Of a stretch of DNA of 38,539 nucleotides, positions 1-38,539 are shown piece by piece. The translations under genes were made by a program, and so were the position numbers. The stretch comes from a virus. The stretch lies in the IMG/VR virus record IMGVR_UViG_3300007734_000667, positions 1 through 38,539 of that record. One strand, written 5' to 3'. The notes under the pieces are model-generated. The model saw nothing but the letters and a program-made list of their open reading frames with translations, was not told the origin of the DNA and did no database searches. Each line of letters begins with the position of its first letter. Positions within the stretch are counted from its first letter, which is position 1.

Positions 1-144
1 AGGCCATCATCGAGACAATATCAAAGATTGTTCAAGACACTGTACCTATTGACACCAAAGATGTTATGGTAACTGACAAGAGTTCCACCGAGGGAGTATC
101 CGCCCTCGGTTCTAGCGTTCTCCCGAAAGTGGCGGGTACCGGAA
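1..144. repeat. Left copy of terminal overlap
   Basis: This stretch is repeated at the right end of the window with 5 mismatches in 144 bases (positions 12, 20, 56, 57 and 140). Both copies lie in the same reading frame of one gene, so the simplest reading is a circular or circularly permuted genome whose ends overlap. Two of the differences change Lys to Glu or the reverse, and the other three are silent. That fits true variants in a phage population better than random read errors. A genuine direct terminal repeat is the alternative. Confidence 0.9.
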
Positions 145-170
145 CGCCAAGTCTCTCGGTGGAACTCTAA
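3..170 (+). CDS. 3' part of zinc-ribbon protein (continues from 38224)
   Basis: The frame is open from the first bases and stops with TAA at 168-170. Joined across the map ends to the reading frame that starts at 38224, it gives a protein of 113 residues. This part encodes the C-terminal half, which is rich in Thr, Ser, Val and Asp and has no motif I recognise. The Cys pair that suggests a zinc ribbon is in the half at the other end of the window. The portal gene starts 27 bases downstream, so the two are probably cotranscribed. Confidence 0.85.
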   Translation, partial: AIIETISKIVQDTVPIDTKDVMVTDKSSTEGVSALGSSVLPKVAGTGTPSLSVEL

Positions 171-197
171 CTTTGTCGCAACGCCAAGGCGGAATAA

Positions 198-2405
198 ATG
201 GCTGAAGAATCTCCGTCCACAAGCGTAGTCTTGCAGCGCATTCAGCGTTTGTACGAGGCTACGTCAGACGTTCGTTTTATGATGCGTATTCGTCGCATCC
301 TTGTCTCCCGCGACAACCAGCCCGCTGATTCTGCATACACCGGCACCAATATCCCAGCGCCGTTCAACACTACGAACCTTGGGTTGCGGACGATGATTGA
401 TGCTCCTGCTGCTGCGTCACAGCACTTTGCTTCCCGCATTTCTTCCAACCTTCCTGACATCGAAGTTGTTCCTATCTCTAAGCGGTCGAACATCTCTGTC
501 ACGATTGACAAGCAGGCTGGTGAGCAAGAGCGCGTTGACTCTGCTCTGTGGGAAACGATGGGTGGGCGTGAGCAGCAGTGGAAGTGCGGCTGGGGCATGT
601 CCCTTGGCGGCGTTGCTTACTACCTCATCATGCCGCGCGACGCAGACTTTGGTATGCCAGACCGCATCTTCTATGATGACATGACAGACGACGAAATCGC
701 CGACCTTCAAAAGCAAGGCAAGGCTACGCTTACGAAGGTTGCTAACAAGTACGGCAAGATGGTGTATGCGGAGCCCGGTGATGTCTGGGCTGCTCGTCGT
801 CGTGAAGATTCTGAAAAGAAGGCACTTGCTGGACGTTCACTGTTTACACTCCGCGCTTTCCCTCGTGACATGTGCGATGTCGAAAAGGACTCCGACGGTG
901 TGAAGTGGGGCTACATTGTCGAGGAAGTCCCCGGCGATTCTATTGGTGAAGGCTCTGAGATTGCTATGGCAGCGGCTAAGACCGCTGGCGTAGACGACGA
1001 AGACATCGAGAAGTACGGCATCTTTGTTGATAAGAATGGCCGCATCATTGGCGGAATTTCCCACGGTGGCCCTGCCCAGTCTGACTGGAAGCGCCCCGAT
1101 GTCGTAACAATTGTTCGTTACTTTGACCGCATGGAGCAACGCATCTATGTTGCCCCGCGTGGCTCTGTTGAGTCTGCACTTGAAGTATTCCGTGGTGAGC
1201 ACGGCTGCAAAATTGAGGGCATTCCTGCTTGTCCGCTGGTTGAAGTGCCGTTCTTCCGCACTGACATCGATGTTCCGCGTCAGGCGTACTCAACTCCGCT
1301 TGACAAGATTTTTGCCTACACGCCGCTCATCAACCAGTTGCAGACTTTGCTCTCTAATGCTGCTGCGTTCGACCTTATTCCTCGTTGGGTTGTTGAACTC
1401 AAGGACGGGTCGATTCTGCGCGGCGAAGACGGCGAGCCAAAGATTGTTGAGTCAGGTCAGGTTCCCGGCCTAAACCCCAACGAGGCTGCTGCTTACCCCG
1501 GTACGTTGCGCCAGTTGACAATTCAGGGCGTGCGTGAACATGGCGAACTGCTGCGTGTTTACCTTGCGCAGTTGGCTGAGGCTATGCCGTCTCCAATTAC
1601 CACTGGTGCTTCTGGTTCTTCTGGTGCTGCATGGACGGCACAGACGCTCATCCAGCAGGCTCAGGAAACGCTGCGTCAGCCCGTCGATAACCACGCCCGA
1701 GCAGTGCAGACCATCCTCAAGATGTGCCACTCGTGGCTGCGTGAACTCGACATGCCAATTTACTTCACGTCGGCACCGGGCTTCCGCAAGAACAAGCGTT
1801 CTATCCGTGGCGTAATTGAGTTTGACCCCAAGAACTTCACCGACTCTATCTTTGTTACGCAGGAACTCGACACACCTGAAGAGCGGACTGTCCGCATTCA
1901 GGTCGGCATGACGCTCTGGCAACAGGGCGCTATCGACGATGACGTGTTCTATACCGAGTACATGCGTACCCCGGATGCACGGCAGGCAGTCATTGACCGC
2001 TACGTGCAGATGGTCATGGACTACGTTGTGTACGGCAAGGTTCCCGCTGGAGCCAACCCACAGATTTTCCAGCAGTCCCTTGTACTTCAGGTTGCTGACG
2101 GCGTTCGTGGTGCTATTCACTACGAACTGCTGAACACATCTCCTAACTACGCTTTGGCTGCTGCACGAAATCAGGCGCAGCAGAACCAGATGATGCAGCA
2201 GCAAGCCGCTCTCCCGCCCGCTACTCAGGGCGGCTCTACAAACATTGCAGAAGGCGGAGTTGAACCGGAAGGTTACCAGCCTAACCTTGCATATCAGGCA
2301 GGCATTCGCCGCCCCGGTATCGGTATGGCTGAAACGCTAGAAGGTCAGGTTGGCGGGAGAGTTGGCGGTGAAGGGCTTTCAGTTCCCGCTGGAGTACAGG
2401 CCTAA
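198..2405 (+). CDS. Portal protein
   Basis: This 735-residue protein is read as the portal, the dodecameric ring at the capsid vertex through which DNA is packaged and ejected. The identification rests on its place (two small genes after the large terminase, upstream of scaffold and capsid), its length (the P22 portal is about 725 residues), and its composition. It has an acidic/aromatic core, an Arg-rich N-terminus, and a Gln/Ala-rich C-terminal tail with runs of Gln around residues 660-680, like the low-complexity barrel end of P22-type portals. The ATG is preceded by a purine-rich AAGGCGGA. The stop overlaps the next start (TAATG). Confidence 0.85.
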   Translation: MAEESPSTSVVLQRIQRLYEATSDVRFMMRIRRILVSRDNQPADSAYTGTNIPAPFNTTNLGLRTMIDAPAAASQHFASRISSNLPDIEVVPISKRSNISVTIDKQAGEQERVDSALWETMGGREQQWKCGWGMSLGGVAYYLIMPRDADFGMPDRIFYDDMTDDEIADLQKQGKATLTKVANKYGKMVYAEPGDVWAARRREDSEKKALAGRSLFTLRAFPRDMCDVEKDSDGVKWGYIVEEVPGDSIGEGSEIAMAAAKTAGVDDEDIEKYGIFVDKNGRIIGGISHGGPAQSDWKRPDVVTIVRYFDRMEQRIYVAPRGSVESALEVFRGEHGCKIEGIPACPLVEVPFFRTDIDVPRQAYSTPLDKIFAYTPLINQLQTLLSNAAAFDLIPRWVVELKDGSILRGEDGEPKIVESGQVPGLNPNEAAAYPGTLRQLTIQGVREHGELLRVYLAQLAEAMPSPITTGASGSSGAAWTAQTLIQQAQETLRQPVDNHARAVQTILKMCHSWLRELDMPIYFTSAPGFRKNKRSIRGVIEFDPKNFTDSIFVTQELDTPEERTVRIQVGMTLWQQGAIDDDVFYTEYMRTPDARQAVIDRYVQMVMDYVVYGKVPAGANPQIFQQSLVLQVADGVRGAIHYELLNTSPNYALAAARNQAQQNQMMQQQAALPPATQGGSTNIAEGGVEPEGYQPNLAYQAGIRRPGIGMAETLEGQVGGRVGGEGLSVPAGVQA

Positions 2406-2716
2406 TGCCTACCAGTAATAACATCGAACTCTGGAATGAAATCCGCGAACAAGCGTTTGAACGCTGCATGGAACTGTCGCGTGAACTTATTGAATCTTCT
2501 TTGTCGCCAGAGGGTATGGCATTTGGAGACAAACAGATGACTAAGGGACAGCGTATCCTTAGGTTCCAGATGGACGCAGCGTCCGGTGCGCTTGACGTTC
2601 TTAAGTACCAGAGTCCGCGTATTTACGAGGATTATGTAGACCAGTATCTTCGTGATGTACAAGACTCTGCTCTCGTCCAAAAACTGATGCAGCCTCCTGC
2701 GATTGGCGGAATCTAA
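2405..2716 (+). CDS. Small protein between portal and large virion protein
   Basis: The gene encodes 103 residues with no Cys and a largely helical, charged composition. Both ends overlap neighbours by the TAATG arrangement, so it is translationally coupled to the portal and to the following large gene. I do not recognise the family. The position just after the portal, and the helical character, would suit a head-assembly or connector accessory protein, but that is inference only. Confidence 0.75.
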   Translation: MPTSNNIELWNEIREQAFERCMELSRELIESSLSPEGMAFGDKQMTKGQRILRFQMDAASGALDVLKYQSPRIYEDYVDQYLRDVQDSALVQKLMQPPAIGGI

Positions 2717-5316
2717 TGCCTTGGCAATACATTGATGGTCAGCAGGTTTGGATTCCAGAAGAAGGACAGGCCACTCCTCCCGGTGATTGGTTTGGGAATA
2801 TTCTGTCCTCATTTAAGAGTAACAATGAGCAGCAGCCCGCTACTACTGAAACACCAGCGCCATTTAATCCAAGGCAGTTTTACTCAACTGGAACTAATGA
2901 AGATCGTATCAATTTTCTAAAGAACCTTGGTCTTTCTTACGGAGGTGGAGAGGCTGGCACTGCTGTATGGATTGCTCCGAGTGGTGAACGGATTCCTGAA
3001 TCCGCCATTGTTCAAGGAATTATGGAAGGCACTTTTAAAGGGGTAGCCCCCGCTCGTGTCACTGGCGGCACTGGCGGCACTCCTGCTTATGTTTCTGCTG
3101 CTCAGGCTGAAAATTACCTAGCCTCGGCTGAACTTGCTCGCGCTCAGGCTGCAAACATTCCCGTTCAACAGCAACTTGAACGGGACAAGCAGATTGCTGC
3201 TGAGGCTGCACGCAAGTTTGGTCAGGGCGCTCAACTAATCGGTCTTCAGACTGGCAATCAAGACCTTGCAAATCGCGGCAGTCAGATTGTTTTTGACCAG
3301 AGCAATGCAGTTGCTCAGTCTCAAAATCGCATTATAGAACTTGGTATTACTCAAGATAATCTTCGTGCCAAGAGTCAGTATGACACTGACATGGCAAATA
3401 CTGCTGCTGCAAATGCTGCGCAACAGTTTAATATTACTACTGGTCTTACTGTTGACCAGTTGAATGAGGCTGCTGCTCGTCAAAAGCAGCAAGACATGCA
3501 GGCTCTTGCCCGTGACATTGCCGAGGCTGCCAAGGCTCCCGGTGACTACGGCAAGTTGGCTGCTCTAACTCTTGCCAATGCTGGTTGGGGTGCTCCCAAT
3601 ACTGCCATTGGTAAGGGTGAAGACCTTCGCACTGCTCAGTCTATGGCACCTCTTGAGAGTCAGTTGCGTACGCGACAAGACGTTATGGCTCGACCAGATA
3701 GGCCGTACACTTTTACGTCATATACGCCAACTATGGTGCAGGCACCTGTCATTGCACCTATTGATGTAAGCAAGTTTGCTATGCCACAGCAAACCATGAC
3801 GATGGCTGATGTTAATCGTCAGAAGCGTGAAGGTCTTGCTGCTATTGCTGGTCTTGGTTCAAGCAGTGGGGCAATGTCCCCCGGTGCTTACACGAGCAAT
3901 CTTGCTTCGCAACTTCAGTCTGGCGCTTCTTCTGCTGATGTAAACGCACAACTTAATCAAGCAATTGCTAACCAAATTGCCTCTCTCCCCGGCCCTCAGG
4001 GTGGGAGTGGTGGCGTTCCTGCTGCGGCTGAAGGCGGGATTGTTCCTCGTTACGAAGACGGCGGTGTAAACAACAGCAGTGAGTTTAATCCTATTGCTGT
4101 TTACCAGATGCTTCGTTCTGGTGGTGCCAGCGAACAGCAGGCTGCTGACTTCATCAATACTATTTTGCGTAGTGATCAGGCTCTTGCAAGTAACACTGCT
4201 GCTAAGACTGCTTCTGATGCAGAGGCCGCTGCTCGTGTTGCGCAGCCAGTTTATCGGCCTGTTTCGCAGCGCATGACCGATGCAAGCAATGACACTGAGG
4301 CGCAGTTGCTTCGTCTTGGTATGTCCAACCCGTATCAGCGTACTAGCGGGTATGACGAAGGCGACGCTGCTCCTGCTGCTGCTGGATTTAACCCTGCAAT
4401 GTACAGTCCTGCAAGCGGTGGGTACTACCCTGCTGAGGATGCAGCCCCTGCTGCTTTTGGATTGACTCCGCAGGTAACAGAAAACAGCGCATGGCAGGCG
4501 CGCAAGGAAAAATTTGACTCAGACTTTTCGTCACTGAAGTCTGGTCAAATTACTGGACAAGAATTTGAGAACCGAAATAAGGATCTTGACGACAACCAGT
4601 TTTTGCAGTTTACACGGCTGTATGGCATTCCTGCTGCCGGTTCCGCTGCTCTTGCATTTGGTGCTTCCCTCCCATCAATTGCTCGATGGGTTATGAAAGG
4701 TAATCAGTACAATTATCGTCCTGCGTTTGATTACAACGTGCTTCAGGGGACTGTACCTCAGGGCGCTACACCACAAGCACGCATAGATCCAAATGTGTTT
4801 CGCAGTGTTGGCCTTGGCGGAACAATTGAAGATGCACAGCGACTCGGCCTGTACGCCACAGGTGGAGTTGCTAATGGTGCCTACATCTCTGGTGAGCGTG
4901 GCCCGGAACTGAACATTCCAATTGGCGATAAGACTATCGTGCTCAACCAGAAGCAGATGAAGGCTGCTGGCATTGACCTTAAGAAGTTGATGGCTGGCTC
5001 TAAGAAGCCTGAAAAGTTTGCTAATGGCGGAATCTTTGATGCTGGCTGGGGCAACGTGCAAGACCAAGACCGCACGATGTCAATGCAGTTCCTGAACGAT
5101 GCACTGGCCCGTGCTCGCGCCGGTACGCCGTTTCAGGAGGGGGCGCTCCCTGCTCCAGTCTACGCATCTAGCCCCGGTTTCAGCCCGCTTGTTACGCAGG
5201 TTCTTGGTTCCCTGACCTCTATGGCGCAGGGTGTTCCCACGGAATACTTCCAAGAACTTGCCGCTAAGTACCGTCCGTCTGGTGTCCGTGAGTCTGTTAC
5301 GCAGAGGAGCGCGTAA
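2716..5316 (+). CDS. Large putative internal virion (ejection) protein with tape-measure-like motifs
   Basis: This 866-residue protein is very rich in Ala, Gln and Ser. Residues roughly 130-270 have a heptad-like Ala/Gln pattern suggesting long helices. It carries several Gly-Gly segments of the kind seen near the C-terminus of tape-measure and internal virion proteins: [13 protein letters not shown] around 440, an [12 protein letters not shown] motif around 730, and FANGGIF around 770. No tail-tube or sheath gene is present, so an internal or ejection protein of a short-tailed phage is more likely than a true tape measure. I see no lytic transglycosylase motif. The start overlaps the previous stop (TAATG). 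Confidence 0.6.
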
Positions 5317-5453
5317 TGCCACTGAAGAAGGGTTCAAGCCAGAAGGTCATCTCGTCTAACATCAAGACTGAGATGGCTCATGGCAAGCCACAGAAGCAGG
5401 CTATTGCTATTGCCATGCGTTCCGCTGGTAAGAGCAAGAAGGGAATGAAGTAG
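5316..5453 (+). CDS. Small basic conserved phage protein (MPLKKGSS family)
   Basis: This 45-residue, Lys-rich protein begins [16 protein letters not shown] and contains [12 protein letters not shown] and KSKKG. It matches the pattern of a tiny protein that I know from many environmental phage genomes and whose function is unknown. The ATG overlaps the stop of the preceding virion gene, and its own stop overlaps the GTG of the next gene, so all three are coupled. It may bind DNA or be packaged in the virion; nothing in the sequence decides this. Confidence 0.8.
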
Positions 5454-5590
5454 TGGACACGAACTGCAAGGACTGCGGCTGCGACCCGTGTTGCTGCGGC
5501 CCGAAGAAGGCTATCTACGCTGACTACTCTATGCCGGTGGTCAACGTGGTAAAGCCTAAGGGTTCTAAGTCTTCGAACACGGTGAAGTAA
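5453..5590 (+). CDS. Cys-rich 45-residue protein
   Basis: A GTG start overlaps the TAG of the previous gene (TAGTG). An AAGGG about ten bases upstream can serve as ribosome binding site. The N-terminus has six Cys in an eleven-residue span (CKDCGCDPCCC), and the rest is a short Val/Lys/Ser tail ending NTVK. The cluster could bind a metal, as in metallothioneins, or form a lipid- or disulfide-modified tip. I do not know a family for it. Its position between two conserved small structural-region genes and its coupled start support real translation. Confidence 0.7.
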   Translation: MDTNCKDCGCDPCCCGPKKAIYADYSMPVVNVVKPKGSKSSNTVK

Positions 5591-5591
5591 C

Positions 5592-5891
5592 GTGGCTTCC
5601 CCCGCTTGGCAGCGCAAGGAGGGTAAGAACCCTGCTGGCGGCCTTAACGAGAAGGGACGTGCTTCTGCTCGTGCCGAAGGCCACAACTTGAAGCCGCCCG
5701 TAAAGTCGGGCGGCAACCCGCGCCGAGCCTCGTTCCTTGCCCGCATGGGCAATGCGCCGGGGCCGGAGCGCAAGCCAAACGGGGAGCCAACTCGGTTGCT
5801 TCTTTCCTTGCAGGCTTGGGGTGCTTCCTCCAAGGCTGATGCCAAGGCAAAGGCAAAGGCAATCTCGGCTCGCAATAAAGGAAAGAAGTAA
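5592..5891 (+). CDS. Small basic conserved phage protein (DUF6321-like)
   Basis: The 99-residue product starts at GTG, one base after the previous stop. It contains WQRKEGKNPAGGLNEKGRAS, LKPPVKSGGNPRR and SFLARMGNAPGPE, then an RLLLSLQAWGASSKADA segment and a Lys/Ala tail. This combination is characteristic of a small basic family common in environmental phages. I believe it is DUF6321, but I give that number from memory. The function is unknown. The very high Lys/Arg content suggests binding to nucleic acid or to an acidic virion surface. Confidence 0.85.
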   Translation: MASPAWQRKEGKNPAGGLNEKGRASARAEGHNLKPPVKSGGNPRRASFLARMGNAPGPERKPNGEPTRLLLSLQAWGASSKADAKAKAKAISARNKGKK

Positions 5892-6296
5892 ATGACTCTC
5901 GTTCTCCCTAACGTCGGTGAGACGTTCCTCCTGAACCTGATGACCAACAATGCCAGCACGCAGAACCTGACGCTGCGTCTGTACTCGAACAACTACACTC
6001 CTGTCGAGGCTTCGACGTACGCTTCGTTTACCGAGGCTACGTTCACTGGGTACTCGGCGGCGGCGCTGACTGCTGGTTCGTGGACGATTACCGCTGCCGA
6101 CCCGTCCACCGCTGCGTACCCGCAGGTGACGTTTACATCGACGGCTGGTTCCCAGAACCAGAATATCTACGGTTACTACGTCACTCGCGCCACTGGCCCC
6201 GAGGTCGTGTTTGCCGAACTGTTTACGGACGGCCCGTACAACATCGCTAACAACGGTGACGCTATCAAGATTACCCTGAACTTCACGATGGCATAG
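5892..6296 (+). CDS. Putative virion structural protein
   Basis: This 134-residue protein starts directly after the previous stop; the AAAGGAAAG ahead of the ATG is a usable ribosome binding site. It is rich in Thr, Asn, Tyr and Ala, has no Cys, and reads as beta-strands (NLTLRLYSNNY, SWTITAAD, VVFAELFTDGPYNI). Proteins with this look often sit beside capsid or tail-decoration genes of phages. I cannot name a precise role. Confidence 0.75.
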   Translation: MTLVLPNVGETFLLNLMTNNASTQNLTLRLYSNNYTPVEASTYASFTEATFTGYSAAALTAGSWTITAADPSTAAYPQVTFTSTAGSQNQNIYGYYVTRATGPEVVFAELFTDGPYNIANNGDAIKITLNFTMA

Positions 6297-6317
6297 CCGC
6301 AGTAGCGGAGTAAATAA

Positions 6318-7421
6318 GTGGCCCAGACCCTCTTTGGTTCTGCCTATTTCGGCACGGACTACTTTGGGTCTGGGCCTACTACTTTCACGTACTCTGGCTC
6401 GGGTGGTGCAACTGCTGGTGGTGCTGCAACTACCAGTGTCCTTCACATCAAGTCGTACACCGGCTCCGGCGGCGGTACTGCTGGTGGTGCCGCTACTACT
6501 TCAGTCCTCCACATCAAGGCCTATACAGGTTCAGGTGGTGCAACTGCTGGCGGCGCTGCCACAACATCTGTCCTGCACGTCAAGGCATACGTTGGTTCTG
6601 GTGGTGCTGTTGCAGGTGGTGCAGCCACAACCCTTCTTTCTCGTACGTACACGTACGTCGGTTCAGGCGGTGCCACTGCCGGTGGCGCTGCAACAACCGA
6701 ATACCTGCGAGTCTTTAGTTATGTAGGCTCAGGCGGCGCTACTGCTGGCGGTGCCGCTGAAACTCTGTTTGTAAACATCCAAGAGTACACGGGCAGCGGT
6801 GGCGCAACTGCTGGTGGAGCGGCTACTACATCAGTCCTGCACGTTTACACGTACGCAGGGTCTGGCGGCGCTAACGCTGGTGGTGCAGCCGATACGGTTT
6901 TCAACAGGACTTACGAGTACGTTGGCAGTGGCGGCGCTACCGCTGGTGGAGCAGCCTCAACTTTTGTTCTGCATGTTTACACATATGCAGGAAGTGGTGG
7001 CGCTACAGCGGGTGGTGCTGCTGAAACGCTGTTCGTTCATATCTATGACTACACTGGTTCCGGCGGAGCGACCGCAGGCGGGGCGGCTACCACCTCTGTA
7101 CTGCACGTTAATTCGTATGTGGGTTCCGGTGGCGCTACCGCTGGCGGGTCTGCTGACGTTCTGCACATCAAGGTCTACGCAGGCTCTGGCGGTGCCACTG
7201 CTGGCGGCGCAGCGGTCGTGGTATGGGAACCAGCAGCGCCCGGTACGGTGGTTATCTACGATGTTCAGGTCAGTGGTTACGTCATGGTTGTCGAGACTTC
7301 CCCTACCGTCGAAGTACACGACACGTTATATGGCGGTACACTGAGTCTAGTAGATTTTGCCCCAACCGCTATGCTTTACGACATGGCTCTTGGAGGAACG
7401 GCGGTGCTGGTAGATGTCTAA
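6318..7421 (+). CDS. Thirteen-fold Gly/Ala-repeat protein, probable virion surface fibre
   Basis: A GTG start is set by GGAG eight bases upstream. The 367-residue product has a short N-terminal segment (LFGSAYFGTDYFGSGP). Thirteen tandem repeats follow, of about 22 residues each with consensus Y-x-GSGGATAGGAAxT-x-x-x-L-H-V-x-x. A non-repetitive beta-rich C-terminal domain of about 70 residues ends it. The repeats differ freely at synonymous codon positions while the GSGG/AGGAA core is kept, so the protein sequence is under selection. The repeat pattern suggests a stacked beta or polyglycine-helix rod. An AYFG-x-x-x-F-x-SGP segment also occurs in the tail protein at 17508. Role inferred: virion surface or adhesin. 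Confidence 0.7.
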   Translation: MAQTLFGSAYFGTDYFGSGPTTFTYSGSGGATAGGAATTSVLHIKSYTGSGGGTAGGAATTSVLHIKAYTGSGGATAGGAATTSVLHVKAYVGSGGAVAGGAATTLLSRTYTYVGSGGATAGGAATTEYLRVFSYVGSGGATAGGAAETLFVNIQEYTGSGGATAGGAATTSVLHVYTYAGSGGANAGGAADTVFNRTYEYVGSGGATAGGAASTFVLHVYTYAGSGGATAGGAAETLFVHIYDYTGSGGATAGGAATTSVLHVNSYVGSGGATAGGSADVLHIKVYAGSGGATAGGAAVVVWEPAAPGTVVIYDVQVSGYVMVVETSPTVEVHDTLYGGTLSLVDFAPTAMLYDMALGGTAVLVDV

Positions 7422-7707
7422 TTACACGACCGGAACGATGGTGCGTTTGAACGGTTCATTCCGCACTATCTATGGTGTCCTTGACGACCCGGCCACGGTG
7501 ACGTTTGAGATGCAGGTTCCCGACGGGACTATCACGACGTACACCTACGGCGTTGACAACGAACTTATCCGCGAATCGGAGGGCAACTACTACGTAGATT
7601 GGACGACCTCTGACGTTGGTACGTACACGTACCGCTTTGCTTCCGTTGGCACGGTGACGGCGGCAAACGAAAACACCTTCACTGTGCCTACCTCACCGTT
7701 TGCATAG
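7414..7707 (+). CDS. Putative beta-sandwich virion protein
   Basis: The 97-residue product overlaps the end of the repeat protein by 8 bases in another frame. It reads as a single Ig-like or beta-sandwich domain: MVRLNGSFRT, DPATVTFEMQVPDGTITTYTYG, GNYYVDWTTSDVGTYTYRF, then AANENTFTV at the end. Small proteins of this type recur beside structural genes in many phages. The exact role is unknown. Coupling to the repeat protein suggests they act together. Confidence 0.75.
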   Translation: MSNYTTGTMVRLNGSFRTIYGVLDDPATVTFEMQVPDGTITTYTYGVDNELIRESEGNYYVDWTTSDVGTYTYRFASVGTVTAANENTFTVPTSPFA

Positions 7708-7716
7708 GAGTACACA

Positions 7717-7992
7717 ATGGCTGGTTACGGCATGAAGAAGATGGCTACTGGTGGTATGACTGGCCGCCCGAAGACTATGGGTGCCGCGATGAAGAAGGTC
7801 GAGAAGTCCGCCGCTGACCGCCGCCTCGACAAGATGGCTGGCGTCAAGGAGGGTTCGGCCAAGGACATCCGCGCCGACAAGATGCAGGCCAAGAACCTGA
7901 TGGCTAACAAGTCGCAGGTTAATGGTGGCGTCAAGGCTGCTTACGGCGTCAACAAGATGTCTAAGGGCGGCATGATGAAGCGTGGCAAGTAA
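7717..7992 (+). CDS. Small basic Met/Gly/Lys-rich protein
   Basis: An AGGAG seven bases before the ATG fixes the start. The 91-residue product is strongly basic, with repeated GGM and KM motifs (KKMATGGMTGR, KMSKGGMMKRGK) and an Arg/Asp/Ala helical centre. I know such proteins from environmental phage genomes, but no function has been assigned to them. It belongs to a run of four small basic genes (5316-5891 and 7717-8421) that flank the repeat protein, and may be DNA-binding or packaged. Confidence 0.75.
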   Translation: MAGYGMKKMATGGMTGRPKTMGAAMKKVEKSAADRRLDKMAGVKEGSAKDIRADKMQAKNLMANKSQVNGGVKAAYGVNKMSKGGMMKRGK

Positions 7993-8176
7993 ACAGCCAT
8001 CCAAAAGCAAGGTAAACGCAGCGGGCAATTACACAAAGCCCGCTATGCGTAAGTCTTTGTTTGAAAAGATTAAGGGTCAGGAAACCCAAGGCACTAAGGC
8101 TGGTCAGTGGTCAGCGCGTAAAGCGCAACTTCTTGCCAAGCAATACAAGGCTAAGGGTGGCGGGTACAAAGACTAA
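7982..8176 (+). CDS. Small basic conserved phage protein (KPAMRKSLFEKIK/QWSARKAQLLAK family)
   Basis: The 64-residue product starts at GTG, overlapping the previous gene by 11 bases. It contains KVNAAGNYTKPAMRK, GTKAGQWSARKAQLLAK and a GGGY end. I recognise this as a conserved small phage and bacterial family of unknown function; I recall DUF5872 for it but do not trust the number fully. The basic, helical sequence fits nucleic-acid binding. The stop overlaps the next start (TAATG). Confidence 0.8.
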   Translation: MASKQPSKSKVNAAGNYTKPAMRKSLFEKIKGQETQGTKAGQWSARKAQLLAKQYKAKGGGYKD

Positions 8177-8421
8177 TGGAAAAACCGCAGCGTTCGCTTA
8201 AGGCTTGGACTGAACAAAAGTGGCGCACCAAGTCTGGCAAGCCATCGTCTAAGACTGGCGAACGCTACCTGCCCGAGTCTGCTATTAAGGCTTTGACGCC
8301 CGCTGAGTACGCAGCAACAACTCGTGCAAAGCGGGCGGGCAAAGCAAAAGGCCAGCAGTTTGTGAGTCAACCAAAGTCCATTGCGGCAAAAGTTCGACCT
8401 CATAGGCAAAAAGGTAAATAA
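8176..8421 (+). CDS. Small basic conserved phage protein (SLKAWTEQKWRTKSG family)
   Basis: The 81-residue, Lys/Arg-rich protein has the conserved segments LKAWTEQKWRTKSGKPS, TGERYLPESAIKALTPAEYA and TTRAKRAGKAKGQQF. It is a widespread small phage protein with no known function, often encoded next to the family of the preceding gene, as here. The ATG overlaps the previous stop. It closes the run of small basic genes before the next large virion gene. Confidence 0.8.
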   Translation: MEKPQRSLKAWTEQKWRTKSGKPSSKTGERYLPESAIKALTPAEYAATTRAKRAGKAKGQQFVSQPKSIAAKVRPHRQKGK

Positions 8422-8423
8422 CA

Positions 8424-11072
8424 ATGGCATTTGGAGAACCGCTAGACTGGACTCTTCAGCGTCAGCAGGATGCTACTCAGTATTTCTCGACGCTTGAAGA
8501 TTTTTCTCCTGACGAGAACATTGACATTGATATGTCTATGTTTGAACGCGGAGATGTTCCTTCTACGTTTTCTCAGTCTGCCATGAACCTTGCCGGTTAC
8601 GCTGCTCAGTCGCGTATGCCGCAGCAGCAGCAGGCACAAGAGCCGGGGTTCTTTAGCAAACTCTTTAGTTTTCTTGGAGAAGTAGACAAGCCTATCTCCA
8701 CACGCCTTGGCTTCAAGGCTGAAGGTGAAGGCATTGCTAGTTCTCTTGAGAACATTGCAATGGAAGAGGCTACTCGCCCTTCCAACATCCTTCTTTCTCT
8801 TGGTGGTCTTCTTACTGGCGGTCTTTCCACTGGCGCTGCTGGTACTCGTGTTGCCGCTACTGCTGCTGCCCGCATGGCTGCCCGCAACATTGGCATGGGT
8901 ATTGGCGCTCGTGTTGCTGGCAACGTAGCAGAACAGGGCCTTGAAGCCGCTGGTGTAGAAAACCCTTACATCCGTGGCGCAGTTGGCCTTGGTGCTGGTG
9001 CACTTGGTGGCTCCCTTGCAGGCGGCGCAATGTCTTGGGCTCGTATTGCCAAAATGGGAATCATGCAGGGTGACGAGGCTGTTACCGCTGCTGCTCGTGC
9101 AGAACTTGCAGCGCAGGAAGCGGCTCAAACTGCAAGGCAGCAGTCTAGGTATGGCTACCTTGTTGAAGGCCTAGGTACTAGGTTTGGTCAAGGGACTGAA
9201 GTAGGCATTGGTATGCCTGCTGAGAATGTTTATGCAGGTTTGCCGCCGATGGGAGCGCGGCCAACTGCTACTAGGGCATTCCCTCAAGGTTCTGCTCAGG
9301 CTGCTGCTGGAGGTGTTGTTCCGCCCGCTGCTGCTGCCGCCGGTGGCGCAGGCGCTGGTGGTATTGGCGGTGGCGGTATTCCAACACCGCCTGTTACTCC
9401 TCCTCCACCTCCCGGCGTTGGTGGCCCAGCAGCACAGGCTGCGCAGAAAACCGCTGGTCAACTTTGGCAGACTGCATCTCTTGGGGAAAAGATTGGAGCA
9501 TTCCTTTCTATCCCAATGTTCCTGAAGTCTAACTACGACTTGTCTGCGACTGGCAGACAGTTGGCTCCAGTGTTTTATGCGCATCCAAGTTTTGCTAAAG
9601 ATGCAATGGAAGCGCAGTTTAAAGCACTCGGCAGTAATGCCGGTTATCTTTCGCATCAAGCAAAAATTGTCAATGACCCTAGGTATGCAATTCATCAATT
9701 GATGGGTATTCAATACGGCGATCTTAATCTTAACCGCGAACAGCAACTTGCCAGCGAATTAACCTCAAAGTTGCTCGGGTGGCTTCCGGGTTCACGGGCT
9801 TTTGAACGCGCATACACCGCTGCTGTCAATGAAACTCGTTTTAATCTTGGCAACAAACTTCTTGATGAATTTATTCAAAGCAATTCTGCTGGTGGAATTG
9901 ATGACCTAAAGCAGATTGGTAGCCTTGTAAATGCTGCTACTGGTCGTGGTAGCCTTCCCGCTCTCTTGAACCAAAACAAGTTTCTTGGGCAGCAAATTTT
10001 TTGGGCTCCCCGTCTTCTTGCTGGCCGCCTTCAGGTTCCATATCAGGCAATCTTTGGAAGTGGCGTTGCGCAAAAAGAAGCGGCAAAGCAGATGCTTGCT
10101 TTTGTTGGTGGAAACACCGCGCTTCTTACTGCCGCTAAGACTCTTGGAATTGCTGATGTAGAACTAGACCCAAGGTCTTCTGACTTTGGGCAGATGGTTA
10201 TCGACGGTCGAAGATATGACCCTTGGGCTGGATACCGCCCCATTGCAAACCTAACAGCGCGACTCGCCGCCAATGCAGTTTCAAGCACCGCCCAAGGTCT
10301 TGGATACGACGTTGATATTCCCGCTATGAAAGGCGTTAAGACGGAGGAGGGTGAGGCCGGAACTTACTCTGCTCCTACACTTGACATTGTTAATAGGTTC
10401 CTTCTTTCTAAGATGGCACCTATTCCAGCAGAAGTAATCAGCCAGTTGACTGGCAAAGATTATTCTGGTGAACGTGTTGATTCACCTGCATTTGGCAGGG
10501 CGCAACACGCAGCAGTTGCACTTCTCGCTCCTTTATTCCTTGAGCAACTTGCTACAGAGGCAATGTATAAGTACAACGAACAGGGGCTTGGCGCTGCCCT
10601 AGGCGCTACCGCTGCTAATGTTCCGTATGCCTTGGGTGTTGGTGGTCAGTACTATTTGCCGCGACCCGGTGAACTTGCCGCTATGGGTAAGTACGAACAA
10701 CTCAGCCCAGAAGACCAGTTGACTGCTATTCGTTCGCAGTCTTGGCAGCAGGTCAAGAACTACGCCAACTCTGACGCGAAGTCATACGCTGCTTGGGCTC
10801 AGGCCGCTAAGAAAGAGTACATGAAGTTTTACACCGACAATGGTGTAGATAAAGTTCTTGCTGACAAGTACGCACAGTCAATGGTTGACCGCAACCCAAT
10901 TAGCAAGATTTTTAATAATTATTCCACTCAGTACGAAAATCAGTGGATTATGGAAAATCCAAAGTTGGCTGAAAGGATTCTTACTCAAGACCTTAACCAG
11001 CCGTTCAACAAGCGCAGGCTTTCTATCACGAAACAGCAGGCTCAACTTCTTGCTAGTTCTGTGCAAGAGTAG
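8424..11072 (+). CDS. Large putative internal virion protein with a module seen in polyvalent proteins
   Basis: This 882-residue protein has three parts. Residues 1-130 are hydrophilic with a Gln cluster. Residues about 110-215 are Gly/Ala-rich, with two amphipathic or membrane-like stretches (LLSLGGLLTGGL, GAVGLGAGALGG). After a Gly/Pro linker, a long helical part (about 355-880) contains LLGWLPGSRAFERAYTAAVNETR, NAATGRGSLPALLN, FWAPRLLAGRLQVP and DPRSSDFGQMVIDGRRYDPWAGY; segments here are shown only to identify them. From memory, this set of motifs recurs in very large phage and plasmid polyvalent proteins. The place next to scaffold and capsid suggests an ejected internal protein. Confidence 0.6.
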   Translation: MAFGEPLDWTLQRQQDATQYFSTLEDFSPDENIDIDMSMFERGDVPSTFSQSAMNLAGYAAQSRMPQQQQAQEPGFFSKLFSFLGEVDKPISTRLGFKAEGEGIASSLENIAMEEATRPSNILLSLGGLLTGGLSTGAAGTRVAATAAARMAARNIGMGIGARVAGNVAEQGLEAAGVENPYIRGAVGLGAGALGGSLAGGAMSWARIAKMGIMQGDEAVTAAARAELAAQEAAQTARQQSRYGYLVEGLGTRFGQGTEVGIGMPAENVYAGLPPMGARPTATRAFPQGSAQAAAGGVVPPAAAAAGGAGAGGIGGGGIPTPPVTPPPPPGVGGPAAQAAQKTAGQLWQTASLGEKIGAFLSIPMFLKSNYDLSATGRQLAPVFYAHPSFAKDAMEAQFKALGSNAGYLSHQAKIVNDPRYAIHQLMGIQYGDLNLNREQQLASELTSKLLGWLPGSRAFERAYTAAVNETRFNLGNKLLDEFIQSNSAGGIDDLKQIGSLVNAATGRGSLPALLNQNKFLGQQIFWAPRLLAGRLQVPYQAIFGSGVAQKEAAKQMLAFVGGNTALLTAAKTLGIADVELDPRSSDFGQMVIDGRRYDPWAGYRPIANLTARLAANAVSSTAQGLGYDVDIPAMKGVKTEEGEAGTYSAPTLDIVNRFLLSKMAPIPAEVISQLTGKDYSGERVDSPAFGRAQHAAVALLAPLFLEQLATEAMYKYNEQGLGAALGATAANVPYALGVGGQYYLPRPGELAAMGKYEQLSPEDQLTAIRSQSWQQVKNYANSDAKSYAAWAQAAKKEYMKFYTDNGVDKVLADKYAQSMVDRNPISKIFNNYSTQYENQWIMENPKLAERILTQDLNQPFNKRRLSITKQQAQLLASSVQE

Positions 11073-11073
11073 G

Positions 11074-11103
11074 TTGACTCTTTATACAAGAGGCGTTTAC
11101 ACT
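11074..11103 (+). promoter_or_regulatory. Promoter candidate upstream of scaffold and capsid genes
   Basis: TTGACT (11074-11079) and TACACT (11098-11103) are separated by 18 bases in the only gap of the late arm ahead of the scaffold gene. The genome-wide word GTTTACAC (11095-11102) lies directly over the -10 element, where a bound protein would block transcription, or else the word is part of the promoter. Expected transcription start is near 11110. Confidence 0.5.
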
Positions 11104-11116
11104 AACAAGGTCTAAG

Positions 11117-11132
11117 CACCTGTTTACAGGTG
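11117..11132. promoter_or_regulatory. Short palindrome in scaffold leader
   Basis: CACCTG and CAGGTG flank TTTA, giving a perfect 6-bp inverted repeat whose centre (TGTTTACA) is a near match to the genome-wide GTTTACAC word. It lies between the promoter candidate and the ribosome binding site of the scaffold gene. It could be an operator or a small leader hairpin. Confidence 0.35.
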
Positions 11133-11154
11133 ATAGCCGAGAGGAACACAGACA

Positions 11155-12033
11155 GTGGTTATGCGTGAAGTGACGGATCGGACTACCAATCTGTTCGATG
11201 ATCTGGAAGATGAACTTCCTACGGATCAGGTCGCGGAAGCACCTGTGCCCAATGAAGAAGTTCAGCCAGTGCCTGAGACAGAACCGGAGGCCGTGCCCGA
11301 AACCTCAACTGCATTCGACCTGTCTTCGTTTGACTCAGTTCGTGAGGCAGCGGAGAAGGCGGCAGCCCTCAAGGAATATCTCGAAAAGGTCAAGTTGGAC
11401 ACGGCTAACGCCGAGCGCCAGCGTATCCAGAGCGAGATGCGCCGTGAGCAGGGCTCCGTAGATCGAGCGCAGGCATACCACCAGATGCTCATCGACCGGC
11501 TGAAGAAGGGCGAAGACCCGGAGTCCTTGAAGAAGGAAATTCCCCTCTACGTCGCAGCCAACCTCGGATGGGCACAGGCTCAAGTGTTGAAGGAACTGGC
11601 TGGTCAGGCTATTGACTTGGTTCCACCTGAGAAAAAGGCAGAGTATCAGGAAGACCTTGACAATGCTGACACGCCAGAGGCTATTCAGCGCATCGGTAGT
11701 CGTGTTCTTCAGGCCATGATTGACGGGAACACTGCCAATGTTCTCGGCAACCTAGACTTTAATAATCTTCAGGAACACCCCCGCTTTGGTGAGTGGCTTA
11801 CCAGTCAGGTAAAGGCGCGCATGGAGGAAGAGATGAAGGCTCAGGAAACGCAGAGCAAGTCTCGACCTCAGGCTCCCGCCGTTCCCTCTGGTACCGCTTC
11901 CACTGGCGGAATCTCAGCAGAGCAGTTCGTCTCCATGGACAAGGCAGCACAGGACAAGTACCTCTCTAACCTCACTGATGAGCAGGAGGACGCCCTGATG
12001 ACTGCCCTGTACGAAGCCGCTCGCGGCGGGTGA
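11155..12033 (+). CDS. Capsid scaffolding protein
   Basis: The 292-residue product has a strongly acidic, Pro/Glu-rich N-terminus. A long coiled-coil-like helix follows (about residues 55-130; SVREAAEKAAALKEYLEKV, then Arg/Gln-rich), and the C-terminal region is acidic and Gln-rich. Lying directly before the major capsid gene, this is the usual signature of a scaffold, which guides procapsid assembly and then leaves. GTG at 11155 is preferred because GAGAGGAA lies upstream. ATG at 11161 is possible and would remove two residues. No protease domain is visible. Confidence 0.8.
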   Translation: MVMREVTDRTTNLFDDLEDELPTDQVAEAPVPNEEVQPVPETEPEAVPETSTAFDLSSFDSVREAAEKAAALKEYLEKVKLDTANAERQRIQSEMRREQGSVDRAQAYHQMLIDRLKKGEDPESLKKEIPLYVAANLGWAQAQVLKELAGQAIDLVPPEKKAEYQEDLDNADTPEAIQRIGSRVLQAMIDGNTANVLGNLDFNNLQEHPRFGEWLTSQVKARMEEEMKAQETQSKSRPQAPAVPSGTASTGGISAEQFVSMDKAAQDKYLSNLTDEQEDALMTALYEAARGG

Positions 12034-12061
12034 CGGTCTGCCCTAAGAAGGGAACCCAGTA

Positions 12062-12937
12062 ATGGCGCTCTACCCGAGCACCGTCCAGTCTGCTATTCCG
12101 CAGTTGTGGGCGCGCCGTATTCAGGTCGCGCTCCGCAAGATTCTTGTCTACGCCGACTGCTGCAACCGCAAGTACGAGGGCGAGATCAAGGAGATCGGTG
12201 ACAGCGTTCGCATCCAGACGGTTGCGGACGTGTCCATCGGTGACTACACGCGCAACACGGCGATTTCGTCGCAGACGCTCCAGACCACTGACCTTGTGCT
12301 TGTTCTTGATCAGGGCAAGACCTTCAACTTCAAGTGGGACGACGTTGACGACGTGCAGTCGGTGAAGGGCATTATGGCTGAGGCCATGAGCCGTGCCGCC
12401 TACCTTCTCCGTGATCAGGTCGACCAGTACATCGCTGCCACCATGGCCGCTGGTGTGTCGACCACGACCCCGGACAACACGCTCCCGGCTGCTACTTCGG
12501 TTGGCACCGGCCCCGGCGACGACGATGCGTTTGAACTGCTTGTTGACCTTGCCGCCAAGTTGGACGAGTCGAACGTCCCCTCCGAGGGCCGCTTCGCTGT
12601 CGTTCCGCCTTGGTACGCTGGCACGCTGCTGAAGGACCCCCGCCGGTCGTCCTTCGGTACGAACCAGAACCTCGCCGCCTACGCCGATGGCTTCATGGGT
12701 GTGGACACGGTTTCGGGTCTGCGCGTGTACCGCTCGAACAACGTCCCGAACGCTGGTGGTGCGTACACCATCATCGCTGGCTACGACGACGCTGTTACCT
12801 TCGCTAACCAGATTGCGAAGTTTGACACTCGGCCTGCCCCGGACGGGTTCTTCAACTACAACATGGGCCTGATGGTCTACGGCGCGAAGGTCACCCGTGG
12901 TTACGGTCTGGCCTCTGTCGCTGCGACGCAGGCTTAG
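12062..12937 (+). CDS. Major capsid protein
   Basis: The 291-residue product begins ALYPSTVQSAIPQLWARRIQ and continues with a GDSVRIQTVADVSIGDYTRN segment and a long helix (GIMAEAMSRAAYLLRDQVDQ). The C-terminal strands (AYTIIAGYDDAVTFANQI, MVYGAKVTRGYGLASV) complete the pattern I associate with HK97-fold coat proteins of the P22-like group. It follows the scaffold gene. An AAGGGA ribosome site precedes the ATG. The DNA here is noticeably richer in C-ending codons than the neighbouring large virion genes, as expected for the most highly expressed gene. Confidence 0.9.
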   Translation: MALYPSTVQSAIPQLWARRIQVALRKILVYADCCNRKYEGEIKEIGDSVRIQTVADVSIGDYTRNTAISSQTLQTTDLVLVLDQGKTFNFKWDDVDDVQSVKGIMAEAMSRAAYLLRDQVDQYIAATMAAGVSTTTPDNTLPAATSVGTGPGDDDAFELLVDLAAKLDESNVPSEGRFAVVPPWYAGTLLKDPRRSSFGTNQNLAAYADGFMGVDTVSGLRVYRSNNVPNAGGAYTIIAGYDDAVTFANQIAKFDTRPAPDGFFNYNMGLMVYGAKVTRGYGLASVAATQA

Positions 12938-12955
12938 TAGGAAAGGAAAGTAACA

Positions 12956-13342
12956 ATGGCTGACACGGCTGTTGCTGTTACTAACCTTTCGTTCACCGAC
13001 TACATCGCCAGCACTGGCGATATCTCGTCGGGCTCGATTGGTACTTCGGTCACGGCGGGTAACACCGCTGCCATCACCGCTCCGGCTGGTGACACTGGCA
13101 ACCTCATCTTCACGTTCTACAACGCTTCGGGTGGCGCGACTGCCACCTTCGTCGGTGGTGACGAGCCGCCGTCGGAGAACTCGGGTCTGGGCAACGCTAC
13201 TGCGATTACCCTGACTGCGGACAAGCCGTACGTTGTGGTCGTCGAGGCGGGTCGCTTTGTCCAGTCTGACGGCACGATTCGCATCAACATCGCCACGGGC
13301 ACGGTGATTGTTGGTTGCTTCCGCCGCCCGCTGGGTAACTAG
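12956..13342 (+). CDS. Putative capsid decoration protein
   Basis: The 128-residue, Gly/Ala/Thr-rich beta protein follows the capsid gene with a strong AGGAAAGG site. It has no Cys except one near the C-terminus (VGCFRRP). Segments such as GNLIFTFYNASGGATATFVGG and KPYVVVVEAGRFVQSDGTIRINI suggest a compact beta-barrel. Position and high-expression codon use like that of the capsid gene fit a head-decoration or cement protein. That is inference from context, not a recognised domain. Confidence 0.65.
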   Translation: MADTAVAVTNLSFTDYIASTGDISSGSIGTSVTAGNTAAITAPAGDTGNLIFTFYNASGGATATFVGGDEPPSENSGLGNATAITLTADKPYVVVVEAGRFVQSDGTIRINIATGTVIVGCFRRPLGN

Positions 13343-13365
13343 GAACAGAAGGGAATAGCGGAACG

Positions 13366-14025
13366 ATGGCGACAACCCCTTCTATCCCTGTTGAGGTCAA
13401 GGGCATTACCAATGCTTCTGCGGCCTCGGTGTACAAGAGCACGTCCTCGCACCGTCTGGATGCGTCCGCTGCCGGTAACTACGGGCAGGTGTACGCAAAC
13501 CAGAACGCAACGGGCGACACTCGTGCTTGGTACGTTCGGCTGTACGCCAAGATTGCCGCTGCGTCTGGTGACGCTCTGCGGGCGTTTGCTACTGTTGAGA
13601 ACGTTGCTGCTTCCACGTACCGTGGCCTGCACGCTTCGCTCAACTTTGCAGACACCGGCACTGTCACTGGCCTTGGCGCTGCTATCGAGGCTACGCTTCA
13701 CATCAACAACAGTGGTTCGGCTGCTGGCACCTTGACTTCGGTTAAGGCTGCTATCAACGCCGATGGTGCCGCCTCTGACCCGGCTGGCGCTACCTCTCTC
13801 TCCTACATTCGTGTGGAGAATCAGGGGAACGCGACTGGCATGGCAGACATCGATACTGACGCCACGGTGATTGCGTTCTCTGGGCTGACTGGCGCTTCTG
13901 GTGTGACAAACACTATTAGCACCACGAGCCTTGCTGAACTCCCCGCTGGCAGCATTGGGTTCCGCATTACGTACAACGGCAACACGTACTACGTGCCTGC
14001 TGTTATTGCGGCTGAGTGGAACTAA
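13366..14025 (+). CDS. Putative virion surface protein (beta-solenoid-like)
   Basis: This 219-residue protein has regular strand-turn segments (AFATVENVAASTYRGLHASL, VTGLGAAIEATLHINNSG, GATSLSYIRVENQGNATG, DTDATVIAFSGLTGASG). I recognise the pattern from a family often found just after the capsid gene in environmental phages and annotated only as structural. It ends with a short beta segment (GFRITYNGNTYYVPAV). A trimeric decoration or fibre-like protein is plausible. A strong hairpin 10 bases after the stop closes this capsid unit. Confidence 0.7.
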   Translation: MATTPSIPVEVKGITNASAASVYKSTSSHRLDASAAGNYGQVYANQNATGDTRAWYVRLYAKIAAASGDALRAFATVENVAASTYRGLHASLNFADTGTVTGLGAAIEATLHINNSGSAAGTLTSVKAAINADGAASDPAGATSLSYIRVENQGNATGMADIDTDATVIAFSGLTGASGVTNTISTTSLAELPAGSIGFRITYNGNTYYVPAVIAAEWN

Positions 14026-14034
14026 GTTGATGTA

Positions 14035-14071
14035 AACACCGGGAGGGTGCAGCGATGCCCCTCCCGGTGTT
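14035..14071 (+). terminator. Strong hairpin after capsid unit
   Basis: A perfect 13-bp inverted repeat (AACACCGGGAGGG / CCCTCCCGGTGTT) with an 11-base loop follows the surface-protein gene. There is no run of T after it, so it may be an intrinsic terminator of the actinobacterial type without a U-tract, or an mRNA-end stabiliser that raises capsid-unit expression. A weak TATAGA at 14110 could mark a restart of transcription ahead of the next gene. Confidence 0.7.
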
Positions 14072-14129
14072 AACATAACTAAAGACGACCAAGCGGGTTC
14101 AGCCCGCCCTATAGAAAGGATGGTCGCAA

Positions 14130-14513
14130 ATGACTGTTTCGACCGTCGCCTTCCAGACTGTTCAAAACACCAACAACGTCCTGTCCGGCATTGCCACTAT
14201 CGACAACGGTGGCGACGAGACGAAGCAGATTCCCTGCGGTGGTAGGGCGCTTGTCCGCATCAACGTCCCGACGATTGATAATTCCAAGATTAGTTTCAAC
14301 GTCGTGCCGTACCCCGGTGCTACCGCCCGTGCTGTCCACGACCTGACAAACACGAAGGTCGAAATCAATCAGGGCACTGGCGCTGCTTCATTTGTTGTCC
14401 CGTACCTGTCTGGCTGCTACTCGTTTAGCATCGTTACTTCTGCTAACCAGACTGCTGCCCGCCAGATTCAGGTGCAGTGTGTCGGCACCGAGCCGTCGAA
14501 CTCGCTGAAGTAG
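14130..14513 (+). CDS. Putative structural protein
   Basis: The 127-residue beta-rich protein (VSTVAFQTVQNTNNVLSG, GRALVRINVPTIDNSKISF, YSFSIVTSANQTAARQIQV) sits between capsid and neck genes. An AAAGGATGG precedes the ATG. It has three Cys, spaced too far apart for a zinc ribbon. No family is recognised. Head completion or decoration is the natural guess from context. Confidence 0.7.
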   Translation: MTVSTVAFQTVQNTNNVLSGIATIDNGGDETKQIPCGGRALVRINVPTIDNSKISFNVVPYPGATARAVHDLTNTKVEINQGTGAASFVVPYLSGCYSFSIVTSANQTAARQIQVQCVGTEPSNSLK

Positions 14514-14528
14514 CCAAAGGAAACTACG

Positions 14529-15848
14529 TTGGCTACAGCCATTAAAACCATCTACGAGCGGGCATCCCGCAAGATGGGTTCGATTACCGGCAAGGTTGGT
14601 AGCCCAACTTCCACGAACGTCGTGCTGAAGTCGCTGGTCGGCACGACCGGAGACAACGCGCAGTACGCTGGCGACCTGCTCTGGTTCCTTGACTCTGACG
14701 CAGGTTCACGCGAGCGAATCATGACGCAGTGGGTGGACGGCAACGGTGTTGCCATCTTCGCCCCGCTGTCTGACCTGCCTGTTGCAGACTCCACGTTCAT
14801 CCTCAGCCCGCGTGAGAACTACACGCTCGGTGAGATGGACGAGGCGTTCTACAAGGCTTGCCGCGACACGTGGCGGACGTACCGCATGGTCGTCCCTGTC
14901 ACGCCAAACTTCCGCTATCAGGTGCTAAACAAGTTGGAGTGGCTTCAGGGCGGTGGGCGTGTAGACGCTGTGTTCCGCTCTGACTCTCCCCTCATGCTGC
15001 ACAACGAGGACTTCTCGCTGTGGCAGGACGGCCCTAACGCTGCTCCCGACTCGTACTCCCTTGAGGGAGACGGTACGGTTGAGCGCGTGGCCGGTGGTAT
15101 CCGTAGCCTTTATGCTGCCCGCGTCACCTCGACAAGCGGTACTGTCCGGCTGGTGCAGGGCATCCCGGCCAGCCTCAGCCAGTGGATTACCCGCCGCACC
15201 TTCCCTGTTTACATCCCAATGCGAACTGCTGCTTGGGCCGCTACCAGCGACGCAAGCAAGGTTCGCGTGTTTATCCGCTACACCGACAACGGTGTGACGA
15301 ACTACGTTTACACGGGATACCTCGACGCTCTTGGCCGCCCGGTGTTCAACAACACGAGCCTCACTCCGACTGCATCTATGGATGACTTCGAGTGGGGCAT
15401 TGAAGTTGAAGACGGTGCTAGCGTTGATGTCTCGTTCGCTGGCCTGATGCAGAATACGCTGGACTTTAGTGCTGCGTACCAGATTAAGGACGCAGGGTCG
15501 CAGTTCTACCGCGAGTATCAGGTCAACGACGTGGTGCGTAACGTCGGCGGTCAGCCAATGATTGAGTACATGAACTACCCGGCGACGTGGGGCCAGTCTC
15601 TTATCTACACCCGCCGCCAGTTCCCGTACTACGACCCGTACACTGAAAGCGTAGAAGACCAGTACGCCGAGATTCTTGAGGCGGGAATGCTGGTGTATCT
15701 GCTACAGGCCCAGAAGCCTAATCAGGACAGGGCGCGGCTTGACCGTGTGCTGGCCGAAATGACAAGCATTTGGAACCGCAGGAACACAAACCAACTTGAC
15801 CTGCCGGTTCCGCGTCCGCCTGCTCAGGCGATGATTGGTGGTGCATAG
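14529..15848 (+). CDS. Putative head-to-tail connector with a central jelly-roll insert
   Basis: The gene starts at TTG, with AAAGGAAA nine bases upstream; no ATG fits. The 439-residue product has helical ends (about 1-150 and 345-430). These read like a head-tail adaptor: GEMDEAFYKACRDTWRTYR near the start, AEILEAGMLVYLLQAQKP and an Arg-rich helix near the end. Between them, residues 165-310 read as beta-strands resembling a carbohydrate-binding-type jelly roll (SLEGDGTVERVAGGIRSLYA, SDASKVRVFIRYTDNG). Such an insert may face outward on the neck. The call rests on position and fold impression. Confidence 0.6.
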   Translation: MATAIKTIYERASRKMGSITGKVGSPTSTNVVLKSLVGTTGDNAQYAGDLLWFLDSDAGSRERIMTQWVDGNGVAIFAPLSDLPVADSTFILSPRENYTLGEMDEAFYKACRDTWRTYRMVVPVTPNFRYQVLNKLEWLQGGGRVDAVFRSDSPLMLHNEDFSLWQDGPNAAPDSYSLEGDGTVERVAGGIRSLYAARVTSTSGTVRLVQGIPASLSQWITRRTFPVYIPMRTAAWAATSDASKVRVFIRYTDNGVTNYVYTGYLDALGRPVFNNTSLTPTASMDDFEWGIEVEDGASVDVSFAGLMQNTLDFSAAYQIKDAGSQFYREYQVNDVVRNVGGQPMIEYMNYPATWGQSLIYTRRQFPYYDPYTESVEDQYAEILEAGMLVYLLQAQKPNQDRARLDRVLAEMTSIWNRRNTNQLDLPVPRPPAQAMIGGA

Positions 15849-17236
15849 TGCCTATTACTTGGCAGGCCGAGGACACGGTTGAGCCGATTGCCGATACTAC
15901 CATCGAGGGCATCGCAAACTTCGCTACATACGGAGTTTCTATTGGCTGCGCTCTTACTTATTCTGCCGCAAACCTAAACGTAACTATTGGCGCTGGAACT
16001 GTTCGTTTGAACGGTGCTCAGGTTACTGTCGCTGGTAACAACGTCACTCTTGTTGCCGACTCCACCAACCCGCGTTGGACATGGATTGGTGTGCCCACTG
16101 GAGGGACTGTAGACATTGTAAGTGGCACAGCCGCTGCTACTCCTACTGTTCCCGAAATTGGCGACAGGGTTCCATTGGCGTTGGTGTACGTTCAGGCAAA
16201 CCTAACTATTGCTAATAACGCCACGTACAAGTTGGACAAGCGTGTTTTTGCTGGGCCTGACATTCAGACGTTTACAGGCAGCGGTACGTGGACGAAGCCG
16301 CCTTATGGAACTGTCACTGTTGTAAAGGCTTGGGGCGGTGGAGGCGGTGGCGCTGGCGGTTCTAGGGACGCCGCTAACCTTGAGCGTCAGGGTGGCGGTG
16401 GAGGTGGCGGCGCTGCTTTTGCAACGCAGACTTTCCTTGCCTCTACTCTTGGTTCTACTGAAACCGTAACTATTGCTTCTGGTGGCACAAGCGGCCCCGG
16501 AGCAACTAGCAATGGAACTGCTGGCACTGCTGGTGGTGCAGGCGGTACAACTACTTTTGGTAGTTGGCTTTCTTCGTATGGTGGCGGCGGCGGTAATACC
16601 GCACTAAACATGGGTTCACCCGGCTCGTCAAGTCCGGGCCGCGGTGCTGGTGGGGGTGGCACTGCTGGCGTTGGTAGTGGAGGCGGCACCACTAATACTA
16701 CTGGTGGCGCTCCTTTTGCTGCTGCTACAACTGGCGCTGCTGCTAATACAAGTACAACTGGCGGTTCTGGTGCTGGTGGTAGCAGTGCTTCTACTAGCAC
16801 TGGTGGAAGCGCAGAATTTGGTGGCGGCGGTGGTGGACGTGGCGCTGACGGAAATACTGTTGCCGCTGCTAGTGCTGGCGGTTCTTCTCTTTATGGTGCA
16901 GGTGGCGGTGGCGGCGGTGGTGCTATCAGTACCGCAAACACTGGATATGCCGCTGCTGCTGGTGGAACTAGGAACAGTTACACCGGTGGTGGCGGCGGCG
17001 CTGCCGCTACTGGAACTGCCGGTGCCGCAGGTACAGCAGGTTCAACTGGTGTAGGCACCAACTACGGTGGCGCTGGCGGTGGTGGTGGCGCTCCGAACAC
17101 TGGCGGTGTCGGTGGCGCAGGCGGAGCAGGCGGTGCCGCTGGCGGTGGCGGTGGTGGCGGCGGTGCTGGCACCAGTGCTAACGGTGGTGCTGGCGGTGCA
17201 GGCGGTGCTGGTTACTGCATCGTTATTACTTACTAA
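15848..17236 (+). CDS. Glycine-rich tail adhesin
   Basis: GTG overlaps the previous TAG. The 462-residue protein has a beta-rich N-terminal domain (about 1-140) that includes a YKLDKRVFAGP segment. A strand with FTGSGTWTKPP leads into about 300 residues dominated by Gly runs (GGGGGGAGG and many variants) separated by Ala/Thr/Ser. The TGSGTWTKPxGT leader before poly-Gly is typical of the glycine-rich receptor-binding tips known from tail fibres and gp38-type adhesins, which form polyglycine-II helices. It probably contacts the host surface. Poly-Gly codons drift between GGT and GGC, so slippage alone does not explain it. Confidence 0.75.
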   Translation: MPITWQAEDTVEPIADTTIEGIANFATYGVSIGCALTYSAANLNVTIGAGTVRLNGAQVTVAGNNVTLVADSTNPRWTWIGVPTGGTVDIVSGTAAATPTVPEIGDRVPLALVYVQANLTIANNATYKLDKRVFAGPDIQTFTGSGTWTKPPYGTVTVVKAWGGGGGGAGGSRDAANLERQGGGGGGGAAFATQTFLASTLGSTETVTIASGGTSGPGATSNGTAGTAGGAGGTTTFGSWLSSYGGGGGNTALNMGSPGSSSPGRGAGGGGTAGVGSGGGTTNTTGGAPFAAATTGAAANTSTTGGSGAGGSSASTSTGGSAEFGGGGGGRGADGNTVAAASAGGSSLYGAGGGGGGGAISTANTGYAAAAGGTRNSYTGGGGGAAATGTAGAAGTAGSTGVGTNYGGAGGGGGAPNTGGVGGAGGAGGAAGGGGGGGGAGTSANGGAGGAGGAGYCIVITY

Positions 17237-17248
17237 GGAGTGCAACCT

Positions 17249-17497
17249 ATGAATAGGTATGCAATCGTTGATGCCTCATCTGTAGTAACAAACATCACTA
17301 TCTGGGATGGTGTCTCTCTTTGGAGCCCGCCCGAAGGATCGCTTGCTATCAAAAGCGATGAAGCAGAAATTGGCGACACATACAGTGATGGTGTGTTTAC
17401 ACATCCAGAACCTGTTGTTGTTCCAGAAATTTCTATTGAAGACAAGATTGCTTCATTGCAAGCACAGTTGGATGAACTGACTGCTAAGGTTCAGTAG
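17249..17497 (+). CDS. Small tail-associated protein, possible fibre assembly factor
   Basis: AAGGAG at 17235-17240 lies eight bases before the ATG at 17249, so this start is preferred over the GTG at 17240, which overlaps the ribosome site. The 82-residue product begins NRYAIVDASSVVTNITIWDG and ends with a short coiled coil (IEDKIASLQAQLDELTAK). A leading strand of the form YAIVD-x-x-x-VVTNI-x-x-W is common in small proteins after tail-fibre genes, some of which are chaperones. A GTTTACAC word lies inside the gene. Confidence 0.7.
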   Translation: MNRYAIVDASSVVTNITIWDGVSLWSPPEGSLAIKSDEAEIGDTYSDGVFTHPEPVVVPEISIEDKIASLQAQLDELTAKVQ

Positions 17498-17507
17498 GGA
17501 CTAAGCC

Positions 17508-19529
17508 ATGCCCGGTGGTTCCGACCGTTTCCTGTCAGTATTCCTCCCCGGAAACATTGTGACGCCGGGCGAGCCTAGCACGCTTCAGTTTGCCATTGTC
17601 GATGACGCGCAGATTTCTAACGGCAAGCGGGCTATCACTCGTACCTACCGTGACGCTAACGCCTCTGACGCTGGCCGTATCCGCCGTGTGCAGTGGGAAG
17701 TCTGGGGGCCAATCGGTGCTTCGCTAGAGTCTACCGCTGGCAGGCTTGGCACCGACTTCTGCCGCAACCTTGAGACGCGGTGGGAGCGCAGGCTTATTTC
17801 TTCTGGTCAGCAGACTGAAGTAACGCTTGACCCTGACGACCCGCCCGGTGAGCCTGCCTACTTTGGCACTGCGTACTTTGGTAGCAACAACTTCTACAGT
17901 GGGCCGATGGCCCCTAGTGGCGATGATGTTGTCGTTTTCGATGAGCAGCAGGGTTACCTGTTTGCACACCGAGGCAATCTTTCTACGCAAATTCGCCTCG
18001 ATAACTTCGATATTGTGCAAACTAAATCGCACGGCGCTAACGTCCTTGACGCCGCTCTTTGGCGCAGCAAGGGGCGTCTTGCTATGGGGCGTTACCTGCC
18101 AATGCAGACGCGAGACGATGTAGACGCTTCCGGTTCTACGTACATCGACACCGTTGCTATTTCTCCTACACAGGACGTGTATGCACAGGCAGTCAAGCGT
18201 GGTTCTGACCGAGCGTGGTACATCGACGCCGACCCCGGCAGCACGACGTTTAATTTTGCTGGCTACACACTTGATGCTTTCGAGACTCTTGCTCAACCTT
18301 TCCAAGTTGGCGACCCTGACGTAAACACGACGGGCATTGGGCCGTTTGGCCCGTTTACCATGTTTGGTGCCGAGGACAATCTGTACTCGTTCACTGACCA
18401 AGGCAAGCCTGTCCCGCTATCTCGCGCTTTGCTAAACCATTTATCTAGCCAGAACGGTATTCAGTGGGCAGACCCCGGCTGGGGTTGGAACTACGCCATC
18501 ACTGCCATCGGACTCCGCGCTATTCAACCCGGTATCGACAACCCCGTTGGTATTGGTGAGCGGATGCGTGGGTTTACTGGTCACGACGGCGTGCCTACTG
18601 CTATCTGGGCAGAGCGCGGTGAACTCTGGATTGTCTACAAGACTACGCAGGGCGACTTGTACGGATACCGTGGTGCGTTCGGCCCCGAAACTGCTGCGAC
18701 TGGTCAGCCGCTTATCTTCCCGTGGTTCTACGCGGCTGACGGTACGTGCAAGGCGCTGTTCTCTTCTATCAGAGGATTGGCCGACCCAATTCATAACTAC
18801 CGCATGTTCCGTGGCGACAGCACCAACATGAAGTACATGCTTGGTTCTTCAGACGGGCGCGACGACCTCAACGCTGACTACGTTTACAGCACTGACGGCG
18901 GTACGTGGTACGGCACGACGCTCGACCGTGAAGCAAACCTCTTGAAGACGCTGCGCCTTGCGCGATTCAAGACCCGCAGTTTGACGAGCGGTTCTTCGTG
19001 GCGACTTGCTATGGCGTTCGACCCGCCGCCTACCCAGACTGCTAACGCTACCTACGTAAACATCGGCAACGCTGTTACGAGCAACGGCGGTCAGACTATT
19101 GAACCGGTGCAGGGCAACGTCGCGCTGACCAACATTTCTGGCCGCACGATGAAGCCACGGTTTACACAGGTGGCTGACGGAACTGGCGCTGACTCAACTC
19201 CTCCCGAGATTAACGGCACGCTGGAGATTGAGTACGACGAGCGGCCCGAGCAGATTGAAGAGATTACCGTGGTAGTCAACATGACTGGCACGGCGTACTC
19301 GAACAACTACATCTGGGACACGATGCGGGAACTGCTTGGCTCTACGGTCAACGGCCCGTTCCAGATTCAGTTGCCTGACGACCTGCCCCCTGTCGTGGTT
19401 AGGGGTTCTGATGGTGGTAAGAAGTGGGCAATGCTTTCTGCTGTCACTCACCGTGATGACCTGAAAGACCCGGCTGTTGAGGGCGTGCAGTTGGTGTTTC
19501 AGGTGTGGCCGCAGGGTGACACCATCTAA
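17508..19529 (+). CDS. Large tail protein, probable tail hub or nozzle
   Basis: This 673-residue protein is mainly beta, with repeated blade-like segments (DDVVVFDEQQGYLFAHRGNL, AEDNLYSFTDQGKPVPLS, TAIWAERGELWIVYKTTQGDLYG). They suggest a beta-propeller, as in the nozzle proteins of short-tailed phages. The C-terminal 140 residues form a separate beta domain (ISGRTMKPRFTQVADG, EEITVVVNMTG, VEGVQLVFQVWP). An AYFGTAYFGSNNFYSGP segment near 125 resembles the N-terminus of the repeat protein at 6318. The call of hub or nozzle is by size, position and fold impression. A long-tailed phage's distal tail protein is the alternative. Confidence 0.55.
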   Translation: MPGGSDRFLSVFLPGNIVTPGEPSTLQFAIVDDAQISNGKRAITRTYRDANASDAGRIRRVQWEVWGPIGASLESTAGRLGTDFCRNLETRWERRLISSGQQTEVTLDPDDPPGEPAYFGTAYFGSNNFYSGPMAPSGDDVVVFDEQQGYLFAHRGNLSTQIRLDNFDIVQTKSHGANVLDAALWRSKGRLAMGRYLPMQTRDDVDASGSTYIDTVAISPTQDVYAQAVKRGSDRAWYIDADPGSTTFNFAGYTLDAFETLAQPFQVGDPDVNTTGIGPFGPFTMFGAEDNLYSFTDQGKPVPLSRALLNHLSSQNGIQWADPGWGWNYAITAIGLRAIQPGIDNPVGIGERMRGFTGHDGVPTAIWAERGELWIVYKTTQGDLYGYRGAFGPETAATGQPLIFPWFYAADGTCKALFSSIRGLADPIHNYRMFRGDSTNMKYMLGSSDGRDDLNADYVYSTDGGTWYGTTLDREANLLKTLRLARFKTRSLTSGSSWRLAMAFDPPPTQTANATYVNIGNAVTSNGGQTIEPVQGNVALTNISGRTMKPRFTQVADGTGADSTPPEINGTLEIEYDERPEQIEEITVVVNMTGTAYSNNYIWDTMRELLGSTVNGPFQIQLPDDLPPVVVRGSDGGKKWAMLSAVTHRDDLKDPAVEGVQLVFQVWPQGDTI

Positions 19530-19792
19530 TGAACGAACGAGGCGTCCCGTACGAGCGCGGCACAGCCGGTAGAAATACCGGCTTCGACGCTTTCAATGCA
19601 ATGAACAAGATGCGCCAGTCACCGACTGGTAATCAGTTGACGCTTGACGGAAGTTTCGTTGTGTCTGTCTTTGATGACGACCCGGCGAACTCCTTGCTGT
19701 CACCGCCTGACGGAACTGTTGTCATGTGGAACGACTCGGGTACGCTTAGGCTGAGGGGCTACACACGCGACACTGGATGGCAAACCCTGTAG
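19529..19792 (+). CDS. Small tail-region protein
   Basis: The 87-residue product is coupled to the tail hub gene by TAATG. It is hydrophilic, with an N-terminal Arg/Gly-rich part and a C-terminal strand-rich part (GTVVMWNDSGTLRLRGY). No family is recognised. The compact C-terminal piece looks like the short head-binding or capping domains of minor virion proteins. Confidence 0.65.
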   Translation: MNERGVPYERGTAGRNTGFDAFNAMNKMRQSPTGNQLTLDGSFVVSVFDDDPANSLLSPPDGTVVMWNDSGTLRLRGYTRDTGWQTL

Positions 19793-19801
19793 GAGATTGA
19801 T

Positions 19802-20020
19802 ATGTCCGAGCGTCCGTACGCAGACGAGGGTGAAGTTGTCGCTACCTTCAACGCTGTACGAGCGCAACTTGACCGCATCGAAGAGCAGGTCAAAAGAACA
19901 AACGGACGAGTCCGCGCCCTTGAGATTTGGCGTGCGTTCACCAACGGTGCCATCGCTGTCCTTACTCTTCTCGTTGGCTCTGGCGTAGCGTGGCTATTGT
20001 TCTTTGGAGTCAACAAGTGA
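19802..20020 (+). CDS. Membrane protein, holin or lysis regulator candidate
   Basis: An AGGAG precedes the ATG. The 72-residue product has an N-terminal amphipathic coiled-coil helix (VVATFNAVRAQLDRIEEQVK) and one C-terminal membrane span (GAIAVLTLLVGSGVAWLLFF). This layout is like the XhlA-type haemolysin partners of holins. The endolysin gene lies 100 bases on, and a second small membrane protein follows it, so a two-protein holin system is likely. Which of the two forms the lesion cannot be told. Confidence 0.65.
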   Translation: MSERPYADEGEVVATFNAVRAQLDRIEEQVKRTNGRVRALEIWRAFTNGAIAVLTLLVGSGVAWLLFFGVNK

Positions 20021-20124
20021 AGAGGCAATTCAGGTTCTTTGACGTGTACTCGCCCATTGAATACAAGAAGTGGGCAGCGTTCATTGCACTGCGCGGAGAT
20101 TTGCTGGAGAGGAAGTTCTGGTGA
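20017..20124 (+). CDS. 35-residue basic aromatic peptide between holin and endolysin genes
   Basis: GTG overlaps the stop of the preceding membrane protein and its TGA overlaps the GTG of the endolysin (GTGA at both junctions). The product is KRQFRFFDVYSPIEYKKWAA and on to RKFW, with many aromatic and basic residues. The double overlap and the absence of any other gene in this gap argue for real translation. The peptide could couple translation of endolysin to the holin. It has no membrane span and no known family. Confidence 0.55.
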   Translation: MKRQFRFFDVYSPIEYKKWAAFIALRGDLLERKFW

Positions 20125-20720
20125 GCGTGATGTACCCGTTTGCTGACGTTTACACAGGGCCGTCGTGGAAGGTGAACAGCGGCGTAACAAACAGCGCAGA
20201 GGGCGTGATTCTACACAGCATGGAAGGCCCGTACTCCGCCGCCATCACTGTCCTGATGGGCAACTCTCAGGCATCATGGCATTTCTCTGTCCTCAAAGAC
20301 GGGCGCGTGATTCAGCACTACCCCACGACCGACGCCTGCTGGCACGCTGGCGGCCCTGTTGCTAACAACAAGTTCATTGGCATTGAGCATGAGGGCAGGA
20401 AGGGCGAGCCGTTGACTCCCGAGCAGTTGGCGTCGAGCGTTGGGCTGGTGCGCTGGATTGCTCAGGAGGAGGGCTGGCTGATGGCCCGACACTCCACAAT
20501 GTTTGAACACAACGAGGTGTACAATACAGCGTGTCCAAGCGGGCGCATCCCGTGGGAGGCATACACTGTGGTACTGAACGACCCCAACCGAGAAGACAAC
20601 TTCGACACTGGCCTGACGCGCATCCGCCTTGAGGACATGCTCCGCCTCATCCGAGACGAGCACGCCCACGCTGAGGGTGACAAGCAGGTACTCCACGACA
20701 TCATTGATGGGAAGCGGTAA
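20121..20720 (+). CDS. Endolysin, N-acetylmuramoyl-L-alanine amidase (Amidase_2/PGRP type)
   Basis: The 199-residue enzyme cleaves the bond between MurNAc and the peptide stem. Zinc-ligand candidates are His32 (VILHSMEG), a later His (124 or 130) and Cys138 (NTACPSGRIP). ASWHFSVLKDGRVIQ, CWHAGG and FIGIEHEG segments match the amidase-2 core. GTG at 20121 is chosen because AGAGGAAG lies just upstream and the codon overlaps the previous stop; the ATG at 20130 is possible. No signal peptide is seen, so export needs the holin. The C-terminal tail of about 45 residues is helical and may be a small wall-binding or oligomerisation part. Confidence 0.88.
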   Translation: MSVMYPFADVYTGPSWKVNSGVTNSAEGVILHSMEGPYSAAITVLMGNSQASWHFSVLKDGRVIQHYPTTDACWHAGGPVANNKFIGIEHEGRKGEPLTPEQLASSVGLVRWIAQEEGWLMARHSTMFEHNEVYNTACPSGRIPWEAYTVVLNDPNREDNFDTGLTRIRLEDMLRLIRDEHAHAEGDKQVLHDIIDGKR

Positions 20721-20944
20721 TGACTCTTTCTACTCTCAAGGCTATCCGTGACGGTGGTGTGACTGGTGGCGTAACCGCACTGGTTACGCTGCTGCTTATC
20801 AAGAATGGTGCTGACACAGAGAGCGCGGCTGTTGCTGGCGTCATCTGTGGTGGTATCGCCGCTCGTGCCTACCGGTACGTTCGGGTGAGGTGGCCGTGGC
20901 TGGCGGAGATTGACCCGCCTGCCGAGGAGAATAGGAACCAGTGA
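20720..20944 (+). CDS. Putative holin
   Basis: The 74-residue product is coupled to the endolysin by TAATG. It has one clear hydrophobic span (GGVTALVTLLLI) and a second Ala/Gly-rich one (AAVAGVICGGIAARA), followed by a basic-aromatic tail (YRYVRVRWPW) and an acidic end. The size, two spans and position directly after an amidase fit a class II holin. Confidence 0.65.
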   Translation: MTLSTLKAIRDGGVTGGVTALVTLLLIKNGADTESAAVAGVICGGIAARAYRYVRVRWPWLAEIDPPAEENRNQ

Positions 20945-20945
20945 A

Positions 20946-21143
20946 ATGCAGGACTTGCGACCGGACATCGAACTAACTGAGATTCAGATCGGCGGTGTAA
21001 ACGACTACCCGGTTCGCACTTTCTGGAAGCCTTTCTGCCTACGCTGTCGGTGGAGTGACGAACCCCACCCAACGAAGGAGGGCGCTGAAGAGGCAGCGGC
21101 AATCCACCTAAAGTTTGGATGCCTTGTTCATTACAACACGTAG
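20946..21143 (+). CDS. Small protein with a Cys pair
   Basis: The 65-residue product starts two bases after the previous stop. It contains FWKPFCLRCRWSDEPHPTKE, a helix, then HLKFGCLVHYN. The CxxC plus a distant HxxxxC could make a zinc site. It looks like one of the small zinc-finger-like proteins common in this genome. No specific role can be given. A GTGTAAAC word lies within it (20995). Confidence 0.65.
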   Translation: MQDLRPDIELTEIQIGGVNDYPVRTFWKPFCLRCRWSDEPHPTKEGAEEAAAIHLKFGCLVHYNT

Positions 21144-21321
21144 GATTTTCTACCAACTGTCCTTTAATAATGGCGAGTGGTTTATTCAGTCAACGGAAAT
21201 TGACCCACTCTCTTCGCTAGTGCCATACCCCAGCAGGCGATCCGCTATTACCGCAATGCAGCAGATGCGTATGCAAAGCGATGCAATGGCGGAATTTAAA
21301 CACTTCCTTGGCGGGGAGTAA
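21115..21321 (+). CDS. Small protein, TTG start likely
   Basis: The frame overlaps the previous gene by 29 bases. It starts at TTG, with a further TTG nine bases downstream as an alternative; neither has a good ribosome site. The 68-residue product (RIFYQLSFNNGEWFIQSTEI, YPSRRSAITAMQQMRMQSDA) has a strand-then-helix layout and a normal composition, which supports coding. It ends 12 bases before the phosphoesterase gene. Confidence 0.55.
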   Translation: MDALFITTRRIFYQLSFNNGEWFIQSTEIDPLSSLVPYPSRRSAITAMQQMRMQSDAMAEFKHFLGGE

Positions 21322-21333
21322 GCGAGAGATGCT

Positions 21334-22419
21334 ATGGCTACACCCAAGGACTACATCTGCATGGACTGCGACAAGCAGTTCAAATCAGAGGCATCGCACG
21401 CCAAGCGTTGCCCTGACTGCGCCAAAGAGGTAAGGCGCAAGCGGCAGCGTAACGAACAAGTCCACGAACCAAAGGATTGCGACCGCTGCGGCAAATCGTT
21501 TACGCCGTACCACGGCAAGCAACGGTACTGTTCAAACGACTGTTCGTATGAAGTTCACCTTGAGACTGTTGGGAAAACCAACGCCAGCCGTGAACGCGAC
21601 GAGCAGATGGAGCGGTTGTTCCGGTACTACAAGGCGAAGTCCAACATCGTCATCGACGAGCGCCCCGAGGGAACCCGGCTCGTCAGCCTCTCTGACCTGC
21701 AACTTCCGTTCGTAGACGAGCCACTACTCGATACAGTCATCGAGTTCATTAGTGACTACAAGCCGCACGACATCATCCTCAATGGCGATATTCTGGATTG
21801 TTACGAGGTATCCGACTTCGACAAGAGGCCGGAGCGCCTGTTCAATCTCGGCACTGAGTTTGAGATGGCCGACACCCTCATCCGTAAACTGAAGCGGTAC
21901 GCCGCCAAAGACTGCAAGATTTGGTGGATCGACGGCAATCACGAAGAGCGACTTCAACGTGCAATCTGGCGGCGCGCACAGGACTTCTCGTTCCTCGTCA
22001 AAGACATCCCAGAGGCTCTGCGGCTGGACGAGACATGCGCGGGTTACGTGCCATACGGCAAGCACATTGACTACCTTGGCTTTGTATTCACCCACGGAAA
22101 CTTTGTCTCTTCCTATTCGGCGTACACAGCCAAGCGTCACCTCGAACGATACCGCTCAAGCGGTGTAAACGGGCACACTCACCGGCTCGGTTCGTACAGT
22201 GTGACGGACATGCACGGCAGCAGCCACACATGGTACGAGCAGGGGTGCTTGTGTCGTAAGGACTTGGAGTATGTGAGGGGGATAGCAAACTGGCAGCAGG
22301 GGATTCTCATAGGGACGGTAGCGGGGGGAGCGTTGCACCCACAACTGGTGCACGTCATCGAAACGGGGGACAGGCGGGGGTTCTTTGCCGGGGGGAAGCA
22401 CTACCAAGTAAGAGACTGA
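21334..22419 (+). CDS. Metallophosphoesterase with N-terminal zinc ribbons
   Basis: The N-terminal 75 residues hold two Cys4-type zinc ribbons (CMDCDKQF...CPDC and CDRCGKSF...CSNDC). A calcineurin-like phosphoesterase follows: SLSDLQLP (119-126, where the usual D-x-H is D-L-Q), NGDILD (150-155), GNHEE (201-205), THG (253-255) and NGHTHR (279-284). It therefore keeps most two-metal ligands but has a His to Gln change in the first motif. Related phage enzymes are thought to act on nucleic acids or nucleotides; the zinc ribbons support DNA or RNA binding. It is the last gene of the late arm, just before the terminator. Confidence 0.85.
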   Translation: MATPKDYICMDCDKQFKSEASHAKRCPDCAKEVRRKRQRNEQVHEPKDCDRCGKSFTPYHGKQRYCSNDCSYEVHLETVGKTNASRERDEQMERLFRYYKAKSNIVIDERPEGTRLVSLSDLQLPFVDEPLLDTVIEFISDYKPHDIILNGDILDCYEVSDFDKRPERLFNLGTEFEMADTLIRKLKRYAAKDCKIWWIDGNHEERLQRAIWRRAQDFSFLVKDIPEALRLDETCAGYVPYGKHIDYLGFVFTHGNFVSSYSAYTAKRHLERYRSSGVNGHTHRLGSYSVTDMHGSSHTWYEQGCLCRKDLEYVRGIANWQQGILIGTVAGGALHPQLVHVIETGDRRGFFAGGKHYQVRD

Positions 22420-22431
22420 TATAGTAGACGG

Positions 22432-22506
22432 GCGGCGGGAGTTACCTCTCCTCCCGCCGCTCCCCCTCCGACCCCGCTGCGCCGTCCCACCTCCGGCGCA
22501 GCGGGG
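22432..22506. terminator. Bidirectional terminator between the two arms
   Basis: Two hairpins lie side by side between convergent genes. GCGGCGGGAG (22432-22441) pairs with CTCCCGCCGC (22451-22460). A 13-bp arm starting CCCCGCTGCGCC (22472-22484) pairs with 22494-22506, and ATTACTTTT follows on the plus strand. The second suits rightward transcription. Both can stop leftward reading from 22514 as well. Confidence 0.85.
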
Positions 22507-22513
22507 ATTACTT

Positions 22514-22897
22514 TTAGAATTCGTGTCCGCAGTTAGGGCAGCACCGGGGCTTGTTGCCAAGATGCTCCTCTGTTTCCCTGCCGTTTACCCATTCATGAAG
22601 TACGTAGACCTTGCGATTGTTGCGCGTCTCCCTGAGGCGAGCGATGCGCCCATCCTTGTGCAAGTCAGACAGCACGCCACTCGTCGTGCCGTGTCCCTTT
22701 CCAACAGCCAAGCCAAACTCAAAGTAAGTCATGCCTTCTGCCGCATAGTCTTCCAGCAAGTCCATAGCCAACTGCTGATTGTGTGACGTGACGCCAGACA
22801 TATCAGCGTTTAAAGCACGTTTGCGCGACGTTTCACTGCCGCTCCAACCTGACGTGCCAGCGTACGGCAGAGAAGGCTTGAAGATTTCGTCAGACAT
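22514..22897 (-). CDS. Winged-helix-type DNA-binding protein with C-terminal zinc ribbon
   Basis: The 127-residue product has the N-terminal segment SLPYAGTSGWSGSETSRKRA and then a helix-turn-helix-like part (MTYFEFGLAVGKGHGTTSGVLSDLHKDGRIARL). A KVYVLHEWVNGRETEEH segment and a C-terminal CCPNCGHEF follow. I know this protein type from actinobacteriophage genomes, where it is annotated as a helix-turn-helix protein. AGGAGG seven bases upstream fixes the start. It is the last gene of the early arm. A regulatory role is plausible but not shown. Confidence 0.8.
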   Translation of the reverse strand: MSDEIFKPSLPYAGTSGWSGSETSRKRALNADMSGVTSHNQQLAMDLLEDYAAEGMTYFEFGLAVGKGHGTTSGVLSDLHKDGRIARLRETRNNRKVYVLHEWVNGRETEEHLGNKPRCCPNCGHEF

Positions 22898-22898
22898 A

Positions 22899-22979
22899 TC
22901 AACCTCCTAATATCATCCTCACTGCATTAGCAGCGATGATTATGTTAAGCAACAGCATCACTGCTTCGTACCTAGTCAA
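22899..22979 (-). CDS. Possible 26-residue hydrophobic micropeptide
   Basis: TTG overlaps the TGA of the upstream 45-residue gene (TTGA). The frame encodes MTRYEAVMLLLNIIIAANAV plus six residues, which could span a membrane. Its 3' end contains the AGGAGG that serves the next gene. No own ribosome site is visible, so it would depend on coupling. The gap has no other gene. Confidence 0.3.
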   Translation of the reverse strand: MTRYEAVMLLLNIIIAANAVRMILGG

Positions 22980-23113
22980 CTGTTGAATTCACGCGCTCCC
23001 TTGAGGATAAGTTCTACGTACTGCGGGTACTCAAAGTATTCCCGACGCAGCCATGCTTCTCGCTCTTCAAAGGAAGTAAACCTAGGCCAAGTACCCCATC
23101 GGGTAGGAGGCAT
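22976..23113 (-). CDS. Small Arg/Trp-rich protein
   Basis: ATG at 23111-23113 reads PPTRWGTWPRFTSFEEREAW and on through RREYFEYPQYVELILKGARE, 45 residues in all. The frame has a normal amphipathic-helix composition. A weak purine site lies upstream. The family is not recognised. The 38 bases between it and the next gene upstream hold nothing I can identify. Confidence 0.6.
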   Translation of the reverse strand: MPPTRWGTWPRFTSFEEREAWLRREYFEYPQYVELILKGAREFNS

Positions 23114-23151
23114 TGAGTAATTAACGGATTCCTGTTTGACTATTTTGCGCT

Positions 23152-23592
23152 TCAATGGTCACATCCGTAGCGCGTAGACCACGGCCAAAACCTATCGCCA
23201 CGTTCTTTGTAAGCCTGCTCAGAGACACGTACGGCGGCGTATACCGCGTCATCGCGGGTTCGTACATCTGCCACCGTTAGGCCCACGCCAGCGAGCGTAG
23301 ACGGGAGAATCTGGGCAATGCTTACTTCTCCTTGCAAACCTACTGCGTTGTTGTCAAAGCCAACAGTTTCGCATCGCAGGATGGTCAGCCACTGACCGAC
23401 ATCCTCGGGGCGACCGTAACGGACGATGGCTCCGTACACTTCGTATGGGACTACAGGTATTGGTTCGGTAACGGTGAGCGCGACTGGCTCAGGTGGGGGT
23501 GGACTGTACTCGGTCAGGTCGGCAGGCTGGTACTGCGGCACATGAGTAGACATAACTGCTACTAGGGCGATGGCTGCCAATGTGGTACGCAC
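23152..23592 (-). CDS. Secreted lysozyme/transglycosylase-like protein
   Basis: The 146-residue product starts at GTG overlapping the previous stop (TAGTG). A hydrophobic N-terminus (RTTLAAIALVAVMS) looks like a signal peptide, and a Pro-rich linker follows (PPPPEP). The C-terminal 90 residues resemble an SLT/resuscitation-type transglycosylase core: a catalytic-Glu candidate at 75 in LRCETVGFD, then AVGLQGEVSIAQILPSTL, and FWPWSTRYGC at the end. It would cut glycan strands outside the membrane. A peptidoglycan enzyme in the early arm, away from the endolysin, could assist wall changes early or be part of the virion. Confidence 0.65.
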   Translation of the reverse strand: MRTTLAAIALVAVMSTHVPQYQPADLTEYSPPPPEPVALTVTEPIPVVPYEVYGAIVRYGRPEDVGQWLTILRCETVGFDNNAVGLQGEVSIAQILPSTLAGVGLTVADVRTRDDAVYAAVRVSEQAYKERGDRFWPWSTRYGCDH

Positions 23593-23726
23593 TAAGCATC
23601 TGTTCCTTTCTCTCCCTTCTTGGCTTCAATGCAAAACTTGCAAAGCCAAACGCGCCTGACTTCCTTCATGTCATCGAAATTGAAGAGTCCTCGGCACTCG
23701 GAGCAGTAGACCTTGACGTATCCCAC
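23592..23726 (-). CDS. 44-residue zinc-ribbon protein
   Basis: A GTG start lies one base past the stop of the RusA gene. The product reads GYVKVYCSECRGLFNFDD and then VWLCKFCIEAKKGEKG. Two CxxC pairs about 21 residues apart make a classic zinc ribbon. Its stop overlaps the start of the secreted lysozyme-like gene. No function beyond zinc binding can be given. Confidence 0.75.
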   Translation of the reverse strand: MGYVKVYCSECRGLFNFDDMKEVRRVWLCKFCIEAKKGEKGTDA

Positions 23727-23727
23727 G

Positions 23728-24171
23728 TCAGACCTCGGTTACTTGAATGAGCAGCCCCTCATCTTCGGGGCTATCGCACCTTTCAATGCGACCTGAAAGG
23801 ATAGCCACATGCTGATAGCCGTCGTCAACCACGAGGCCAGCATCAATAATGCCGTCGATTGCTGCCTTCAATGAATAGATTGCGTTGCCAGCATCTTCAG
23901 GCCGGTACAAGTTTGTTCCCTTTGTGCGTTTAAACCAACGCAGCACAAGGACTACATGGGCGGGGTCGAGCGGAGAGTCGATGGCCTGCACGCATTCATC
24001 AGCGAGTAGCGCCACCGCTACTTCTCCCCGCATCTTCCCCTTTGCTTCGCTAATGGCGATAGGAACCCGGCCTTCTTTCCGTTCGCCACGGTTGGGCGAC
24101 AACCACTTAGACGGAAGGAGTCCGGGGATGAAGACGCTAACGCTGCGTGGCCCGCGATTCTCTGTACTCAT
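23728..24171 (-). CDS. rusA: RusA-type Holliday junction resolvase
   Basis: The 147-residue enzyme resolves branched DNA formed in replication and recombination, which helps make packageable concatemers. LPSKWLSPNRGERKEG (about 19-34) and the catalytic-type sequence LYRPEDAGNAIYSLKAAIDG (89-108) with VVDDGYQHV (114-122) match the RusA pattern of conserved Asp residues around a D-x-x-N-x-x-K helix. ATG at 24169-24171 is chosen because it overlaps the preceding stop (ATGA) and GAAGAA lies just upstream. A longer reading to 24252 only adds antisense-like sequence. Confidence 0.85.
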   Translation of the reverse strand: MSTENRGPRSVSVFIPGLLPSKWLSPNRGERKEGRVPIAISEAKGKMRGEVAVALLADECVQAIDSPLDPAHVVLVLRWFKRTKGTNLYRPEDAGNAIYSLKAAIDGIIDAGLVVDDGYQHVAILSGRIERCDSPEDEGLLIQVTEV

Positions 24172-24350
24172 AGTTTCTTCTGCGGCGTAGGGACTACGGG
24201 AGCCGGGATGAATGTGTGGTGTGCGCTCACCGCAATCCCGCACCGCCCACACCTACCGTCAGGCAGCGGTTCCGGGTCATGGCACATGAACAGGCGCGCA
24301 ATCTTGCACGTCCCGCACACCACTTCCTGCTGCTCGCCTTCGGTGGTCAT
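24168..24350 (-). CDS. 60-residue zinc-ribbon protein
   Basis: ATG at 24348-24350 overlaps the stop of the upstream gene, and its own TGA overlaps the RusA start (both ATGA). The product has VVCGTCKIARLFMCHDPEP and GRCGRCGIAVSAHH: two Cys pairs, plus a Cys-His pair between them. The frame is continuous with an upstream extension to 24389, but the overlap favours the shorter form. Confidence 0.7.
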   Translation of the reverse strand: MTTEGEQQEVVCGTCKIARLFMCHDPEPLPDGRCGRCGIAVSAHHTFIPAPVVPTPQKKL

Positions 24351-24856
24351 CGGTTCACATCCTTCGGCTGGCGGTGACCGTTTACACACTGGAAGATTTC
24401 AGCGTTGCCGTAGTCCACCCATACGAGGTCTGCCCCACAGCGTCCACGCTTGGTCTGCTCCGCGCATCCCTGTTCTTTCTTGTCAGCCATTACGAATGCC
24501 CCCCCCTCAGATGGTGGAGTAGCCAACGCCTCACGCGCGATTTGCTTCCCCACCGCGAATGGTGCGTGAACGACGCCAACCAGCGCCTCACGCAGCCGCT
24601 TCACTTCCGCCTCTGCTGCCTCAGCGCGGGCTTGCTGCACTCGCCCCGCTTCATCGAGCCTGTCAGCGCGCCACACAGCGTTGTCGCGTTCTGCTGTAAG
24701 GGAGTCGATAAGGGAGAGGAGGTAGGGAACGTCCTCCGTGAACGCGGCAGACACATCTACAAACGTCCGTGGCGACAGCACGGCCACGCGCGCCCTGATC
24801 TGTGCGAGTCGTCGTACTGAGTCCTGTTCAGTGCTCACTGGCTTGTCGTCTGCCAT
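24347..24856 (-). CDS. Coiled-coil protein with C-terminal zinc ribbon
   Basis: The 169-residue product is preceded by AGGGGAAAG. Residues 35-105 read as a long coiled coil (YLLSLIDSLTAERDNAVWRA, VQQARAEAAEAEVKRLREAL), common in small early proteins of phages. After a short linker, the last 47 residues form a Cys-rich unit (EQGCAEQTKRGRCGADL, FQCVNGH). The join (GGAFVMADKKEQ) looks like two former genes fused, and an internal Met there could act as a second start. No function is known. Confidence 0.7.
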   Translation of the reverse strand: MADDKPVSTEQDSVRRLAQIRARVAVLSPRTFVDVSAAFTEDVPYLLSLIDSLTAERDNAVWRADRLDEAGRVQQARAEAAEAEVKRLREALVGVVHAPFAVGKQIAREALATPPSEGGAFVMADKKEQGCAEQTKRGRCGADLVWVDYGNAEIFQCVNGHRQPKDVNR

Positions 24857-24881
24857 CTTTCCCCTACTTCCCTTCTTCGTC

Positions 24882-25115
24882 CTACCACGCCTGTTCGTTC
24901 TCGCGCAATGGCGCAGAACCCGGGAGGTGAATGCCTACTCGCAGCGCCTTCGCTTCCTTTGCGTTCATAGTATTAATCTTGCGTGCTGCATCAGCGCCAT
25001 ACGAGATGAAGCCACTGAACTTCTTCTTGGCCCCACACTTCTGGCACTTGGCTGGCACAATGCTCCCGCCGTCAGCCTCAAGCATCCAGTGATGAACGCA
25101 CTTAGGCTTAGTCAT
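24882..25115 (-). CDS. Small zinc-finger-like protein
   Basis: The 77-residue product begins TKPKCVHHWMLEADGGSI and continues VPAKCQKCGAKKKFSG. Cys, His-His and CxxC together make a likely zinc site. This start pattern (CxHHW...C-x-x-CG) is one I know in short early phage proteins. The ATG overlaps the stop of the HNH gene. The C-terminal half is helical. Confidence 0.75.
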   Translation of the reverse strand: MTKPKCVHHWMLEADGGSIVPAKCQKCGAKKKFSGFISYGADAARKINTMNAKEAKALRVGIHLPGSAPLRENEQAW

Positions 25116-25579
25116 AGGTCTACCACCACATCCTTCGGGCTTAGGAGGAAGGGCCAGTCTTTTCCGTCTTGGTGAAAGAAGTGATTACGCGCCCACTCAC
25201 GCCCGTCAGGGTCTTGCTGAAACCATCCGTTGTGGTACTCGCATACGGTGACAACGGGAAACTTCTCGGCTGCTCGCTGTCCTCCAAAACTACCGCGAGG
25301 TGCAATGTGATGAGGCGAGAGCCGTCCATAGCAGCGGGTTGGAACTCCGGCTGCTTCAGCAGCACAACTCGCTGCGTCTCCCCTGCTGTAAACGTCAGCG
25401 TGTTCTTGTGAAGCGAGATATTCACGCTTGCCCTCCGACATGGGCTTGAGCCCAGCCTTGCGTTCGTCCTGATAGTTGTGCGTCCACGTCGAACCGATGT
25501 GGTTCTCGTGGTTCTTAGCGCCCCCACACTCGGCGCATCTAGGCTTCGGCTTCACACCGATGCTTACCCTTCCAGACAT
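25112..25579 (-). CDS. HNH endonuclease-like protein
   Basis: The 155-residue protein has a zinc-ribbon start (RCAECGGAKNHENH) and an HNH-type core: TRCYGRLSPHHIAPRGS, VVTVCEYHNGWFQQDP and an H/N-rich end (WARNHFF). HNH enzymes nick or cut DNA; near phage replication genes they may be recombination nucleases or free-standing homing enzymes. The N-terminal 40 bases overlap the zinc-ribbon gene upstream. A GTG eight codons in, with AAGGG ahead of it, is an alternative start. Confidence 0.75.
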   Translation of the reverse strand: MSGRVSIGVKPKPRCAECGGAKNHENHIGSTWTHNYQDERKAGLKPMSEGKREYLASQEHADVYSRGDAASCAAEAAGVPTRCYGRLSPHHIAPRGSFGGQRAAEKFPVVTVCEYHNGWFQQDPDGREWARNHFFHQDGKDWPFLLSPKDVVVDL

Positions 25580-25676
25580 TCACCTCGGCCTCGGGAATGC
25601 TGGCCCCGCGCTTACCGCAGCGGGTGCATTCCGGAACAACCTCTCCCTTAAACATTGACGTGTGAACCAGAAGCAT
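25539..25676 (-). CDS. 45-residue zinc-ribbon-like protein
   Basis: The ATG overlaps the TAA of the upstream HTH gene (TAATG). The product reads MLLVHTSMFKGEVVPECTRC, then GKRGASIPEAEVNVWKGKHR and a short Cys-containing tail. CTRCG plus a later Cys, with VWKGKHRC, suggests half or all of a ribbon. The gene runs 41 bases into the HNH gene in another frame. The Met at residue 8 is a second possible start. Confidence 0.6.
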   Translation of the reverse strand: MLLVHTSMFKGEVVPECTRCGKRGASIPEAEVNVWKGKHRCEAEA

Positions 25677-25930
25677 TACCCCTCAACCTCCCATCCTGTA
25701 CGCAACAGTGCGTTGCGAATAGCGGTAGCAGCAGCAGGCAAGTCTTCTGCCACGACAAGGAACCCGGCGTCGGTCTGGCGGATGATTGCCTTCAACTTCG
25801 GTGCCTTGCTCAACGTGACGTAGATAGCCTGACGGCTAACGCCCGCCTTCTCTGCAATGTCAGCCACGCTGTACCCAGCACGGCGCTTGCGGATAGCGTC
25901 AGCAGCATCAATCTTGCGAATGCCAGCCAT
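25676..25930 (-). CDS. Resolvase-like helix-turn-helix protein
   Basis: The 84-residue protein holds AIRKRRAGYSVADIAEKAGV and SRQAIYVTLSKAPKLK, a clear helix-turn-helix of the Hin/resolvase C-terminal kind, with a C-terminal helical segment. It has no catalytic domain, so it is a small DNA-binding protein. It is the best repressor-like candidate of the early arm beside the gene at 22514, and might bind the repeated words described elsewhere. That link is a guess. Confidence 0.8.
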   Translation of the reverse strand: MAGIRKIDAADAIRKRRAGYSVADIAEKAGVSRQAIYVTLSKAPKLKAIIRQTDAGFLVVAEDLPAAATAIRNALLRTGWEVEG

Positions 25931-25941
25931 GAGTAGCCTCT

Positions 25942-26115
25942 CTAATCTGGTGCGCTTGCGTTCTTCAGCCGAGGCTTCTGCCGAGAACGGTCAGCCTGTG
26001 GGTTTGGTAGTACGTTGAAGTATACAACTTTGCCGCATGTCATACACTCTGAATCACCGTCGTCTACGCGGCTTGGATACAGATTGCTTCCGCACTTTGG
26101 GCACGTCTTGTTCAT
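25942..26115 (-). CDS. 57-residue zinc-ribbon protein
   Basis: AGAGGGAAC lies six bases ahead of the ATG at 26113-26115. The product begins NKTCPKCGSNLYPSRVDDGD and continues SECMTCGKVVYFN, a TFIIB-like zinc ribbon with two CxxC pairs, then a Pro/Arg-rich tail. The first 62 bases overlap the end of the gene upstream in another frame. Confidence 0.8.
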   Translation of the reverse strand: MNKTCPKCGSNLYPSRVDDGDSECMTCGKVVYFNVLPNPQADRSRQKPRLKNASAPD

Positions 26116-26248
26116 TGCGTTCCCTCTTCCATTCTTCGACAGCAGCCATGGCGCACTCGACACACTTCTGTCCAAGTGCCATCTGCTTGCCGCACCCACC
26201 GAGACAAGGTTCGTATAAACGCTCATCTACTCCGGGCAATGAGAACAC
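26054..26248 (-). CDS. Small Cys-rich protein with basic C-terminus
   Basis: The frame opens at GTG inside the end of the upstream gene. The product contains LYEPCLGGCGKQMALGQKC and VECAMAAVEEWKRERN, ending in a KPRRRR cluster. CxxxC and CxxC make a probable zinc site, and the tail would favour nucleic acid. A TTG at 26239 is an alternative start. The overlapping frame on the same strand (from 26226) looks like a shadow of this one. Confidence 0.6.
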   Translation of the reverse strand: MFSLPGVDERLYEPCLGGCGKQMALGQKCVECAMAAVEEWKRERNEQDVPKVRKQSVSKPRRRR

Positions 26249-26424
26249 CTCGGCTCTTTGTCTTGGTCATACCAGCGGGCAGGCCCGAGGCAGCAGGCGC
26301 AGGCAAATACCTCCGCCCACTGCGCTTCGTGGTCATCCTCTGGCGTCGCTTCGATGCGAGTAGAAAGCACGTCGTACCGCTTCTCCATCGCCTCCTGAGT
26401 GACACCGTGAGTACAGGTAGCCAC
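26227..26424 (-). CDS. 65-residue Cys-rich protein
   Basis: A GTG start overlaps the TAG of the helicase gene (TAGTG). The product reads ATCTHGVTQEAMEKRY, an acidic middle, then FACACCLGPARWYDQDKEPR and CSHCPE. Two closely spaced Cys pairs at the end form a zinc knuckle candidate. It sits directly downstream of the helicase and is likely made together with it. Confidence 0.65.
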   Translation of the reverse strand: MATCTHGVTQEAMEKRYDVLSTRIEATPEDDHEAQWAEVFACACCLGPARWYDQDKEPRCSHCPE

Positions 26425-27881
26425 TAAAAGATCGCCTCTTCCTGCTTGACATAAGGAACTGTGACCTGTGATTCCCTATACTCGGGAACCGTCACACTTC
26501 CTTCTTCTTCATCGAAAGTGGACTGCACACCCACAACTTCGTTGTTGTGGGTGGGTGTGCTGTCAGGCGTTGTCTCAATCAAACTGTGCGGGTCTTCGCC
26601 TCGCCACACTTCGTTATGTACGGACTCGGCAAGGTCGAACAGAATCTTCCTGCCGTCCCTGCTTGCCTGAGCAAACCGCTCTGTGCCAAGCACCTTCGTC
26701 ACCGTCGAACGGTCGAGGCCGAGGCCAGTAGCGATAGTGCCAGCGTCAGCCGCACCAAACAGGCGCAGATACTCCTCAACTTGCTCTGAAGTGGACTGCT
26801 TCTTCTGTGACGAAATCTCCACGAACTCGTTGGGCTTGGCCTTGCGGACAAGGTTCAGTCCGTACTGGTCGAACACCAGTGCAATCTGTGTAAACGCCGT
26901 GTCCTTGCGAATGTCGTTTGCCTTGTCCACACGCAGGCCGATGCCCAGTGTGTCGCCCCTGCTCTTGTCGTCGGTCATCAACTGCACCGTCACGTCGGCG
27001 GCAGCGTCGAACATCTGACTGCCAAACGTGTGCGACTCGTCCCCACGAGGGGTGTGCGCCAGCACAGCCCACGCAGCAGGAGAAAGACTGTTCAGTGCGT
27101 CCATAGCCTTGTTCGCTGGGTCATTGTCGATGAGGTTGCCGTAGCCCATGCGGGACAGTGAGTCAACGAGAACGAACGATACGCCCTCCCGCTCCACCGT
27201 CCGCTGGATACCGTCAATCACATCGGGCAGGCTGCGGCCACGCCGGTCGAGGCGCAGCAACTCACGGCTGCGGGGCAGGCCGAGCGACTGGTTGATGTCA
27301 CCGAGGCGCACGTCCACCGACTCAGCAGACCGCTCAAGGTTCACGAACAAGGCTGGCCCCTGCGTCACCGGCCAGAACGTAGAGATGCCAGCGTCCACCG
27401 TGACGCAGAACAACATGCCGAGCCACGACTTACCACGACCGGGCGGCGCGAAGATGATGGTGCCACCACCCTCGACGACAAACGGATTGATGACGAACTG
27501 TTTATACGTGCGCTCGTTGGCACCGCCCCGGCGCTCGGCTTCCTGACTGCCAATCTCGTACTGCCACAGCCCACGCTGGAACAGCATCAAGTCCATGCTC
27601 ATCCGTGCTGCGTCGTATCCGTTCGCAGTGAGGATGGCCTTCATCGCATCCTTCTTGAAGATGGCATTGACCAGACGCTCACGCTCCTCACGTCGGCCCA
27701 CGTTGTACGTGTCCTCGTCGAGCGGGATAGCGCCACGGCCACGCTCACGGAAGCCGATGCTCACGGTGGCGTGAACGCCAGTGCGCTCGTTGCGAACGTT
27801 GGCTGCCTGATAGATGAGGTCGATGCCCTCGGCCTCAACAATAGATTGAATGGCACCGTTGGGTGTGCGGTGATAATCCAT
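26424..27881 (-). CDS. RepA-like/AAA_25 replicative helicase (RecA-fold ATPase)
   Basis: The 485-residue protein has an N-terminal part of about 130 residues. The RecA-fold ATPase core follows, with Walker A APPGRGKS (145-152), Walker B FVLVDSLSRM (236-245) and WAVLAHTPRGD (about 273-283) as the third motif. After it comes a winged-helix-like segment (EQVEEYLRLFGAADAGTIA, LGLDRSTVTKVLG) and an acidic tail. The core is of the hexameric RepA/RSF1010 helicase group. ATG at 27881 overlaps the stop of the DnaB N-domain gene (TGATG), so the earlier start at 28013 is rejected. Its 3' end carries a two-part DNA element also found at 35.9 kb. Confidence 0.85.
   Translation of the reverse strand: MDYHRTPNGAIQSIVEAEGIDLIYQAANVRNERTGVHATVSIGFRERGRGAIPLDEDTYNVGRREERERLVNAIFKKDAMKAILTANGYDAARMSMDLMLFQRGLWQYEIGSQEAERRGGANERTYKQFVINPFVVEGGGTIIFAPPGRGKSWLGMLFCVTVDAGISTFWPVTQGPALFVNLERSAESVDVRLGDINQSLGLPRSRELLRLDRRGRSLPDVIDGIQRTVEREGVSFVLVDSLSRMGYGNLIDNDPANKAMDALNSLSPAAWAVLAHTPRGDESHTFGSQMFDAAADVTVQLMTDDKSRGDTLGIGLRVDKANDIRKDTAFTQIALVFDQYGLNLVRKAKPNEFVEISSQKKQSTSEQVEEYLRLFGAADAGTIATGLGLDRSTVTKVLGTERFAQASRDGRKILFDLAESVHNEVWRGEDPHSLIETTPDSTPTHNNEVVGVQSTFDEEEGSVTVPEYRESQVTVPYVKQEEAIF
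26467..26549. repeat. Two-part repeat element, copy in helicase gene
   Basis: Two perfect 18-bp words, TGTGATTCCCTATACTCG (26467-26484) and CACAACTTCGTTGTTGTG (26532-26549), recur in the same order and orientation at 35909-35926 and 35982-35999. The start-to-start distance is 65 bases here and 73 there. The second word is the heart of a hairpin (CACCCACAAC, TTCGTT loop, GTTGTGGGTG). An inverted 14-bp CACACTTCGTTATG lies at 26605-26618 and 35891-35904. In this copy it encodes part of the helicase tail; the other copy is non-coding. Confidence 0.85.
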
Positions 27882-28348
27882 CAGAACATCCCCTCGTACT
27901 TGTCCACCCACTTGGACTCGGCACCGTAGCCCTGCTGCACCATCTTGGTTCCCGTCTTGATAAGGGCACGCCTCTCTGCGTACTCCTTCACCATCTTGGC
28001 CCACGCACCACATCCGTACGCCGAGTAGTTCTCGTCCATCAGGACGAACAGGAACGGCTCGGCATACAGGTGCGGGGCCAGTAGTTTATCAAGGGCGTCA
28101 AGGTATCCAAGTTCAGCGAGTGCATGGCACACAGTCGGTACAGTGACAGGCTCGCCACGGTGCCACAGCCAGCCGAATGCACGCCATACGGCACGGTTCT
28201 CTGGCACAAAGAAGCAAGCAGGGTCGAGTGTGTTTACACGTTCAGCCAGTGCAGTAGGCTCGTCGTTTAGTACCGCACCAATCAACTGCCTCTCTGCGCT
28301 GTCCGAGTGTGGCACCTCTCCCTGTCTCGGTGCAGCGTTAGGTGTCAT
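27881..28348 (-). CDS. DnaB N-terminal-domain protein (split helicase partner)
   Basis: The 155-residue protein matches the DnaB N-terminal domain: SDSAERQLIGAVLNDEPTAL, the DPACFFVPENRAVWRAFGWL helix pair, PVTVPTVCHALAELG and a YAERRALIKTGTKMV end. In normal DnaB this domain binds primase and is fused to the ATPase. Here it ends just where the ATPase begins as a separate, overlapping gene. GAGAGG seven bases ahead supports the ATG at 28346-28348. It may organise the hexamer or recruit host DnaG. Confidence 0.85.
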   Translation of the reverse strand: MTPNAAPRQGEVPHSDSAERQLIGAVLNDEPTALAERVNTLDPACFFVPENRAVWRAFGWLWHRGEPVTVPTVCHALAELGYLDALDKLLAPHLYAEPFLFVLMDENYSAYGCGAWAKMVKEYAERRALIKTGTKMVQQGYGAESKWVDKYEGMF

Positions 28349-28685
28349 CGATCTGCCTCTCTGCTCCTGCGTGCTATTGAACGGGTGAGTGCGGGCCTCC
28401 CGAATGAACGGCTCGCCCTGCGTTGGTACGTCGAATGTCCCAGCCGTGATGTGCGCCTTGAACTCTATTGCGCTCAGTCCGACAACGCCTCCCCAGCACG
28501 TATCAGACAGCAACACACCACACGCCACGTCGCTCGGGTAGACAACCTCAAGATTGAAACGCTGCTGGAACTTGACCACTCGCCCGTTCAATGGCACGCA
28601 GGAGCGCGTGCCAAGTTTTTTATTTACCGCCACGACCCCGACAACGACCGCGACCACGTGACCCTTTGATAGTTTGTCGCCATCG
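28349..28685. other. Gap of uncertain coding on either strand
   Basis: The minus frame continuing into the DnaB-N gene is open up to a GTG at 28657 (with AAAGGG just upstream), and would add about 100 residues including VVKFQQRFNLEVVYPSDVA. The plus strand in the same codon phase is also open to 28669, with ERLALRWYVECPSRDV and KFFIYRHDPDNDRDHV. Codon-in-phase antisense frames often look protein-like, so one is probably a shadow. By arm direction the minus frame is favoured, either as an N-terminal extension or as a former separate gene. I cannot decide from sequence alone. Confidence 0.4.
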
Positions 28686-28952
28686 CTACTTCAGAATCCC
28701 AAATGACTCGATGGCCGAAGTCTGCACGTACCACTGGCCCGGAAGCCGCTGGCAATCCTTCCACCACTTGTTGTCGTCGAATGGGCCTGTCTCGTAGACG
28801 ATACCTGCGTTCTCCAACAGAACGCAGGTATCATTCACGCCCACAAGATTCCCCGTGTAAATGTAGTTGAGGCAGAACAGGGTCACTCGCTCACCGAGCA
28901 GCGCCAGCAACCCCTCGCCCTCGACCTCTGCCACGTTCATAATCTTTTTCAT
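28686..28952 (-). CDS. Conserved small phage protein
   Basis: The 88-residue product contains LLALLGERVTLFCLNYIYTG and NLVGVNDTCVLLENAGIVYE, then WWKDCQRLPGQWYVQTSAIE and SFG near the end. I recall this strand-rich pattern (LFC-x-NYIYTG-x-L-x-GVNDT...VYETG) as a conserved unknown family in environmental phages, often near replication genes. It has an AGGAAAC upstream. A 14-bp perfect hairpin lies within the VNDTCVLLENAGI codons. Confidence 0.75.
   Translation of the reverse strand: MKKIMNVAEVEGEGLLALLGERVTLFCLNYIYTGNLVGVNDTCVLLENAGIVYETGPFDDNKWWKDCQRLPGQWYVQTSAIESFGILK
28800..28832. promoter_or_regulatory. Perfect 14-bp hairpin inside a gene
   Basis: GATACCTGCGTTCT (28800-28813) and AGAACGCAGGTATC (28819-28832) flank the 5-base loop CCAAC. 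So long a perfect inverted repeat in a coding stretch is improbable by chance. It may be an RNA structure in the early mRNA, a protein-binding palindrome or an internal attenuator. Confidence 0.7.
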
Positions 28953-28979
28953 TGTCTAACTGTTTCCTCTCGTTACTGC

Positions 28980-29435
28980 CTAGAACGGCTCGTCGTCGCC
29001 GTACTCGGAGCCACCCACCTGCACAACAGGAGCCTCGTACTGCGCGGCGTACTGCTTGGCACCGTTGAAGCCACGCTGCTTCGGCGCAGCAGTCGAGATG
29101 AACTTGACACCAAGCCGCCCACCCTCGGCCAGCCCACGCGCACCGGACTTGCGCACCGCATCCTGCACGGCCTTCTGCATCTGGCCCTTGATGTACAGCG
29201 TGCGGTTGCCGTCGTCGTCCTCGTCGTCACGCTCGTCAGTGTGGAGCGTCACGACCAACTGCATCATCGGGTCGCCGTTGTCCCACGTCCGGGGCGTGCC
29301 GGTCTTGATGTCGGTCTGCTGCTTGACTTCCATCGACAGGATGGTGCCCACCACCTTGTCGCCCTCGGCGTCAAACTTGGCGGACTTGGCACCGCCGCCC
29401 ATCAGGAAAGCGTTCGGGTCTGCGTAGTTGGTCAT
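28980..29435 (-). CDS. Single-stranded DNA-binding protein (phage SSB type)
   Basis: The 151-residue protein has a beta-barrel-like centre (KVVGTILSMEVKQQTD, MMQLVVTLHTDERDDED, RTLYIKGQMQKAVQDAVRKS) and a flexible Gly/Gln-rich part. It ends DDEPF, like the acidic tip by which SSB proteins contact replication partners. With the helicase genes next to it, single-strand DNA binding is the natural role. Many of these phage SSBs look little like E. coli SSB outside the tip. The ATG overlaps the stop of the upstream gene (TAATG). Confidence 0.8.
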   Translation of the reverse strand: MTNYADPNAFLMGGGAKSAKFDAEGDKVVGTILSMEVKQQTDIKTGTPRTWDNGDPMMQLVVTLHTDERDDEDDDGNRTLYIKGQMQKAVQDAVRKSGARGLAEGGRLGVKFISTAAPKQRGFNGAKQYAAQYEAPVVQVGGSEYGDDEPF

Positions 29436-29875
29436 TACTTTTCCTCCATGTAAACAGTCAATGCTTCGCTGCCGGTGCCCGGCATCTCGAACTGTGCAAT
29501 CGCATCAGCCCACGATGCGCCCTGCTCCTTGCGGTAGCGGGCCAACATCACATGGTCGATGCGGATCATCCCGGCGTTCGCTGCCTTGATGAGCGCGTCG
29601 ATGCCACCCTGCGTAGTGACGAGTGACACCACGTCGTATGTCGGTGTGCCCTTCCTCTCTGTAATCTTGGCTGCTGCACCCGTCTCTGGGTCACGCATCC
29701 AACGATCACCAGTGAGAGCCATGTGCTGCTTGATTTGCTCGACAGCAAACTTCTTCGCTGTCTCTAGTGGCTTCAACTCATCGTTGATGTGCGCCACGCT
29801 GGTGATGAGGTCGAGGATGCGGCGCTCGCTGGCCGCATCCTGATCACCGATGTAGTTGTCGAAGTCTGTAGTCAC
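29435..29875 (-). CDS. Unknown replication-region protein
   Basis: The 146-residue product starts at GTG with GAGAGAGG just ahead. It has a helical start (SERRILDLITSVAHINDELK), a KFAVEQIKQHMALTGD helix and strand turns (DRWMRDPETGAAAKITERKG), and ends in acidic helices. Coupling to the SSB by TAATG suggests a partner in DNA replication or recombination. No motif allows a family call. Confidence 0.7.
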   Translation of the reverse strand: MTTDFDNYIGDQDAASERRILDLITSVAHINDELKPLETAKKFAVEQIKQHMALTGDRWMRDPETGAAAKITERKGTPTYDVVSLVTTQGGIDALIKAANAGMIRIDHVMLARYRKEQGASWADAIAQFEMPGTGSEALTVYMEEK

Positions 29876-29907
29876 ACCTCTCTCCCCTCTTGGTTGAGTA
29901 TACCAAC

Positions 29908-30285
29908 CTACTCCAGTGGAAGCAATTCAACGAGCGTGTCCTGCCCACGATGCGCAGCATCACGGTCGCTATCCTCAATGTCGTCAAGGTCAGCGACGAC
30001 GATGGCAGTCCAGTTAGGATGGCGCACGCCCATCTGCAACCCCATCATGAAAGCGTTCGCCATGCGCAGCGAAACGTCATGGGTGGCATCGGTGCCATCT
30101 TGGAAACGCACAGCCATGTACTGATGCACTACAGCAGACGGGCCGAACTGCTGCACCATGATGCGCATGATGTTGGTGTATACCTCGGGCAGCCCCTCTT
30201 CCTCGTTGTCTTCATCAAGGAACTCGGCAGCCTCGGATTCAGCGAGCATGTTCTTGATAGTCTCGCTCAGGTCAAACTCGGGCAT
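29908..30285 (-). CDS. Acidic early protein of unknown function
   Basis: AAGGAG six bases before the ATG at 30283-30285 fixes the start, 8 codons downstream of another Met. The 125-residue product is acidic (EFLDEDNEEEGLPEVY, VVADLDDIEDSDRDA) and helical, with FQDGTDATHDVSLRMANAF in the centre. The strong negative charge could mimic DNA or hold a positively charged partner. GTTTACAC lies 15 bases upstream of the start, directly ahead of the ribosome site. Confidence 0.7.
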   Translation of the reverse strand: MPEFDLSETIKNMLAESEAAEFLDEDNEEEGLPEVYTNIMRIMVQQFGPSAVVHQYMAVRFQDGTDATHDVSLRMANAFMMGLQMGVRHPNWTAIVVADLDDIEDSDRDAAHRGQDTLVELLPLE

Positions 30286-30309
30286 CGTTTTCTCCTTGTG
30301 TTTACACAA

Positions 30310-30561
30310 CTACTTGGTGCGGACTACGAACAGGTCGCCGTCAATCTCGGCAAAACGCAGCGACCACATGCGCTTACCGTTGTGCGCAGTAGCACGCAGC
30401 ATGATGCGCACGTCCTTGACCGGAGCGTAGCGCAGGTGGTCAGGCACGCGCCGAGGGATGTCAACCTCCAGCGTGTTCACAAACTCAGCCCACCCACGCT
30501 TGGCCGGTGCTGGCTTCGCGTGCTTCTCGAACGTCTCCATAGTCACAGTCTCTTCAGTCAC
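30310..30561 (-). CDS. Small early protein
   Basis: The 83-residue product ends in a strand-rich segment (KDVRIMLRATAHNGKRMWSL, RFAEIDGDLFVVRTK) after a helical start. It begins two bases past the VWA-like gene, so it is the next product of the MoxR/VWA-like operon. I do not recognise it. The compact strand-helix pattern could be a small adaptor. Confidence 0.65.
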   Translation of the reverse strand: MTEETVTMETFEKHAKPAPAKRGWAEFVNTLEVDIPRRVPDHLRYAPVKDVRIMLRATAHNGKRMWSLRFAEIDGDLFVVRTK

Positions 30562-30563
30562 GG

Positions 30564-31406
30564 TTAGTCCTCCTCCTTCTTGGGCAACACGCCCATGTTC
30601 ACCAGTTGCTGCTCAACCCAAGCCTGCGCTCGGGATTCGCTCCAATCAGAACCAGATAGGATGCGTGGCATATACAGGTCGGCATCCGTCTTGACATCGC
30701 AGGGCGCACCGTACCCACCGCCGCCATCGCCAATGCGAACTGATTTTCGCACCGACCTCGGCTGCTGCTCCCAGATTGAGAACCCGAGGCGTCGCAGATA
30801 CGCAGGGTGCGCAGTTGCAAACGCAATCGCATCCATCTGCACCGGGTCGCCCGGATTCTTGATAGTGGTGTAAACAGGAATCGTGTGCCCGCCGCCAGCG
30901 GTGTTGACAACCACGGTCAGGCGCACGCGCCGACCGGACAACTCCAACAGGTCAGCGAGAGCAGCGACGGCAGCGCCACGAATCATGTACGTCTTGGAAC
31001 TAATCGAAGCAGACGCCGACACGTTGCACACAATGTCAATGATGGGCGACTCCATCTCTACGCGCTTGCGCATCACCATCGCATCTGGCAGCCCGGCATT
31101 GAACCGCCCGACGTTGACACCAGAGCCAGTGACAGAGCGTGTGTAAACGGGCTGGCCGAACGCCTCACGGTGAGCGTCCTCGACAACAGCCTTGAACTGG
31201 TAAGTCAGCGCCTCAATCGCTTCACGTCCTTCGGGCCAACCCTTGCGAGCGACTTCGATAGCGCCGTCAAAGCCAGTGTTGAAGTCCCACGTACTATTAC
31301 CACCCGTTCCCTTGGAACTACGGTACTCCTCCCTGCAATCAGTCGCTCCGTTCTCAGCGGCGTCGATAAACTCGTACAGGTTAGCGAACTTGACAACGTG
31401 TTCCAT
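30564..31406 (-). CDS. VWA-like protein, partner of MoxR ATPase (DUF7192-like)
   Basis: The 280-residue protein lies 1 base after the AAA ATPase gene. Its centre (residues 121-166) reads PIIDIVCNVSASASISS and then GAAVAALADLLELSGRRVRL, laid out like a von Willebrand A domain: strand, MIDAS-like DxSxS loop, helix, strand. The first MIDAS Asp is replaced by Asn (NVSAS, 128-132). The N-terminal part has FDGAIEVARKGWPEGREAI, which I associate with an actinophage family I remember as DUF7192. MoxR ATPases usually act with such VWA proteins in chaperone-like or metal-insertion complexes. A further GHT/KTD part follows. Confidence 0.7.
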   Translation of the reverse strand: MEHVVKFANLYEFIDAAENGATDCREEYRSSKGTGGNSTWDFNTGFDGAIEVARKGWPEGREAIEALTYQFKAVVEDAHREAFGQPVYTRSVTGSGVNVGRFNAGLPDAMVMRKRVEMESPIIDIVCNVSASASISSKTYMIRGAAVAALADLLELSGRRVRLTVVVNTAGGGHTIPVYTTIKNPGDPVQMDAIAFATAHPAYLRRLGFSIWEQQPRSVRKSVRIGDGGGGYGAPCDVKTDADLYMPRILSGSDWSESRAQAWVEQQLVNMGVLPKKEED

Positions 31407-31407
31407 G

Positions 31408-32544
31408 TTAGACAGCCCCCTTCTTCACAGCAGCCTGAACCTTCTTGGCATCAGCCACAGACATGCGCTCCCAGAACCGAGCGTCAGCGACCTCGCGCAG
31501 CGAGCCACCACCATTCACGATGAACTTGCAACCGTCGATGATTGCCCGAGTGCTAATCGGGATGCGAATGTCGAGCGACTCGGTAATGTTGCGCACTTCC
31601 AGCACCAGCGCGTACCAATCGTTGATGGTCTGGCGCTGCTTCTCGGTGGCAACAGCCGACCACGATGCGACGATGGACTGTTCGATGCCGGAGTCGTAGC
31701 CCCAGCGCAGGAAGTTGAAGCGGTCGAGCGTGGCACCGTCAATCTGCGAGCGCCCGATGTACACCGAGTCACGCCCCTGCCCGACAGTGTTGGCAGCGGC
31801 GATGCACCGGAAGTCAGGGTGCTTGTTTACACGCTCGTCACCAAAGAACGCGAACCCGTTGGCGAGCGCACTATTGATGGCGATGAGCGAATCGCCCGAC
31901 GCCGAGTCAATCTCGTCGATGAGCAGCACGCCGCCGTTCTTGTACGTCTCATAGAACGCACCGGGTACGAACGTGCCAGCCGCATTGTTGTAACCGAGCA
32001 GGTCATACTCAGCGGTCGTTGGGCCGACAGACTTGGCGCGGAAGTGTGGCAGCCCGAGCGCATCGCACGCAGCCTCAGCAGCAGCGGTCTTGCCAGTACC
32101 AGCAGGGCCAACCAGCCAGACGTTACAGCCAGCCTGCAACATGCGCAGCAGCCGGGGGAACTGCGCGTGCTGCACGCCCATGTCCTTCGGTGGTTCGTTT
32201 ACACGCGCCACCTCGACGCGAACCGGAGTGACAGCCCGAGCCTCAGCGCGTGCGACCTCGGCAACCTTGTCCCAGTCAGTGCCAGCAGCGCGCGCCTCGG
32301 TCTGCGCGATGCGAGTGACCTCGCTCCAGTCAAAGATGCCAGACAGGTGAGGCTTGATAGCCTCGATGATGACCTGCTCCAGCCCGCCAGCAGGTGCGGG
32401 AACAGCAGGTGTAAACACAACCTCAGCCTCAGTCACAGGTACCTCCTCCTTGCCGCGCGTCACGCGCGGGCACGCTTCGCCACCGGGATGGAACACTACG
32501 TTCGGGTACACCGAACACGCTTCGCACCGCCACGCCTTCGCCAT
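31408..32544 (-). CDS. MoxR-type AAA+ ATPase
   Basis: The 378-residue protein has an N-terminal CxxC ribbon (WRCEACSVYP, C at 25), a Pro/Ala/Glu-rich linker and an AAA_5/MoxR core. The core has Walker A GPAGTGKT (146-153), Walker B LLIDEIDSA (207-215), sensor AAANT and arginine-finger LDRF. It would remodel proteins with ATP, normally together with a VWA partner, here the next gene. ATG at 32544 is used because GGAGGAC nine bases upstream is inside the end of the SprT-like gene. The longer reading to 32589 overlaps that gene. Confidence 0.88.
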   Translation of the reverse strand: MAKAWRCEACSVYPNVVFHPGGEACPRVTRGKEEVPVTEAEVVFTPAVPAPAGGLEQVIIEAIKPHLSGIFDWSEVTRIAQTEARAAGTDWDKVAEVARAEARAVTPVRVEVARVNEPPKDMGVQHAQFPRLLRMLQAGCNVWLVGPAGTGKTAAAEAACDALGLPHFRAKSVGPTTAEYDLLGYNNAAGTFVPGAFYETYKNGGVLLIDEIDSASGDSLIAINSALANGFAFFGDERVNKHPDFRCIAAANTVGQGRDSVYIGRSQIDGATLDRFNFLRWGYDSGIEQSIVASWSAVATEKQRQTINDWYALVLEVRNITESLDIRIPISTRAIIDGCKFIVNGGGSLREVADARFWERMSVADAKKVQAAVKKGAV

Positions 32545-32548
32545 TTGT

Positions 32549-33151
32549 CTAGTCCTCCTCCTCGCCGCTTGCGACACTGACCGGGCCACGGCAATCCTCG
32601 TCCGGGCAAGTCAGCGTGCGCCCTTCCGCCCACTTCGCCGTGGTGCGGAACACGAACCCGCACTCCGAGCACTCGCACTTGAGCATGCGCGTCGTCTGCT
32701 TCTTCTTCTTGGCAGCAAGCGCCAGCCCGTCCGCACTCGGGTAGTCACCGAGGGACTGCGCGAGCAATGCGTACTCAGTACGCAAAGCCGCACCGGGCAC
32801 GCTCGCTTTCGGGTCATTGACATAACCCATGCAGAAGAACGCGCGCTGGAACATTTTGCCGTGCCCGCCCTTGCAGTCGAGCGCAGCGTGAATCAACTCG
32901 TGCCCGAGGATAGACAGGACATCGATAGCGTCGTGGATATCCACGCGCACGGTAATCTCGTTGATGCCGTCCGCACTAGCAGCGCGCGCCCACGTCTGCC
33001 CGCCAGTGCGCGTGCGCATCCCACCCGACGGCCAGCCCACGCCGATGCGCACTTCCGGCACGGACAAGTCAGTGCGACTGAACATTACCGTCCGCAACTC
33101 CGTGGCCGCAGCCTGTAGCCACTCCTCGCGCGTCTCGAACAACGTAGCCAT
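32549..33151 (-). CDS. SprT-like zinc metalloprotease
   Basis: The 200-residue protein has the zincin motif HELIH (84-88) followed by GGHGKMFQRAF (95-105), as in SprT/Spartan proteases. A C-terminal zinc ribbon follows (CECSECGFVF...CPDEDC). SprT-family enzymes cut proteins cross-linked to or trapped on DNA. AGGAGAGG before the ATG at 33149-33151 sets the start. A longer reading from 33220 begins inside a perfect hairpin and is rejected. It is the first gene of the SprT, MoxR, VWA-like group. Confidence 0.85.
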   Translation of the reverse strand: MATLFETREEWLQAAATELRTVMFSRTDLSVPEVRIGVGWPSGGMRTRTGGQTWARAASADGINEITVRVDIHDAIDVLSILGHELIHAALDCKGGHGKMFQRAFFCMGYVNDPKASVPGAALRTEYALLAQSLGDYPSADGLALAAKKKKQTTRMLKCECSECGFVFRTTAKWAEGRTLTCPDEDCRGPVSVASGEEED

Positions 33152-33183
33152 ATAGGTGCCTCTCCTATCTGCGCCCAATCCGG

Positions 33184-33228
33184 CGCGCGCCATGCTTGAC
33201 GGGAGGCAATCGTCAAGCATGGCGCGCG
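33184..33228 (-). terminator. Long GC-rich hairpin between early units
   Basis: An 18-bp perfect inverted repeat (starting CGCGCGCCATGCTTGACG at 33184) with loop GGAGGCAAT lies between the 33248 gene and the SprT-like gene. It would stop or reduce leftward transcription, or protect an mRNA end. No T-run follows. A GTTTACAC word lies 18 bases to its right. Confidence 0.7.
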
Positions 33229-33247
33229 ACGTACTGCCGCGCCGCGT

Positions 33248-33499
33248 TTACACGCGCTCGACGGATAGTTCCTCGTCTCTCAACTCGCAACCGAGAGATG
33301 CGTATGCGTGATGCGCTCCGCCCATGAACCACGAGATATTCGATGCTGGTGTGTCAGGCAGGAACCGGCGCTCCACGCTCGTTGGCAATCCCCCGTCGCG
33401 CTCGATGATTGCTCTCCACACCAGCGCATGACCGGGTTTCACACTGTTCATCAGCCCAGCGTTGCGCACCAGCATGCGCACATCCTTAGCCGTGATCAT
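33248..33499 (-). CDS. Small early protein of unknown function
   Basis: AAGGAGGGCGAG directly before ATG (33497-33499) gives a strong start. The 83-residue product begins MITAKDVRMLVRNAGLMNSV and has HALVWRAIIERDGGLPTSVE, then ISWFMGGAHHAYASLG. It looks like a small helical DNA- or protein-binding domain. Family unknown. The stop codon sits at the edge of a GTTTACAC word (33246). Confidence 0.7.
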   Translation of the reverse strand: MITAKDVRMLVRNAGLMNSVKPGHALVWRAIIERDGGLPTSVERRFLPDTPASNISWFMGGAHHAYASLGCELRDEELSVERV

Positions 33500-33509
33500 C
33501 TCGCCCTCC

Positions 33510-33605
33510 TTAGAACGCGCCAGCGTACAGCCCGCAGAGCAGCACGCCCATGAACACGATGAACCCGAAGAAGAACACTTGTGCCAACTCGACAACCTTA
33601 CGCAT
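33510..33605 (-). CDS. 31-residue membrane peptide
   Basis: ATG at 33603-33605 with AGGAGAGGG upstream. The product is MRKVVELAQVFFFGFIVFMG plus VLLCGLYAGAF, a single hydrophobic span with a short basic start. It overlaps the stop of the HTPGPW gene by 8 bases. Tiny early membrane peptides of this kind can act in superinfection exclusion or host takeover; here there is only position and sequence type. Confidence 0.6.
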   Translation of the reverse strand: MRKVVELAQVFFFGFIVFMGVLLCGLYAGAF

Positions 33606-33915
33606 TACGCGCGCCCTCTCCTGTAGCCTTAGCGATGGCGGCGTCAATCTCATCGAAAATCTGCCATCCGTCCGATTCGCCCACAGCGTCCTCGATGCAC
33701 TCGCGCGCACGAATCAGCGCCGCCAGTAGGTCGGGCGCTGCTGCGATGAGACGGGCGTTGGCCTCGTCCGTCGCCTCGTCATCCCCCCCAATGCCGGGGT
33801 ACATCGCGCATACCCACGTATCATCAGAGCCGATTAGAACTTCTGTGCCAGCGGGCCGCAGGATTTCCCGCGAATGGCCGATGACGTGGTAGCCCCACGG
33901 CCCCGGTGTGTGCAT
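33598..33915 (-). CDS. HTPGPW-family phage protein
   Basis: The 105-residue protein begins MHTPGPWGYHVIG and ends with EANARLIAAAPDLLAAL and a helix. This is a very common small phage protein with an N-terminal HTPGPW and C-terminal ANARLIAAAPDLL. Its function is unknown despite its breadth. The start overlaps the previous stop (TAATG). It serves as a family marker more than a functional clue. Confidence 0.85.
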   Translation of the reverse strand: MHTPGPWGYHVIGHSREILRPAGTEVLIGSDDTWVCAMYPGIGGDDEATDEANARLIAAAPDLLAALIRARECIEDAVGESDGWQIFDEIDAAIAKATGEGARNA

Positions 33916-34160
33916 TACGCTGCCTCATTTCCGCGCGCGCTCCCGCACGCCTTCAGGAACCGCGTCATATCGAAGTTGGGGTTAGCCTCGCGGAACATCT
34001 CCGCGAGCGCGTACTGGACTTCCTCGATTGCGCACTCGATACCTTGACGGTACGCGCGCTCACCCTCGCGGAAGTTGTCGGCGTAGTGATACGCGCGCTC
34101 GGCAGCATCGCGCAGCGCGTCGGCGCTTGCGACCATGTGCTGACGTGTAAACCTAGCCAT
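33915..34160 (-). CDS. Conserved small phage protein (MARFTRQHMVA type)
   Basis: The 81-residue product starts MARFTRQHMVASADALRDAA and ends NPNFDMTRFLKACG. I recall the MARFTRQHxxAxADALR...F-x-x-x-RFLxAC pattern from phage proteins that often sit near SSB and helicase genes. It is helical throughout. A GTGTAAAC word (34145-34152) lies within its first codons. Confidence 0.8.
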   Translation of the reverse strand: MARFTRQHMVASADALRDAAERAYHYADNFREGERAYRQGIECAIEEVQYALAEMFREANPNFDMTRFLKACGSARGNEAA

Positions 34161-34199
34161 ACCCTAGCCTCCCTTACATGCGCGCCATCGTTGCTCCGG

Positions 34200-34242
34200 C
34201 GCGCGGGGCACTGGCGGGAGCCTATCGCCAGCACCCCGCGCG
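34200..34242 (-). terminator. GC-rich hairpin after 34263 gene
   Basis: CGCGCGGGG and CCCCGCGCG pair, followed by a 2-base internal mismatch and CTGGCG with CGCCAG, enclosing a 9-base loop. It lies directly after the stop of the 53-residue gene and can end or attenuate the leftward early transcript. The rest of the 100-base gap holds nothing else I can identify. Confidence 0.65.
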
Positions 34243-34262
34243 GCGTAGCAGCCGCGCTCGCC

Positions 34263-34424
34263 CTACTTGTAGGCGTTCACTCCAACCTTGATGTTGGTGC
34301 CCGGAATCAGGGCGTTACCGTGCGTGCTCGCAACGATGCGGGACTTCCCGCTCGACGACATACCCTCGTCGCCGTCCAGCGCGAACCGGATCACGACCTC
34401 GTTACCCTCGACAGTGATGTTCAT
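34263..34424 (-). CDS. 53-residue early protein
   Basis: GGGAGG seven bases ahead of the ATG at 34422-34424 sets the start. The product is MNITVEGNEVVIRFALDGDE and then SSSGKSRIVASTHGNALIPG, ending KVGVNAYK. It is a small beta-type domain, with strands ITVEGNEVVIRF and SRIVAST. I recall similar small proteins in other phages, but without a function. Longer readings from 34520 start in low-quality sequence. Confidence 0.7.
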   Translation of the reverse strand: MNITVEGNEVVIRFALDGDEGMSSSGKSRIVASTHGNALIPGTNIKVGVNAYK

Positions 34425-34445
34425 AGCAGTACCTCCCACGCTATA

Positions 34446-34464
34446 GACTGTGACCACCACAGTC
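34446..34464. promoter_or_regulatory. Inverted repeat upstream of the 53-residue gene
   Basis: GACTGTG and CACAGTC flank ACCAC, giving a 7-bp inverted repeat 20 bases upstream of the gene's ATG, next to a TATAGC on the minus strand. A GTTTACAC word lies 18 bases further. It may be an operator or a leader hairpin. Confidence 0.4.
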
Positions 34465-34509
34465 GCGCTAGGCGTGCGAGCGTTTACACTCACACGCCCC
34501 GCGCGCACC

Positions 34510-34629
34510 CTAGTGGACACACCGCTGGCACACGTACCACAGATTGCCAGCAGGACGACCGGGCCACTGAACCTCGCGCATCAACGCGCCCTCGACTTCA
34601 CGCCGACAACTACCACAGAACATGGTCAC
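34510..34629 (-). CDS. 39-residue zinc-ribbon protein
   Basis: GTG at 34627-34629 lies six bases after GGAGG; the ATG two codons on is less well placed. The product reads TMFCGSCRREVEGALMREVQ and ends NLWYVCQRCVH. Two CxxC pairs make a complete zinc ribbon. It is the first gene behind the strongest early promoter candidate. Confidence 0.75.
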   Translation of the reverse strand: MTMFCGSCRREVEGALMREVQWPGRPAGNLWYVCQRCVH

Positions 34630-34656
34630 TGATTGCCTCCCCTCGACCATGATGCA

Positions 34657-34685
34657 ATAGTAGCACCATGGCTTACACTTGTCAA
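34657..34685 (-). promoter_or_regulatory. Leftward promoter candidate
   Basis: On the minus strand TTGACA (34685-34680) and TACTAT (34662-34657) are separated by exactly 17 bases. The expected start is about 20 bases upstream of the zinc-ribbon GTG. The spacer holds GTGTAAGC, one base different from the genome-wide GTGTAAAC word. This is the best consensus-like promoter I see in the early arm. Confidence 0.6.
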
Positions 34686-34694
34686 GTGAAGATT

Positions 34695-35048
34695 CTAGAA
34701 CTTCTCGACCTGCGCGACCGCGACTGAACGATCCGCGAGCCCGTTCCACGATCGCGCAATCTTCCGCGCCCGCGCTGCGCGTGCGCGATCCTCGGCATTG
34801 TGGCGCTCGGCACGTACTGCCTCGCGCGCCTCGCGTGCCTTAGCCTCAGGCGTGATGATCCGCCCGCGCGTAGGCTTCACCGCCTCGCCGTTGACATAAA
34901 GAGTTCCCGGCGCGACTACGCGATCCCACACGATCCGTTTTGCGTGCGCGCGCGATGAACCCGCGCCCCGCTTAGCCTCGCGCTTCAGCATCGTCCCATG
35001 GTCGCGCGCAAGCGCTTCCCATGGGCGCAATGCGCCCTCTGTGAACAT
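34695..35048 (-). CDS. Basic Arg/Ala-rich early protein
   Basis: GGAGGAGGCATT right before ATG (35046-35048) gives a strong start. The 117-residue product is strongly basic, with a long Ala/Arg/Glu helix (AKAREAREAVRAERHNAEDRA) and segments RIVWDRVVAPGTLYVNG and GRIITPEA. DNA or RNA binding is likely by charge. No family is recognised. A RAARARKIARSW stretch near the end is echoed in the next gene. Confidence 0.7.
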   Translation of the reverse strand: MFTEGALRPWEALARDHGTMLKREAKRGAGSSRAHAKRIVWDRVVAPGTLYVNGEAVKPTRGRIITPEAKAREAREAVRAERHNAEDRARAARARKIARSWNGLADRSVAVAQVEKF

Positions 35049-35060
35049 AATGCCTCCTCC

Positions 35061-35135
35061 GAACAGCCGTTCCGAACAGCCGTTCTAGACGGCGCGCCAG
35101 TGTAAACAATGACGCGCGCGGTAGAACGTCCGTTC
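35061..35135. repeat. Three GAAC-N4-GTTC palindromes upstream of early genes
   Basis: GAACAGCCGTTC occurs at 35061-35072 and again at 35074-35085, 13 bases apart. GAACGTCCGTTC lies at 35124-35135, within TAGAACGTCCGTTCTA. A GTGTAAAC word sits between at 35100-35107. They precede the ribosome site of the 34695 gene and look like operators of the same family as the array at 35.5 kb. Confidence 0.75.
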
Positions 35136-35260
35136 TAGTCGGCTAGGTCGGCCTCGTACTCTGCGACATAACGCCACGTCGCAGCGATCTCTCGTGCCCG
35201 TGCCCGCATCGCGGGAGTGATGCGTCCCTTGCGGGTGGCGGCTTGGATCATCGCGTTCAT
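35135..35260 (-). CDS. 41-residue basic protein
   Basis: GGAGGAAACG before the ATG at 35258-35260 is a good ribosome site. The product starts MNAMIQAATRKGRITPAMRA and ends in REIAATWRYVAEYEADLAD. The helix RARAREIAATW resembles the C-terminal end of the next gene. The stop overlaps a GAAC-N4-GTTC palindrome. It is the first gene of the early arm after the repeat region. Confidence 0.6.
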   Translation of the reverse strand: MNAMIQAATRKGRITPAMRARAREIAATWRYVAEYEADLAD

Positions 35261-35505
35261 CGTTTCCTCCGATTGCCTCCGGGGTTCGGGGTTCGTTCCC
35301 CTCACCTCATGTACGTAGTATGCCATGAGCCCATAAGCCCCACAAGTAGTTATTGTCAAGTTAGGGGCGTTTTAACATGATGTTTACAATGTAAAATATC
35401 CGGGGCTTGGTGACTGGTTATGGTTGACACTTGTTTCTTTGTGTGGTAGGCGGTGTGGTTACATAACGGGCGGCACACACTTCGCCGTTACGCGCAACTC
35501 TCACG
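35261..35505. other. Non-coding leader region of the early arm
   Basis: The 245 bases hold no convincing gene. On the minus strand TTGACA near 35353-35358, with TTATGG 17 bases on, or TTGTGG with CATACT closer in, are weak promoter options for the early genes. ATGTTTACAATGTAAAATAT at 35381-35400 is AT-rich and palindrome-like, with near matches to GTTTACAC. A plus-strand TTGACA lies at about 35422 without a clear -10. Confidence 0.4.
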
Positions 35506-35759
35506 CTAACGTGCGCGTTAGAGCATATGTTCTAAACTAGAACATGTGTTCTAAACTAGAACGGATGTTCTGAAACCGAACGCATGTTCTAAATCAGAAC
35601 TAATGTTCTAAACCCTAACCTTGACGTGCGCGTGAGGGCGCGGCAAGTTTGTGTGTCAAAACGCGGTAGAACGCATGTTCTACTCAAACCCTGACGTAAG
35701 CGTTAGAACGTGCGTTCTAAATAACCTGTCGCTAGAACAAATGTTTAGAACATATGTTC
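35506..35759. repeat. Palindrome array: 19-bp-phased GAAC-N4-GTTC boxes with a second motif
   Basis: Nine boxes of the form GAAC-N4-GTTC start at 35521 (first half GAGC), 35540, 35559, 35578, 35597, 35669, 35706, 35735 (last half GTTT) and 35748. The first five are exactly 19 bases apart, and TCTAAA usually follows. A second palindrome family of about 16 bp, near CTAACGTGCGCGTTAG, lies at 35506, 35621 and 35691. The first and third of these share their last base with a GAAC box. Nearly all boxes fit the Gram-positive LexA pattern GAACRNRYGTTC. Phased, clustered sites in a non-coding stretch suggest an operator or origin iterons. Confidence 0.85.
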
Positions 35760-35820
35760 GTTGTCCCAAAAATTTACACGACATATTTTGCGAACTTGCC
35801 CTTGTCACATGTCAACAAGT
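35760..35820. other. AT-rich stretch beside the palindrome array
   Basis: A run of low-GC DNA (CCCAAAAATTTACACGACAT and following ATTTTG) lies between the GAAC boxes and the CACAGTT repeats. Next to phased repeats such a stretch could be an unwinding element of an origin. It contains ATTTACAC, one base from the genome-wide word. The plus-strand frame across it (35651-36013) is not convincing as a gene. Confidence 0.4.
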
Positions 35821-36023
35821 AACTGTGACGCAAGTGTGCTCGTCACAGTTCATCACACTTCCCGTCACAGTTCGTGGGCTAGTTACTAGACATAACGAAG
35901 TGTGCAAGTGTGATTCCCTATACTCGTGGAATCACAGCACAGTTCGTGAGAGGTTTTTCTTTGAAGTGATTGGAGGTGGCACACAACTTCGTTGTTGTGT
36001 GTGTGCCGCCTAGGAAGTGTGAA
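35821..36023. repeat. CACAGTT/CACACTT repeats and second copy of the two-part element
   Basis: AACTGTGACG (35821) pairs with CGTCACAGTT (35841), which recurs at 35863. CATAACGAAGTGTG (35891-35904) is the inverse of a word in the helicase gene. TGTGATTCC (35909) pairs with GGAATCACA (35928) around CTATACTCGT. CACAACTTCGTTGTTGTG (35982-35999) forms a hairpin with flanking GGC and GCC. Two 18-bp words here are identical to those at 26467 and 26532. The region is non-coding. Confidence 0.8.
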
Positions 36024-36061
36024 GACGAAGTGTGACGGAACAGTTCCCGTCACACTTCGTC
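36024..36061 (-). terminator. Hairpin over terS stop codon
   Basis: A 15-bp arm starting GACGAAGTGTGACGG pairs with 36047-36061, enclosing AACAGTTC. The terS stop codon lies in the right arm. It probably ends leftward transcription from terS, so the repeat region behind it would stay free of read-through. The same CACACTTCGT word recurs in the neighbouring repeats. Confidence 0.65.
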
Positions 36062-36490
36062 GATAAGGCTCTGCCTCAGTGCCTTGATGTCTTCGATGCT
36101 TGTTCCCTCTGGAATCTGGAGGGTAACTTGCCGTGCATCGACTAGTGGTTCGCGGAACTCGGGGAACCTCTTGGCTAGAAGGTTGAGAGCGGCAACTGCT
36201 GCGCCAAGCGTCTTGGGGCCACCCTCTCGGGCTTCCCTGACAATCTCTACACATTCGTTGATAATGTACTCAACGCTGCCGACGTTCCGTTCAAACGCTT
36301 CCTTTGTAGCAGCGGCTAGACGCTCCTTGACCAGCGGAGCCTTCTCGATGCGCTGGGCAACGATGGTGATCTGGTGGGCGTCTTGTACCTGCCCGCCAGC
36401 AGCCCTGTACGCGGCGGAAGGCTTCATCCCTTCAAGCCGTGCCTGAACGTATCGCTCTTGGAGTGGAGTGAGTTTAAGTCGCTTCGACAT
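36050..36490 (-). CDS. terS: Terminase small subunit
   Basis: The 146-residue protein begins SKRLKLTPLQERYVQARLEG, with an N-terminal helix-turn-helix (GMKPSAAYRAAGGQ), a central helical coil and a C-terminal beta segment (RQVTLQIPEGTSIEDIKALR). This is the layout of small terminases that recognise the packaging site. It lies beside terL but points the other way, which is unusual. No ribosome site precedes the ATG; instead TGTTAGATT, an extended -10, ends six bases ahead of it, so the mRNA is probably leaderless. Confidence 0.85.
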   Translation of the reverse strand: MSKRLKLTPLQERYVQARLEGMKPSAAYRAAGGQVQDAHQITIVAQRIEKAPLVKERLAAATKEAFERNVGSVEYIINECVEIVREAREGGPKTLGAAVAALNLLAKRFPEFREPLVDARQVTLQIPEGTSIEDIKALRQSLIDEV

Positions 36491-36535
36491 GGTTTAAATC
36501 TAACACTTTCAGTGTAAACCTGCTACAGTTCTTCT
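36491..36535. promoter_or_regulatory. Divergent leaderless promoter pair between terS and terL
   Basis: On the plus strand TG-C-TACAGT (36521-36529) ends six bases before the terL ATG. On the minus strand TG-T-TAGATT (36505-36497) ends six bases before the terS ATG. Each is an extended -10 (TGN-TANNNT) at the distance expected for a transcript starting at the ATG. GTGTAAAC (36512-36519) lies between them and would touch both if bound. No good -35 is visible. Confidence 0.55.
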
Positions 36536-37930
36536 ATGGCGACACTCACGAAAGAGGCTTCGATTGCAGCCCTAGACCGGCTGCTCTGCGAAAAGTCGTT
36601 TGTCGAGTTCCTTTCCTATATCAAAGTTCGCTCAGACGATCCGTACAATCCCGGTGCTGTCCCTTGGAAGAACTGGGACTACCTCATTGAGCGGGCTGAG
36701 GCGTGGGCTGAGGGGAAGTCTGAAGTCATCCTCAAGGCACGGCAGTTGGGAATGACGTGGCTGTTCGCTGCCTACGCTGACTGGTGCGCTCGGAACGGGA
36801 AGGCTGTCGGTGCCTTCTCCGCTGGTCAGGTAGAGTCTCGTGCCATCCTTGACCGCGTTCGGTACATCGAGGAGATGCTGCCTAAGCACCTTCAGTCTGG
36901 CGCTACTATCCGGTCTGACGACGCTACGTACCCGTCCGGTGGTTCTATTAGGGTCTTCCCGTCCACGGAACACGCCGGTATCTCCTTTACCTTCCAAGTC
37001 GTAGCGTTCGACGAGGCGCACTTCCACCCGTACGGCGCGCAGAACTACGCTGCTGTCCGGCCTACGCTTTCTGCCGGTGGTCAGTTCCTTATGTTCTCGA
37101 CCGCCGACCCGACGCTTGGCCCCAACGGATTCTTCCACGATATGTACTGGGCGTCGGAGCGCGGGGAGACGCCGTACACCTCTGTCTTCATTCCTTGGAA
37201 CGCCCGCCCCGGACGCGACGAGGAATGGCTTGCTCGTGAGAAAGCAGCGTTTACAGGACTGCCGGAGGAGTTCGATGCTTATTACCCGTCTACTCCAGAG
37301 TCTGCATTCGTCGCTCGGTCTGGTCTGGTCTTTCCTCAATTCTCTACGCTCAAGCACGTCAAACCCGCTGCTACTCCTCTTAGTGATTGCCGACGAGTCG
37401 TGGCAGGGGTTGACTTCGGAGGTGGTGACCCTACTGCGGTCGTCATCCTTGGACTCGACGCCGAACAGCGAGTCCATCAGTACGCCGAGTTTTACAAGCG
37501 AGGAAGCGTCGGAGTAGACCAGATTGGCGAGTTCCTCTGCCAGTTCCCAGTCGATGCCGTCATGTGCGACCCGTCGCAGCAGACTTCTATCGCCACTCTT
37601 GTAGGGACGTACAACCTCCCAGCCCGCAAGGGAGATAACCGGCGTGGCAACGGTCTTGGCCTTCTTGCCTTCCTCTTGGATAACGAACGGCTAACTATCG
37701 AACCGTCGAACATCCATTCCATCCAAGAGTTCCCCGGCTACCGCTGGGCCAACCGTACCGACCCTAACGACAAGACACGTTATGCAACGGCTACCCCGGT
37801 CAACAACCACGCCGACGCCATGGACGCCCGCAGGTACGCCGTCGCTGAGATTCTGGCAATGCTCATGCCGCGTAAGCAGATGCCTCGCCGTACACTATCT
37901 GGAACCCCGTTGAGTAGGAGTGCTGTTTAA
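36536..37930 (+). CDS. terL: Terminase large subunit
   Basis: The 464-residue motor has Walker-A-like LKARQLGMTW (about 66-75), Walker B VVAFDEAHFH (about 156-165) and an MFSTAD coupling segment. The nuclease domain has GVDFGGGDPTAVV, MCDPSQQTS and the C-terminal NNHADAMDARRYA, which supply the conserved Asp residues for two metals. It packages DNA into the procapsid and cuts it. It opens the late arm, with no ribosome site but an extended -10 just upstream. The packaging type cannot be told from sequence alone, though the permuted map fits headful cutting. Confidence 0.93.
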   Translation: MATLTKEASIAALDRLLCEKSFVEFLSYIKVRSDDPYNPGAVPWKNWDYLIERAEAWAEGKSEVILKARQLGMTWLFAAYADWCARNGKAVGAFSAGQVESRAILDRVRYIEEMLPKHLQSGATIRSDDATYPSGGSIRVFPSTEHAGISFTFQVVAFDEAHFHPYGAQNYAAVRPTLSAGGQFLMFSTADPTLGPNGFFHDMYWASERGETPYTSVFIPWNARPGRDEEWLAREKAAFTGLPEEFDAYYPSTPESAFVARSGLVFPQFSTLKHVKPAATPLSDCRRVVAGVDFGGGDPTAVVILGLDAEQRVHQYAEFYKRGSVGVDQIGEFLCQFPVDAVMCDPSQQTSIATLVGTYNLPARKGDNRRGNGLGLLAFLLDNERLTIEPSNIHSIQEFPGYRWANRTDPNDKTRYATATPVNNHADAMDARRYAVAEILAMLMPRKQMPRRTLSGTPLSRSAV

Positions 37931-38224
37931 ATGGACGAGAGGAAGCCGCAGACTGGTGATCGCCGGTTTGCCTGTCAGTGTGGTGGTCATTTCTTTGATG
38001 GCAACGTGGCAATGGCTCACACCCTTATGGGGCACGAAGCCGTCCTAGAGCGGTACAGCAACGGAGACTGGCGATACCACCCACAGCCTATCGCTGAATA
38101 CCTCGTAGAAATGCTGGAACCCCGGCTGGGAGGTGAGGGCATGGAGGAATACGTCCTCCGCCTAGAGAAAATGGCGGCCAACGCTGAGCACGAAACCGTC
38201 CGGATGACGAGGAGCAATAACTAA
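37931..38224 (+). CDS. Zinc-finger-like protein
   Basis: The 97-residue product starts right after the terL stop. It contains FACQCGGHFFDGNVAMAH and TLMGH, a C-x-C/H-x4-H-type finger, then an acidic amphipathic C-terminal helix (MEEYVLRLEKMAANAEHE). It may be a packaging or head accessory. The stop overlaps the next start (TAATG). Confidence 0.75.
   Translation: MDERKPQTGDRRFACQCGGHFFDGNVAMAHTLMGHEAVLERYSNGDWRYHPQPIAEYLVEMLEPRLGGEGMEEYVLRLEKMAANAEHETVRMTRSNN

Positions 38225-38539: not shown

Follow-up and report, generated by a model that had tools for sequence, protein, structure and literature searches.

A palindromic element at two places in an uncultured phage genome, inside a helicase gene and beside the small terminase gene: candidate paired binding regions for a replication initiator

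An element of about 170 bp, built from three inverted repeats, is found at two places 9.4 kb apart in the DNA of an uncultured phage (IMGVR_UViG_3300007734_000667, positions 1 to 38,539; these 38,539 nucleotides are hereafter called the window), once in the tail of a helicase gene and once in the non-coding region beside the small terminase gene, terS. The two-place element is real and not a product of chance. A role in replication is probable, and we give about an even chance to the reading that both places are paired binding regions for the replication initiator of the phage, for which the winged-helix-like region at the C-terminus of the helicase is the likeliest candidate; we infer an origin function. 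A sequence-only reading of the same DNA had proposed a site used by the helicase or a second origin, and this proposal is the best supported one, because the arms at both copies and the C-terminal segment of the helicase have changed together in a relative (G002) whose helicase is otherwise nearly identical.

Two exact 18-mers mark the element. Word 1, TGTGATTCCCTATACTCG, starts at 26467 in the helicase copy and at 35909 in the non-coding copy, and word 2, CACAACTTCGTTGTTGTG, at 26532 and 35982; each is found exactly once per copy, and the spacing from word 1 to word 2 is 65 in the helicase copy and 73 in the non-coding copy. The recurrence of both words in this order and at these spacings, as first described, proved correct: the matches are exact, and no repeated 18-mer arose in 60 first-order Markov simulations. 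Tandem-repeat genes and contig ends aside, no other exact direct repeat in the window is as long as these two. A third word shared in inverted orientation also exists, but at 15 bp it is one base longer than the 14 bp first given: the reverse complement of CACACTTCGTTATGT (26605-26619) is found at 35890-35904. As to the contig ends, positions 1-144 and 38396-38539 are 97% identical over 144 bp, and contig L003 spans the junction with one copy, so the record is circular or a circularly permuted assembly. A virion-region protein encoded at 6318-7421 contains about eleven Gly/Ala-rich repeats of 22 residues (66 nt).

Alignment of the two places revealed a common order of H1, a pyrimidine tract, H2 and H3 (Table 1). 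H1 is an inverted repeat around an invariant loop word, CCCTATACTC, and word 1 represents its inner arm and loop. Word 2 had been described as the core of a hairpin with a 4-base asymmetry in the right arm; the hairpin, H2, is supported at both copies (shuffle z -3.5 and -4.0) and the asymmetry at the helicase copy. In the window, folding supports H1 and H2 at both loci and, for the non-coding copy, H3 as well. The sites are palindromic and of mixed orientation, not tandem direct repeats. The non-coding copy sits in the long gap between terS and the early genes, where an A+T-rich block lies to the left of the lone half-sites, beside the array (32-38% GC at 35720-35799); no such A+T-rich stretch accompanies the helicase copy (45-58% GC).

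Table 1. Positions of the element, its parts and the neighbouring genes in the window.
Feature	Position	Strand	Details
AAA_25 (RecA-like) helicase gene	26424-27890	-	Pfam AAA_25, 7.9e-17
Winged-helix-like C-terminal segment, residues 406-475	26589-26798	-	proposed reader of the sites
Helicase-tail unit	26450-26619		imperfect inverted ends ACATAAGGAACTGTG / CACACTTCGTTATGT
H1, helicase copy	26453-26503		loop word CCCTATACTCG; holds word 1 (26467-26484); fold z -3.67
H2, helicase copy	26521-26564		hairpin with word 2 (26532-26549); fold z -3.48
H3 arms, helicase copy	26582-26611		AACTGTG ... CACACTT; in G002 AACTGTTC ... GAACACTT
A+T-rich conserved block	35763-35800		AAAATTTACACGACA ... TTTTGCGA; in all relatives covering the region; candidate unwinding region
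Lone half-sites, both orientations	35821-35876		AACTGTGACG, CGTCACAGTTC, ATCACACTTCC, CGTCACAGTTCG; G002 counterpart AACTGTTCC-type
Non-coding unit H1-H2-H3	35890-36061		adjoins terS; from alignment
H1, non-coding copy	35895-35947		holds word 1 (35909-35926); fold z -7.73
H2, non-coding copy	35974-36011		holds word 2 (35982-35999); fold z -3.95
H3, non-coding copy	36024-36061		perfect 15-bp arms; right arm forms the terS stop in the window
terS (small terminase)	36050-36490	-	phrog_51, 2.8e-12; 4zc3 fold match, probability 0.99, E 0.69
terL (large terminase)	36536-37930	+	phrog_2, 8.9e-31; divergent from terS

Relatives were found with terL as the marker, and the terL-bearing contigs end before the helicase gene. 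The unit is present in four further contigs: L002, which is nearly identical to the window, L001, L008/L014, and G002, a 25-kb contig (L003/L004) that holds both copies. In the more distant terL relatives, short words of their own form clusters next to terS (TGACGAA in L016-L020, AAGTGTG in L021), and alignment found no H1-H3 at their homologous gap. The terS-side array is most likely old, given the other words in L021 and the L016 group, and the H1-H3 unit a later addition in the lineage of the window, possibly copied to the gap from the helicase gene. Word 2 alone also occurs, in a different sequence context, in the unrelated contigs L005-L007 and is therefore not diagnostic. No DNA-level match to either region or to the element was obtained in the phage and plasmid collections, no match to the helicase among the phage records, and neither a third helicase nor a host was found in further viral and genome scans.

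The building block of both units is a phage-specific half-site word, which in G002 has been replaced. AA[CG]TGTGA occurs ten times in the window, each time within the two element places, where 0.1 would be expected under a uniform distribution, and once in G002. In G002, AA[CG]TGTTC takes its place in almost every inner arm and lone site of the two units; this word is found 16 times in G002 (11 in its two places) and four times in the window (one in the element). Between the window and G002, the counts are thus 10 versus 1 for AA[CG]TGTGA and, for AA[CG]TGTTC located in the elements, 1 versus 11 (Fisher p 1e-4). At both loci the switch from GA to TC affects the two inner arms of H1 (in the helicase copy, TGTGA/TCACA in the window versus TGTTC/GAACA in G002), and it extends to the arms of H3 and the lone half-sites. 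The changes in the inner arms of H1 and H3 are complementary, and the arms still pair after the switch. The outermost H1 arm (GAA[CG]TGTG) was not part of the switch, and the H2 word is invariant between the two genomes. Since lone, unpaired half-sites switch as well, a sequence-specific factor acting on double-stranded DNA accounts for the pattern better than conservation of hairpins. On sequence alone, a trans-acting DNA-binding factor as the reader of the sites is thus well supported, and the likeliest factor is the winged-helix-like end of the helicase.

The open frame of the helicase reaches 28013, with a likely start near 27887, and Pfam detects AAA_25 only and no primase domain in the protein. 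Its C-terminus is termed winged-helix-like on weak sequence similarity, to an AlkZ-like HTH (2.8e-4, below the cut-off) and to a Z-alpha winged helix (E 0.058); the AlphaFold model of this part is poor (mean pLDDT 39.6) and unusable. A DnaB-like N-terminal domain is encoded by a separate frame (27881-28657) directly upstream of the AAA_25 frame (26424 to about 27890), as if a replicative helicase had been split. In the early block of about 5 kb that is syntenic with G002 (24,875-29,875), patches of less than 78% identity are H1 (26471-26495), the winged-helix-like segment (26608-26792) and about 12 positions at 29553, so that H1 and the winged-helix-like region are the only substantial ones. 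Elsewhere, the region 30564-32589, which encodes a DUF7192 protein beside a CobS-like AAA ATPase (phrog_249), has no counterpart in G002.

At the codon level, the AAA part of the helicase is nearly the same in both genomes (311 unchanged, 45 synonymous and 5 non-synonymous among 361 codons), whereas the winged-helix part is not (24, 31 and 15, respectively, among 70). The H1-coding tail has 17 unchanged, 4 synonymous and 9 non-synonymous codons out of 30, a non-synonymous excess over the AAA part (Fisher p 4e-5); most of the changed codons in this tail alter the amino acid, and the changes follow the palindrome. All 22 codons of H2 (477-498) are unchanged, against 46 of 70 changed in the winged-helix segment (p 2e-8), a contrast that falls to p 0.09 when the comparison is made with the AAA part alone. 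The element in the helicase gene lies beside the segment coding for the winged-helix-like region and co-varies with it, in one comparison: both copies and a readable helicase are available in two genomes, the window and G002, so the co-variation represents essentially one switch event.

The same codons bear on another origin of the repeat. Both copies encode THNNEVV on the minus strand, as had been pointed out, and from this duplication of a gene fragment had been offered as the alternative. That alternative is rejected on the codon patterns, since the 4 synonymous and 9 non-synonymous changes of the H1 tail follow the palindrome. By eye, the minus-strand frames of the non-coding copy resemble the helicase tail in nothing beyond the shared words, and the common THNNEVV is a side effect of H2, whose DNA sequence does not vary across the 22 codons. 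The element may still be a recombination target, as had also been suggested.

If the sites are read by the initiator, the helicase, or a complex containing it, would bind the half-sites of both units as dimers or multimers, and the strands would open at the A+T-rich block near 35.76-35.80 kb, beside the non-coding copy. The intragenic copy may then serve as another origin, assist as a helper site or act as a fork barrier, like oriL and oriR of SPP1 with gp38. A more specific proposal, possible but in our view doubtful, is a lock-and-key arrangement: a phage family in which the replicative helicase is endowed with its own origin-specificity domain and a compact palindromic origin unit is kept at two unlinked places, coding at one and non-coding at the other. 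The domain and all copies would switch specificity together by recombination, with the universal core (the CCCTATACTC loop and H2) remaining fixed, and the end of the helicase would have to change in concert with both sites. GC skew, which is lowest around 35-38 kb, was dropped as evidence for an origin because it follows gene orientation, with which it is fully confounded.

The main rival assigns the elements to TerS, whose DNA-binding domain would recognise them either for packaging (as pac-like sites) or as operators of terS, and we hold this to be unlikely. The non-coding copy does adjoin terS, though the helicase copy lies 9.4 kb off; half-site arrays lie beside terS in all relatives covering the region; and the TerS DNA-binding domain is 48% identical between the window and G002 with the rest at 98%, a conserved stretch lying between. 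The N-terminal DNA-binding domain is similar to that of phage SF6 TerS, the window protein resembling the SF6/SPP1 type, and pac of SPP1 overlaps terS (PMC6316719). However, this rival is weakened because the recognition residues of TerS do not track the word: L016, L017 and L020 share TGACGAA with TerS recognition parts only 16-58% identical, and in L021 a word like that of the window, AAGTGTGA, goes with a recognition part that is unrelated (32% identical). Moreover, DNA binding by the SF6 TerS domain is not sequence-specific (PMC4737164). Recognition by TerS would leave the copy inside the helicase gene unexplained, and the divergent TerS patch extends to the start of terL (36297-36547), as in ordinary mosaic exchange. 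TerS is a weaker candidate reader than the helicase C-terminus. At the end of terS itself, the window reads IDEV-stop from H3 (36046-36062) and L001 and L003 read IDNE-stop; in L001 a P-loop kinase-like gene (MKTLVLVRGLPGSGKST..., 2741-3124) is inserted between H3 and terS.

The remaining explanations invoke transcription, mobility or RNA. Operators of a phage transcription regulator, at which a bound dimer would block or control promoters at both places, are quite unlikely: TATACT, which would make a good -10 hexamer, is part of the invariant loop word CCCTATACTC, and TTGACA or a similar sequence lies upstream in several copies, but the distance from TTGACA to TATACT is 25-26 bp and not 16-18, promoter prediction returned none at either place, and a rightward transcript starting at the helicase copy would run antisense to the helicase gene. 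A small HTH protein encoded at 25676-25930 could be such a regulator; it is 89% identical in G002 with the segment IAEKAGVSRQAIYVTLS unchanged, and therefore leaves the word switch unexplained. Palindromic elements of Rickettsia insert in frame in genes, and a small non-autonomous element of this mobile or duplicating kind, copied between the helicase gene and the gap, would fit a discrete unit (about 170 bp) bounded, at the helicase copy, by imperfect inverted ends, its absence from the homologous gaps of L021 and L016/L020, and copies that are 50-63% identical across loci. We nevertheless find it improbable, with two copies only, no transposase and no clear target duplication; mere drift would not replace one word in both arms of both copies in step with changes in the lone half-sites and in a DNA-binding domain. 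Duplication as the source of the second copy can be reconciled with initiator binding. Least credible, and very improbable, are RNA hairpins (terminators or regulatory RNA) at gene ends: although the folds are stable at both copies and H3 lies at the end of terS, a terminator scan detected no terminator-like site and an Rfam scan matched no family at the elements, lone unpaired half-sites switch like the hairpin arms, and the H1 fold of the G002 helicase copy is no more stable than those of shuffled sequences (z -0.97).

The paired regions that we propose for the initiator have a counterpart in the Bacillus phage SPP1, where the origin-binding protein gp38 has one binding region, oriL, within its own gene 38 and another, oriR, in a gap 12-13 kb away; oriR has been proposed as the obstacle that turns replication over to concatemer synthesis (PMC6316719, PMC3485210). 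Every step required by the mechanism proposed here is available in the SPP1 model. The likeness extends to two cognate regions about 10 kb apart (9.4 kb here and 12-13 kb in SPP1), one in the gene of the initiator (a candidate in the window) and the other in a long non-coding gap, to an SPP1/SF6-type TerS and to a Holliday-junction resolvase gene (RusA-like in the window). In SPP1, however, the initiator is separate from the DnaB-type helicase gp40, whereas the candidate binding region of the window is fused to the helicase; the SPP1 sites are direct repeats, where the window has palindromic half-sites; and replication activity is shown for SPP1 alone. Two separated regions made from one binding word are found in the window as in SPP1; direct repeats with an A+T-rich unwinding region at both copies are not. 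We do not class the window as a member of the SPP1 type because of its palindromic half-sites, its single A+T-rich neighbour, at the non-coding copy, and a helicase as the candidate reader.

Other systems share part of the arrangement. In phage P4, the alpha protein combines a primase with an SF3 helicase, and crr is the second cis region. Alpha is described as binding the origin repeats with a winged helix (PMC4234260). P4 and the window would share a helicase polypeptide whose C-terminal winged helix (a candidate in the window) reads short repeats at the origin, as well as two separated cis regions; in contrast, the window ATPase is AAA_25/RecA-like with sites inside palindromes, and the combination of primase, SF3 helicase and winged helix in one protein was not found. 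Phage lambda has a single origin of four tandem iterons inside gene O, and O is not a helicase. Lambdoid origins resemble the window in having type-specific binding sites inside the gene of their reader (again a candidate here), and differ by their one origin, tandem iterons and non-helicase O, against two places in the window; related work deals with O and the iterons of Stx phages (PMC7466680). PLE satellites exchange origins together with the DNA-binding domain of the initiator (PMC8263062). Their RepA/ori pairs have semi-palindromic sites that move with this domain, as would be the case here, but with a single origin, and in a satellite instead of a phage.

If the initiator reading is true, the two-site layout of SPP1 would extend to a phage group without a close relative in the annotated collections searched, and the specificity domain would reside on the helicase itself. 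TGTGA and TGTTC would then provide a natural specificity pair, with two distant sites and a protein, for studying how replication specificity is exchanged. As a sequence rule, word clusters beside terS may locate replication or packaging control regions in uncultured phages.

The gap beside terS carries a further set of palindromes. GAACN4GTTC is concentrated at 35518-35760 and 35061-35135, where 10 of its 11 copies in the genome lie, partly with a 19-bp period, and the array resembles the LexA/SOS boxes of Gram-positive bacteria. Fewer copies are present in L001, G004 and G006, and none in G002 and G005. This left part of the gap is hypervariable: in G002 (L003, 6840-6980) palindromes of the GGTACC/ATACCC type replace GAACN4GTTC, and L019 has both.

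Follow-up and report, generated by a model that had tools for sequence, protein, structure and literature searches.

The analysed stretch of DNA, referred to here as the window, is a complete IMG/VR virus entry of 38,539 bp. It carries a gene for the terminase small subunit, terS (36050-36490, minus strand; 146 aa, with a leaderless-type start), which matches PHROG 51 (E 2.8e-12), and a gene for the large subunit, terL (36536-37930, plus strand; 464 aa), which matches PHROG 2 (E 8.9e-31). Profile matches identify both subunits in the relatives as well. The two genes are divergent, and their ATG codons at 36490 (terS) and 36536 (terL) are separated by a gap of 45 bp (36491-36535). This agrees with the arrangement described in an earlier note made from the letters of the DNA alone, called the sequence-only reading below. 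No TerL relative with more than 60% identity was found among 50,697 phage records. The ends of the window (1-144 and 38396-38539) overlap with 96.5% identity, the two copies differing slightly, and given this overlap the genome looks complete. Contig L002, which is 99.7-99.9% identical to the window, runs from the window end into the window start and thus spans the circular join; together with the overlapping ends this gives the order terL, two small genes, portal across the join. Elsewhere in the genome, a gene for a glycine- and alanine-rich repeat protein (6318-7421) contains internal repeats at 6380-7213, some of them offset by 66 bp.

Both start codons are preceded by an extended -10 box. 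On the terL side the sequence reads TGC-TACAGT-tcttct-ATG (box at 36521-36529, plus strand) and on the terS side TGT-TAGATT-taaacc-ATG (box at 36497-36505, minus strand). The boxes end exactly six bases before the ATG, as the earlier note had it, and the first T of each TANNNT hexamer lies exactly 12 bp before the start, compared with about 12 bp in known leaderless genes. The note had also described both genes as lacking a ribosome site, and indeed no Shine-Dalgarno (SD) match of at least 4 nt is present within 20 nt of either start. In-frame stops are found 7 codons upstream of terL and 2 codons upstream of terS with no intervening start codon, so that an upstream start is ruled out for both genes in the window, including the better one with a ribosome site that had been named as evidence against leaderless transcription. 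A sigma-70 scan made no call at the two putative promoters, which is expected because no -35 box is present.

The missing SD match by itself is not special and is weak evidence, since 10 of the 48 chosen gene starts of the window also lack a 4-nt match, several of these being doubtful start choices. A TANNNT hexamer 6 nt upstream occurs among the 48 starts at terS and terL alone; in one other TANNNT case, the gene at 33915-34160, TAGGGT abuts the start and is not in a promoter position. Counting both strands, 4 of 1034 ATGs are preceded by TGN-TANNNT at 6-7 nt, terS and terL among them. When the 45 bp were resampled 200,000 times with a first-order model, the motif appeared on both sides at 6-7 nt in a fraction of 1.5e-5.

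Searches for relatives yielded 16 contigs with TerL, 10 contigs with TerS and, in a later scan with a TerL alignment, 21 loci. The divergent order of terS and terL is kept in all ten contigs L002-L011, whose TerL sequences are at least 85% identical, and these contigs and the window contain seven distinct intergenic sequences. A pattern demanding both boxes at 6 or 7 nt was passed by 11 of 11 sequences (the window and L002-L011), none of which was dropped, with spacings of either 6/6 nt and 21 bp between the hexamers or 7/7 nt and 22 bp. The first T of TANNNT is located 12 or 13 bp from the start in all seven distinct versions. The sequence-only reading had proposed conservation of the TGN-TANNNT spacing as a check on itself, and the check was passed by both boxes in all seven.

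We compared 21 columns counted back from the end of each hexamer in the seven versions. The columns T, G, C, T, A and the last T are invariant on the terL side, and T, G, T, A and the last two T's on the terS side; outside the boxes, including the segment between them, no column is invariant. Five of the six invariant columns of each box were already required by the pattern, the additional ones being the C of terL and a T of terS, and the weight of the comparison therefore lies in the passing of 11 of 11 sequences and in the absence of any further invariant column. A pattern-free MAFFT alignment made beforehand showed the same six invariant columns for terL, while the terS side was blurred by indels. 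A scan of eight clade sequences (the window, L003, L005, L006, L008, L009, L010 and L011) for TGN-TANNNT-N6/7-[AG]TG opening an ORF of at least 60 aa detected terS or terL in every case. The 4-nt SD matches in the relatives examined were AGGT inside boxes of L004 and L005 and GGTG at terL of L006.

Between the two boxes lies the word GTGTAAAC (36512-36519, plus strand), as had been pointed out from the sequence. It is one of 27 copies in the window compared with 0.89 expected, and arithmetic from this density gives a chance of about 3% that a given 45-bp stretch contains it. The word is exact across 8 bases; its flanks are variable, and over 25 bases on each side they showed no conservation besides a weak purine preference just 3' of the word, on which ground a longer motif was rejected. 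At the terminase promoter GTGTAAAC is found in the window, L002 and L003, which share one identical sequence and hence one version of the seven. It is absent from the other six versions (L004-L011), of which L006-L009 carry GTGTAAAT there, overlapping the terS box. Since relatives that lack the word keep both boxes, it is not part of the conserved promoter and was rejected as a promoter component.

The distribution of GTGTAAAC was also followed across genomes. Four clade records contain 33 copies (7, 5, 8 and 13) versus none of the reversed control, and among six more distant records L031 has 5 versus 1, one has 1 versus 1 and four have none. The word is thus enriched in the clade and perhaps also in L031, and its positions turn over between relatives. 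Aligned words are kept above baseline in L010 (4 of 7, 1.6 expected) and at or below it in L009 (0 of 3) and L011 (1 of 4, 0.7 expected); new copies in the diverged relatives arise at sites that differ by several bases. The 22 copies inside genes are oriented 13:9 with respect to the coding strand, where avoidance of stop codons alone predicts about 3:2, and a stoperator-like site was rejected for want of an orientation bias. Neither GTGTAAAC nor GTTTACAC was found as a whole word in published papers; a Chi-like role as a host signal is conceivable. The word belongs to a genome-wide signal, and its copy between the boxes most likely sits there by chance; a word can thus be over-represented and lie within a promoter without being a component of it.

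At the other end of terS, a perfect 15-bp inverted repeat (36024-36061, minus strand) overlaps the stop codon and resembles a terminator hairpin lacking a T run. The fold of 36000-36075 has an energy of -34 kcal/mol (z -5.9; 0 of 200 shuffles), and a scan for T-run terminators called none after terS. By eye, the post-terS sequence of several of five relatives contains inverted repeats of other sequence. Beyond the hairpin of the window follows about 1 kb in which no genes were picked, a plus-strand ORF of 120 aa at 35651-36013 not being counted as a gene. Transcription of both arms from the terminase gap had been proposed to be under joint control. On the right side this fits the gene order, as terL is the first gene of a rightward run (terL-gp-gp-portal) through the circular join; on the left side the hairpin and the gene-free 1 kb leave joint control unsupported, and the left arm is probably served by promoters of its own.

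The noncoding stretch between the head of the left arm and terS contains ten GAAC-N4-GTTC palindromes at 35060-35760, and the window as a whole has 11 of them versus 0.77 expected. We take this palindrome to be a Gram-positive LexA-type box. Sets of 3-7 are present in the same stretch of L003, L006, L009, L010 and the outgroup contig L013; the L005 locus has none, and AACTGTTC is over-represented there instead. Among the part of the window's proteins that was scanned, no match to a Peptidase_S24 repressor (PF00717) was detected, and one small HTH protein (PHROG 686, E 6.7e-5) showed no link to GTGTAAAC. Further along the left arm (30564-33220), a DUF7192 protein, an AAA ATPase (PHROG 249) and a weakly SprT-like protein form a run; among 62 phage records matching the DUF7192 protein, 58 belong to Mycobacterium phages.

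The gene order of more distant relatives indicates how the divergent arrangement may have arisen. Eight distant contigs were examined as outgroup (L012, L013, L015, L016, L017, L031, L039 and L046); the count leaves out L014, which nearly duplicates L013, and two remote contigs, L047 and L048. terS (PHROG 51) precedes terL in the same orientation in 8 of 8, with another ORF between the two genes in L012 and L039 and with terS cut by the contig end in L015 and L017. Because of this uniform co-directional position, terS was probably inverted in the ancestry of the clade, and the divergent order of the terminase genes would be derived. As judged from gene order, the terS segment would have been inverted together with its promoter, giving the layout of the window. 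The outgroup starts themselves vary: terS of L013 has TTGACA, 16 bp, TACACT, 6 nt and ATG, which is leaderless-like without TGN, and terS of L016 has by eye an apparent leader with an SD-like site. A start of another gene has also switched type, since the L013 gene at 964 (minus strand) beginning MFTEGALRPWE has its ATG preceded at 6 nt by a TANNNT of leaderless type and its likely orthologue in the window (34695-35048) has an AGGAGG ribosome site.

To look at the geometry independently of genes, IMG/VR was scanned for exact matches to the two-box arrangement, with the spacers fixed at 6 nt and the gap at 21 bp. The scan returned 32 stretches, 5 from this clade and 27 from outside it. ORFs of at least 50 aa open from both ATGs in 16 of the 27 non-clade stretches, a count that includes near copies (14 of 22 as distinct sequences) and three cases in which one ORF runs off the locus; by our own grouping these divergent pairs represent about nine gene families. 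By comparison, among 113 CAT-N45-ATG pairs from 58 loci that are roughly non-redundant, 5 are flanked by two such ORFs (Fisher 4e-10), as is 1 of 17 non-clade stretches with the 7/7/22 pattern (4e-4). The 7/7/22 spacing, which part of the clade uses, is hence not enriched outside it. Most of the non-clade phages with the geometry have lower GC and may have other hosts.

Genes beside the non-clade stretches include TerL in two other groups, represented by L053 (PHROG 5989) and L059 (PHROG 38). By eye, TerL of L067 is like that of L059, and L062 is alike at the N-terminus with a best match to PHROG 15. The partner genes of TerL in L053, L059 and L062 matched neither PHROG nor Pfam profiles within the limits applied, and an identity as TerS is not assignable to them. 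Other flanking genes encode a gamma-glutamyl cyclotransferase, a RuvC-like resolvase, a ferritin-like protein and a 2OG oxygenase. The TerL-like ORF of L062 (3662-4861) diverges from the L059 sequence immediately behind ESGK, within the Walker A region, and has mixed PHROG matches; it may contain an insertion, for instance an intein.

A scan with variable gap, which required CATA at one end only, gave at least 120 stretches. Among the matches listed, covering 119 loci, two ORFs flank 37 of the 102 that are distinct, and these occur at many gap lengths (26 of 70 in an earlier count over 80 listed loci). The largest counts among the matches listed were at 29 bp (8 of 10) and at 13-14 bp (5 of 7 and 5 of 6), and at 21 bp 2 of the 3 listed matches are between ORFs, both from this clade. 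Back-to-back pairs of leaderless type thus recur, but the matches listed give no support to 21 bp as a privileged distance. We tentatively suggest, as an idea with less than even chances, that back-to-back leaderless promoters in a gap of about 45 bp are a recurrent compact expression module in phages of uncultured bacteria. It would have been reached on several occasions where the structural arm begins, with TerL at this position in this clade, in L053 and in the L059/L062/L067 group. In this clade the inversion of terS would have brought the two terminase subunits under a single site for which polymerases compete, so that their ratio would be fixed with no need for a regulator.

On the sequence, spacing, conservation and gene order described above, the 45 bp are probably best explained as two leaderless promoters for the host's sigma factor placed back to back. 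The proposed leaderless double promoter is thus supported by the spacing of the boxes, the missing SD matches, the uniqueness of the pair among the gene starts and the conservation of both boxes. The two would be separate promoters of the extended -10 type, without a -35 box, read by the main sigma factor. Each -10 box is placed so that transcription would begin on the A of the start codon or at most one base away from it, which would produce leaderless mRNAs for both subunits. The terL promoter would head the long rightward structural run, and that of terS would give a short transcript, probably ending at the hairpin after the gene. With the predicted start points at a distance of 46 bp from each other (49 bp in part of the clade), competition between two polymerases for the site is probable, which could tie the outputs of the subunits together; were this so, their balance would be set by promoter geometry alone. 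The model defines a precise position at which late transcription would begin and which can be tested, in a group of phages that lacks a close isolate. Scans of genome contigs with the TerL alignment and the capsid protein revealed no relative; an actinobacterial host is plausible.

Other readings of the locus were weighed against this one. Ordinary leadered transcripts could come from promoters elsewhere, the starts simply lacking SD matches, as other starts of the window do, and the boxes being incidental. We regard this as very unlikely, as terS and terL each occupy the DNA upstream of the other, the box positions are kept in seven versions while other columns vary, and the joint chance of the two boxes is very low. 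The full model of the sequence-only reading, in which a single protein bound to the central GTGTAAAC controls terS, terL and both arms together, draws on the strong over-representation of the word and on its position immediately in front of the terL box, where protein binding would obstruct polymerase. Both boxes persist in the six versions that lack the word, no column between them is invariant, its positions turn over, its orientation inside genes is near that expected from stop-codon avoidance, and terS ends in a hairpin; the single-protein model is not supported and we consider it very unlikely, although a GTGTAAAC-binding protein in this one species is possible.

A third reading, one strict bidirectional promoter with a shared symmetric -10 element as described by Warman, Grainger and co-workers, would likewise let one short sequence give divergent transcription with likely competition of polymerases. 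Such promoters share a -10 element and have divergent starts commonly 18 bp apart, also 10 and 23 bp (PMC12825309). Here, by contrast, the two -10 hexamers are separate, with 21-22 bp between them, and the predicted starts are 46-49 bp apart, which makes a shared element highly improbable. The likeness to these promoters consists in the very short stretch, the divergent output and the possible polymerase competition. Two separate leaderless promoters remain the preferred interpretation.

Among the literature titles listed, which come from searches outside subscription journals and are hence no proof of absence, none is on leaderless or divergent terminase promoters. Stoperator-type systems keep their site at the promoter, oriented with transcription; GTGTAAAC is missing from six of seven versions of the terminase promoter and has no such orientation. 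Like the stoperators described for cluster A mycobacteriophages (PMC9283540), GTGTAAAC is short and asymmetric and recurs throughout a phage genome; it differs in that it shows no orientation bias, its sites turn over, its flanks are not conserved and no repressor was found among the proteins scanned.

Leaderless TANNNT starts are already known, and terS and terL would be a phage example of that kind. TANNNT about 12 bp before the start codon has been described as the signature of leaderless genes in Actinobacteria and Deinococcus-Thermus (PMC3160421), and the terminase genes share its consensus, its position and the lack of an SD match; here it is found at a phage gene pair, the sole two such starts among the 48 examined. 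The account of M. tuberculosis transcription gives 26% of genes with a primary start as leaderless, associates the highest promoter activity with TGNTANNNT and reports the lack of any -35 motif (PMC3898074). Only 7% of the TANNNT motifs described there have TGN in front of them, whereas TGN is present in all versions of the clade. The same source calls closely juxtaposed divergent promoters common in M. tuberculosis and contains, with prpD (Rv1130) and Rv1129c, a divergent pair in which both mapped starts fall on the start codons (PMC3898074). This pair resembles terS and terL in orientation and in starts at the start codons, mapped there and predicted here, a likeness that leaves spacing and boxes aside; prpD and Rv1129c are cellular genes, whereas terS and terL belong to a phage.
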